DNA of 43,111 bases, from the NCBI GenBank assembly GCA_017554385.1, contig JAFZIL010000029.1, positions 1 through 43,111 on the forward strand. The letters run 5' to 3'. The position numbers were made by a program, and so were the translations under genes. Below the pieces are notes generated by a model. The model was given only the letters and a program-made list of their open reading frames with translations, was not told where the DNA came from and made no database searches. The DNA comes from Prevotella sp. (GTDB lineage: Bacteria; Bacteroidota; Bacteroidia; Bacteroidales; Bacteroidaceae). Positions 1 to 43,111 of this stretch are shown here, piece by piece (position 1 is the stretch's first letter; every line of letters starts with the position of its first letter).

Positions 1-91
1 ATGGAGATTTCTTCGTTGCTTTGCATGACAAGCGTTTTTGTTTTGCGGCGGCAAAAGTAATGCTTTTTTCGGCTTGGTTGGCAAAAAGCGT

Positions 92-99
92 TATTTTTG
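92..99 (+). promoter_or_regulatory. Bacteroidetes-type -7 promoter box
   Basis: TATTTTTG matches TAnnTTTG. It lies 4 bp before an ATG at 104 and 43 bp before an ATG at 143. No convincing TTTG box is seen at the usual 19-20 bp upstream. If transcription starts about 5 bp after the box, the ATG at 104 would be at or before the transcript start, which favours the ATG at 143 for the adaptor gene. Confidence 0.55.
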
Positions 100-142
100 C
101 ACCATGAAAACCATCGCACGAATATATAAAGTAATAACAAAT

Positions 143-1243
143 ATGAAAAAAGCATTGAAAATTGTAGGATGGAGCCTCGTGGGGCTTTTCGTCGTTTACA
201 CGTTCTATTTCCTCTGGAAGCAGTCACAACCTGCTCCCATCGTCTATGAACTCATCACGCCGCAGCAGCGTGATATCGTGAAGAAAACTACGGCTACGGG
301 TAGCGTCGAGGCCCGCAACCAGGTCGAGGTGAAGCCGTTGGCCACCGGTGTCATCAGTCAGCTGATGGTGCAGCCGGGAAAACATGTCAACCAAGGTGAC
401 ATCATCGCTACCATCAAGATTATCCCCGACATGGCACAGCTCAACCAAGCCAAGAGCCAGGTGGAGTCGGCACGTATCTCTTCAGAAGAGCAACAGCGGG
501 AGTTCGACCGTATCAAGGCACTTTACGACAAAGGCGTGGTCAGCCGTGAAGAGTATGAGATGAAAGAGGCTCAGCTTGCTGAGGCCAAGGAGAGCGTGAC
601 AGCTGCCCAGACACAGGTAGAGGTAATCACGAAGGGACAGTCTACACGCTCGGGCAATGTCAACATCACCAGCCTGCGATCCACTATCTCCGGCCTTGTG
701 CTCAATGTGCCGGTCAAGGTTGGATCGTCGGTATCGGGCACCAGCGCCTTCACCGAGGGTACCACCGTGGCCAAGATTGCCGATATGGGCGACATCATCT
801 TCCGGGGATACATCGACGAGACCGAGGTGGCCAAGCTGCAGCAGAATATGGAGATTGAGCTAACCCTCGGCTCTATGCAGGATGTCAAGATTCCTGCCAC
901 CCTCGACTATATTGCTCCTGAGTGTGAACTGCAGAATGGTGCCAAAATGTTCGAGCTGAAAGCTTCGGCCCATATTCCCAACGATATCAACATCCGTTCA
1001 GGCTATAGTGCCAATGCCAACATTGTAATTGCCAAGGCAGAGCAGGTACTCTCATGCGACGAGACTGCCATTGAGTTTGCCGACGGCAAGACCTACGTCT
1101 ATGTCCTTACCTCCGACCCCAAAAACGAAGAGCATCAGCAGTTTGAACGCCGTGAGGTCAGCGTAGGCATCTCCGATGGACTCTATGTTGAACTCAAGAG
1201 CGGAGTCAAGGCAGGCGAATTGATCAGAGGCATTCAGAAGTAG
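143..1243 (+). CDS. RND/ABC efflux periplasmic adaptor (HlyD/MacA family)
   Basis: Membrane fusion protein that would link an inner membrane pump to a TolC-type outer membrane channel. From the ATG at 143 it has 366 residues. An N-terminal anchor helix (KIVGWSLVGLFVVYTFYFLW) is followed by the first half of a lipoyl-like domain (VEVKPLATGVISQL), a coiled-coil hairpin rich in Glu, Gln and Ala at about residues 105-165, the second lipoyl half (STISGLVLNVPVKVGSSV), then a beta-barrel and a membrane-proximal domain. An ATG at 104 would add 13 residues, but it sits against a -7 promoter box. The TolC homologue follows 40 bp downstream, so the two form an operon. No pump permease is in the window, so the partner must lie elsewhere. 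MacA-like is the closest family impression; the cargo is unknown. Confidence 0.85.
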   Translation: MKKALKIVGWSLVGLFVVYTFYFLWKQSQPAPIVYELITPQQRDIVKKTTATGSVEARNQVEVKPLATGVISQLMVQPGKHVNQGDIIATIKIIPDMAQLNQAKSQVESARISSEEQQREFDRIKALYDKGVVSREEYEMKEAQLAEAKESVTAAQTQVEVITKGQSTRSGNVNITSLRSTISGLVLNVPVKVGSSVSGTSAFTEGTTVAKIADMGDIIFRGYIDETEVAKLQQNMEIELTLGSMQDVKIPATLDYIAPECELQNGAKMFELKASAHIPNDINIRSGYSANANIVIAKAEQVLSCDETAIEFADGKTYVYVLTSDPKNEEHQQFERREVSVGISDGLYVELKSGVKAGELIRGIQK

Positions 1244-1283
1244 TTCAAGAGTTTTCGTTTTGGTTATCGTTTTCGTTTAAATT

Positions 1284-2648
1284 ATGAAGAAACTCAATCA
1301 TATCAAAGTGCTGTTCATGATTCTTTGCCAATTGTCAATTGTCAGTCATCAATTATCAATTGCCAGAGCTCAGCACATATGGACCTACGATGAATGCATC
1401 CAGTATGCCATCGACAATAATATTGACATGAAGCAGAAAGCCGTTGATATTGAAATGCAGAAGAACCAACTCAATACCACTGAGAACGACTGGCTCCCGT
1501 CTGTCAACGTGGTTGCTGCCCAACGTTTCAGCTTCGGCAACGCATTTGCTTCTACCGGTACCATGGCCTCGTCAAATAAGGTTTATAATGCCGACCTCTC
1601 CTACACCAATGCTACCGCTGATCTGGAGATGCCCGTCTTCGATGGCTTCCGCAGGAAGAACCAGAAGCTTGCCGACCATTGGTCTGTACAGCAGGCTACG
1701 GCTTCGCTCCTCTATGCCCGTAAGGCGCTGACCATTCAGATGGCTACCTACTACCTCCAAGCACTCTACGAGAGGGGCATGATGGAGGTGGCACAGACAC
1801 AGGTAGAAACTAGCCGACAGCTCTGTGAGAAGACAAAGACGCTGGTCGACGACGGAAGGAACCCGAAGAGCGACCTGGCCGATGCGGAAGCCCAGCTGGC
1901 TGCCGACGAATACGAACTCACCGAGGCCCAGGGACGTTACAAGATAGCGCTCCTCACGCTTTCACAGCTACTCAACCTTGAGACCGTTGAGGGCTTCGAC
2001 ATTGCAGACATCACCGAAGATCCCTCCACCCTCCACCCTCCGCTCGACCTCTGGTCGCTTGCAAGGCAAGAACCCTCCACCATTGAGCAGTACCCCTCCA
2101 TCGTAGCAGGCAAGGCATTGGTAGAGAAAAACCGATACGACATCGAAACGGCACGCGCGGGCTACTATCCGAAAGTCGACTTCCGTGCCTCGCTCAACAC
2201 CTACTACCTCAACTTCTTCCATGAGTCCCATCCCGACGGCTTTGGTGCACAGTGGTGGAACAACAAGAGCGAAGTGGTAGGACTGCACCTCACCATTCCT
2301 GTCTTCGACCGCTTCTCTACCCGCAACAATATCCGCAAGGCCAAGATGGCCCACACCAAGAGCCAGCTGGCACTCGAGGACTCGCGCCAACAGCTACGCA
2401 AGGAGATGGATCAGGCCTACTACAATGCTCTCAACGCACAGAGCAAGTACGCCTCGGCAAAGAAGTCCGAGGAGGCCAGCCAGTTGTCATGCGCCTACGA
2501 GAAAGACAAGTACGAGGCGGGACGCAGCACCCTCTACGACCTTACCCAAGCCAACCAGCGCCTGAAGAAGGCACGTGAGGATGCCGTACAGGCAAAATAC
2601 GAGAATATCATTCGAAGGAAGATTCTCGAAGTCTACGTTGGACAATAA
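1284..2648 (+). CDS. TolC-family outer membrane efflux protein
   Basis: Outer membrane channel component, 454 residues, usual length for the OEP family. A signal peptide ends near residue 29 (ARAQ), and the mature protein starts with the typical YDECIQYAIDNN segment. Long amphipathic helices with Ala/Gln/Lys heptads fill the rest in two related halves, and it ends with the usual LYDLTQANQRL stretch. It lies directly downstream of the periplasmic adaptor. Oddities: the signal peptide coding region (1329-1362) is a run of 7-bp repeats built on CAATTGT, and a second short heptad run (CCTCCAC three times, 2023-2043) encodes a linker. The family call is secure; the substrate is not known. Confidence 0.9.
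   Translation: MKKLNHIKVLFMILCQLSIVSHQLSIARAQHIWTYDECIQYAIDNNIDMKQKAVDIEMQKNQLNTTENDWLPSVNVVAAQRFSFGNAFASTGTMASSNKVYNADLSYTNATADLEMPVFDGFRRKNQKLADHWSVQQATASLLYARKALTIQMATYYLQALYERGMMEVAQTQVETSRQLCEKTKTLVDDGRNPKSDLADAEAQLAADEYELTEAQGRYKIALLTLSQLLNLETVEGFDIADITEDPSTLHPPLDLWSLARQEPSTIEQYPSIVAGKALVEKNRYDIETARAGYYPKVDFRASLNTYYLNFFHESHPDGFGAQWWNNKSEVVGLHLTIPVFDRFSTRNNIRKAKMAHTKSQLALEDSRQQLRKEMDQAYYNALNAQSKYASAKKSEEASQLSCAYEKDKYEAGRSTLYDLTQANQRLKKAREDAVQAKYENIIRRKILEVYVGQ
1329..1362 (+). repeat. Heptad tandem repeat inside a signal peptide
   Basis: Five degenerate 7-bp units: CAATTGT, CAATTGT, CAGTCAT, CAATTAT, CAATTG. They encode residues about 16-27 of the TolC-like protein, which is the hydrophobic part of the signal peptide. 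The sense strand has no stop in any frame; the other strand would give TGA. Confidence 0.8.
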
Positions 2649-2679
2649 ACATTAACTGTAAACTAAAGACCTAAAAAAG

Positions 2680-4287
2680 ATGATAAAGGAAATACAGGCG
2701 TCCATAGTGACCCATTGGGAACAGCCGGCGCTGACCGATTTCAATGCCGAGACCTACAGCTATGCCGATGTCGCAGGACTTATCACGCAGTTACACGCCC
2801 TGTTCAAAGAGGTGGGCATCCAGCGGGGCGACAAGATTGCACTTTGCGGCAGCAACTGTTCCCGCTGGGCAGTAGCCTTCATGGCTACTGTCACCTACGG
2901 AGCCGTCGTTGTGCCCATACTGCCCGATTTCCTCTCCGACCAGATCCATCATATCGTTACTCATAGTGAGGCCCGGCTCTTCTTCGTCTCCGACCAGATA
3001 CTGAAGCGCATAGACCCCCAGCAGATGCCCGGCCTCATAGCCATCCTCAACATGGCCGACTATTCCCTCGCAAGCGGGTCTGCCCCCTCCGTTTCCCCAC
3101 TTCCTTCTCATATTACTCCTGCTCAGCTGAACTTTCAGCCGGAGACTTCCGAAAATGACCTGATGATGATCAACTACACCAGCGGCACAACAGGGTTCTC
3201 CAAAGGTGTCATGCTACCATATCGCGCCTTCGACAGCAATTATGAGTTCGCGGAGAAAGCATTGGGACGGCACATGCAATCCGGCTCCAACGTGCTTTCC
3301 ATGCTCCCCATGGCCCACATGTACGGACTCATGTTCGAATTCCTCTACGAGTTCCTACATGGCTGCCACATCTTTTTCCTCACTCAGATGCCCACACCGC
3401 AGGTCATCGCCCGCGCCTTCAAGGAGGTCAGGCCACGCATTATTATTGCCGTTCCGCTTATCATCGAGAAGATTGTCAGAAAGCAGATTATGAAGAAGGT
3501 GCGTACCAGCAAGGCTGCCAAGCTCATGCAGTGGCCCGTAGCTGGCATCGTTGTCAGACGCCTCATCCTTAAGCAGGTCATCAAGGCTTTCGGAGGCAAT
3601 CTGTATGAGTGTATCGTAGGAGGCGCTGCCCTCAACCAAGAGGTAGAGACTTTCCTACGCAGCTTCGGCTTCCCCATCACCGTAGGCTACGGAGCCACGG
3701 AGTGTGCGCCCATCATCACCTTCTCCGACTGGAAGTCATTCGTGCCCGACTCCTGCGGAAAAGCTGTCATCAACATGGAGATAAGAATCGACAGCGACGA
3801 CCCGCAACACAAGGCCGGCGAGATACTCACTCGCGGAAAGAACGTCATGCTCGGCTATTACAAGAACCCAGAGGCTACGGCCGAAGCCCTCGATGCCGAC
3901 GGATGGTACCATACCGGCGACCTCGGCATACTCGATGCCAAGGGCAACCTCTTCATCAAGGGACGCAAGAAAAACATGATCCTCGGACCCAACGGACAGA
4001 ACATCTACCCCGAGGAGATAGAAGATAAGCTCAACTCCATGCTCATGGTCAGCGAGAGCATCATCGTGCAGCGCAACAACCATCTCGAGGCACTCATACA
4101 CCCCGACTATGAGGAAGCTAGACAGCTACACCTCACCGACGAGAACATCAGCAACATCATGCAGCTCAACCACACCGACCTCAACGAGATACTCCCTGCC
4201 TACGAGCACATCCATGCCGTACACATACAGGAAAAGGAGTTTGAGAAAACACCCAAAAGGAGCATCAAACGCTATCTGTATAAATAA
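2680..4287 (+). CDS. AMP-dependent acyl-CoA (or acyl-ACP) synthetase
   Basis: ANL-superfamily adenylating enzyme, 535 residues, expected to activate a fatty or other carboxylic acid with ATP before transfer to CoA or ACP. Visible motifs: the P-loop YTSGTTGFSKG at about 166-176, GYGATECAP (A5) near 338, WYHTGDLG (A7) at about 409-416, GRKKNMI (A8) near 428, and a C-terminal TPKRSIKRYLY carrying the A10 lysine. It starts 31 bp after the TolC-like gene, probably in the same transcript. Long-chain acyl substrates are the usual assignment for this subfamily, but chain length cannot be read from the sequence. The linker at about residues 130-148 is rich in Ser and Pro. Confidence 0.85.
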   Translation: MIKEIQASIVTHWEQPALTDFNAETYSYADVAGLITQLHALFKEVGIQRGDKIALCGSNCSRWAVAFMATVTYGAVVVPILPDFLSDQIHHIVTHSEARLFFVSDQILKRIDPQQMPGLIAILNMADYSLASGSAPSVSPLPSHITPAQLNFQPETSENDLMMINYTSGTTGFSKGVMLPYRAFDSNYEFAEKALGRHMQSGSNVLSMLPMAHMYGLMFEFLYEFLHGCHIFFLTQMPTPQVIARAFKEVRPRIIIAVPLIIEKIVRKQIMKKVRTSKAAKLMQWPVAGIVVRRLILKQVIKAFGGNLYECIVGGAALNQEVETFLRSFGFPITVGYGATECAPIITFSDWKSFVPDSCGKAVINMEIRIDSDDPQHKAGEILTRGKNVMLGYYKNPEATAEALDADGWYHTGDLGILDAKGNLFIKGRKKNMILGPNGQNIYPEEIEDKLNSMLMVSESIIVQRNNHLEALIHPDYEEARQLHLTDENISNIMQLNHTDLNEILPAYEHIHAVHIQEKEFEKTPKRSIKRYLYK

Positions 4288-4314
4288 CCATAACTAATTG
4301 TTCTATACTTTCTG

Positions 4315-6819
4315 ATGAAGAGATTATTTTTTTCAGCATGCGTCGTCTTGATGATGCTTTGCCAAGCTACGGCTCAAGATGCAACGACCACCTTCCGCAC
4401 TTGGGCGATGACACCGCCAATGGGCTGGAACTCATGGGACTGCTATTATTCGAGCGTCACGGAGAAAGAAGTGATGCAGAACGCGCAGTACCTCGTAGAC
4501 AACGACCTCGTGCGCCACGGATGGGAGTATGTGGTCATCGACATACGCTGGTACTGCAACCATCCTTCCTTGGGTGGCGGCAACTACAATCAGCGGGGCG
4601 ACCAGGACTATGTGCTCGACGAGTACGGACGCTACCTGCCCTCGCCTACCCGATTCCCCTCATGCATACAGGACGGCAAGAACATCGGCTTCAAGGCCAT
4701 TGCCGACAAGCTGCACGAGATGGGACTGAAGTTCGGCATCCACATCATGCGCGGCGTGCCGAAGTCGGTCGTGGGCAGCAGCTACAAGCTGAAGGGCAGC
4801 GAGGCGACACCGTGGACGCAGGTCTACAACGGCACCACCTCACCCTGCACATGGCTGAAGGACAACCTGCTGGTGCGTAACAACGAGGCCGGACAGCTCT
4901 ACTACAACAGCATCATGGACCTCTATGCCGAGTGGGGCGTGGACTTCCTGAAGGTCGACGACCTCAGCCGCCCGTTCTATACCGACGAGATCCACATGAT
5001 ACGCCATGCCATCGACCAGACAGGGCGACCTATGGTGCTCTCACTCTCGCCGGGCAAGACGCAGTACCAGTATGCCGACGAGTGTCTGGAGAATGCCAAC
5101 ATGTGGCGCATGATGGACGACCTGTGGGACAACTGGAGTGCAGTCGATGCCGTGTTCAACGAGGCACATGCCTGGGAGACGGTGACCCGTCCGGGCAACT
5201 ATGCCGACTGCGACATGCTGCCCTTGGGACAGATTGCCATGACCATTGCCGACCAAGGATATACAGCTGCCGATAAGGGCCGCTGGACGAACCTATCACA
5301 GAACGAGCAGCTGACCATGATGACGCTCTGGGGCATCTGCCACTCTCCCCTGTTCTTCGGTGGTGAGATGACTAAGAACGACGACTTCACGCTCTCGCTC
5401 CTGAACAACGAGGAGTACCACCAGATGCACAAGTACGGTGAGAACGCCCATCAGGTGTTCTGCGACGAGGACAACGGTCGCGTAGCCTGGACGTCGAATA
5501 TCGGCGACACCCGCTATCTCGCCCTCTTCCAGCGCGACAACACCCGCTGGGTGGTGGGCAGCAAGGCGCTCTATAAATCGGAGGTGGTGGCCTACACCAC
5601 CGACGGCCACACCGTTGATGTCGATATCGAATGGCCCTCAGGGTCGAAGACGCTGGTGCTCGTGGTCGACGATGGTGGCGACAACTATAACTACGACCAT
5701 GGCGACTGGATCAACCCAACGCTCGTGCTGAGCGACGGCACGGAGGTGGAGCTGACGGGCACCTACAAGACCCGCCAGTACACCGCCAGCTACTTCAACC
5801 GTGTCTATGAGAACAAGAACGTAGACAATGGCGGCAAGATGAAGGTGATGGGCGTGAGCTACGACCGTGGCTTCTCTACCGATGCCAATGCTGCCATCTT
5901 CTTCCAGATCCCCGACGACATGGACGTGGTGCGATTCCGTGCAATGGCAGCTGCCGACGACTCCGGCATCAACCAGACCGGCGCCACGACCTCGATACGC
6001 TTCATGGTGTTCGACCAGAACCCGCTCTCTAACGAGCAGGACGACTATGCAGCACGCTCAGGACTCATCAGCCGTACCGGCACGAAGAGCAAAGAGATGA
6101 AGTGCGATGTGACGGGTGCCGAGCAGCTGAAGATCTTCGTGAGCAACTACGGCGACGGCTTCGCCTACGACCGTGCCGACCTCATCAATCCCGTGCTCAT
6201 CGATGCCGAGGGCAACGAGACCTCGCTCACCACCCTCCAGCAGACCTCCTACACCTCGGAGTGGGGCTCGCTCCATGTAAACAAGAACGTTGAGGGTGGA
6301 ACGTTGAGAGTTGAGGGACAAAGCTACCAGACTGGTCTCGGTCTGAACGCCCAGTGCACGCTCGTCTACGACCTGCCTGCGGGTCACAACTACAAGACCT
6401 TCCGTGCCCTCTGCGGCTACGACTCCAGCTGCGACACCGACAACACGTCGTCGAGCGGCACCACGATGGAGTTCTTCTTCTATGTGACGAAGGACACACC
6501 CTTCGACTTCGACCTCACACAGATAGGCTATGCAGCCAGCGAGACGGTACCCGTCTATGACATCTGGGCCAAGGAAGAGGCAGGCACCGTCACAGGCACG
6601 CTCAGCACCAGCGTTCCCAGCCACGGCGTGAAGCTCTATCGCCTGGGCGACCATTCGGCTGACGGCATCGAGACCATTCATCATTCACCGCTCAGCCCAC
6701 AGGGAAGTCTGTACGACTTGCAGGGGCGGCGCGTGCCTGATACTATGGGAAAGCGCGACAGCGGGAACCTTAAAAAGGGACTATATATCAAAAACGGGCA
6801 AAAGCTTCTGGTGAAATAA
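4315..6819 (+). CDS. Secreted GH27 alpha-galactosidase-like enzyme with NPCBM-like modules
   Basis: Signal peptide 1-20 (CQATAQ), then a GH27 (clan GH-D) barrel starting at MTPPMGWNSWDCYYSSV. The likely nucleophile is D215 in FLKVDDL and the likely acid/base D269 in WRMMDDLWDNW, by alignment with the family motifs KYDN and RNFADI. After the barrel and its beta domain (to about 430) come two similar NPCBM-like modules, each with a GDGF/YDHGDWINP-type opening and an NKNV segment. The protein ends in GSLYDLQGRRV...KKGLYIKNGQKLLVK, a short tail shared with other secreted proteins here. It would remove alpha-galactosyl side groups outside the cytoplasm; other GH27 specificities are possible. It starts 27 bp after the synthetase gene. 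Confidence 0.85.
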   Translation: MKRLFFSACVVLMMLCQATAQDATTTFRTWAMTPPMGWNSWDCYYSSVTEKEVMQNAQYLVDNDLVRHGWEYVVIDIRWYCNHPSLGGGNYNQRGDQDYVLDEYGRYLPSPTRFPSCIQDGKNIGFKAIADKLHEMGLKFGIHIMRGVPKSVVGSSYKLKGSEATPWTQVYNGTTSPCTWLKDNLLVRNNEAGQLYYNSIMDLYAEWGVDFLKVDDLSRPFYTDEIHMIRHAIDQTGRPMVLSLSPGKTQYQYADECLENANMWRMMDDLWDNWSAVDAVFNEAHAWETVTRPGNYADCDMLPLGQIAMTIADQGYTAADKGRWTNLSQNEQLTMMTLWGICHSPLFFGGEMTKNDDFTLSLLNNEEYHQMHKYGENAHQVFCDEDNGRVAWTSNIGDTRYLALFQRDNTRWVVGSKALYKSEVVAYTTDGHTVDVDIEWPSGSKTLVLVVDDGGDNYNYDHGDWINPTLVLSDGTEVELTGTYKTRQYTASYFNRVYENKNVDNGGKMKVMGVSYDRGFSTDANAAIFFQIPDDMDVVRFRAMAAADDSGINQTGATTSIRFMVFDQNPLSNEQDDYAARSGLISRTGTKSKEMKCDVTGAEQLKIFVSNYGDGFAYDRADLINPVLIDAEGNETSLTTLQQTSYTSEWGSLHVNKNVEGGTLRVEGQSYQTGLGLNAQCTLVYDLPAGHNYKTFRALCGYDSSCDTDNTSSSGTTMEFFFYVTKDTPFDFDLTQIGYAASETVPVYDIWAKEEAGTVTGTLSTSVPSHGVKLYRLGDHSADGIETIHHSPLSPQGSLYDLQGRRVPDTMGKRDSGNLKKGLYIKNGQKLLVK

Positions 6820-6897
6820 CAAGCAGAAGCGGCCTGGCACCTCGTTATTAATGCGTACAAAATCGTCCGTATGTGTATCATTTCGTGCCACCGGCTT

Positions 6898-6960
6898 CGT
6901 TTGGTCGTTTGGGACTTGGTCGTTTAGTGGTTTAGAAGACTCGTCGATTGTCGTCCTCTA
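6898..6960 (+). repeat. Degenerate octad tandem repeat, intergenic
   Basis: Units of 8 bp related to CGTTTGGT / CGTTTAGT / GGTTTAGA run from 6898, with one 7-bp unit (6914-6920), ending in CGATTGTC and GTCCTCTA. It lies downstream of the GH27 gene. No hairpin followed by a T run is seen, so it is not an obvious terminator. Confidence 0.55.
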
Positions 6961-6980
6961 AAAAAAGTCAGAATTATGCG

Positions 6981-7294
6981 TTATCATACACCAAGCACTC
7001 ATTTTCAATGGGTTACGGATAAAATAACCGCTATTTATCCGCAATTATCCTACACCAACAATTAATCAAAAAACTACAAAAAAACTGTCTTTGCAGCACA
7101 TTGTTTAGGGAGTCCGAACTGTCCGGACAAAAGTCCGAACCGTTCGGACAAAAGTTCGGACAGTTCGGACGAAGGCAAACAACCTCTGTTAAGCAAACCG
7201 AAGATGTTGGTGTAGGATAAGTAGCGGATAAAATACAGATAATTTATATGTAACTAACTGGTATTCAGTACTTGGTGTAGGATAAGCGGATAAA
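6981..7294. repeat. Iteron-like inverted and direct 14-bp repeats around an octamer array
   Basis: Four copies of TTGGTGTAGGATAA are seen. On the plus strand they are at 7207-7220 and 7272-7285. Inverted copies are at 6981-6994 (one mismatch) and 7045-7058. A second motif, CGGATAAA, is at 7016-7023, 7225-7232 and 7287-7294, with an inverted copy at 7034-7041; 7016-7041 can form an 8-bp stem. The octamer array at 7112-7170 lies between the two orientations. The layout resembles binding sites of a DNA-binding protein, but no neighbouring regulator or Rep gene is present. Confidence 0.75.
7112..7170. repeat. GTYCGRAC octamer array, 21-bp period
   Basis: Six octamers of pattern GTYCGRAC start at 7112, 7121, 7133, 7142, 7154 and 7163. 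Spacing alternates 9, 12, 9, 12, 9 bp: pairs separated by one base, then an AAAA spacer. The composite unit is therefore 21 bp, two helical turns. Each octamer is close to palindromic, as expected for dimer binding sites. Confidence 0.8.
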
Positions 7295-7313
7295 TGATAA
7301 GTTTATGCTGGTA

Positions 7314-7336
7314 TCTGTCCCGTTTACCGGGACAGA
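7314..7336. other. Perfect 9-bp hairpin
   Basis: TCTGTCCCG (7314-7322) pairs with CGGGACAGA (7328-7336) around a 5-base loop. No T run follows, so it is not a standard terminator. Confidence 0.55.
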
Positions 7337-7358
7337 CGGGGAGGTGAGCTTAACATAG

Positions 7359-7686
7359 ACCGGTACCCAGAGGACCATTTGTGGTAACGTTCAGAAAAGG
7401 GCTTTTGAACAATCTCGTACACCATCGTTCACACCAACCCGTCGCGAGGTAGCCATCATCGATGCCGTAGCTGGCAGCGGTGACCCAACACTGTGTTTCG
7501 ACACTTACGAGAATACGTCCTGGGAGAGTGCAGCCAAGAAGGACTCCGCATGGATTACATTTACTTTGGCACAGCCCACGGCTATCGACGAAATCTGTAT
7601 CATTGAAAACGTTGAAGGGCTGATCTCGACAAAGATTGTTGGGGTCAGCCTTTCACGTGAACTGTACATTGGTAACGGTCGTAAAG
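7359..7686 (+). pseudogene. Decayed fragment of a secreted protein, galactose-binding-like
   Basis: An open frame without a start codon runs from an in-frame TAG (7356-7358) to a TGA at 7713, overlapping the 3' end of ndk. It reads like the middle of a carbohydrate-binding domain: IIDAVAGSGDPTLCFDTYEN, then SAWITFTLAQPTAIDEICII, the pattern of F5/8 type C / CBM32-like folds (a DGD..T.W-like segment, then W-hydrophobic-F-hydrophobic, then a hydrophobic strand). Sense reaches right up to the ndk end. I read it as the truncated tail end of a lost glycosidase-type gene. The fold call is tentative; the absence of a start is directly visible. Confidence 0.45.
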
Positions 7687-8151
7687 TTACTTGCACTCTC
7701 CGTCGCCGTAGATGAAGCCGAAGGCACCACTCTGATAGTCGAACACCTCGTCTTCCTTGAAGAAGCGGCGCAGCTCGATGGCAGCGTTTTCTACAGAGTC
7801 AGAGGCATGGACGATGTTCTGCTGGTTGCTCATGGAGTAGTCGCCACGGATGGTGCCGGGAGCAGCATCGCGTCCGTTGGTGACACCAGCCATTACGCGC
7901 ACCACCCTGACGGCATCGACACCGCTGATAGCAAGAGCCACAACGGGCGAAGCCTGCATCGAAGCGGCAAGCGAAGGGAAGAAGGGCTTGTCGGCCAGGT
8001 GGGCATAGTGCTCGCGCAGGATCTGGTCGCTGAGCTGCATCATCTTCATGCCTGAGATGCGGAGGCCGCGACGCTCAAAACGGTTAATTACTTCGCCAAT
8101 GAGCTGGCGCTGAACGCAACTGGGTTTCAGTAATACGAGTGTTGTTTCCAT
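7687..8151 (-). CDS. ndk: Nucleoside diphosphate kinase
   Basis: Transfers the gamma phosphate of ATP to nucleoside diphosphates by a phosphohistidine intermediate; cytoplasmic. The protein has 154 residues, the usual size. The catalytic histidine is H115 in QNIVHASDS. K9 (LLKPS), the GTIRGDY loop at 99-105 and the C-terminal FIYGDGE are as expected. The start is the only ATG that keeps the N-terminal METTLVLLKP strand. Downstream its 3' end abuts the decayed fragment at 7359-7686. No TAnnTTTG box is seen in the 61 bp upstream. Confidence 0.95.
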   Translation of the reverse strand: METTLVLLKPSCVQRQLIGEVINRFERRGLRISGMKMMQLSDQILREHYAHLADKPFFPSLAASMQASPVVALAISGVDAVRVVRVMAGVTNGRDAAPGTIRGDYSMSNQQNIVHASDSVENAAIELRRFFKEDEVFDYQSGAFGFIYGDGECK

Positions 8152-8160
8152 TGTTGTTTT

Positions 8161-8214
8161 GGGTTTTTAGGGGTTAATGGGTTTCAGAACTTATTGGGCC
8201 CATGAGGGGGAATT
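8161..8214. repeat. Degenerate 9-bp repeat between ndk and the GH95 gene
   Basis: Units GGGTTTTTA, GGGGTTAAT, GGGTTTCAG, AACTTATTG, GGCCCATGA fill the gap and run into the stop codon of the GH95 gene. They resemble the clearer GGACTTATR/GGGCTAATR nonamers at 28189, 30414 and 31776, but are much worn. Confidence 0.45.
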
Positions 8215-10717
8215 ACTGCACGGCAGAGACCTGGATGGTGGTGCCGGGCTTCATGGTGACGTCATATTCATAGACCTTCGGCACGGGTGCTGGCTCGAAG
8301 CTGGTAAGCTCGGGCGAACGCAGCGGCTGGCGCACGTTGGCAGGCTGCATGAACTGGTTGGGGCAGGCGCCCTTGGCTGGTTTCAGTCCTTTGCCCTTAA
8401 GGGGTGCGGATGAGCGCAGGCGCAGTTTGCCACCGATGGTGGCGTGGATGGTGGCATGTTGCAGTTGGCTGCCCGACCAGCTGATGTCGGCAACGAATCC
8501 TCCGCGTGCCCTGAGTCCGCTTACCTCACCCTCGGTCCACGTCTTGGGCAGGGCGGGCAGCAGGTGGAGTGCACCGTCGTGGCTCTGCACAAGCATCTCG
8601 GCGATGCCTGCAGCACAGCCGAAGTTACCGTCGATCTGGAAGGGCGGGTGGGCATCGAAGAGGTTGGGATAGGTACGTCCTTCGGGATAGAACCTTGTGA
8701 AGCCGTCGCTGGGCAGCAGATGGAGCATGTTGCGGATGATGGTGAAGGCATGGTCGCCGTCGAGCATGCGTGCCCAGAAGTTGATTTTCCATCCTAAGCT
8801 CCATCCTGTGGCCATATCACCGCGCTGGCGCAGGGTATTGGCAGCTGCAGCAAAGAGGTCGGGATGGGTGAAGGGCGATATCTGGTTTGAGGGATAGAGT
8901 CCGTAGAGGTGGGATACGTGGCGGTGCTCGTCCTTCGGGTCGTCGCCGTCGATGAGCCACTCCTGTAGCTGTCCGTGACGACCTATCTGCATCGGAGGCA
9001 GCTGTGCGAGGGCTTTCTCGAGCCTTTGCTGCAACGGGCGGTCCTTGATGCCCAGCACGCGCATGGCTCCCAGCGTCTGGGTGAGCACGTCGAAGACAAT
9101 CTGGTTGTCCATCGTCGAGCCTGCGGTGACGGTGGTGGTCTTACCTACGGGGCCATGTTCGGGCGACACGGTTGGTACGGTCATAAGCCATCCTGCAGCT
9201 TGCTTCACCTCACCGTCGGCAGGATAGGGCTGCATGTAGTCGAGCAGGAAGACGGCAGCTCCCTTCATCACGTCGTAGTACTGGCGCAACAGCTGTTTGT
9301 CGCCTGTGAAGAGGTAGTGCTGCCAGATATGTGTGGTAAGCCAGGCGCCGCCAGTGGGGAACATGCCCCAGGTGGTGCCGTCGATGGGTCCGCTGACGCG
9401 CCACAGGTCAGTGTTGTGGTGAGCCACCCAACCGTTGCATCCGTACATGGTGCGTGCGGTCTCGACACCGGTCTTGCTGAGGTCGCGGATCATCTCGAAG
9501 AGCGGCAGCTGGGTCTCGGCAAGGTTACCCACGAGTGCGGGCCAGTAGTTCATCTCGGTGTTGATGTTGATGGTATACTTCGAATCCCACGGGGCATTCA
9601 TCTTGTCGTTCCATACGCCTTGCAGGTTGGCAGGCTGTCCACCGGGCTGCGACGAGCTGATGAGCAGGTAGCGGCCATACTGGAACATCAGTGCCACGAG
9701 GTCGAGGTCGAGATTTGAGGTTTGAGATTTGAGGTTTGAGGTTTGAGAGTTGCCGAAGGCCTGCAGACGACGGTCGGTGGGCAGGTCGGACTCTTTTGTG
9801 CGCGGCAGTCTCAGGCACACGCGGTCGAACTGCTTCTGATAACTCTCCTTGTGGCGGCTGAGTAGCTGCTCGTAGTCGTAGTTGAAGGCGGCTGTGAGCG
9901 CCTGCCGGTTCTTCTCGGTGGGGTTTCCAGAGATGTCGTTGTAGCTCACGTAGTTGGTGGCGGCTACGATATAGAGCGTAGCCTTGGTGGCACCACGCAC
10001 CACGATGCCCTCGGTGCCCTGCTGCTGTGTAGTGCCGTCGCTCTCGACGTGTATGCGGCATTCGGCTTTCAGCATGCCCTTGACGCCCTCCTGATCCACA
10101 TTGCTGATGACGGCCACGAGGTCGCCGCCCTTGATGGAACGCTCGGTAGGCAGCTGACATTCGTGCGAGAGGGCGAAGTTGAGCGCACCCTTCTGGTCGC
10201 TCTCAATGTGCATCACCACCAGCCCGTCGGCCATCGAGGCAAAGGTGGTGCGCCTGATGGTGGCATTGCCCACGCGATAGCTCACATTGGCTGTGGCCGT
10301 CTCAAGGTCGAGGTCGCGATAATACTGTTGCGGGTTCTGCTGGTTCCAGAACTTCACAAAAAGGCTTCCCAACGTGAGGAAACGCATGCCGAAGGGCTGC
10401 TTGAAGAAGTATTTGTCGATGAGCGCGTGGGCCTCACCCTCTTTTCCGGCATAGATAAGGTTGCGCACCTCTTCGAGATGGGCCAGCGACTCGGTACTGT
10501 TATTGTTGTAGGGCGATCCGCTCCAGAAGGTCTCTTCGTTCAACTGGATCTCCTCGGTGTCGGCACCACCGTAGACCATCGCACCCATGTGCGAGTTGCC
10601 GATGGGCAGTGCTTCGAGCCAATGGGTAGCGGCCTTGTCGTACCAGAGCTTCTGTTGGGCCGTTGCGCTGACGATAGCCAGCGTCAGTAAGGTGAAAAAG
10701 GTCAGTAATCGTTTCAT
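8213..10717 (-). CDS. Secreted GH95 alpha-L-fucosidase
   Basis: Inverting GH95 glycosidase that removes alpha-1,2-linked L-fucose (some members act on L-galactose) from host or plant glycans. There are 834 residues with a signal peptide (1-20, VSATAQ). The N-terminal beta domain begins WLEALPIGNSHMGAMVYGG. The (alpha/alpha)6 barrel carries NINTEMNYWP near 384-393 (family Asn pair), the acid E586 in LQEWLIDGDD and D696 in IDGNFG. A heptad repeat (9714-9748) encodes QTSNLKSQTSNL-like residues 324-335 in a linker before the barrel. Unlike GH27, GH10 and GH43 here it has no GIYIKN-type tail. It starts 13 bp after the stop of the aminotransferase gene, so they share a transcript. Confidence 0.93.
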   Translation of the reverse strand: MKRLLTFFTLLTLAIVSATAQQKLWYDKAATHWLEALPIGNSHMGAMVYGGADTEEIQLNEETFWSGSPYNNNSTESLAHLEEVRNLIYAGKEGEAHALIDKYFFKQPFGMRFLTLGSLFVKFWNQQNPQQYYRDLDLETATANVSYRVGNATIRRTTFASMADGLVVMHIESDQKGALNFALSHECQLPTERSIKGGDLVAVISNVDQEGVKGMLKAECRIHVESDGTTQQQGTEGIVVRGATKATLYIVAATNYVSYNDISGNPTEKNRQALTAAFNYDYEQLLSRHKESYQKQFDRVCLRLPRTKESDLPTDRRLQAFGNSQTSNLKSQTSNLDLDLVALMFQYGRYLLISSSQPGGQPANLQGVWNDKMNAPWDSKYTININTEMNYWPALVGNLAETQLPLFEMIRDLSKTGVETARTMYGCNGWVAHHNTDLWRVSGPIDGTTWGMFPTGGAWLTTHIWQHYLFTGDKQLLRQYYDVMKGAAVFLLDYMQPYPADGEVKQAAGWLMTVPTVSPEHGPVGKTTTVTAGSTMDNQIVFDVLTQTLGAMRVLGIKDRPLQQRLEKALAQLPPMQIGRHGQLQEWLIDGDDPKDEHRHVSHLYGLYPSNQISPFTHPDLFAAAANTLRQRGDMATGWSLGWKINFWARMLDGDHAFTIIRNMLHLLPSDGFTRFYPEGRTYPNLFDAHPPFQIDGNFGCAAGIAEMLVQSHDGALHLLPALPKTWTEGEVSGLRARGGFVADISWSGSQLQHATIHATIGGKLRLRSSAPLKGKGLKPAKGACPNQFMQPANVRQPLRSPELTSFEPAPVPKVYEYDVTMKPGTTIQVSAVQ
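9714..9748. repeat. In-frame heptad repeat in the GH95 gene
   Basis: Five 7-bp units on the plus strand: TTTGAGG, TTTGAGA, TTTGAGG, TTTGAGG, TTTGAGA. The gene reads the opposite strand (CCTCAAA), which is free of stops in all three frames. The plus strand gives TGA within three units. Confidence 0.85.
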
Positions 10718-10730
10718 GTGTTCTTTGGGG

Positions 10731-11843
10731 TTATTGTTGTTCGAATTGATTGATCAGGGTGGCCACTCGAGCGGCCTCTTCGAGGGTAAGCACGGGACTC
10801 ATGGGCAGGCTCAGCTCTTCGCGGTGCAACTGCTCGGTGACGGGCAGCGACACCGTTGGCCAGTGGCTGTAGCAAGCCTGGCGGTGGGGAGGTATGGGAT
10901 AGTGGATAAGCGTCTCGACACCGTTATCACGGAGCCACGCCTGCAGCTCATCGCGCTGCTTGCAGAAAACGGGGAAGAGATGGTAGACATGTTCGTCGTC
11001 GGGTGCTTGCCGGGGCAGACGCACCAGTGGGTTGCTGATGTGGCTATAGTAATAATGTGCAATGTTGCGACGCTTCCCGTTGTCGGCATCGAGCCAGGCG
11101 AGCTTCGCGCTGAGCACAGCAGCCTGAATCTCGTCGAGCCGGCTGTTGCGTCCCTGATAGCGGAACACGTATTTGCGTTCCATGCCGTAGTTGGCCAGCA
11201 TCCTTACGCAGTCGGCCAACTGGTCGTCGTCGGTGGTCACGGCTCCTCCGTCGCCCAGCGCACCCAGGTTCTTGCCCGGATAGAAGCTATGGCCGGCAGC
11301 ATGGCCCAGTGAGCCCGTGCGGTGCCGACCGAAGCAGCAGCCGTGAGCCTGCGCATTGTCCTCGACAAGAAGCAGCCCGTGCTGCTTACAGATCTCGCCT
11401 ATACGGTCGGTGTAGGCACAGCGTCCATAGAGGTGTACTATCATTATGGAACGCGTGCGAGGAGTAATGTGCTGCTCGATGAGTCGGTCGTCAATCTCCA
11501 GTGTGTCGGCGTCAGGCTCTACCAGTACGGGGGTCAGACGATTCTCGGTGATGGCCAGAATAGAGGCGATGTAGGTGTTGGCTGGCACGATTACCTCGTC
11601 GCCCTCCCGCATCAGTCCTAACTCGATGTAGGCACGGTAGATGAGCGTGAGCGCGTCGAGGCCGTTGGCCACGCCTATACAATGGCGCGTGCCGATGAAA
11701 CGGGCATAGTCTGCCTCAAACCGACGGCACTCATTGCCCAGCAAATACCAACCGCTGTCAACAACGCGGCATGTTGCCTCATGGATCTCAGCAGCATGGG
11801 CAGCCGTCACTTTCTGCAGGTCGAGAAACTTTATTTCCTTCAT
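10731..11843 (-). CDS. DegT/DnrJ/EryC1/StrS family sugar aminotransferase
   Basis: PLP-dependent transaminase acting on nucleotide-linked keto sugars for surface polysaccharide or LPS synthesis. There are 370 residues. The N-terminal FLDLQKVTAAHAAEI and SGWYLLGNE segments, VPANTYIAS (about 92-100), the DNAQAHG motif, and the PLP-binding K191 in HSFYPGKNLGALGDGGAV are typical. The FdtB/QdtB (3-aminosugar) branch is the closest impression, but substrate assignment is inference. It is the only sugar-nucleotide gene here and is separated from the glycosyltransferases by the restriction-modification pair, whose methyltransferase ends only 32 bp upstream. No promoter is visible in that gap, so the insertion may have changed its transcription. 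Confidence 0.85.
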   Translation of the reverse strand: MKEIKFLDLQKVTAAHAAEIHEATCRVVDSGWYLLGNECRRFEADYARFIGTRHCIGVANGLDALTLIYRAYIELGLMREGDEVIVPANTYIASILAITENRLTPVLVEPDADTLEIDDRLIEQHITPRTRSIMIVHLYGRCAYTDRIGEICKQHGLLLVEDNAQAHGCCFGRHRTGSLGHAAGHSFYPGKNLGALGDGGAVTTDDDQLADCVRMLANYGMERKYVFRYQGRNSRLDEIQAAVLSAKLAWLDADNGKRRNIAHYYYSHISNPLVRLPRQAPDDEHVYHLFPVFCKQRDELQAWLRDNGVETLIHYPIPPHRQACYSHWPTVSLPVTEQLHREELSLPMSPVLTLEEAARVATLINQFEQQ

Positions 11844-11875
11844 AATCGCTGTGATGGTGTTCTCAATGGAAATGA

Positions 11876-12796
11876 CTATACCGTTGGAATAGCTTCAAAT
11901 AAATCATACGTAACCACGTTCTTGGCTCTATATTTTTCTCTCACATCCTCCATAAAGGATTCTATTCTATCAGGATGATTCTTCAAAAACCATTTAATAT
12001 GATTTTCAATATACTCTTTTCTTATTATTACATCATTCAAATCATTAGGTACTCTTAACATTCTTTCGTCGATGCTGTCAAAACCCTCAAATCTCTGTCT
12101 TAAACGTTCATGAATTTGTTCTACATAAACACTATTAAGTTCTATCCCAATAGCATTTCTGTTAAGTTGCTGACAGACTCTTAGTGTTGTGCCGCTTCCA
12201 GCAAAAGGGTCCAGCACTATGTCGTTTTCATCACTTGAGGCCAAAACCATTCTTTCAATCAGCGCCTCTGGTTTTTGTGTTGGATGCTCTTGTCTGTTTT
12301 TCTGACAATAGTGGATATGCGAGATCTCCCAAACATCACCAGGGTTTGCACCGCGCATGTTATTTATTTTCCTGTAATACTTTTGTGGTATTCTTATATC
12401 GTCTAAATTAAATTTATAATTTGATGATTTAGTGAACATCAGAATATCGTCATGTCTTGGTGAAAAGCCCTTGGTTTTACCAATACCTTGTGTATAATGC
12501 CAACTTATCCAATTGACAAAATTCATCTTCAAATCTCTTTCAAGTATTTGAAACAGATACGATATATACCTAAAACCAACAAAGATATAGATTGTTCCAC
12601 TTGACTTTAGCACACGATAACATTCGTTTAGCCAAGCCTTTGTGAAACTAATGTATTCATCAAATTCTTGTCTATCACTCCCATTGCCATAATCTTTACC
12701 CACATTATAGGGTGGGTCCGCAATAATCAGATCTATGCTTTCGTCTTGAGCGGACTTAAGCTTCTCTATGCAGTCACCTAATATAACGTCTATCAT
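11876..12796 (-). CDS. Type II DNA methyltransferase, beta-class (adenine-N6 or cytosine-N4)
   Basis: Protects host DNA by methylating the recognition site. From the ATG at 12796 it has 306 residues. The catalytic DPPYN motif (D27-N31) precedes the SAM-binding motif DPFAGSGTT (from D196), the order of beta-class enzymes; HPTQKPEALIERM lies just before it and a variable target recognition region between. A longer TTG start at 12832 would add 12 residues, but the ATG overlaps by ATGA with a TGA that closes an in-frame extension of the endonuclease frame, so 12796 is preferred. The gene is A+T-rich compared with its neighbours. The recognition sequence cannot be read from this. Confidence 0.88.
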   Translation of the reverse strand: MIDVILGDCIEKLKSAQDESIDLIIADPPYNVGKDYGNGSDRQEFDEYISFTKAWLNECYRVLKSSGTIYIFVGFRYISYLFQILERDLKMNFVNWISWHYTQGIGKTKGFSPRHDDILMFTKSSNYKFNLDDIRIPQKYYRKINNMRGANPGDVWEISHIHYCQKNRQEHPTQKPEALIERMVLASSDENDIVLDPFAGSGTTLRVCQQLNRNAIGIELNSVYVEQIHERLRQRFEGFDSIDERMLRVPNDLNDVIIRKEYIENHIKWFLKNHPDRIESFMEDVREKYRAKNVVTYDLFEAIPTV

Positions 12797-12903
12797 TTTA
12801 TCCAACCATTTTGATTTGCAAGAACCAACCAATCATCAAAAGTTCGCTTTGAAGATGATAAGAACTTATCGTCGAGTAGCTGACAAAATTCCCATGTTGT
12901 TCA
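12793..12903 (-). pseudogene. 35-codon in-frame extension of the endonuclease gene behind a TGA
   Basis: Directly after the endonuclease TGA (12901-12903) the same frame stays open for 35 codons (TTWEFCQLLDDKF... to ...ANQNGWIK) and closes with a TGA at 12793-12795 that overlaps the methyltransferase ATG as ATGA. The residues are protein-like. Either the endonuclease has lost its C-terminus to a nonsense change or the spacer is open by chance. Confidence 0.5.
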
Positions 12904-13566
12904 TTTTACAAGATTAACATAATGTATATCCTTTATCTGCAGTTGACCTGTTCCAAGTGCAGGATTATAGCTAAAATCTGGTGCGCTGATGTATTTTATG
13001 TCATAAGCATTATATTTTACTACTTCCATTATACCATCCATCAGCCCAGTCGTATGATTCTTCTGACAGTATACCTTATGCTTTAACGATAAAATCACGA
13101 AAATAAAATCCGCATCTTCAATGTATGCAGACCGTATTCTTGCATAGGATGTTATATTAGGAGATTTGCCCGATTTTTCCAAATCTTCGGCCGTAGCCTT
13201 AGAATCAACGTTGGCAGTTACAACAGATCCAAAGGTCGTTTTCTTCTTGAACTGCAGAATAATGTCGGCCATGCCAAGACGCGGGCATGTTTCTGAATGA
13301 ACCAAGTTCCATTCGTTTTTATCATTTTGAGCAATACTCTCAAATAGCTCGCCTGCCCATGCCTCAACAAATGGACCTGCAATTTTATTTATATTTTCCA
13401 TTGGCAATCCATTCTTAAGATTGGTGTTTATAACTATCTTATTTTCACCTTTCTTAATGGTTTCAGCCAAAATGTCTTCTATAGACTTTATTACGAAAGC
13501 AGAAGCTTCGCTATAGTCTCTAGATTCTACAGGAATCTTAAAATTCAAATCCTTATAATTTGTCAT
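12901..13566 (-). CDS. Probable type II restriction endonuclease, PD-(D/E)XK-like
   Basis: From the first ATG (13566) it has 221 residues. The core pattern fits a PD-(D/E)XK nuclease: the helix GPFVEAWAGELFESIA, then GMADIIL (D101) and VTANVDSKAT, giving D...D-S-K (D121, K123), followed by a helix. No close named family is recognised; the assignment rests on this pattern and on adjacency to a cognate-type methyltransferase transcribed behind it. The frame is open further upstream, but no ATG precedes 13566. A strong promoter and a palindrome lie upstream. It may be truncated: see the 35-codon extension behind its TGA. A+T-rich codon use marks it as recently acquired. Confidence 0.65.
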   Translation of the reverse strand: MTNYKDLNFKIPVESRDYSEASAFVIKSIEDILAETIKKGENKIVINTNLKNGLPMENINKIAGPFVEAWAGELFESIAQNDKNEWNLVHSETCPRLGMADIILQFKKKTTFGSVVTANVDSKATAEDLEKSGKSPNITSYARIRSAYIEDADFIFVILSLKHKVYCQKNHTTGLMDGIMEVVKYNAYDIKYISAPDFSYNPALGTGQLQIKDIHYVNLVK

Positions 13567-13642
13567 AATAGTATGATTGACTTTCAATGATTTATGTCTA
13601 CTCAGAAGTTCTTTCGAATCCACCGTCTACACTTTGATTTCT

Positions 13643-13660
13643 TCCTATTATCATAGGAAA
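13643..13660. promoter_or_regulatory. Palindrome in the R-M leader, possible operator
   Basis: TTCCTAT (13643-13649) and ATAGGAA (13654-13660) form a perfect 7-bp inverted repeat with a 4-base centre. It sits just downstream of the R-M promoter, where a repressor would block transcription. No controller (C) protein gene is present. Confidence 0.4.
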
Positions 13661-13674
13661 CTAAATTTGGCTAC

Positions 13675-13706
13675 AAAGATATGAAAAAGTTACGAGTTCT
13701 GCAAAC
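13675..13706 (-). promoter_or_regulatory. Promoter of the restriction-modification operon
   Basis: On the minus strand TTTG (13703-13706) and TATCTTTG (13675-13682) are 20 bp apart, a full match to the Bacteroidetes -33/-7 pattern. Transcription would start near 13668, about 100 bp before the endonuclease ATG. Confidence 0.75.
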
Positions 13707-14142
13707 TTTCTTAGCGACTTTGAGAGTTTTTATATATAAAAGTCCAGGCCAAGACAATCAACACGATGTGAGGGAAAAATTTTAGACTGTGCTCAGACAT
13801 GGCAGTCAACCAAATCCGTACGGGTAGGCAATTGTTAAAAAAAAGGTCTAAAAGGAGTCAACCTCCAGTAGGAAAAGACAGTTTCCGTAGTGTCAATATC
13901 TGTGTAATTAGTATGTATACCCGCTATTCATGCGTAACTTTGCATCAACCGCAAGACATTTATCTCGAAAAAACGGTTAAATAATGACACGATATGAGAT
14001 ATTTTGCTTTGGAAGAGAAGATTATCTGAAATTATTGTGTATCTTTGCAGTTGGTTCGAGGAGGTGCCCTCTCAAACGCTGTGTGTGAGGAGGCACGCGT
14101 AAGAATTGAAGAATTGAAGTTACTATTTAAAATATAATAAGT
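13707..14142. other. Intergenic region upstream of the LRR protein
   Basis: About 430 bp without a convincing gene. It holds two plus-strand -7 matches, TAACTTTG (13935-13942) and TATCTTTG (14040-14047), neither with a TTTG box at the usual spacing. A short AGAATTGA octad duplication occurs just before the LRR gene start (about 14102-14117). An open frame of 61 codons at 13799 has no homology-like features and is not called. Confidence 0.5.
14040..14047 (+). promoter_or_regulatory. -7 promoter box for the LRR protein gene
   Basis: TATCTTTG fits TAnnTTTG; the leader to the ATG at 14143 would be about 90 bases. Confidence 0.45.
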
Positions 14143-16989
14143 ATGAAAAAGGTTCTATTATCACTCATCTTCTGTATGACAACCATCGCCATGCAGGCCC
14201 AGTTGTTGACGATTGGCAGCTGGAACGCATCAAGCCGGAACATACCGGTCAAGAGTAACTATAAATACAGTTTCAGTGAGCAGATATATACTGCCTCGGA
14301 AATCGGGAGTGCTGGAACTATGAAAAGTCTGGACTTCTATAACATTGGTAGTGATCCTCAGACACGCACGCTGGATGTCTACGTGGCGTTCACAGACAAG
14401 AATGAATTCATAGACATGACGGCAGACAACAAAGTGTTCAGCGGAGAGGTCACATTTGCCAAGGACGAATGGACTACCATTGCCTTTGACAAGCCGTTGG
14501 AATATGACGGCACGCAGAATATGATCATTGCCGTCAACGACCTGACGGGTCGCGATGAGAACGATATTAATTTCAGGGCTTATTATTCAGGCCAAGGTTA
14601 TCAGACACTTTATATGGCCAGAGACGAGTCAGGTGCCTATAACCCATCTGACATCAAGCAGTACTATTACCAAACCGACTACTATAAAAACGTCATCAGA
14701 CTCGAGTTTATTCAAAACATTTCAGTGATGGACGAGGAAAACAACCTGGTCAACGAATTGGACTTTGGAAAATCTGACGATGGGGCAAGCCGCACTTTGG
14801 TATTGAAAAACAACACAGAGGCCCCCGTTGATGTCCAGGTGGACCTCAGCTGTTTCCCCGACAACTCTTTCTCCTCGGACAAACAACAGATAACCATTGC
14901 GGCAGGAGCTTCAGAGAGCATCACGTTGACCATGCCGGCTTTGCCATACGGTAGCAGGGATGGAGAGCTGACACTTTCATTTCTTGGCACAACGAAGAAG
15001 ATAGCCCTGAAGGGTACTATCGTGCCACCCTCTGTGCCACTCGATGCGGAGCATTTCCCTGATGACAAATTCCGCCAACACGTTTCCTATAAGTATGACA
15101 CCGACAAGGATGGCATACTTAGTGGAGACGAGATACTCGCAGTAGTGAGTTTTTCTTTCTACCAAGGCTACAACTTCACGGTTAATGACCTGACAGGTAT
15201 TGAATATTTCGTGGAGATGCAGAAGTTTGAGAATGGAGCCAGCCAATGTACCTTCACCTTCGACGAATTGGATATGTCGAAATTCGTCAGACTCACCAGT
15301 TTTGAATGCGAATTAAACAACCTGAAGGTTCTCAACCTGAGGAATAACAAACTCCTGAGAGAGTTGAACTGCAGCAGGAACCAGATTACAGACCTTGACC
15401 TGAGCAACAATACTGAGCTTACAAGAATCGTTTGTAATGACAACCAACTGTCAACCATCGACTTGACGGCTTGCACCAAGCTGGAAGAACTAAACATTTC
15501 AAATAATCAGCTTAAGAACTTAGACCTCAAGGCAGACAAACTTGAATCTCTTGCAATCAATGGAAACAATATTCGCGGCAAAGCGATGGACGACCTGATA
15601 GCCTCGTTACCTGTTTTTGAGGGGAGATATGTGGGTGAGTACAATGAGTACTGGCAAGAATTTGTTTATCTTGTTTACAAGCCATTCAGGTATTCTTCAG
15701 ACAACACCCTTAACAATGTGGTGACCGAATCGCAACATCAAGCAGCCTTGGCTAAGGGGTGGAAGACATGTTATTGGACTTATGACGGGTTTGTTGAGCA
15801 TTTCTCGCCCGACGGAGTGGTGATTTCCGATGAGAACTTCCCGGACGAGAACCTGCAGAAAGCATTGTTCAATAAAGAAGAAGAAGCAAAAGACGGAGTG
15901 TTCACCGAGGAGGAAATAGCAGGAATAGAGGAGTTAAACCTTTACGGATGCGATATTAGCCGGCTGAAAGGCATAGAACATTTCACGGCTATCAACCATT
16001 TGTATTGCTACAACAACCACTTGCAGGGCGAGGCCGTTGACGAGCTGATAGAATGTCTGCCAATACGTGAAGAAAAGGACGGGGAGATGGACTTTATGTA
16101 CTTCGGCAATGACGACAATGTTATAACCAAGGAACAAGCTGATGCTGCAAAAGAGAAGGGATGGAAGGTGTTTTGCTATTATGAATACGGCAGGCAGGAG
16201 TTTATGGGACGACCCCTTCCCCTTGTCTTTTACCACTTAGAAGACGGGGAAGAGGATTATATGTTGATGGGCGAATACAATCAATCGACCATCATCGACG
16301 ACCTTAAACAAAAGGGATGGATCATTGAAGGTGACATTTCATACGACGACGATACAAAGACCATCACGCTGAATGGAATCAAGGCAGCTAACATGTATAT
16401 TGAAGTCAACCATGAATTAGTAGATCCCAATAACGTCAGCAACACTCCTTATACCATCAAAGTGAATGACGCCAACGAACTGGTTGGAATGGTTGTGGCA
16501 ACGAGCGAATTGTCTCTTGTAGGCAGTGGCACGCTCAGCAACTCTGTTCTTTATGCTTATGTCTCTCTCATGACAATCGACGGACCGGCCATCGAAGTAA
16601 ACTCTCCCGAGTCGTATGGCCTCTATATTGGAGAGCGGGAAAGTTCTACGTTAGACATCAAGAGCGGCAGCCTGCGGCTCACCGCTACGCAGCATCCGCT
16701 GTATATGAGCGGCAATGATACTCCGACGCTTAATCTGGCCGAGGGTATGGTCGTGTTGGCTCCTGCCGATGCCGTATGGACAACCAATTCATATTCGGGA
16801 TACTTCGCTGATGCCGATGGCAATCCGCTCGGCACCGCTACGCTCGAAATAGGTGTCGTCGACGGTATAAGCCACGCAGCTATCCAGCCTTCCTTCAACC
16901 AAGGCTACTACACGCTTGACGGTCGCCGCATAATAGAGCCCACACGTAAGGGCATCTATATTCAGAAAGGTAAAAAGGTAATAAAGTGA
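14143..16989 (+). CDS. Secreted leucine-rich-repeat surface protein with EF-hand-like segment
   Basis: 948 residues. A signal peptide (1-19, IAMQAQ) is followed by a beta-rich domain to about 190, an Ig-like segment to about 300, and a calcium-loop-like DTDKDGILSGDE near 319. Bacterial LRRs follow (LRELNCSRNQITDLDLSNN type) at about 380-480. A module ending in DDLIASLP...AALAKGWKTCYW is echoed later by DELIECLP...AAKEKGWKVFCYY. A second EF-like DGVFTEEEIAG lies near 587, then a beta-helix-like part. The tail YYTLDGRRIIEPTRKGIYIQ...KKVIK resembles those of GH27, GH10 and GH43 here and may direct secretion. Likely adhesion or substrate binding at the cell surface; no enzyme motif was seen. Its TGA overlaps the GTG start of the next gene. 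Confidence 0.75.
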   Translation: MKKVLLSLIFCMTTIAMQAQLLTIGSWNASSRNIPVKSNYKYSFSEQIYTASEIGSAGTMKSLDFYNIGSDPQTRTLDVYVAFTDKNEFIDMTADNKVFSGEVTFAKDEWTTIAFDKPLEYDGTQNMIIAVNDLTGRDENDINFRAYYSGQGYQTLYMARDESGAYNPSDIKQYYYQTDYYKNVIRLEFIQNISVMDEENNLVNELDFGKSDDGASRTLVLKNNTEAPVDVQVDLSCFPDNSFSSDKQQITIAAGASESITLTMPALPYGSRDGELTLSFLGTTKKIALKGTIVPPSVPLDAEHFPDDKFRQHVSYKYDTDKDGILSGDEILAVVSFSFYQGYNFTVNDLTGIEYFVEMQKFENGASQCTFTFDELDMSKFVRLTSFECELNNLKVLNLRNNKLLRELNCSRNQITDLDLSNNTELTRIVCNDNQLSTIDLTACTKLEELNISNNQLKNLDLKADKLESLAINGNNIRGKAMDDLIASLPVFEGRYVGEYNEYWQEFVYLVYKPFRYSSDNTLNNVVTESQHQAALAKGWKTCYWTYDGFVEHFSPDGVVISDENFPDENLQKALFNKEEEAKDGVFTEEEIAGIEELNLYGCDISRLKGIEHFTAINHLYCYNNHLQGEAVDELIECLPIREEKDGEMDFMYFGNDDNVITKEQADAAKEKGWKVFCYYEYGRQEFMGRPLPLVFYHLEDGEEDYMLMGEYNQSTIIDDLKQKGWIIEGDISYDDDTKTITLNGIKAANMYIEVNHELVDPNNVSNTPYTIKVNDANELVGMVVATSELSLVGSGTLSNSVLYAYVSLMTIDGPAIEVNSPESYGLYIGERESSTLDIKSGSLRLTATQHPLYMSGNDTPTLNLAEGMVVLAPADAVWTTNSYSGYFADADGNPLGTATLEIGVVDGISHAAIQPSFNQGYYTLDGRRIIEPTRKGIYIQKGKKVIK

Positions 16990-17759
16990 AAAGCGAAAAG
17001 GGAAAGATATCGGTAGTCATCAACACCTACAATGCCTTGCAGCATCTGAAGGAGGTCATCGAAGCGGTGAAGGGCTTCGACGAGGTGTTGGTGTGTGATA
17101 TGGAAAGTACCGACGGTACACCCGACATCGCCCGTAGCGAGGGTTGCCGCGTGGTGACCTTTCCTCGCGGTGAGCATGCCATCGTTGAGCCGGCACGCGA
17201 GTTTGCCATCCACGAAGCCAGCTGCGAGTGGGTGCTCGTGGTCGATGCCGACGAGGTGGTGACACCCCAGCTGCATGACTATCTCTATCGGCGCATCAGT
17301 GAAGATGACTGTCCCGACGGGCTGTTCATACCCCGTCATAACCGCTTCATGGGCCGCTACACGCGCGCTTTCACTGCCGACCACCAGCTGCGCTTCTTCC
17401 GTCAGGAGCGAACCCACTGGCCCAACGTAATCCATGCTGCTCCGCAGGTGGAGGGTCGCGTGGAGAAGATAGCGAAGAACAAGGAGGGCATAGAACTGGT
17501 ACACCTGGCCGACGAGACCATCAGCGAGCTGCTGGAGAAGTGCGACCGCTATACCGACTACGACATGAAGAAGAAAGAAGGGAAGCACTATGGGGCGGCT
17601 GCCCTGTTGCTGCGTCCGCTTTGGAAGTTCCTGTCGTTCTATTTCCTTCAAGGTCACTATCGCGACGGACTGCGCGGCGTGCTGTTTGCAGGCATGAAGG
17701 CCGTCTATCAGTTTGCACTCGTGGCAAAGGTCATTGAGAAAGGGATAAGTGAAAAGTGA
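16986..17759 (+). CDS. Family 2 glycosyltransferase, WaaE/KdtX-like
   Basis: 257 residues; would add a sugar from a nucleotide donor to a lipid A/core or surface glycan on the cytoplasmic face. The GT-A core shows ISVVINTYNALQHL at the start, DMESTDGT, and the metal-binding VLVVDADEVVTP (about 80-91). The C-terminal helical part (FYFLQGHYRDGLRGVLFAGM) is seen in KdtX-like transferases. The start must be the GTG at 16986, since the core strand begins at residue 8; that GTG comes from a heptad repeat (GTGAAAA, GCGAAAA, GGGAAAG) and overlaps the TGA of the LRR gene. Its own stop lies in another heptad run shared with the next gene. Confidence 0.85.
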   Translation: MKSEKGKISVVINTYNALQHLKEVIEAVKGFDEVLVCDMESTDGTPDIARSEGCRVVTFPRGEHAIVEPAREFAIHEASCEWVLVVDADEVVTPQLHDYLYRRISEDDCPDGLFIPRHNRFMGRYTRAFTADHQLRFFRQERTHWPNVIHAAPQVEGRVEKIAKNKEGIELVHLADETISELLEKCDRYTDYDMKKKEGKHYGAAALLLRPLWKFLSFYFLQGHYRDGLRGVLFAGMKAVYQFALVAKVIEKGISEK

Positions 17760-17785
17760 AAAGTGATAAGTGAAAAGAGATAAAT
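17744..17785 (+). repeat. Heptad repeat forming the stop/start junction of two glycosyltransferase genes
   Basis: Six 7-bp units: GATAAGT, GAAAAGT, GAAAAGT, GATAAGT, GAAAAGA, GATAAAT, followed by TTGCTACCGCT. The TGA of the upstream gene (17757-17759) and the GTG start of the downstream gene (17770-17772) are both made of repeat units. The trailing TTGCTACCGCT also follows the heptads inside ispG. Confidence 0.85.
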
Positions 17786-18744
17786 TTGCTACCGCTTTGG
17801 TATCGGTCATCATCCCCAACTACCGGCATGCGCCCTATCTGCGGGAGCGCATTGAAAGCGTGTTGGCGCAGGACTACGATGCCTTTGAGGTTATTATCCT
17901 CGACGACTGTTCGCCTGACAACAGCCGCGAGATTATTGAGAGCTATCGCGAACATCCGCGCGTCAGCCATATTGTGCTGAATGAAGAGAACTCGGGCAGC
18001 ACCTTTGCACAGTGGAACAAGGGTTTTGCACTTGCTCGGGGTGAATATATCTGGATAGCCGAGAGCGACGACGTGGCCGATGCAACGCTGTTGAGCACGC
18101 TGGTCAAGGGGCTGCAGCAACATCCGGAGGCGAGCGTGGCCTATTGTCATTCACGCCTTATTGATGCCGACGGACGCGTACTCTCGGAGCAGAACACACG
18201 GAACAGGGCACCCAAGGGGAAGGTCAGCGTGCATAGGAGCGAGCGCTTTCTGCGTCATCTGCTCCTGTTCAACTATATCTACAACGCCAGCATGGCGGTG
18301 TTCAGGCGTGTGGCTCTGAAGCAGGTCGACGACGGCTACCGCCGCTACCGCTACTGCGGTGACTGGCATTTCTGGGCAAGCATCTGTGCTTCGGGCGATG
18401 TGATTGAGGTGCACGACATGCTCAACAGTTTCCGTCAGCATAAAGCAAAGGTGACCGTTGACTCGCGCAGCGACGTAGCAAGGCGATGGGAGGACGAGTG
18501 TGCGGTCATCAGCTACATACGGAGTCTCTGCAGGCTGTCATCAATTGGCGACCGTTGTTTTCGCGGACGGCTACGTAAGCGCTTGCTCAGGTCTGGCATG
18601 AATGATGAGGAGATTGTTTCGTTGAGACAGTCGTTCCCGCAGTTGTGTAGTGGCACGGCGATTGACAGCATGGCCTACGAGATAGGGAAAACCCTGTTTG
18701 GCTTCCTGCGCCATCAGCAGGACATCAAGTTCCTAAAGGGTTAA
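17770..18744 (+). CDS. Family 2 glycosyltransferase
   Basis: 324 residues, cytoplasmic GT-A enzyme for surface glycan assembly. VSVIIPNYRHAPYLRERIESVLAQ opens the nucleotide-binding fold. LDDCSPDNSREII and IWIAESDDVADA (DXD-type) follow, then YCGDWHFWASI near 196, typical of the acceptor side. The start is a GTG inside the heptad repeat, 10 bp after the previous stop; no ATG lies before the first strand. With the preceding gene it forms a translationally linked pair. It converges with the GT4 gene, whose stop is 13 bp away. Donor and acceptor are unknown. Confidence 0.85.
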   Translation: MKRDKFATALVSVIIPNYRHAPYLRERIESVLAQDYDAFEVIILDDCSPDNSREIIESYREHPRVSHIVLNEENSGSTFAQWNKGFALARGEYIWIAESDDVADATLLSTLVKGLQQHPEASVAYCHSRLIDADGRVLSEQNTRNRAPKGKVSVHRSERFLRHLLLFNYIYNASMAVFRRVALKQVDDGYRRYRYCGDWHFWASICASGDVIEVHDMLNSFRQHKAKVTVDSRSDVARRWEDECAVISYIRSLCRLSSIGDRCFRGRLRKRLLRSGMNDEEIVSLRQSFPQLCSGTAIDSMAYEIGKTLFGFLRHQQDIKFLKG

Positions 18745-18757
18745 AGGTTAAGGGATT

Positions 18758-19969
18758 TCAGAGCAGGGCATCGAAGAGCCTGCCGGTTTCCTCAAAGGTG
18801 AAATAGCGGCAACGAAGGGTCATGCCTTCCCGGATACGTTGTTGAAGGGCAGTATCGGTAAGCAGTCTATGCATGGCATCGGCCAATGCGGTGGCATCGC
18901 CTACGGGTGTAAGCAATCCTGCCTTACCGCCTCCGAGAATCTCGCGAGGGCCTGTTGGACAGTCGGTAGCCACGATGAGGCAGTTGAGCATCAGGGCTTC
19001 AATAAGTACCGTGGGAAGGCCCTCGAACTTGGCACTGTGTACCAACAGACGGCAGTGCTGCATCCATCCATACGGGTTCGACTGGAAGCCCAGAAACAGC
19101 ACATCGTCGGCTATGCCGAGCTGTAGGGCCAGCTGTTTCAATTGTTCTTCGGAGTGGCCTTTGCCTATGATGACCAGCCTTTCAGCGTGCTGATAGCGGG
19201 TGCGCAGCTGCTGAAAGGCGTGGAGCAAGGTAGTCAGGTCTTTCTGGCTTTCCTCTAATCGCTCAACAGCAAGGATGTAACCGGAAGTGAAGAGTGAAGA
19301 GTGAAGAGTGAAGAATTGGCTGCCGCTATCGGTAACTCCCTCGGCAGCCCGTTGCAGCAGCTGTTCCCGGTCCTTGGCGTTGTAGATGACGCAGAGCTTA
19401 TTGGCAAGCTGCGGGAAGAGCCGGAGGCCTTCCTCTTGCATAGCCTCTGAGATGGTCACCACCTTGTCGTAGCAAGCCAGCTGGCGACCTATGCGCAGCA
19501 TACGACGACGGTTCTGCTGCATGGCCTGTTCGAAGCTGAAGTGGAACCAAGCTATCTTACGCACATGGGTAATGCTGTTTAGGAACGAGTAGAAGCAACA
19601 GTCGAAGTCGATGACCACATCATGGATAGCCGTCAGACGGTGCAAACCCCGGCTGATGAGAACGCGTCTGATGGGGGAGAGCACAAATTCATCGTAGATC
19701 TTCACGGGTAGTGGCAGGTGTCGCTTGATCTTTTCCTGGCGCCAGCGGGTGAGCCATCCGGCCTTTACCAGCCACTCTACCTTGACATGATGGGGCAGAC
19801 GGTTGGCAAACACTTCTAACGGCCCCATACTGATGCCTATGGCAAGCGTCAGCTCGTAGTCATCGCGACGGGCCAGATGCTGTAGGTATTCAACCAATAC
19901 GGTGTCAATGCCACCGTCGAGAAAACGGCTCATCAGAAAGAGTATTCGCTTGCGTGATGTTGATTCCAT
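18758..19969 (-). CDS. Family 4 glycosyltransferase carrying an in-frame heptad element
   Basis: 403 residues, GT-B fold retaining transferase. N-terminal LFLMSRFLDGGIDTVLVEYL binds the acceptor side; the donor domain has GYILAVERLEESQKDL, IIGKGHSEEQL, and the E-x7-E motif in HSAKFEGLPTVLIEAL. Residues about 215-229 (SGSQFFTLHSSLFTS) are encoded by a 44-bp repeat (19284-19327) placed exactly between the two Rossmann domains, and are almost identical to a stretch in IspG, an unrelated protein. The function is probably retained because the insert is in the interdomain linker. The gene has its own promoter, divergent from the LpxL-like gene. Role: surface polysaccharide synthesis, donor unknown. 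Confidence 0.87.
   Translation of the reverse strand: MESTSRKRILFLMSRFLDGGIDTVLVEYLQHLARRDDYELTLAIGISMGPLEVFANRLPHHVKVEWLVKAGWLTRWRQEKIKRHLPLPVKIYDEFVLSPIRRVLISRGLHRLTAIHDVVIDFDCCFYSFLNSITHVRKIAWFHFSFEQAMQQNRRRMLRIGRQLACYDKVVTISEAMQEEGLRLFPQLANKLCVIYNAKDREQLLQRAAEGVTDSGSQFFTLHSSLFTSGYILAVERLEESQKDLTTLLHAFQQLRTRYQHAERLVIIGKGHSEEQLKQLALQLGIADDVLFLGFQSNPYGWMQHCRLLVHSAKFEGLPTVLIEALMLNCLIVATDCPTGPREILGGGKAGLLTPVGDATALADAMHRLLTDTALQQRIREGMTLRCRYFTFEETGRLFDALL
19284..19327. repeat. 44-bp heptad element, copy 1
   Basis: GAAGTGA, three AGAGTGA units, AGAATTG, then GCTGCCGCT on the plus strand. It differs at 3 of 44 positions from the copy at 26591-26634. It is read on the complementary, stop-free strand by the GT4 gene. 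Confidence 0.9.
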
Positions 19970-19973
19970 GCTA

Positions 19974-19981
19974 CAAAATTA
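19974..19981 (-). promoter_or_regulatory. -7 promoter box of the GT4 gene
   Basis: TAATTTTG on the minus strand, 4 bp before the ATG at 19969. No clear -33 box. The spacing implies a very short or absent leader. Confidence 0.5.
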
Positions 19982-20044
19982 CGAAAAAAAGTTAGAATAA
20001 CGCGATTATTGGGAAAAATAAACATCAAAGTGACGGAAAATTCG

Positions 20045-20052
20045 TACCTTTG
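20045..20052 (+). promoter_or_regulatory. -7 promoter box of the LpxL-like gene
   Basis: TACCTTTG, 4 bp before the ATG at 20057. No -33 box at the usual distance. The mRNA is probably leaderless or nearly so. Confidence 0.55.
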
Positions 20053-20056
20053 CGGC

Positions 20057-21037
20057 ATGAAAACGATTCTGGCTAAACTTCTTTATGTGCTGTTGTACCT
20101 GTTATCGCTGTTGCCGATGTGGGTGCACTACCTGTTTTCCGACCTGCTCTATGTGTTGGTTTATAAGCTCGTGGGCTATCGTTTGGGGGTAGTACGGAAG
20201 AATCTTTCAAGCTCTTTTCCCGAGATGAGCGAGAAGGAGCTAAGGCAGACGGAGCATCAGTTCTATCACTGGTTCTGCGATTATATCGTCGAGTCGATAA
20301 AGCTGCTCAGTGCCAGCAAGAAGCAGATGATGCGACGCATGCAGTTCAAGGGCATCGAACTGGCCAATCAGGTCATAGAAGAAGGGCGCTCTATCGCTCT
20401 CTATATGGGTCACTACTGCAACTGGGAGTGGGTATCGACGCTACCCCTATGGGTGTCGCCCAAGGGCCAGTGCGGAATGATTTATCATCCGTTAGAGAAC
20501 CCGGAGTTCGACAGTCTTTTCCTGAAGATACGCTCACGAATGGGAGTCATCGGCATTCCCATGGAGGATGCTGCTCGCGTACTTATTAAGAACAAACGCG
20601 AGGGCAAGCCCCTGATTATCGGCTTTCTATCGGATCAGGTGCCTTTCTGGAAGAGTATTCACCATTGGCTCGACTTTCTGAACCACGACACGCCGGTACT
20701 CACCGGTACCGAGCGCATTGTGCGTATGGTTGACCACGCGGCTTTCTATCTTGACATACGCCGTGTGCGACGCGGTTACTACGAGGCAGAGTTCAAGGTG
20801 CTTTCATTAGAGCCCAAGAAACTGGCTGAGTTCGAGCTGACCGACCTCTATTTCCAGCAGCTTGAGGAGACGATCAGACGCGATCCGCCCTACTGGCTCT
20901 GGACCCATAAGCGGTGGAAACGAACCCACGAGGAGTTCCTGCAACGCCTGGATCCGGAGACGGGAATCGTCGACACCAGCGGAACCATGTGGCGCGTAAA
21001 AGAACGTATGGAGCGCGCACAGAAAGAGAATACCTGA
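20057..21037 (+). CDS. Lipid A late acyltransferase, LpxL/HtrB family
   Basis: Transfers a secondary acyl chain to the lipid A precursor at the inner membrane. From the ATG at 20057 it has 326 residues, near the family length. The N-terminal hydrophobic helix (LLYVLLYLLSLLPMWVHYL) anchors it. The HX4(D/E)-type catalytic motif is seen as GHYCNWEW at about 117-124, followed by MIYHPLENPEFD; the C-terminal PPYWLWTHKRWKR is conserved in the family. An upstream ATG at 20009 is unlikely since the -7 box lies between. The EptA/phosphatase pair about 3 kb further on also acts on lipid A. Confidence 0.9.
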   Translation: MKTILAKLLYVLLYLLSLLPMWVHYLFSDLLYVLVYKLVGYRLGVVRKNLSSSFPEMSEKELRQTEHQFYHWFCDYIVESIKLLSASKKQMMRRMQFKGIELANQVIEEGRSIALYMGHYCNWEWVSTLPLWVSPKGQCGMIYHPLENPEFDSLFLKIRSRMGVIGIPMEDAARVLIKNKREGKPLIIGFLSDQVPFWKSIHHWLDFLNHDTPVLTGTERIVRMVDHAAFYLDIRRVRRGYYEAEFKVLSLEPKKLAEFELTDLYFQQLEETIRRDPPYWLWTHKRWKRTHEEFLQRLDPETGIVDTSGTMWRVKERMERAQKENT

Positions 21038-21099
21038 TACCTGGCACAAAAAAAGAGGTATTTGAAACAAGTCGAAAAGTACATGTCACGGAAACTGCT

Positions 21100-21107
21100 T
21101 ACTTTTG
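21100..21107 (+). promoter_or_regulatory. -7 promoter box of the GH10 gene
   Basis: TACTTTTG lies 21 bp before the ATG at 21129. It rules out an earlier start at 21105, which would sit inside the box. Confidence 0.5.
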
Positions 21108-21128
21108 CAGCAAATTAACCAATTGACT

Positions 21129-23753
21129 ATGTACATGTTCAAGAAAAAACTTTCTTACGGCTCAGCATCAGCGAGCCTCATCGCTTTGGCACTATGCCTT
21201 CTTCCGATGAAGGCCGGTGCACAGGTATCGTCGAACCCCAACAAGTTCCTGGGAAACATCACCACATACGGTAACGTTGATGCCGGAGGTGGCGTTCCTG
21301 CATATTACAAGCTCTGGAACCAGATTACTTGTGAGAACGAATCAAAGTGGTCGTCTGTTGAAGGCACCAGAGGCAGCTTCAACTGGGGTTGCGACAGAGC
21401 TTTCAACTATGCCAAACAACACAACTTCACCTACAAGTTCCACGCTTTGGTGTGGGGTGCCCAGTATCCTAACTGGCTGAGTAGCCTCTCTGCCAAGGAG
21501 CGTTTTGCCGCTATGACCAACTGGTTCAACAAGGCAAAAGCAAAGTATAGCACCCTGCCCATGATCGATGTGGTGAACGAGGCAGTGGGCAACCACCAGC
21601 CAGGCAACCCCATGATGAAGGAGACCCTTGGCGGTGGCGGCAAGACGGGCTACGATTGGTTGATCAAAGCCTTCGAGATGGCATACGAACGCTGGCCGGA
21701 TGCCATTCTGATTTACAACGACTACAACTCCATCCGCTGGGATTTGGATAACTACATCACCTTAGTTCAAACCTTGCGTGATGCCGGTGCACCTATTGAT
21801 GCATACGGCAATCAGTCGCACGAGCTGAAAGGCATCAGTACAAGTGAGTTGAGCACTAACCTGAAAAAGCAGCAAGACGCCCTGCAGATGCCGATGTTTG
21901 TCACTGAGTATGACATCTCGTCGACTGACGACAATGAGCAGTTGAAGTATTATAGGGAGCAGATTCCCATCTTGTGGGAGAAACCCTATTGTGCCGGTGT
22001 CACCCTCTGGGGCTATGTCTATGGTAAGACGTGGACAGATGATGGTAAGGGCTACTCGGGCATTTACAAGGATGGCAAAGAACGCCTTGCAATGACCTGG
22101 CTAAAGGAGTATATGGCTACTGATGCAGCCAAGAACGCGGTAGGTCCTTTCCCAGGCACGAAGAAAGAGGCATCAATCTATATCCGTCCCGCCTCGCTGA
22201 AAGCAGCCAAGGGCGACGTGCTGGCCATCAAGGTGCGTGCCCGTTTAGCCACCAAGACCATCGAGAAGGTAGACCTCTATGTAGGCAACGAGCTGGTAAA
22301 GACCATGACCGAGGAGCCTTACATTGCAGAGTACACCACGAGCAAGACAGGATGGAATACCACCAAGGCCGTAGTCACCGCTACCGACGGCTCTACCTAC
22401 GAGCGCTATGGTCGCTTCAACGTGCTCAGCTCTACCACCAAGCGCGAGCCCTACAACGAGACGGCTATCCAGCTGCCGGGCACCATCAATGTGAACGAGT
22501 ACGACAAGGGTGCCTCTGGTGTAGCCTACAGCAATGCATCGCGCACCCTCACAACAACGAAGGACGGTGCATGGATGGAATATACCGTCGACGTGGCCGA
22601 GGAAGGCGTCTACTCCTTCGATGCCGAAGTGGCCTCGACGAAGACCGGAGGCATGTTCCACCTGGCAGAATATTCGTTCGACAATCTCGACTACCTCACC
22701 GAGTATGTTGAAGTTCCCAACACGGGTAGCACCACCGATTACCAGATTATGCACGGTTTGCTGCAGATGCCGCTGACGGCTGGCCGCCACGTTATCTGTC
22801 TGAACATCGACAAGGGTGGATTTCTCATCAAGAGCATTGCCCTCAACCGCTACGAGGAGGACAAGAGCATGAGCGTGAGCGTCACCTCACTCAAACCCAC
22901 AACCGTCTCTGCCGGCGATTGCAGCGTTATCACCGTCACAGCCAGCTCACCCAACGGCGCTATAGACAACGTGAAGGTCTTTGCCAACGATCTGCTCATC
23001 GGAACGCTGACCGAAGCTCCCTACACCCTCGACTTCTATCCCTCGGTAAAGGGTACGTATTACATCACAGCAATGGCCACCGATGCTCAAGGCAAGTCGA
23101 AGACATCGGCCAAGAAGACGCTGAAGGTCAATGGCAAGCGCACGCCCTATAAGAGCATCACCATTCCCGGAACCTTCCAGGCAGAGGACTTCGACAAGGG
23201 TGGCGAAGGCATGACCTTCCACGACAGTAACGACACGAACGAGGGCGACTCGAACTACCGCACCGACAGCGAGGGCGTCGACTTCGTCAAGGGTAACGGA
23301 GGCGTGGCCATCGGCTACACTGCAGCTAACGAGTGGTTGGAGTACACCGTCAACGCAACCGTGACCGGCAAGTATTCGTGCGAGGCCACCGTATCCTCCG
23401 GCACCACCGGCTCGGGCTTCACCCTCGGACTTGTAGAGAATGGCAAGGTGACCAGCCTGTGCAAGATTGACGTGCCGCAGACCGGCGACAACAGCTGGGA
23501 CACCTACAAGAGCGTGACTGCCAACATCAGCAAGGAGATTACAGAAGGTGAGCACATTCTGCGTATCACCATCAATGGTGCCAACTGCAACATCGACAAG
23601 ATTACCCTGAAGTGCACCCAGCCCTCGGGCATCGGAGTGGTAGCCACTGACGAAATCATAGCCAAGCCCACCTATAACCTCTCAGGACAGAAGGTTGGCA
23701 GCAACTACAAGGGCATCATCATTCGTAACGGCCGAAAGGTGATCGTCAAGTAA
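21129..23753 (+). CDS. Secreted GH10 endo-1,4-beta-xylanase with two CBM6-like modules
   Basis: Cleaves internal beta-1,4 bonds of xylan. 874 residues with a signal peptide ending near 32 (MKAGAQ). The GH10 barrel spans about 36-340: the acid/base is E151 in DVVNEAVGNH and the nucleophile E260 in MFVTEYDIS; TLWGYVYGKTW closes the active site. Then an Ig-like linker (about 350-440), a CBM6-like module (IQLPGTINVNEYDKGASGVAY), a second Ig-like domain (about 580-675), and another CBM6-like module (TIPGTFQAEDFDKGGEGMTF), which bind xylan chains. It ends YNLSGQKV...KGIIIRNGRKVIVK, the tail shared by secreted proteins here. A hairpin terminator follows. It is monocistronic. Confidence 0.93.
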   Translation: MYMFKKKLSYGSASASLIALALCLLPMKAGAQVSSNPNKFLGNITTYGNVDAGGGVPAYYKLWNQITCENESKWSSVEGTRGSFNWGCDRAFNYAKQHNFTYKFHALVWGAQYPNWLSSLSAKERFAAMTNWFNKAKAKYSTLPMIDVVNEAVGNHQPGNPMMKETLGGGGKTGYDWLIKAFEMAYERWPDAILIYNDYNSIRWDLDNYITLVQTLRDAGAPIDAYGNQSHELKGISTSELSTNLKKQQDALQMPMFVTEYDISSTDDNEQLKYYREQIPILWEKPYCAGVTLWGYVYGKTWTDDGKGYSGIYKDGKERLAMTWLKEYMATDAAKNAVGPFPGTKKEASIYIRPASLKAAKGDVLAIKVRARLATKTIEKVDLYVGNELVKTMTEEPYIAEYTTSKTGWNTTKAVVTATDGSTYERYGRFNVLSSTTKREPYNETAIQLPGTINVNEYDKGASGVAYSNASRTLTTTKDGAWMEYTVDVAEEGVYSFDAEVASTKTGGMFHLAEYSFDNLDYLTEYVEVPNTGSTTDYQIMHGLLQMPLTAGRHVICLNIDKGGFLIKSIALNRYEEDKSMSVSVTSLKPTTVSAGDCSVITVTASSPNGAIDNVKVFANDLLIGTLTEAPYTLDFYPSVKGTYYITAMATDAQGKSKTSAKKTLKVNGKRTPYKSITIPGTFQAEDFDKGGEGMTFHDSNDTNEGDSNYRTDSEGVDFVKGNGGVAIGYTAANEWLEYTVNATVTGKYSCEATVSSGTTGSGFTLGLVENGKVTSLCKIDVPQTGDNSWDTYKSVTANISKEITEGEHILRITINGANCNIDKITLKCTQPSGIGVVATDEIIAKPTYNLSGQKVGSNYKGIIIRNGRKVIVK

Positions 23754-23799
23754 ACAATACAAAAAAAGTATACCTCCACGACACAAGACCCGTGGCGCT

Positions 23800-23836
23800 A
23801 ACAGCTCCTGTTTGCTCACCAAACAGGGGCTGTTTT
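23800..23836 (+). terminator. Intrinsic terminator after the xylanase gene
   Basis: AACAGCTCCTGTTT (23800-23813) pairs with AAACAGGGGCTGTT (23821-23834) with one G-T wobble and a 7-base loop, followed by TTTTT. Confidence 0.85.
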
Positions 23837-23902
23837 TGTAGTCTAAGGATAAAAACCTTCTAAGGGTAAAAACGGAACATTTCTAAGAAAAAGCAGAGAA
23901 TA

Positions 23903-23934
23903 TTTGTATTATTCGGAATATGTTTGTACCTTTG
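23903..23934 (+). promoter_or_regulatory. Promoter of the phosphatase-eptA operon
   Basis: TTTG (23903-23906), 20-bp spacer, TACCTTTG (23927-23934). The ATG at 23952 lies 17 bp further. Confidence 0.8.
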
Positions 23935-23951
23935 CAGCTAAGATAATTCTT

Positions 23952-24608
23952 ATGAAGAAGATATTTTCAGTTTATGTCATAGCATATATCGGATTGCTTG
24001 CGGTTGTACTCGGATTGCTATATGAATATCCGAAAGTAGAGCTGCATCTGATGCTGAACTCTTATCACACCCCCATTGAAGACACATTCTTTAAGTATTA
24101 CTCCATGCTGGCAGAGTGGCCATTATACATATTGGCACTGACACCTTTGCTGTGGAAGAAAAAGGAATTCACCATCTTCTATGCCATTTGCGAAGTTTCT
24201 GGAGGTGTGGTGGTACAATTATTGAAACACCTTTTCCAAGCCCCACGACCCATCATGGTGTTTGAGAATCATCCTGATTTAGTCTTGCCTTTGGTTGATG
24301 GCGTTAGTTTGCATCATAGCAATTCTTTCCCATCCGGACATACCTCTACATTCTTCATATTCTTTACTTGTTGTACTGTGATCTTGGCGCACTATTATTA
24401 TCAAAAAGCCAAAGAGAACAGTAGCCATACATGGATCGTATATGGTTTGTCTGCGTTGTTGCTATTGGCACTTGCTACCCTGGGCGGTTACTCGCGCATC
24501 TACCTTTCGCAGCACTTCCTGTCGGATGTATGTGTAGGTAGCATCATCGGCTTTACCATCCCGTTCTTGGTTTTCTATTTTGGAAGAAACAAGATTTTGA
24601 AGTTCTAA
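23952..24608 (+). CDS. PAP2-family membrane phosphatase, LpxE/LpxF-like
   Basis: 218 residues from the ATG at 23952, with about five membrane helices. The three-part acid phosphatase signature is complete: KHLFQAPRP (KX6RP), PSGHT, and SRIYLSQHFLSDV. The active site would face the periplasm. Located 5 bp before an EptA gene, it most likely removes a phosphate from lipid A (LpxE or LpxF type), which in Bacteroidetes reduces negative charge and sensitivity to cationic peptides. Undecaprenyl or phosphatidylglycerol phosphate are other possible substrates. An open frame reaching back to 23904 covers the promoter and is not used. Confidence 0.82.
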   Translation: MKKIFSVYVIAYIGLLAVVLGLLYEYPKVELHLMLNSYHTPIEDTFFKYYSMLAEWPLYILALTPLLWKKKEFTIFYAICEVSGGVVVQLLKHLFQAPRPIMVFENHPDLVLPLVDGVSLHHSNSFPSGHTSTFFIFFTCCTVILAHYYYQKAKENSSHTWIVYGLSALLLLALATLGGYSRIYLSQHFLSDVCVGSIIGFTIPFLVFYFGRNKILKF

Positions 24609-24613
24609 AACGA

Positions 24614-26236
24614 ATGAGATTACATATAATGTTGAAACGATTTCGCAAGCCCATTTCGCTTTTTGCTTTTTCATGTATTGTCAGCATAGCAACTTTATTG
24701 TTATACAACATACCTTTCTTTAATTATGTCGTTAACAATACTAATGAAGGTGCAGGTGGAAAAACAATCTTGTTAGCATCATTGGTTGTTATCATGTTGG
24801 TGGTCAACTTCATGATGACTTATCTTGTGATGTTTCTGATGAGGATGGGTGGACGTATCCTTCTTGCAATCCTTTCTATCATTAATGCAACGGCTGTTTA
24901 TTTCATACTGACCTATAGTGTCATCATTGATGAGGTAACTATTAAAAACGTTTTCAACACCAGATATTCAGAGGCTTCAGGATTCTTTAGTTGGTCAATG
25001 TGGCTTTCCATATTTGTTTTTGGCGTTCTGCCTGTCTTGTTTTGCCTGCTGCAGCCAGTAGTGTTCGGCAAGGCGAAGAAGATGATCATCTACTGCGGGA
25101 GCGCATTGGCCATTGTCCTGGCCGTTGCATTAGTAAATATCAACCAGACGCTGTGGATCAGCCAGCACGACACGGAACTGGGTGGATTACTGCAGCCATG
25201 GTCATATTTAGTGAATACGATCCGCGTTATAAGCATCAATCATGACAAACAAGCCGAAGAGATCAAACTGCCCGACGGCAGCATCACAGACAACGAGAAG
25301 ACCGTTGTGGTACTCGTCATCGGTGAGTCGGCCAGAAAAGCCAACTTCCAACTCTATGGCTACGAGCGCTATACCAACCCACTGCTCTCGAAGCGAAAAG
25401 ACCTGAAGGTGTACGAGGCCACGTCATGCGCCACCTACACCACCGCTGGCACCAAAGCCATTCTTGAACCCCAGAACAGTGACAACCTGTATGAGCTACT
25501 ACCTAACTATGCGTTCAGGACAGGTGTCGACGTGGCATGGCGTACGTCTAACTGGGGAGAGCCGCCCATACATATTGACGAATATCTCACCAACTTAGAG
25601 CTCGCCAAGCAATATCCCGAAGAGAATATCAACTATGACGGAATCCTCTTTGCGGGACTTCGTCAGCGTATAGAATCAAGCAAGAAGAACAAAGTTCTTA
25701 TCATACTTCATACCAGCATCAGTCACGGTCCGAAATATGCCGACAAGTATCCCAAGGAGTTCGAGGTATATAAGCCCGTGGCCCGGAACGTGGAAGAAGG
25801 AGAGAAGAATGTGGGTATGCTGGTGAATGCCTACGACAACACCATACGCTACACCGACTTCCTCTTGGACAGCCTTATCAACACCTTGCATGCGATGACC
25901 GATTGGCATAGCGCCATGATCTATATTTCCGACCATGGTGAGTCACTTGGCGAGAATAAGATGTTCATGCATGGCATTCCGATGAAAGTGGCGCCAAAGG
26001 TGCAGTATGAAATACCTTTCCTGGTATGGATCTCGGAAAATTTCAGAGACTACAAGAGCACGTCATCCGAACGCTCGGACATGACGCCAAACTCTTCCAA
26101 GAAAGAAGAAGGAGAACTACCAGCGGTTCTCGAACAGCATTATATCTTCCATTCAGTACTCAACCTGCTGTCTATTGATTCACCGGCTTACAACAAAGAC
26201 TACGACATTTTTGATAAACGCCAGAATCAAGAATAA
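24614..26236 (+). CDS. eptA: Phosphoethanolamine transferase, EptA family
   Basis: Moves phosphoethanolamine from phosphatidylethanolamine to lipid A in the periplasm. 540 residues: about five N-terminal membrane helices (to about 185) and a sulfatase-like domain. VVLVIGESARKANFQLYGYERYTNP contains the nucleophile position, here Ser (S239) where the best-studied EptA enzymes have Thr in GETAR. HTSISHGPKY and YISDHGESLGENKMFMHG carry the metal ligands. It is 5 bp downstream of the phosphatase, so the pair can take off a phosphate and modify the remaining one. The ATG at 24629 (MLKRFRK) is an alternative start. Another acceptor glycan or lipid cannot be excluded. Confidence 0.85.
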   Translation: MRLHIMLKRFRKPISLFAFSCIVSIATLLLYNIPFFNYVVNNTNEGAGGKTILLASLVVIMLVVNFMMTYLVMFLMRMGGRILLAILSIINATAVYFILTYSVIIDEVTIKNVFNTRYSEASGFFSWSMWLSIFVFGVLPVLFCLLQPVVFGKAKKMIIYCGSALAIVLAVALVNINQTLWISQHDTELGGLLQPWSYLVNTIRVISINHDKQAEEIKLPDGSITDNEKTVVVLVIGESARKANFQLYGYERYTNPLLSKRKDLKVYEATSCATYTTAGTKAILEPQNSDNLYELLPNYAFRTGVDVAWRTSNWGEPPIHIDEYLTNLELAKQYPEENINYDGILFAGLRQRIESSKKNKVLIILHTSISHGPKYADKYPKEFEVYKPVARNVEEGEKNVGMLVNAYDNTIRYTDFLLDSLINTLHAMTDWHSAMIYISDHGESLGENKMFMHGIPMKVAPKVQYEIPFLVWISENFRDYKSTSSERSDMTPNSSKKEEGELPAVLEQHYIFHSVLNLLSIDSPAYNKDYDIFDKRQNQE

Positions 26237-26247
26237 AGCCAAGCGAG

Positions 26248-26274
26248 GCCGACGGTGGGTCAATGACCGTCGGC
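26248..26274. terminator. Hairpin between convergent eptA and ispG
   Basis: GCCGACGGT (26248-26256) pairs with ACCGTCGGC (26266-26274). It overlaps the last codons of ispG. T runs are weak on both sides, so the call as a two-way terminator is tentative. Confidence 0.45.
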
Positions 26275-27654
26275 TTCGATGAGCTGGAGTAGCCGGTCGA
26301 CAGCCTCCTCCTCGGGAATATTCTTTGCCACACACTCCTTCTGACGATAGAGCGAAATCTTGCCACGGCCTGCGCCTACATAACCATAGTCGGCATCGGC
26401 CATCTCGCCAGGTCCGTTCACAATACAGCCCATGATACCAATCTTCAGACCTACCAGATGGCTGGTAGCTGCCTTGATGCGGCGGATGGTGTCTTGCAGG
26501 TTATAGAGGGTGCGCCCACAACCGGGACAGGAGATATACTCGGTCTTTGTGAACTTGATACGGGCTGCCTGAAGGATGGCATCGGAGAGGGAAGTGAAGA
26601 GTGAAGAGTGAAGAGTGAAAAATTTGCTACCGCTGTCAGGAACAATAACCAGCTTCGTGGCCTTACGGTCGATAAGGAGGGCTCCGACAGCCATAGCGGC
26701 CTTGAGTTGAAGGGTCTCCCAGTCGGGTGCATCGAGTTGCAGGGTGATGGTGTCGTCTTTGATGCCCGCCTCGGCCTCGGCACGCAGGCGTGTGCATTCG
26801 GGAATGAGGTCAACGAGCTTTCTTGCCACGGGAATCTCGCACTCCGGCTCCTCGGAGAGCGACACACGGATGGTGTCGCCAATGCCCTCGGTAAGCAGTG
26901 CACCGATGCCTACAGCACTCTTGATGCGACCGTCCTCGCCCTCGCCGGCCTCTGTCACTCCAAGATGCAAGGGGTAGTGCATGTCTTCCTTATCCATGGC
27001 CTGAACCAACAGGCGTACGGAAGTTACCATGACCACCGTGTTGCTCGCCTTGATCGAAATGACCACATCATTGAACTGCTCACGCTTGAAAATGCGCAGG
27101 AACTCCATGCAGCTCTCGACGATACCTGCAGGCGTGTCGCCATAGCGCGACATGATACGGTCGCTGAGTGAGCCGTGGTTAACGCCTATGCGAACGGCGG
27201 TATGGTGCTCACGGCAAATGTTAATAAAAGGTACGAGGCGCTCATCAATCTTACGCAACTCCTCCTGGTATTCCTCATCGGTGTATTCCAAGTGTTTGAA
27301 TGTGCGACCGGGATCGACATAGTTGCCAGGGTTGATACGTACCTTCTCGCAGTATTGGGCAGCCACATCGGCTACACGGGCATTGAAGTGGACATCGGCT
27401 ACGAGTGGCTGCATGTAGCCGTCCTGCTTCAGCCGTGCCGAGATGTTCTTCATATTCTCAGCCTCTCGGGTGCCCTGAGTGGTCAATCGCACCAGTTCGC
27501 CACCAGCGTCGATGATGCGCTTGGCTTGCGCTACGCAGCCCTCGGTATCGTTGGTGTCGGTGGTCGTCATCGACTGGATGCGAATGGGATTGTCGCCACC
27601 GATTGCTGTGTTGCCCACATGGGCAACAGTGCTCATTCTTCTCTGATAACTCAT
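26260..27654 (-). CDS. ispG: IspG (GcpE), 4-hydroxy-3-methylbut-2-enyl diphosphate synthase, with shortened extra domain
   Basis: Iron-sulfur enzyme of the MEP isoprenoid pathway. 464 residues. The TIM barrel opens with VGNTAIGGDNPIRIQSMTTTDT; the Fe-S domain carries CPGCGR and GIMGCIVNGPGE, giving the three cluster cysteines and the Glu ligand. About 115 residues separate DTIRVSL from CPGCGR, against fewer than 30 in E. coli and roughly 300 in typical Bacteroidetes/plant enzymes: a reduced A* domain. A 44-bp repeat (26591-26634) encodes SGSKFFTLHSSLFTS, residues about 341-355, inside this reduced region. The start follows the purE stop directly (TAGATG), so the two are co-translated. Confidence 0.92.
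   Translation of the reverse strand: MSYQRRMSTVAHVGNTAIGGDNPIRIQSMTTTDTNDTEGCVAQAKRIIDAGGELVRLTTQGTREAENMKNISARLKQDGYMQPLVADVHFNARVADVAAQYCEKVRINPGNYVDPGRTFKHLEYTDEEYQEELRKIDERLVPFINICREHHTAVRIGVNHGSLSDRIMSRYGDTPAGIVESCMEFLRIFKREQFNDVVISIKASNTVVMVTSVRLLVQAMDKEDMHYPLHLGVTEAGEGEDGRIKSAVGIGALLTEGIGDTIRVSLSEEPECEIPVARKLVDLIPECTRLRAEAEAGIKDDTITLQLDAPDWETLQLKAAMAVGALLIDRKATKLVIVPDSGSKFFTLHSSLFTSLSDAILQAARIKFTKTEYISCPGCGRTLYNLQDTIRRIKAATSHLVGLKIGIMGCIVNGPGEMADADYGYVGAGRGKISLYRQKECVAKNIPEEEAVDRLLQLIEADGH
26591..26634. repeat. 44-bp heptad element, copy 2
   Basis: GAAGTGA, three AGAGTGA units, AAAATTT, then GCTACCGCT on the plus strand; 41 of 44 bases match copy 1 at 19284. Read in frame on the opposite strand by ispG. 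Confidence 0.9.
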
Positions 27655-28161
27655 CTAATTCACTTTGAATGCGTATTTCACTTCAGCCAACTCTTTGTTG
27701 GCCTTCTCAATCTTTTCCTTCAAACCGTCCTTATACTGCTGTAGGCGAATGGCAAGGGACTCGTCGCTCAGGGCGAGCATCTCGACAGCCAAGATGGCGG
27801 CATTCTGTGCACCATTTACGCCGACAGTAGCCACTGGGATGCCCGGCGGCATCTGGATGATGGAGAGCATGGCATCGAGACCATCGAGCATGCCTTTGAT
27901 GGGGACACCAATGACGGGCAGCGTGGTAGAGGCGGCAATGACGCCTGGCAATGCTGCTGCCATACCGGCACCGGCAATGATGACTCGTATGCCACGCTCC
28001 TTGGCTGAGTGGGCAAAGGCCTCAACAGCTTCGGGGGTACGGTGAGCCGAGAGGGCGTTCACTTCAAACGGCACCTGCATCTCGTCGAGAAGCTTACAGG
28101 CTTTTTCCATAACGGGCAGGTCGCTGGTGCTGCCCATGATAATGCTTACTTGTGGGGTCAT
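27655..28161 (-). CDS. purE: PurE, N5-carboxyaminoimidazole ribonucleotide mutase (class I)
   Basis: De novo purine synthesis enzyme that converts N5-CAIR to CAIR. 168 residues, usual length for a class I octamer subunit. Motifs: IIMGSTSDLPVM at the N-terminus (phosphate loop), NALSAHRTPE (catalytic His) near 39-48, AGAGMAAALPGVIA, and IIQMPPGIPVATVG. It overlaps nothing but abuts ispG without a gap, in the same operon as the PAP2-like, rpoN and upstream genes. The pairing of purE with ispG has no pathway logic and reflects a compact housekeeping operon. Confidence 0.95.
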   Translation of the reverse strand: MTPQVSIIMGSTSDLPVMEKACKLLDEMQVPFEVNALSAHRTPEAVEAFAHSAKERGIRVIIAGAGMAAALPGVIAASTTLPVIGVPIKGMLDGLDAMLSIIQMPPGIPVATVGVNGAQNAAILAVEMLALSDESLAIRLQQYKDGLKEKIEKANKELAEVKYAFKVN

Positions 28162-28188
28162 TGTTTCTTATTGTGAGAGTTATTGTTT

Positions 28189-28225
28189 GGGCTCATGGGG
28201 CTAATAGGACTTATGAGGACCTATA
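28189..28225. repeat. 9-bp tandem repeat between the PAP2-like gene and purE
   Basis: Units GGGCTCATG, GGGCTAATA, GGACTTATG, AGGACCTAT. The last unit runs into the stop codon of the PAP2-like gene (28221-28223). Confidence 0.75.
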
Positions 28226-28859
28226 AATAAAGTATTCCTATGGTGGCGCAGACAAAGCCGACGGCAAAGCCTACAAGTACCTGCGGTAGTGAGTGTTGGC
28301 GCAGAATCATGCGCGCGGTACCGAGCATACCGGCCACCACCAATACCACACAGAACCACCATACGGGATTGAATCCAAAAATTTGGCTGAAGCCGAACAG
28401 TGCACCTGCCACGCCGCCAATAGCTGCCGTGTGGGTCGATATCTTCCACCACACGTTGATGATGACGCACGTCATCTGTATCAGCAATGCTGCGATGAGA
28501 ATGCTACCGATGAAATGATAGATGTGTAGGTGCTCCATCAGCCAGATACAGGTAAAATAGCAAAGGATAGAGATGAAGTATGGCACCATTCTGCGCTCGC
28601 GCTGTCCCAGTTCTATGAGCGTCCAACCTTGATGTCGCCGGTAGAAGTGAATGAGAAACGTAGGAAGCAGAATGGTAAAGAAATAGACTATCGCGAGCAC
28701 TATCAGCCTATAAGCCACAGGCAGCATGCTCATATAACTCAGCGTAAAGAGCAATATCAGTCCGACCAGTGGCAGATAGAAGGGCGTGAAGATGACGCTC
28801 ACTATCCGCGCTGTATAGATAATGCTTTTTTCGCGTGATACTTTCCTAATCTTTTTCAC
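28221..28859 (-). CDS. PAP2-like integral membrane protein
   Basis: 212 residues with about six membrane helices. The second half resembles the PAP2 fold: WKISTHTAAIGGVAGALFG stands where PSGH would be, and ARMILRQHSLPQVLVGFAVGF matches the SRxxLxxHxxxQVxxG motif. The first KX6RP motif is not clear and PSGH is degenerate (ISTHT), so activity is doubtful, although His residues of both later motifs remain. It lies 15 bp after rpoN and 59 bp before purE. An undecaprenyl-phosphate-type or lipid phosphatase role is possible. Confidence is good for the family resemblance only. Confidence 0.6.
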   Translation of the reverse strand: MKKIRKVSREKSIIYTARIVSVIFTPFYLPLVGLILLFTLSYMSMLPVAYRLIVLAIVYFFTILLPTFLIHFYRRHQGWTLIELGQRERRMVPYFISILCYFTCIWLMEHLHIYHFIGSILIAALLIQMTCVIINVWWKISTHTAAIGGVAGALFGFSQIFGFNPVWWFCVVLVVAGMLGTARMILRQHSLPQVLVGFAVGFVCATIGILYL

Positions 28860-28874
28860 TTTCTCTCTATATGG

Positions 28875-30410
28875 TTAGTTCTTTCTTAGTCGCGCTACGG
28901 GGAATCCTAATTGTTCGCGATATTTGGCTACGGTGCGGCGCGCTATGGGGTAACCGCGCTGACGCAGCATGTCGCTCAAGGTATCGTCAGTGAGCGGTTT
29001 GCATTTGTCCTCGGCTTCTATCATGTCACGTAGTGTAGCTTTAATCTCACGGATAGAGAGCTGTTCACCGCTTTCGGTCTTCAGTCCGTCGCTAAAGAAA
29101 TACTTCAAGGGGAACGTGCCCCATCGTGTCTGGACGTATTTCGAGTTGGATACACGTGAGATAGTCGACAGGTTCAGTCCTGTTCGTTCGGCTATGTCCT
29201 TTAAAATCATGGGGCGTAGCAGTGCTTCGTCTCCTTCCTCAAAAAACCGATGCTGCAGTTGTATGATAGCTTTCATCGTGGTTGTCAAGGTACGGCGTCG
29301 GGTGCGTACAGCCTCGATGAAGCCTTGTGCGGCATCTACTTTCTGCTTGGTATAGAGCAGTGCCTCTTTCATCTGTCGCGACAAGCCGTCGCGGTTCTGC
29401 TGATACTCCTTGAGCAGGTCGCTAAACGACTGTGACACCTGCAGCTGGGGTACGTCGCCCATATTCAACTGGAACGAAACAGAGCCGTCTTCGTGTGTGT
29501 CAACAATAAAATCGGGAGTAATCTGGTGCATCGACCGTCCTACCACTTCGCCCATTGAGGCTCCTGGCTTGGGATTCAGCCTTCGCAGTTCACGCTGTAA
29601 CATCTCCACTTGCATATCGTCAAGCGACATCGACTGCTTGATTTTGTCCCAGTGCTTCTTTGTGAACTCCTCGAAATGGTCACTGATGACTTGGCGCATG
29701 AGTGCAGGAGTGGAGGAGTGAAGGGGTGCAGGAGTGGAGGTTGAATCTTTCCTGTCAATCTGTAGCAACAGGCACTCCTGGAGTGTGCGTGCACCGATAC
29801 CTGCGGGATCCAGTTCCTGCAGTTTGTGCAGCACTTCCTCAATCTCTTGTGTCGTAGCGTCGATACCATGGTAGATAGCCAGTTCATCGCTGATGGACGA
29901 GAGCGAAGTGCGCAGCAGTCCGTCATCGTCGAGCGAACGGATCAGATACTCCATGATGTACCGGTGGCGTTCGCTAAGTTCCAACTCGCCAACCTGACTC
30001 AACACCTGATCATAGAAAGACTCTGTACCGCCGTAGACCATTTCCTCACGCTCTTCGGTGGTAGACCGGCCTCCCTGATAGACGGGCAGCTCCTCGTCAT
30101 CTCGCCCTATACTTTCGAGTGCGGCGTCCAAGGCATCGGCCCGTTCTTCTCGTTCGCGCTGGCTTTCAAAATCATCAGAGGCACCGCCCTCGGTCAACTC
30201 ATCATGATCCTGGCTATCAGAGAACTCAGGGAATGTAGGTTCGTCGGCCGAGACTTCCAGTGCGGGGTTGTCGTTCATCTCGGTGTTGATGCGTTCTGCC
30301 AGTTGCGCGATGGGCAGCTCTACGAGTTGCGACACCAACAACTGCTGTTGCGAAATGCTTTGCTGCAGACGCTGTTCCTGTTTTTGTTCCTGTATCTGTG
30401 TCTGGGCCAT
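28875..30410 (-). CDS. rpoN: RNA polymerase sigma-54 factor
   Basis: Alternative sigma factor recognising -24/-12 promoters and dependent on AAA+ activators. 511 residues. Region I (about 1-50) is Gln/Leu-rich; an acidic region II follows (about 55-115); core-binding and DNA-binding parts come next; the RpoN box ARRTVAKYREQ lies near the C-terminus. An 8-bp tandem repeat (29701-29740) encodes a Ser/Thr/Pro linker, PAPLHSSTPAL, at about 224-237 inside the core-binding region. A 9-bp repeat precedes the start. No sigma-54 activator gene is in the window. Confidence 0.95.
   Translation of the reverse strand: MAQTQIQEQKQEQRLQQSISQQQLLVSQLVELPIAQLAERINTEMNDNPALEVSADEPTFPEFSDSQDHDELTEGGASDDFESQREREERADALDAALESIGRDDEELPVYQGGRSTTEEREEMVYGGTESFYDQVLSQVGELELSERHRYIMEYLIRSLDDDGLLRTSLSSISDELAIYHGIDATTQEIEEVLHKLQELDPAGIGARTLQECLLLQIDRKDSTSTPAPLHSSTPALMRQVISDHFEEFTKKHWDKIKQSMSLDDMQVEMLQRELRRLNPKPGASMGEVVGRSMHQITPDFIVDTHEDGSVSFQLNMGDVPQLQVSQSFSDLLKEYQQNRDGLSRQMKEALLYTKQKVDAAQGFIEAVRTRRRTLTTTMKAIIQLQHRFFEEGDEALLRPMILKDIAERTGLNLSTISRVSNSKYVQTRWGTFPLKYFFSDGLKTESGEQLSIREIKATLRDMIEAEDKCKPLTDDTLSDMLRQRGYPIARRTVAKYREQLGFPVARLRKN
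29701..29740. repeat. In-frame octad repeat in rpoN
   Basis: Five 8-bp units on the plus strand: AGTGCAGG, AGTGGAGG, AGTGAAGG, GGTGCAGG, AGTGGAGG. rpoN reads the complementary strand, which has no stops. Confidence 0.85.
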
Positions 30411-30413
30411 GTG

Positions 30414-30449
30414 GGGCTAATGGGACTTATAGGGCTAATGGGACTTATA
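30414..30449. repeat. 9-bp tandem repeat upstream of rpoN
   Basis: GGGCTAATG and GGACTTATA alternate twice, an exact 18-bp duplication filling the gap between the hypothetical gene and rpoN. Confidence 0.9.
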
Positions 30450-30453
30450 GGTA

Positions 30454-31101
30454 TTATCTGAAGTAGGCTGTCATCTCTTCTGCCGTCTGGCAGAGCAGCT
30501 TGCCCTCGTCGCCGTTGAAGCGCTGCCATATCTGCTGGCAAGGCATGAGCAAAGGCGAGAACGACAGCTCGATGCGGCCGAGATATGGGTCGCACACCTT
30601 GTAGACGTCAAGCACCTCGACAACATCATCAGCCTTCAAGTGTAGAAGTCTGGCCAGTTCTGTTACCTCGGGTGTCTGGACGACCATGGTGCTGGGTGTC
30701 AGTCGGAAATAGAGATCTAAGATAAGGATAAGCATGGCGGGAGTGAAGCGTGCATCCTCGTCGATGGGTCTGAAGTCACGCTCAAAGGTCTCCTGCACCT
30801 CCACGCCGTCGTAGAACTCGTTGGCAGCACCGAAGCCCTTCATCTCACGTAGCAGCCTGACGGCTCTCGAGAGCTTGCGTGGGTTCTCGCTGTACTGCTC
30901 CCAGAAGCGGCGCAGACGTGGTGTGTCGAGCCTCGCTATCTGCTGCATTCGCGCATTCAGTTGTTGTGGCGCAATGTGCAGTTCCATACTCAACTCTACC
31001 ATCTCACGGCTGTACAGGGGCTTCACGCCCACTGGTCGGTGCAGGTATATCTGCATCAGCATCAGCCAGTAATCGTCCTGCCAAACAGCGTTCTTTGCCA
31101 T
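30454..31101 (-). CDS. Conserved helical hypothetical protein
   Basis: 215 residues from the ATG at 31101 (MAKNAVWQDDYWLMLMQIYL). Almost entirely alpha-helical by eye, with no signal peptide or membrane segment, so cytoplasmic. Features: YRRPVG-like HRPVGVKPLYSREMVELS, LRRFWEQYSENPRKLSRAVRLLREMKGFG (basic helix), and a conserved-looking end SFSPLLMPCQQIWQRF. I do not recognise a named family. Its place directly before rpoN, 43 bp apart, suggests co-transcription. An open frame runs upstream to 31230, but the promoter box at 31120 argues against it. Confidence 0.7.
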   Translation of the reverse strand: MAKNAVWQDDYWLMLMQIYLHRPVGVKPLYSREMVELSMELHIAPQQLNARMQQIARLDTPRLRRFWEQYSENPRKLSRAVRLLREMKGFGAANEFYDGVEVQETFERDFRPIDEDARFTPAMLILILDLYFRLTPSTMVVQTPEVTELARLLHLKADDVVEVLDVYKVCDPYLGRIELSFSPLLMPCQQIWQRFNGDEGKLLCQTAEEMTAYFR

Positions 31102-31119
31102 ATCACATGTAATTTCTTG

Positions 31120-31127
31120 CAAAAATA
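31120..31127 (-). promoter_or_regulatory. Internal -7 promoter box before the hypothetical gene and rpoN
   Basis: TATTTTTG on the minus strand, 18 bp before the ATG at 31101. No clear -33 box. It would give the rpoN segment its own transcript. Confidence 0.5.
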
Positions 31128-31154
31128 CAGTTTTTTTCCCATATAGAAAAGAAA

Positions 31155-32546
31155 TTATCTGTTTTTTTGCAGCCAAAGCCATGTCTGCAGGATGCCTCTG
31201 CCTGCAAGAAACGCTATCAAGGCTGCCCAAAGCGCATGATTACCCCAGTAGACATGCAGCGAAAACCACAGCAAGAAAAAGACCACAGAAGCAAGGAAAC
31301 AACTCACAAGCATGCCTCGTGTATAGGTCACGCCGATAAAAACGCCGTCCCAAATAAAGGCGGCCATGCCTGCTAAAGGGATGAGCAGAGCCCATGGAAG
31401 ATAGGTCGCTGATGCCTGCACCACATCACCGTCGCTGGTCAGCAGTCTCAGGAAAGCCGTTCCCCCGAGCCAGTAGACGAGGGTGAACAGCGCGACCACG
31501 GCCCATCCCCATTTGAACAGGTTCGCTATCACTTCTTTCAGTGCTCGCAAGTTCTGCGCTCCATAGTAGCGTCCGGCCAGTGCCTCACCAGCGTATGCAA
31601 AGCCGTCCATGAAATAACTGAAAAGCATGAACAGCTGCATGAGCAGCGTGTTCACCGCCAACATAAGTGCGCCCTGCTTAGCTCCTGCCGAGGTGAAGTA
31701 GAAATTGACAGCCACCAGACAGAGCGTACGTAGGAAGATATCGCGGTTGACAGAGAAGAAGCGCCCCCAAAGAGACGGACTATGAGGCTCATGGGACCAA
31801 TAAGACCCATAGACCCCGTATGCTCTCAGTCCTATGAGAGCCATGACGAATCCTGCCCACTGTGCCAACAATGTGCCCAGTGCCACCCCCTCGATGCCCA
31901 AATCCAGTACGATGACAAAAAAGAGCGATGCCACAATATTCAAGACATTCTGCAGGATAGCAACCATCATCGGCGTGCGGGTGTCCTGCATGCCGATGAA
32001 CCATCCCGTAAGCGCATAGAGTCCTAAGACGGCAGGAGCTCCCCAGATGCAGATGTTGTAGTAGCTCAGGCACAGTCCCGCCACGTTGGCCGTGGGCTGC
32101 ATCAACAGAAACGAAAGCCATCGCAAGGGCGCCTGCAGCAGCACCATGACAAGTCCGATGCCAAGAGCCAGCCCTAATGCATGCCCTAACACGCTACGAC
32201 TGCTGGCCTGTGACTTGGCTTTGCCGAGTTCCGTCACGACTCGGCCATCTTCAAGCGAGCTTGGATGGCTCTCGCTACTCCGTCCCTTATCTCCATTCCC
32301 TTGCTCCTCGTTTCCGTATGCCTGTGCGGTGATGCCGCTGGTGCCCATACGCAGGAAGGCACACAGCCAATACAACACATTGAAGATCATCGAACCCACG
32401 GCAATGGCACCGATATGGCGGGCATCGCCTATGTGGCCCATGATAGTCACGTCGGCCAGACCCAACAAAGGTACGGTGACATTCTGAACAATGCTGGGCA
32501 GTGCCAGCCGCAGAATGTCATGATTGTGGGCGGAAAAACGTATCAT
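31155..32546 (-). CDS. MATE-family multidrug/sodium efflux transporter (DinF-like)
   Basis: 463 residues, about 12 membrane helices. The N-terminal LPSIVQNVTVPLLGLADVTIMGHIG and LYWLCAFLRMGTSGITAQAYG segments are characteristic of DinF-type MATE proteins, which export organic cations with Na+ or H+. Two repeat-derived inserts are visible. The loop after the second helix (about 75-115) is expanded by a Ser/Glu-rich peptide coded by two back-to-back palindromes (32224-32268). A later loop (about 243-257, GVYGSYWSHEPHS) is coded by a 9-bp repeat. Both fall in loops, so function is likely kept. It starts 15 bp after ruvB. Confidence 0.88.
   Translation of the reverse strand: MIRFSAHNHDILRLALPSIVQNVTVPLLGLADVTIMGHIGDARHIGAIAVGSMIFNVLYWLCAFLRMGTSGITAQAYGNEEQGNGDKGRSSESHPSSLEDGRVVTELGKAKSQASSRSVLGHALGLALGIGLVMVLLQAPLRWLSFLLMQPTANVAGLCLSYYNICIWGAPAVLGLYALTGWFIGMQDTRTPMMVAILQNVLNIVASLFFVIVLDLGIEGVALGTLLAQWAGFVMALIGLRAYGVYGSYWSHEPHSPSLWGRFFSVNRDIFLRTLCLVAVNFYFTSAGAKQGALMLAVNTLLMQLFMLFSYFMDGFAYAGEALAGRYYGAQNLRALKEVIANLFKWGWAVVALFTLVYWLGGTAFLRLLTSDGDVVQASATYLPWALLIPLAGMAAFIWDGVFIGVTYTRGMLVSCFLASVVFFLLWFSLHVYWGNHALWAALIAFLAGRGILQTWLWLQKNR
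31776..31820. repeat. In-frame 9-bp repeat in the MATE gene
   Basis: Units CGGACTATG, AGGCTCATG, GGACCAATA, AGACCCATA, GACCCCGTA; same consensus as the intergenic nonamers at 28189 and 30414. Confidence 0.7.
32224..32268. repeat. Two adjacent palindromes in the MATE gene
   Basis: CCGAGT (32224-32229) pairs with ACTCGG (32239-32244). Directly after it, CCATC...CAAGC (32245-32256) pairs imperfectly with GCTTGGATGG (32259-32268). They encode part of a hydrophilic loop insert at residues about 93-108. Confidence 0.6.
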
Positions 32547-32561
32547 GCTGAAGGGAATTGC

Positions 32562-33608
32562 CTACTGCTCGTCGTCGAAGAGGCTGGGCTGCATGACGTT
32601 CCCCGAGTAGGGGTTGCGTCCGAAATGGCGGTAGGCCAGTTCGGTGACCATGCGTCCGCGTGGCGTACGTTTAATAAAACCTTCCATAATGAGGAACGGC
32701 TCATAGACCTCTTCCACGGTACCCGTGTCCTCACCAATGGCCGTAGCGATGGTCGACAGGCCTACGGGACCGCCACGGAACTTGTCGATGATGGTGAGCA
32801 GGATCTTGTTGTCAATCTCGTCCAGTCCGTACTGGTCGATGTTCAGTGCCGTCAGCGCCACGCGCGTAATCTTCGTGTCGATACGACCCGTACCCTTCAC
32901 CTGTGCGAAGTCGCGCACTCGGCGCAACAGCGAGTTGGCAATACGTGGCGTGCCGCGCGAGCGTCCAGCAATCTCGAGTGCGGCATCCTCAGTAATAGGC
33001 ACGCCAAGGATGTTGCTGCTACGCTCAACAATCCTCGACAACGTCTGCGGGTCGTAGTACTCCAAGTGCATGTTGATGCCGAAACGGGCACGTAGAGGAG
33101 CCGTGAGCATACCGCTGCGGGTGGTGGCACCGACCAGCGTAAAGGGGTTCAAGTCAATCTGAATGCTGCGCGCCGACGGACCTTTGTCTATCATAATGTC
33201 GATACGATAGTCCTCCATGGCTGAGTACAGATACTCCTCGACGACGGGCGACAGACGGTGGATCTCGTCGATGAAGAGCACGTCGCGCGGCTCCAGCGAT
33301 GTCAGGATACCTGCCAGGTCACCGGGCTTGTCGAGCACGGGGCCGCTGGTAATCTTGAATCCCACGCCCAACTCATTGGCAATGATATTCGAAAGCGTGG
33401 TCTTGCCCAGTCCTGGAGGGCCGTGCAGCAGGGTGTGATCGAGCGGTTCACCACGGTATTTGGCAGCTTCCACGAACACCTCAAGGTTCTCAACCACCTT
33501 TTGCTGTCCGCTGAAGTCGCTGAATGATAACGGGCGCAGTGCGTTTTCGAAGTCCTTCTCGGCCTTCGACACCCTTTCTTGTCTTATGTCAAAATCTTCG
33601 TCAATCAT
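32562..33608 (-). CDS. ruvB: RuvB, Holliday junction branch migration ATPase
   Basis: Hexameric AAA+ motor that works with RuvA and RuvC in recombinational repair. 348 residues from the ATG at 33608 ([13 protein letters not shown]). Walker [10 protein letters not shown] near 67-75, Walker B LFIDEIHR near 117-124, sensor 1 GATTRSG, and RARFG with the arginine finger; the C-terminal winged helix ends in [17 protein letters not shown]. The frame is open 22 codons further upstream, but that part is repeat-derived (octads at 33619-33658). It lies between the kinase gene and the MATE gene in one run. ruvA and ruvC are not in the window. Confidence 0.96.
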
Positions 33609-33618
33609 TCTTTTGGGG

Positions 33619-33658
33619 AGATGAGGAGTTACAAAGTTGCAGAGATGAAGAGCAATTA
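33619..33658. repeat. Octad repeat between the pdxY-like gene and ruvB
   Basis: Units AGATGAGG, AGTTACAA, AGTTGCAG, AGATGAAG, AGCAATTA. The last unit contains the stop codon of the upstream kinase gene (33656-33658). Confidence 0.65.
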
Positions 33659-34498
33659 GAGCAAATCCAGACACTGCTCAATGGGTATGCCACAGCACTT
33701 GTCGGGCAAGTCGCGGTTACGGTCGATGAGGTTGCTCACCACATCCATAGCCGTGCGGGTACTCTGGCGCAGTGTCTCGCCCTTAAGCAGATGGCCTATG
33801 AGCACAGCCGAGAAGATGTCGCCCGTGCCGTGGAACAGTCCGGGAATCTCCTCGTAATCCAATCGGAAGTACGGCCCTTCCTCCTGTACCTGGGCAAAGC
33901 TCACGGGTTCCGATGCTCGTTTTCCTACCACGCAGTGATGGCCTTCGACCTTCGCACTGGTAATCAATGCCGAGCGGGTGCCTATCTCTACAAGCCGGTC
34001 GAGCATGTCCTGTGCCTCCTGCCAGCTCATGCCTTCCTCGCGCCAGGGAATACCTGTGAGGTAGCATGCTTCGGTATAGTTGGGGAACACAAGGTCGGCT
34101 ACGGCCACCATCTCGCGCATCAGCTCCACCTGCCGCTCGGTGATGCCGTTGTAGAGCCGACCACCGTCGCCCATGATTGGGTCGACAAAGATGGTCGTTC
34201 CCTGTTGTCGCAGCTCTGCACAATAGGCCGACACCAACCGTGCCTGCTCTTCGCTGAACATCAGTCCGGTGCAGACAGCGTCGAAACTGAATCCCAGTTC
34301 CTTCCAAACAGGCAGCACGCCACGCATGTAGTCGGTGGTGTCGAGCACATTGAAGCGCCCGTAGTCGAGGGTGTTCGACACGAGCGACGTGGGCAGGTTG
34401 TAGGTCGAGTGCCCCAGATAGGTCAGGATGGGCAACATGGCCACCATACCTACGTGGCTGTAGCCCACGACATCATTGATAAGCAGGATTTTCTTCAA
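33656..34498 (-). CDS. Pyridoxal/pyridoxamine kinase, PdxY-like
   Basis: PfkB/ribokinase-type enzyme that phosphorylates pyridoxal in the B6 salvage pathway. 280 residues. [19 protein letters not shown] at the N-terminus, [16 protein letters not shown] near 108-123, [12 protein letters not shown], and the anion-hole/catalytic [17 protein letters not shown] near 228-244 (catalytic Asp in GTGD). The start is a TTG at 34498; no in-frame ATG precedes the first strand, and this TTG is part of a heptad repeat. A good promoter lies 40 bp upstream. It heads the run to ruvB and beyond. A hydroxymethylpyrimidine kinase role is less likely. Confidence 0.85.
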
Positions 34499-34528
34499 TT
34501 CGCAATTCTTAATTCCTTATTTGTTATT
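34494..34528. repeat. Heptad repeat supplying the TTG start of the pdxY-like gene
   Basis: Plus-strand units TTCAATT, CGCAATT, CTTAATT, CCTTATT, TGTTATT. On the gene's strand the last unit reads AATTGAA and provides the TTG start codon. Confidence 0.75.
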
Positions 34529-34539
34529 CTTACTGGGTG

Positions 34540-34570
34540 CAAAGGTAATGGAAATCGGTCGAACTACAAA
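34540..34570 (-). promoter_or_regulatory. Promoter of the pdxY-ruvB run
   Basis: Minus strand TTTG (34567-34570), 19-bp spacer, TACCTTTG (34540-34547). Confidence 0.8.
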
Positions 34571-34588
34571 ATCTGATGGCCTATTATT

Positions 34589-35425
34589 TCATTTCTCGAA
34601 CAAAGAACGGGGTAAAACCACGCTGACGGTGTTCCTCTTGAAGTAGTCGAACGACATGTAGAGCAGTCCTTCGTAGTCGTTGTCGGTGCCCCATGAGTTC
34701 TTCATGACGAAGAACGGTTCGCCCTCAGCGTCATGGGCCAGTCCGACGACGGCCATGCAGTGATCGTCGCTGACCTTGCTGGCTTTTGACAGCAGTGTCA
34801 GTCGGGCCACACCGTGCGGCCAGTCGTAGCCGGGGTCGCCCGTGTCGCCTTCCCAGCATGCACCGTGATGTTCTCTGACGGCTCTCTCGGTGAGCCTCAG
34901 CAGCGAGTCGGCTGGCAGGTTCAGGAAACGTTCGTGAGTCCAGTTATCGGGCAGCGCCAGTTCTACCTCTTCATAAAAGGGCTGACCATCGGTGCTGGTG
35001 AAGGCCTGATACTCACCAGGCGTACAGACGCTCCGCGCAAACTCGTGGGGCGTATACTCGGCACCAAACATGAACGCCCATCGGGGTGCAGGCGTCTCGT
35101 CATCGGGCATCGACTGGAACGGCACCACACCATAGCGCTCCAACAGCCTAATCAGCGTCACGGCCATGCCTCTTCCTGATGCCGGAGCCCGCTTATCGCC
35201 CTTCATATGGTATGCAATGAAGGGTACTGAGAGGTTCACCGAGTCGCCCCGCTCAATATGTTCGGTCTCGATAGTCGAGAGCATGGCATACGCCCAGCAT
35301 AGCTGACTCTTGCCCTGCTGTTTCACAGGCGTGTAGCCAAGCATTACGTCGTGGGTGAACACTTCGGGCTGCCTGCCACAAGCGACAAGCAGCCCGAGGG
35401 CCATGATAAAAAGTAGTCTGCGCAT
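34589..35425 (-). CDS. C1-family (papain-like) cysteine peptidase lipoprotein
   Basis: 278 residues. A lipoprotein signal peptide ends at C16 (LLVACG), so it is anchored in a membrane and periplasmic or surface-facing. The papain-type triad is visible: C43 in GKSQLCWAYA, His in DDHCMAVVGLA, and Asn in VMKNSWG, with the oxyanion Gln in VKQQGKSQ. It is close to the bleomycin hydrolase/aminopeptidase C (C1B) pattern but shorter. The start codon follows the GH43 stop with no gap, so it is the last gene of a GH2-GH43-peptidase operon. Its role next to glycosidases is unclear: protein turnover or processing of secreted enzymes. Confidence 0.82.
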   Translation of the reverse strand: MRRLLFIMALGLLVACGRQPEVFTHDVMLGYTPVKQQGKSQLCWAYAMLSTIETEHIERGDSVNLSVPFIAYHMKGDKRAPASGRGMAVTLIRLLERYGVVPFQSMPDDETPAPRWAFMFGAEYTPHEFARSVCTPGEYQAFTSTDGQPFYEEVELALPDNWTHERFLNLPADSLLRLTERAVREHHGACWEGDTGDPGYDWPHGVARLTLLSKASKVSDDHCMAVVGLAHDAEGEPFFVMKNSWGTDNDYEGLLYMSFDYFKRNTVSVVLPRSLFEK

Positions 35426-38224
35426 TTACTTGACGATCAGCTTCTTCTTGTTCTTGATGTAGATGCCCTTGCCAGGAGCATTGACGCGTCGTCCCTGCAG
35501 GTCGCACAACTGTCCCGTTTTTTGCGACTCAGTCGCAACATATTGTCCGATGGCATTGGGCAAGGTATGACCAAAGTCGTAGACGCGGTTCTCCATGCGG
35601 CTCAGAGCGAGCACCTCGGCGAACTTCAGTGCCCGGTCGTAGACGATGACATCGTCGAAGCGGGCGTCAGCCGAACCCCAGAACGAACCTTTACCTAAGC
35701 AGAACGTCTCGCTACTGCTGAGCAGGTCGAGTATGAGCTGGTAGTTGAAGTTCTTCTCGGCAGTGATATCCGTGCCGTCGAGCTTGCCGTTGACCTTCGT
35801 GAACTTCTTCACAGTGCCGTTCACATAGAGCGTGACGGCAGTCTTGCTGATGGTGAGCGTGACGAGCTGCCACTTGCCCGTTGCTATATATCCGGGCTGC
35901 ACGTCGTTGGGATGGTTCAGGTCAATCCAGTTGCCTGCACCCGAGTTGTAGCCTATATAGCTGTTTCCGGTCATATAGAAGCGGGCACCACCGCTGGCGA
36001 AGCCGAATAGTGCATCCCACAGGTTGTCGTCGGCACGCTTCACCCAGAACGACAGGGTGGCTCCGTTGTCGAGCGTCTTTCCGCAGAGCGGGTTGGGCAT
36101 TTCTACATAGCTCTCCTTGCCGTTGCCACCAAAGAATGTGTGAACGACCTTACCGGTGCGCATGGGCTCACCGTCGAGTGTTTCCGGAACTGCGGTAGTG
36201 CCGGCACGAAGCAGTTGTGCCTTCTGCGTCTCATCGAACGAGTTGGCCAGTGCATCGTCGTTAAAGCCATAGTGTGCGAGCATGCCCGACTGCCAGTCGG
36301 CGGTGGGAAAGGTCTCGGCAGCAGCCGTCACGTTGTAGTCCTCCTGCCAGTACCACCCAGTGGTCTCAGCCCGCGCAGTCAGTGTCAGCGGCACAGATTC
36401 GCTAAGTCCCGTAGGGTTGTATTTGCCGTAGTGGGAGATGACGTCGGGCTGGCTGCTCTTCCAGCTGATGCTGACGCCCTCGACACCCAGGTCCATGTCG
36501 CCAATAAGGTCTATGTCCTGATTGATGCTCTGGTTGTTACTCACCGGCACCTTCTGGTTGCTCAGTTGCCAGGCCAGCGCATATTTTGGTGTCAGCTTGT
36601 AGGCCCAGATGTTGATGCCTGTGTTCGACAGCGCCGAGAACGACACGGTCTTCACGCTCTTGAAGTCGGCCTGCTGCTCAATGACTACACCGTTATAGAG
36701 CACGTTGTTCAGCTTCACCTGCACGTAGCTCGTGCCTTCGGTCACGCTCCAGCTACCAGTATAGGCTCCGCTGATGCTGCCGTCGGCATGGAGGACAATG
36801 CTAACGGGTTTCACCACCTCGCGATTGGCATAGTCGATGTCGTATTTGTGTACGAGCAGCTGATAGGTACCAGCAATCTCTTCCTTGCTGAAGAGCTCGC
36901 GCGACTTGACATCCTCATCGGTTAGCTCCTCGCCATTATATTCGAAAGGCGAGGCCACGAGCCAGCCGTTCTGCGTCTGGAACAACTGATGCACACGCAC
37001 CTGATGGCCCTCGCTGCCGTCGTCAAAGCGGGTATGATAGACCAGATAGGTGCGACCATCGGGTGCTGCGATGACCGAGTTGTGACCTTGGGCCAGCTCA
37101 CCCTTAGTCATATAGCCCCAGTCGGCGTAGGCACCCATCAGCTTCACGCCACGGGTGTCGGCACTCTTACCATAGTTCATCACATACTTGTCGAAGATAG
37201 CGCTGCGGCCATAGGCATCCTTATAGGGGCCGTCGGGATTCTGCGAGCGGAACACGCGCATGACGTAGCCACCCGTGGAATCAAGAAAACCGTAGCTGAT
37301 AAACAGATAATAGTAGTCGCCCACATGCTCGATATAGGCACCCTCGCCCGATACATAGTAGCCACCGGCCACCTTTTTTCCAAAGTAAGGGTCGCTGGTC
37401 ACGCCGTCGCTACTGCCACCGGTCGAGGGGTAGACCACGTCGTAGTCGCGCAGACCTGTCTCCTCGTCGAGTTCGAGCATCCAGATGCCGCCCGACCATG
37501 ACCCATAGACCATCCATAGCTTGCCATCCTCGTCGTAGAACACAGCAGGGTCGATGGTATGAGGCCATCGGCGTCCCCAGCCCGAGCCTACGTTGTAGCG
37601 TGTGGGCAGCGAGCTGAGCGTCTGGCCGAGCACCAGCTCCAAGTCGGTGTCCTTATAGCTGTGGCCTGAGTCCTGGAATCCGCAGATGACAATGGGAGCC
37701 TGATAGGTATAGGGTCCCAGCACATTATTGCTTATGAGCATAATGATACTTGAGTGCCAGGAGTCGCCGTTGATGCTCAGGTACATGCACCATTTCTGCA
37801 TTTTCTCGTTCCAGATAACGTCAGGTGCCCACAGGTTGCCGTCAATATTATAATTGGCATCTGTGCGAGCCGACCATTCCATAGCGTTGAACTGCGGCAT
37901 GTCAACTTCCTGTCCGCCCTTCTTCACCTTCTTCACGGCGGGTTTGGTGAAGGCGGTAGCATTGGCCGAACTCCAGGAAGGTGCAGCCGCTGTCCAGTCC
38001 TGCAGGTTCGTCGTGTAGGCACCAGCCTTATGCGAACCAACGATATAGTATCGCTGGGTTTTGGGCTCCCAAATGATCGAGGGGTCGTGGACCGACACTC
38101 TCTTCTTTGATTTGTTCTGAATCATCTGCTTGGCCTCGTTAGTGGTCAGCTCGCTCTGTGCCGAAGCACTAAGGGCGGGGGCCAGCATCAACAGCAGCGC
38201 GATGAGTTGTTTCGTTGTTTTCAT
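35426..38224 (-). CDS. Secreted GH43 arabinanase/xylosidase-like enzyme with LamG-type domain
   Basis: 932 residues; signal peptide ends near 22 (SASAQ). The five-blade propeller has the catalytic base D47 in SVHDPSIIW, the pKa modulator Asp in HTIDPAVFYDED, the acid E294 in VSGEGAYIEH, and QGHNSVI (His near the calcium). YGSWSGGIWMLELD is typical of endo-arabinanase-like GH43. A beta domain follows (about 420-560), then an Ig-like part and a LamG/concanavalin-like domain (MLAHYGFNDDALANSF, then FDDVIVYDRAL). It ends CDLQGRRVNAPGKGIYIKNKKK and LIVK, the shared tail. It lies 13 bp after the GH2 gene. Likely target: arabinan or arabinose side chains of xylan. Confidence 0.87.
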   Translation of the reverse strand: MKTTKQLIALLLMLAPALSASAQSELTTNEAKQMIQNKSKKRVSVHDPSIIWEPKTQRYYIVGSHKAGAYTTNLQDWTAAAPSWSSANATAFTKPAVKKVKKGGQEVDMPQFNAMEWSARTDANYNIDGNLWAPDVIWNEKMQKWCMYLSINGDSWHSSIIMLISNNVLGPYTYQAPIVICGFQDSGHSYKDTDLELVLGQTLSSLPTRYNVGSGWGRRWPHTIDPAVFYDEDGKLWMVYGSWSGGIWMLELDEETGLRDYDVVYPSTGGSSDGVTSDPYFGKKVAGGYYVSGEGAYIEHVGDYYYLFISYGFLDSTGGYVMRVFRSQNPDGPYKDAYGRSAIFDKYVMNYGKSADTRGVKLMGAYADWGYMTKGELAQGHNSVIAAPDGRTYLVYHTRFDDGSEGHQVRVHQLFQTQNGWLVASPFEYNGEELTDEDVKSRELFSKEEIAGTYQLLVHKYDIDYANREVVKPVSIVLHADGSISGAYTGSWSVTEGTSYVQVKLNNVLYNGVVIEQQADFKSVKTVSFSALSNTGINIWAYKLTPKYALAWQLSNQKVPVSNNQSINQDIDLIGDMDLGVEGVSISWKSSQPDVISHYGKYNPTGLSESVPLTLTARAETTGWYWQEDYNVTAAAETFPTADWQSGMLAHYGFNDDALANSFDETQKAQLLRAGTTAVPETLDGEPMRTGKVVHTFFGGNGKESYVEMPNPLCGKTLDNGATLSFWVKRADDNLWDALFGFASGGARFYMTGNSYIGYNSGAGNWIDLNHPNDVQPGYIATGKWQLVTLTISKTAVTLYVNGTVKKFTKVNGKLDGTDITAEKNFNYQLILDLLSSSETFCLGKGSFWGSADARFDDVIVYDRALKFAEVLALSRMENRVYDFGHTLPNAIGQYVATESQKTGQLCDLQGRRVNAPGKGIYIKNKKKLIVK

Positions 38225-38237
38225 CTTCGAGTTTGTT

Positions 38238-40820
38238 TTATTGTACCTTGATATTTATCGTATTCGAAAGCCTGCGCTCATCGTCGATGACGCGCAGCGT
38301 CAGCGTGCCTGCCTTCTTGGCAGCCTGTACCACAACCACGAGCTGACCGTTGAAGAGCTTCATCGTAGGCTCGGTGAAAGGTTCGAGCGACGTGGCGTCA
38401 CCATTGCAGACGGCGCGGAAGCTGCCGGCACCGCTCACCTCGAAGCGCAGCTGGTCGGAGGCCGAGGGAATAAGCGTGCCTTTCTTGTCAAAAAGGCTCA
38501 CCGTGACGAAGGCCAGGTCCTCGCCGTCGGCCTTGAGGAGCCCACCCCCACCCCCTCCTGAGGGGAGGGGAGCATAGTTACTTTGCTGCGTCCAGGCATC
38601 GAGCTGCAGACGGGCTGGCTTGCCGGCAGTACGCACGGTCTTGGTACCTGCGACATTGCCCTGCTCATCGTAGACCACAACCTTCACTTCGCCCGGCTCA
38701 TACTTCACGTCGTTCCAGCGCAGGCGGAAGCGATCGAGGCGGTGAGCCTCCCCCGTCCCCTCCAAAGGAGGGGAGATACGCTCCAATTTGCCGCGTTCCT
38801 CCTTCACTTTCTTGATGCGGCCTTGGCTCTTGCCATTGACAAAGAGTTCAGCCTCGTTGTAGTCGGTATAGCAATAGACGGGTGTCACCTCACCCTCGCG
38901 TCCCGGCCACGTCCAGTGGGGCAGCAGGTGGATGGTGTGCTCGTCCTTTTTCCAGTGTGAGCGATAGAGGTAGTAGCGGTCCTTGGGTAGTCCGGCAAGG
39001 TCACAGATGCCGAAATAGCTACTACGGCTCGGCCAGTACTCGTCGAAGGGCGTAGGCTCGCCTAAGTAGTCGTAGCCCGTCCACACGAACTCACCTATAA
39101 CCCAGGGGTAGTCTTCCTGCCAGCGCCAGTCGTCGTCGGGCAGGTTCGACCACGAACAATACTCCACGTCGTAGCCCGAACACTGTCCGTCGGCATTCTT
39201 GATGGCCGAAGGGTCGTAGCCCTTGGCCCAGGAGGAGTAGCGTGCGTTGTCGTCGATCTTCACGGGGAACTTATACACGCCGCGCGACGAGACCGTCGAT
39301 GTGGTCTCAGAGCCGAGCAGGAAGCCGTGCCACAGTTTATTATAGGTGTCTTGATAGCGGTGTAGACGGTAGTTCAGTCCGGGGACGTCCATCGTCTGGA
39401 GAAAACCAGTGCTGACGGCATTGTCGGGCCGGTCGCAACCCTGCGTCACGGGGCGCGTGGGGTCGAGCTGGTGACAGAGATCCTGTAGGTGGGCAGCTAT
39501 CTCGCGTCCGTTGGCTGAAGCCTGCTCGGGAATCTCGTTGCCTATCGACCACATCACAATCGATGGGTGACGGCGGTTGGCTAAGACAAGGTTGGTGATG
39601 TCCTTGTCGGCCCACTCCTTGAAGAACCGCGAGTAACCGTTCTTACACTTCGGATAGAGCCACATGTCGAACGACTCGGCCATGACCATCATGCCAAGCG
39701 AGTCGCAGATGTCCATCTGCCACTGGCTGGGCATATTGTGGGCCGTACGGATGGCATCGCAGCCCATCTCTTTCATCGTCTTGATCTGGCGGATGAGGGC
39801 GGCCTTGTTGATGGCAGCACCTAAGGGGCCGAGGTCGTGGTGCAGGCAGACACCCTTCAGCTTGCGCGTCACGCCGTTAAGCTGGAAACCGCCTTCCTTC
39901 GACACGCTGACGGTGCGCAAGCCCACGGTGAAGGTCTTCTCGTCGATCACTTTGCCGAAGTCGTCGTACAGGTTCTTATCGCCCTTGCCATCGCAGAGGG
40001 TCACACGCACCTTATACAGATAGGGTGTCTCGGGCGTCCAGAGCTTGGCATCGGGAATCGTGAACTTGCCGATGGCCTTGCCGTCCTTCGTGGGCACGCG
40101 ATAGAGGTTGGCCACGTTCTTGCCGTCGGGGTCGATGAGCGTCATGCCCATGATGGGTTTCCCAACGGCATCGGCGACGGGCAGTTCTATGGTGAACTGG
40201 GTGATGTCAGCACCGTTCTTCGTCTTCCCTTTATTCAATGTCGTCGTGGTGGTGACGCCCCAGTCGTCGATGCGCGACTGCTGTGGGGTGAGGATGAGCG
40301 TCACGGGGCGGTAGATGCCGGCACCGGGATACCAGCGGCTGCTCTCCTCCACGTTCTGAAGATCCACCTCCAACAGGTTCTCGCCAGGCTTTACAAACGA
40401 CGTGATGTCCACTCGGAACGTGTTGTAGCCGTAGGCCCAATAGCCAGCCTTCTGGCCGTTGACGCTGACGGTTGGCTCAGCCATCGCGCCGTCGAAGAGC
40501 AGCTCTGCATGTCCGCTGAAATCCGATGGAATGGAGAAGTTTCGCTTGTAATGGCCCTCGCCTATCCAAGGCAGAGCACCTGAGCGTCCGCTCTTCTCCG
40601 TGGCCTCGGTCTCACCGTTCTGCTCGATGGCCACTTTCTGCAAATCCCACTTCTTGTCGAACGGTCCGCTGATAGCCCAGTCATGGGGCACACTCACTGT
40701 CTTCCATGACTGCCTGTCTTGGGAAAACTGCCAGTCGTCGCTCAATAATAATTCCGTGCGTTGGCCGCTTGCAGCACCTGACACAAGCAACATAGCCAAC
40801 GATGTCCAAATATTCTTCAT
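38238..40820 (-). CDS. Secreted GH2 beta-galactosidase-like enzyme with two repeat-derived inserts
   Basis: 860 residues from the ATG at 40820; signal peptide ends near 19 (GAASGQ). Jelly-roll domain (WKTVSVPHDWAISGPF), Ig-like domain, TIM barrel with acid/base E429 in WSIGNEIPE and nucleophile E505 in LLGSETTST; C-terminal beta domains. Substrate is a beta-galactoside or a related beta-linked sugar. Two GC-rich palindromic repeats are read in frame, giving SPPLEGTGEA (about 681-693) and APLPSGGGGGGLL (about 749-761) in the C-terminal domains. The frame is open 35 codons upstream, but a promoter lies there. First gene of the GH2-GH43-peptidase operon. Confidence 0.87.
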   Translation of the reverse strand: MKNIWTSLAMLLVSGAASGQRTELLLSDDWQFSQDRQSWKTVSVPHDWAISGPFDKKWDLQKVAIEQNGETEATEKSGRSGALPWIGEGHYKRNFSIPSDFSGHAELLFDGAMAEPTVSVNGQKAGYWAYGYNTFRVDITSFVKPGENLLEVDLQNVEESSRWYPGAGIYRPVTLILTPQQSRIDDWGVTTTTTLNKGKTKNGADITQFTIELPVADAVGKPIMGMTLIDPDGKNVANLYRVPTKDGKAIGKFTIPDAKLWTPETPYLYKVRVTLCDGKGDKNLYDDFGKVIDEKTFTVGLRTVSVSKEGGFQLNGVTRKLKGVCLHHDLGPLGAAINKAALIRQIKTMKEMGCDAIRTAHNMPSQWQMDICDSLGMMVMAESFDMWLYPKCKNGYSRFFKEWADKDITNLVLANRRHPSIVMWSIGNEIPEQASANGREIAAHLQDLCHQLDPTRPVTQGCDRPDNAVSTGFLQTMDVPGLNYRLHRYQDTYNKLWHGFLLGSETTSTVSSRGVYKFPVKIDDNARYSSWAKGYDPSAIKNADGQCSGYDVEYCSWSNLPDDDWRWQEDYPWVIGEFVWTGYDYLGEPTPFDEYWPSRSSYFGICDLAGLPKDRYYLYRSHWKKDEHTIHLLPHWTWPGREGEVTPVYCYTDYNEAELFVNGKSQGRIKKVKEERGKLERISPPLEGTGEAHRLDRFRLRWNDVKYEPGEVKVVVYDEQGNVAGTKTVRTAGKPARLQLDAWTQQSNYAPLPSGGGGGGLLKADGEDLAFVTVSLFDKKGTLIPSASDQLRFEVSGAGSFRAVCNGDATSLEPFTEPTMKLFNGQLVVVVQAAKKAGTLTLRVIDDERRLSNTINIKVQ
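38538..38575. repeat. GC-rich palindromic element, copy 1, in the GH2 gene
   Basis: A CCCCTCC arm and GGGGAGGGG arm around TGA, preceded by GAGCCCACCCCCA. It aligns with the copy at 38744. It encodes the poly-Gly insert. Confidence 0.75.
38744..38780. repeat. GC-rich palindromic element, copy 2, in the GH2 gene
   Basis: GAGCCTCCCCCGTCCCCTCC, AAA, then GGAGGGGAG. CCCCTCC and GGAGGGG form a stem. It encodes the SPPLEGTGEA insert. Confidence 0.75.
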
Positions 40821-40845
40821 TAGTAGATAGTTAGTGATGATGTTG

Positions 40846-40875
40846 CAAAGGTAGCCAAAAATATTGATATAACAA
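40846..40875 (-). promoter_or_regulatory. Promoter of the GH2-GH43-peptidase operon
   Basis: Minus strand TTG (40873-40875), 19-bp spacer, TACCTTTG (40846-40853). ATG 26 bp downstream at 40820. Confidence 0.75.
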
Positions 40876-40938
40876 GCTAAATAGCATCTTTTTTGCACAA
40901 AACGTTTTTTCGATCTCAAAAACACATATACAAAAAGA

Positions 40939-42207
40939 CTATGGTTCTATCAGACAGTCGAACATGAAGCACCAATTGGGAAGTTTCGTCTTCACTGACG
41001 AAGAGCTATACAGAACTGGTGCCGAGTCGCAGAGGTTACCACGCGGCCCGAACAGCGGTCCCGTGGTGCTGGGCGAGCCATTGACGGCATAGCGCACGGA
41101 GCAGCCTTCGGTCCATGCTCTACAACGCACTATGACACTGTCGCCGCTGATGGCGGCGTCGAGGGCAATATCGCGACCGTCAGGGGTGACGACGCTGAAG
41201 CCGTAGCAAGGAGCCTTGGCCACGCTGACGGTATCGAAACGCAAGGGCGGACAGGGCACATGCAGACGCACGACGACACTGCTATCGCAGGCACGAACGC
41301 TCAGGGGCACCAGACCTTGCTGCCGCTCCCCTCCCCTTACGATGCCAAGCGCGGCACGGGCGGCACGATGGCCCACCTGCTGCTGACCTTCGGCAGTGAG
41401 GTGGATGCCCTCGTGGGCAAAGGCATATGGATAGACGGGTGAGCTGGCCCAGAATAGGCTGTCGTCGCGTATCAGTTCCATCTGTGCCTGCGCCACGCTG
41501 ACCTCGGGACAGTCGAAGTCTAAAGGCCTGAAATGTGAAGCCATGGTGAGCTGGTTGGTCTGGTAGCTCACGATGCGCACAGGAACAGTCTGCCCGGTGA
41601 GGCGGACAACGTCGGCATTTAGCCGCCCGGCGAACTGGCGCATGGCATGGGCATAATCGATGCGGGTGCGACGCTCCATGTCGGTCTCGCCATGCATCCA
41701 GCAGAGCGCGGGAACAACGAAGTCCCAGCCACGGCCGAGAGCCTCATCACGGGCCTGGGCAATGTCGTTAAGCAGCCGCTCGTAGGGTTCCGTGCCCGGT
41801 GCAATGCCCATATAGGGCGTGGCACCCTGACCACCAGGGAAGATGCAGACCACGGTGTCCGCTCCTAACTGCCGGACCAGGTCGAGCGCCATAGTGTAAG
41901 AAGATAGCTCGAACGAACGGCTGTCGCGTCCCAGGAGTCGCTTGACCAGCTCTTTCGTGCCGTTCAGGTCAAAATAGCCGAAATCGTGGTCGAGTCGCTG
42001 AGTGAAAATGCGCCCGTCGGACTGCTTGACCAGTGCATCGAAGTCGGTGATCCGCGTGGCCTCCTCACCCAACGCAAGACTCTGGCCGTAGACGGGCAGA
42101 CAGAGCACGGTGCGGTGGGCAGGCTGCTCGGCAGCACACCCTGCAAGCAGCATCAGCATGGCCCACAGGACCACCATTACGACGTGTATGGAAAAAAGAT
42201 TCTTCAT
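40939..42207 (-). CDS. SGNH-family carbohydrate esterase lipoprotein
   Basis: 422 residues. Lipoprotein signal with C24 (LLAGCAA), so membrane-anchored and outside the cytoplasm. SGNH blocks: the Ser in LPVYGQSLALG (block I), FPGGQGATP, ALCWMHGETD (block III, WxxGExD type of CE6/sialate O-acetylesterase-like enzymes), and the catalytic His in EGIHLTAEGQ. A beta-sandwich follows (about 290-422). Probably removes acetyl groups from xylan or other hemicellulose so the glycosidases next door can act. It has its own promoter and is followed after 118 bp by the GH2 operon in the same direction. Exact CE family is uncertain. Confidence 0.8.
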   Translation of the reverse strand: MKNLFSIHVVMVVLWAMLMLLAGCAAEQPAHRTVLCLPVYGQSLALGEEATRITDFDALVKQSDGRIFTQRLDHDFGYFDLNGTKELVKRLLGRDSRSFELSSYTMALDLVRQLGADTVVCIFPGGQGATPYMGIAPGTEPYERLLNDIAQARDEALGRGWDFVVPALCWMHGETDMERRTRIDYAHAMRQFAGRLNADVVRLTGQTVPVRIVSYQTNQLTMASHFRPLDFDCPEVSVAQAQMELIRDDSLFWASSPVYPYAFAHEGIHLTAEGQQQVGHRAARAALGIVRGGERQQGLVPLSVRACDSSVVVRLHVPCPPLRFDTVSVAKAPCYGFSVVTPDGRDIALDAAISGDSVIVRCRAWTEGCSVRYAVNGSPSTTGPLFGPRGNLCDSAPVLYSSSSVKTKLPNWCFMFDCLIEP

Positions 42208-42215
42208 TCAGCATG

Positions 42216-42246
42216 CAAAAATACGAAAAAAAAACGATTCCTGCAA
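42216..42246 (-). promoter_or_regulatory. Promoter of the esterase gene
   Basis: Minus strand TTG (42244-42246), 20-bp spacer, TATTTTTG (42216-42223), 8 bp before the ATG at 42207. Confidence 0.7.
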
Positions 42247-42277
42247 GCTTTTCGACAAAACGACATAGACGACCACC

Positions 42278-42637
42278 TTATTGTAGCATGCGTTGTCCCG
42301 TGTTGCAGTCGCACTGCATATAGACCTGCTTGATGGGATGTGCCTTCATCGGCGAGATGACGACACGCTGGCCAGTTTTTCGATAGGCACATTCTACCAC
42401 TTGTAGGAAGCGTTCTTCCAAGTCACGGTCAGCATACGGACTGTCGTATCGCTGTTCCCACTGTTCAAGATGGCGATTCAGAATTTTCCCCAGATCTTCC
42501 TTTGTCTCGTATTTCTTGACGTTCAGGTCCAAATGCAAAATGGGATATTCCTTCCACTCCCAGTCCACAGTGCTGGCATACAATCCTTCAAACAAGTCTT
42601 TCTTTCCAGAGAAGAAAGCCTCAAGCGTGCTGACCAT
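42278..42637 (-). pseudogene. Internal fragment of an AAA-ATPase-like / PD-(D/E)XK (DUF1703-type) gene
   Basis: 119 codons from an ATG at 42637. Residues STLEAFFSGKKDLFEGLYA, EYPILHLDLNVKKYETKEDL and ADRDLEERFLQVVECAYRKT are the typical middle part of the abundant Bacteroidales AAA-ATPase-like proteins. The Walker A segment (RPRRFGKSLLL) that should precede STLEA is missing, and after GQRVVI the expected Walker B LVDEYDKP is replaced by unrelated SPMKAHPIKQ. It is therefore broken at both ends and not functional as an ATPase. It lies near repeats and an IS end, fitting decay in an unstable spot. A short expressed remnant cannot be excluded. Confidence 0.7.
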
Positions 42638-42669
42638 CGCGCGCTTTCTATATATGTGAAACATAAAAA

Positions 42670-42780
42670 GGTGTGCCCCTGTGCCCCCTTTTTCCTGTTT
42701 CCCCTTTATATAAAGGCAATCAGAGGGGGCACACCCTGCAAAAAAACGCGCCCCCTGTGTGCCCCCCATGTGCCCCCCCC
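42670..42780. repeat. GTGCCCC-rich repeat cluster with an inverted arm
   Basis: GTGCCCC occurs at 42673, 42681, 42759 and 42770 (the last with eight Cs) and inverted as GGGGGCAC at 42725. GGTGTGCCCC (42670-42679) and GGGGCACACC (42726-42735) are a perfect 10-bp inverted pair. No gene is called here. Confidence 0.65.
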
Positions 42781-42830
42781 TTCAGACCAACAACCCTGAA
42801 CTTGCTTGAAAACAGGGGCTGATTGAGTGT

Positions 42831-42950
42831 CAAACAGTATCTTTGATGTTTCCAAACAGTATCTTTGATGTTTCCAAACAGTATCTTTGATGATGCCAAA
42901 CAGTATCTTTGATGATGCCAAACAGTATCTTTGATGATGCCAAACAGTAT
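42831..42950. repeat. 22-bp tandem repeat array beside an IS66 end
   Basis: Copies start at 42831, 42853, 42875, 42897, 42919 and 42941 (last one partial), exact 22-bp period. Unit: CAAACAGTATCTTTGATG plus NTNC. Each full unit contains TATCTTTG, a perfect -7 promoter box, but without a -33 box at the right spacing. The minus strand has no stops in any frame, so open frames there are artefacts. Confidence 0.92.
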
Positions 42951-42972
42951 GTTTTGTAGATGGAGGCAGGGG

Positions 42973-43111
42973 GTAAGCGTATCCGCTGTAGCATCTAGCC
43001 TGGTTTGTTGGCCAGTTTCCATTTATCGGGTAGCAGGTCTCTGTATTTCGTAATAGGAGTGTTAGGTGGCAGTGTCGCAGCCTTGTTGATGATGTCCGAT
43101 ATGTACTCGAA
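42973..43111 (-). mobile_element. IS66-family insertion sequence, end fragment
   Basis: The terminal sequence GTAAGCGTATCC starts at 42973, matching the GTAA ends of IS66-family elements. The transposase C-terminus lies just inside. The rest runs past the window. The 8 bp outside (42965-42972) would be the target duplication; its partner is not in view. Confidence 0.65.
42995..43111 (-). CDS. IS66-family transposase, C-terminal end (partial)
   Basis: 38 codons plus TAG (42995-42997), cut by the window edge. FEYISDIINKAATLPPN followed by KYRDLLPDKWKLANKPG matches the small C-terminal domain of IS66 transposases, with the LLP-x-x-W signature. The stop is 22 bp from the element's presumed end. 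Whether the upstream part is intact cannot be seen. Confidence 0.75.
   Translation of the reverse strand, partial: FEYISDIINKAATLPPNTPITKYRDLLPDKWKLANKPG

Follow-up and report, generated by a model that had tools for sequence, protein, structure and literature searches.

The window, by which we mean the whole stretch of 43,111 nucleotides analysed here, holds three copies of a short element on the plus strand. These copies and the open reading frames (ORFs) around them are as follows.

26260..27654, minus strand: ispG (GcpE), 464 aa; a single Pfam GcpE match spans the insertion
26592..26633, plus strand: element copy in ispG, four heptads followed by AAATTTGCTACCGC; in-frame reading on the minus strand SGSKFFTLHSSLFTS
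18758..19969, minus strand: gene for a GT4-type glycosyltransferase, 403 aa; the element lies between its Glyco_transf_4 and Glycos_transf_1 Pfam matches
19285..19326, plus strand: element copy of 42 bp in the GT4 gene, in the same orientation and frame as in ispG; reads SGSQFFTLHSSLFTS
17754..17795, plus strand: third element copy, located where two glycosyltransferase ORFs meet
17739..17753, plus strand: extra degenerate heptads 5′ of the third copy
16986..17759, plus strand: ORF that we take to encode a GT2-like glycosyltransferase; the heptad array supplies its last codons
17770..18744, plus strand: second ORF, presumably also for a GT2-like glycosyltransferase; its listed (predicted) GTG start lies within the element

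A reading of the sequence alone had drawn attention to two 44-bp tracts, at 26591-26634 and 19284-19327, and these do agree, with 41 of 44 bases identical. As controls, the 44-mer matched at best 29/44 in the reversed window and 34/44 in 1.09 Mb of reversed sequence from the own genome, and a 20-base heptad pattern with up to three mismatches gave six (overlapping) matches in the window, the maximum over 100 shuffles being zero. The ORF translations also bear out the statement that both tracts are read from the minus strand in a common frame, giving the two peptides listed above. The related third tract that had been placed at 17744-17796 is real and agrees with the 44-mer at 37/44 positions in register. 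It lies outside genes: a TGA inside one of its heptads terminates the upstream ORF, and the tract contains the listed GTG start of the downstream ORF (VKRDKFATAL...).

The 44-bp extent holds as a match between the two tracts, whereas the unit itself, as delimited by an alignment of 50 genomic copies, is 42 bp long. The heptads after which the element had been named are likewise real but form one part of it, the unit consisting of four AAGTGAA-type heptads followed by a fixed, non-repetitive 14-mer (AAATTTG CTACCGC). Since the 50 copies were picked by the core alone, the constancy of its columns follows from the search pattern, apart from the variable letters of that pattern. Information in the heptad part extends from −28 to −1 and falls off beyond these positions, with the outer heptads varying most; 3′ of the core only a weak TNT is seen, extending to +16, and beyond the unit the letters are near background. 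TA adjoins many of the outer ends, without a clear target duplication. Four heptads and a 14-mer make 42 bp, which is six times seven and also fourteen codons, and because 42 is divisible by both 3 and 7, the solo unit preserves the reading frame by itself.

The whole-genome search proposed in the sequence-only reading found many copies, far above the reversed control. In the own genome (3,055,982 bases in 98 contigs, 81.3% complete), a 15-base core with up to two mismatches was found at 68 places, compared with six for the reversed pattern, and the exact 14-mer at 16 places, compared with none for its reversal. A weight matrix was then applied to the window and 18 further contigs (19 contigs, 1,088,714 bases), copies from which had also served to train it. 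It returned 71 arms of at least 22 bits, a density that is biased upward because the contigs had been picked for good core matches; the reversed control gave two windows, the better at 38.3 bits. Most of the arms (61/71) score above this best control and 10/71 do no better, the arms at or below 38.3 bits including one arm in three of the eight in-ORF pairs and both arms in the PGM gene described below. Exactly four heptads, counted outward from the core, are present in 44/71 arms, a count in which the matrix favours "at least four" and not "no more than four". The element is both bounded and dispersed.

One might suppose that such tracts arise by microsatellite slippage or chance convergence, with a heptad tract growing in situ in each gene, and unrelated heptad arrays are indeed common in the genome. 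Slippage, however, leaves the recurrence of a non-repetitive 14-mer beside the heptads unexplained, with its 16 exact copies against none reversed, and the 42-bp unit recurs 71 times. This explanation is refuted for the core, and we regard it overall as very improbable.

Units occur alone or as inward pairs, the 58 units comprising 45 solo arms and 13 such pairs. Among neighbouring arms (at most 220 bp apart), 13 combinations were inward, one was direct and none was outward; tandem direct arms were noted at C41, L267 and L269. The pairs span 94 to 173 bp, and nine of the 13 fall between 94 and 109 bp. One possible hypothesis is that the inverted pair, a palindrome of roughly 94-109 bp, is the true mobile unit, as in REPINs or Rickettsia palindromic elements (RPEs), and that solo arms are one-armed remnants, which is how REPIN singlets are described in the portions of PMC3116915 used here. 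The number and size of the inward pairs agree with this hypothesis, as does the folding, as single-stranded DNA, of one of two pairs into a long hairpin (z = −11.7), the other giving only a weak one (z = −1.8). Loci L267 and L270, both from G065, have their arms and a 13-nt loop in common. A likeness of the two arms within pairs that goes beyond the family consensus was considered and set aside as weak (0.739 vs 0.701 shuffled, with 82 of 2000 shuffles as high). On the other hand, a degenerate partner scoring above the 95th percentile of random positions was found for 3/45 solo arms, which is about the chance level, and solo arms lie closer to the consensus than pair arms do (median of 61 bits for 45 arms vs 55 bits for 26 arms, p = 0.02), the reverse of what is seen in REPINs, with the pairs inside genes also being under coding constraint. 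These two observations argue against solo arms being decayed pairs. Furthermore, 17 of the 19 loci fetched from G031 are free of pairs. We, therefore, think it unlikely that the pair is the unit that moves.

Other repeats were seen in the same DNA and are recorded here as separate observations. At window positions 9710-9752, an array of GAGGTTT/GAGATTT heptads lies in frame in a minus-strand ORF (8213-10717) that is presumably GH95-like (NSQTSNLKSQTSNLDLD), and represents another in-gene heptad family. CAATTGA-type heptads at 1325-1362 lie near the N-terminus, in the likely signal-peptide region, of a plus-strand ORF (1284-2648) that we assume to be TolC-like (ILCQLSIVSHQLSIARAQ). At 2022-2041 and about 2042-2071, GGAGGGT heptads adjoin CTTGCCTTGCAAGCGACCAGAGGTCGAGC, a stretch that is found also beside GAGGTTT heptads (C57) and CAATTGA-type heptads (C69), so that here too a fixed core is combined with heptads that can be exchanged. 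At six places in the own genome (C45:19202, C45:26120, C45:31188, C62:132929, C62:135147 and C62:136979), ATGATTACCAAG, which is likely to be a gene start, follows immediately on AATTGAG-type heptads. An eight-base array, GCAGGAGT, at 29696-29740 is in frame in a minus-strand ORF (28875-30410), which we take to be rpoN-like, and reads STPAPLHSSTPALM. A 22-bp sequence is cleanly repeated in tandem (5.6 copies, 97% matches) at 42831-42954 near the contig end, and 22 is the best-scoring period at 33/385 tandem-repeat loci of the sample. Finally, a 21-bp palindromic repeat (GTCCGAAC...GTTCGGAC) at 7111-7170 recurs at four other places in the sampled contigs, and AAGTCCGAAAG-type 21-mers lie beside a Y1 transposase match of G031 (L351, 2139-2202); this repeat is possibly a REP with its own transposase.

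Units of the 42-bp element sit both between genes and in frame inside open frames. A spanning open frame surrounds 29 of the 58 units (eight pairs and 21 solo arms), as counted from stop-to-stop frames and not from gene calls; if only units with every arm above the best control are counted, the figure is 21/48. In a Pfam scan of 28 of the 29 spanning frames (the frame at C62:119714 being left out), 14 units lay within a single domain match, 11 of them with all arms above the best control. The domains concerned are GATase_7, RNB, FGGY_C, DsbD_TM, GcpE, PolyA_pol, AAA_12, Semialdhyde_dh, TMEM260-like, DBI_PRT, DUF6371, bMG10 (C81:85778) and, in one gene, PGM_PMM_I and PGM_PMM_III, where both arms are weak (24 and 29 bits). 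Going beyond the Pfam labels, we take GATase_7 to represent an AsnB-like protein, RNB to be RNase R, GcpE to be IspG, Semialdhyde_dh to be ArgC and DBI_PRT to be CobT. Another six of the 28 units lie at the edge of, between or outside Pfam matches (GT4, YceD, UvrA, MatE, a Reg_prop/HTH protein, and C81:85507, before bMG10), and the remaining eight frames are without a Pfam match and may not be genes.

All eight in-ORF pairs have a loop of length 1 mod 3 and encode a SEKFATA-like peptide followed by an AxANSSLF-like one, whereas the loops of the five pairs outside ORFs are 0, 0, 1, 1 and 2 mod 3. Two in-ORF pairs of other genomes (L264, L271) also have loops of 1 mod 3, a rule that is partly built in because one frame of the reversed core contains a stop. 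For 15 of the 24 solo units outside ORFs, a candidate start codon (ATG, GTG or TTG) of an ORF of at least 100 aa falls at −32 to +44 of the core end; nine of the 15 are ATG, and the figure is a raw count without a random control.

Orthologues indicate what some of these sites look like when the element is missing. The element is present in none of the 18 aligned ArgC orthologues, of which 12 are shorter by 25-28 residues and one by 23, while five (L327-L330 and L344) carry different additions, that of L327 being a row of CTCACCC-type heptads. Likewise, it is present in none of 24 aligned RNase R orthologues, 19 of which are shorter by 25-27 residues and five of which (L302-L305 and L312) have other additions. 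By these alignments, orthologues hold nothing like the element at the ArgC and RNase R insertion sites. Three close homologues of the GT4 glycosyltransferase were found; two of them, 53 and 44% identical, entered the alignment that had been suggested as a check, and both are without the element.

The picture in IspG is more varied. The sequence-only reading had pointed out that an ancestral peptide would be carried by distant orthologues alike. In the alignment that it called for, 16 of the 29 loci given cover the site and SGSKFFTLHSSLF is found in none of them, so that the pattern expected of an ancestral peptide is not seen. One of the loci, L135 (G001), has a different heptad-armed insert at the same site, reading NSSLFTLHSSL, and L124 (G022) has AATTCTC heptads in IspG. 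Among 42 further IspG loci (of 80 found), 23 have a segment of 32 residues where the window has 38. Locus L181 (RUG14573, 90% identical) has the same insert as the window, L182 has the GGCGGTAGCAA core in common with it but different heptads after that core, L189 carries a GGAAAGA-heptad palindrome, and L186, L193, L194 and L216 have other repeats or long additions. This variety of inserts marks the loop shortly before CPGCGR as a site where inserts land repeatedly. The window's copy, being shared with the nearest relative by IspG, L181, is old and not brand new. A separate observation is that, within the GTDB genus, IspG occurs in two lengths: about 460 aa, the short form that the window has, and about 615-670 aa, in long open frames where the alignment breaks near residue 285.

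With 71 genomic arms, in-frame copies, and ArgC and RNase R orthologues that lack it, the original proposal of a dispersed element able to enter genes stands, and it is very probable in our estimation that this is a copied element that does so.

The exact 14-mer was found in 100 of 398 genomes of the genus, the own genome included, with a maximum of 21 places (G031). The reversed 14-mer occurs once each in six of the 398, so some of the single core matches are due to chance; G008, for example, has a single core without heptads. Of 60 relatives sampled, ten have the exact core, all of the same genus; none of the 24 that belong to other genera has it, the relatives being searched for the exact 14-mer only. 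In our sample, therefore, the exact core is confined to one GTDB genus, within which its distribution is patchy. The nearest IspG loci come mostly from bins labelled rumen or ruminant Prevotella or Prevotellaceae. The genome of the window is itself fragmented (98 contigs, 81.3% complete), and the inserts might in principle be artefacts of metagenome-bin assembly. The same insert is, however, present at the same IspG site in a separate record (L181), heptad-bearing units occur in several other genomes, and the exact core (the core alone being read) lies at base 2,990,781 of contig 1 of G141. We find an assembly artefact scarcely credible.

The question is then which enzyme, if any, moves the element. 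Each of the absences reported here is weakened by the incompleteness of the genomes. The Y1 (IS200/RAYT) transposase domain, PF01797, was undetected in G320, G270, G236 and G249, which have 20, 18, 16 and 7 exact cores and are 92-97% complete. It was detected in 8/12 core-carrying and 6/12 core-free genomes, and the counts in the relatives sample were 7/10 and 14/26. Of 18 Y1-bearing stretches fetched (of 20), only L355 has the exact core, beside a Y1 match that is weak and stop-containing, and L370 has a weak core-like match. The presence of Y1 does not track the core in the own genome, the 60 relatives or the 24 chosen genomes, and this transposase was rejected as the mover. Reverse transcriptase (PF00078), of which the own genome has matches, was undetected in 7/14 core-carrying genomes (G031, G320, G270, G236, G065, G384 and G249) and in 4/12 core-free genomes as well; it appears not to be required, within the limits of incomplete genomes. 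The same holds for the IS630-type domain DDE_3 (PF13358), which was found in 0/14 core-carrying genomes tested. In L366 and L365, the distances between cores are 2.7 and 3.7 kb; a scan of these two stretches that covered cores and ORFs of at least 150 aa revealed no autonomous copy between distant arms. There was no Rfam match at the gathering score in the window and five loci, a plasmid search gave no match, and a phage search gave three weak matches (E 0.02 to 0.7) that were not counted.

These results bear on the possibility that a DDE transposase, for example of the IS630/Tc1 type, moves the element as a MITE. IS630/Tc1 transposases duplicate TA. The TA adjoining many outer ends and the inverted arrangement of the paired arms (13/58 units) would agree with such a MITE. 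However, DDE_3, the sole DDE family searched, was in none of the 14 core carriers, and the outermost heptads are the most variable, the opposite of terminal inverted repeats. We consider a DDE transposase quite unlikely.

Alternatively, errors of replication or repair, such as template switching at short heptad homologies, could copy the units without any dedicated enzyme. Landing pads for this process would abound, given that the period is divisible by 7 at 186/385 tandem-repeat loci of the sample, a count made without a shuffled control and including 21-base coding repeats. The same core is found beside other heptads within the genus (C39:8193 of the own genome, L105, L110, L262, L263 and L182), there are the tandem direct arms mentioned above, and Y1, RVT_1 and DDE_3 were each undetected in some or all of the core carriers tested. 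Template switching does not readily account for the fixed outer end at four heptads in 44/71 arms, which looks like that of a mobile element, or for a patchy, genus-limited distribution with bursts, which resembles that of a mobile-element family. We regard it as possible but somewhat unlikely, and give about even odds to a dedicated enzyme that moves the element in trans, as against its being copied through repair or template switching.

Taken together, the reading that we favour, with a probability of about 0.8, is that of a very small non-autonomous mobile element of rumen-type Prevotella that survives in frame in permissive loops. We infer its mobility rather than see it, no filled and empty pair of sites from one species being among the loci compared. 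The element would be copied to new sites with the help of an enzyme acting in trans, which would most likely recognise the invariant inner core; a recognising factor would suit the invariant core, and a defined unit the fixed outer end. In permissive loops, insertions that preserve the frame would survive and are predicted to be translated, as about 14 residues for a solo arm or 32-37 for a pair. Later on, the block of heptads may slip or be exchanged as a whole, with the core left in place. More tentatively, and with somewhat less than an even chance of being right, one could envision in Prevotella a class of mobile DNA that follows a seven-base grammar. Its unit, 42 bp long, asymmetric and frame-neutral, would have no need for enzymes of the Y1, reverse transcriptase or IS630 type, could pair head to head into a coding palindrome, would have its heptads swapped while the core is kept, and would land repeatedly in permissive loops of the essential enzymes IspG, ArgC and RNase R, feeding new peptide into these proteins.

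Several known systems resemble the element in part. The Nostoc small dispersed repeats (SDRs) are likewise very small dispersed units, often embedded in heptameric repeats and with no known carrier, but differ from the 42-bp unit in their length of 21-27 nt. They are named in PMC3116915. The parts of that paper used here describe REPINs and RAYTs as short units, solo or in hairpin-capable inverted pairs, the REPs being extragenic. Short units that occur solo or as inverted pairs are thus found in both systems, to judge from those parts. The present element nevertheless fails the tests of a REPIN/RAYT system, which are a Y1 transposase and better conserved pairs: Y1 was undetected in four core carriers, and solo arms are better conserved than pair arms. 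BrickBuilt of Porphyromonas gingivalis is described, in the sections of PMC4596501 drawn on, as an always intergenic MITE whose tandem repeat has a 23-base period and is accompanied by leader units, tail units and small inverted ends. By that description, it is similar in being a dispersed Bacteroidales element that contains a tandem repeat.

Heptads themselves have a precedent in the TAACTGA direct repeats of Beggiatoaceae, Cyanobacteria and five Bacteroidetes, which, in the excerpts of PMC4679880 used here, often lie just 5′ of start codons, are found in some ORFs, are patchy in distribution and have no mechanism assigned. Seven-base tandem units with a patchy distribution across species are common to both, as far as those excerpts describe the repeats. 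They are, however, plain heptad arrays there, whereas the present unit couples its four heptads to an invariant 14-mer and has copies within conserved housekeeping domains. A literature search, judged mostly by titles and abstract openings, yielded no description that we recognised as this element, and the words Prevotella, Bacteroid and heptamer are absent from the MITE review PMC10969869.

In the portions of that review used here, Rickettsia is the foremost known case of small repeats invading genes in frame; its RPEs, of about 150 bp and several families, lie in frame in unrelated genes with a conserved peptide each. Both systems are small repeats in frame inside unrelated genes, here at 29/58 units. 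The whole-element palindrome of RPEs is not the rule here, since 45/58 units are solo and 42 of these 45 are without a partner above the 95th percentile of random positions; the prevailing form is a 42-bp non-palindromic heptad arm, most pairs measure 94-109 bp, and Prevotella is the host. The element explains why predicted proteins of Prevotella contain strange peptides without homology (SLFTLHSSLFT, KSEKFATA), and it makes it testable now what copies such elements, why they are built on seven bases and how often the inserts become working protein. It is close to RPEs in behaviour and, by description, is set apart from them in unit, plan and host, so that Prevotella offers a case of in-frame invasion with a smaller unit and a seven-base plan in a rumen-type host.
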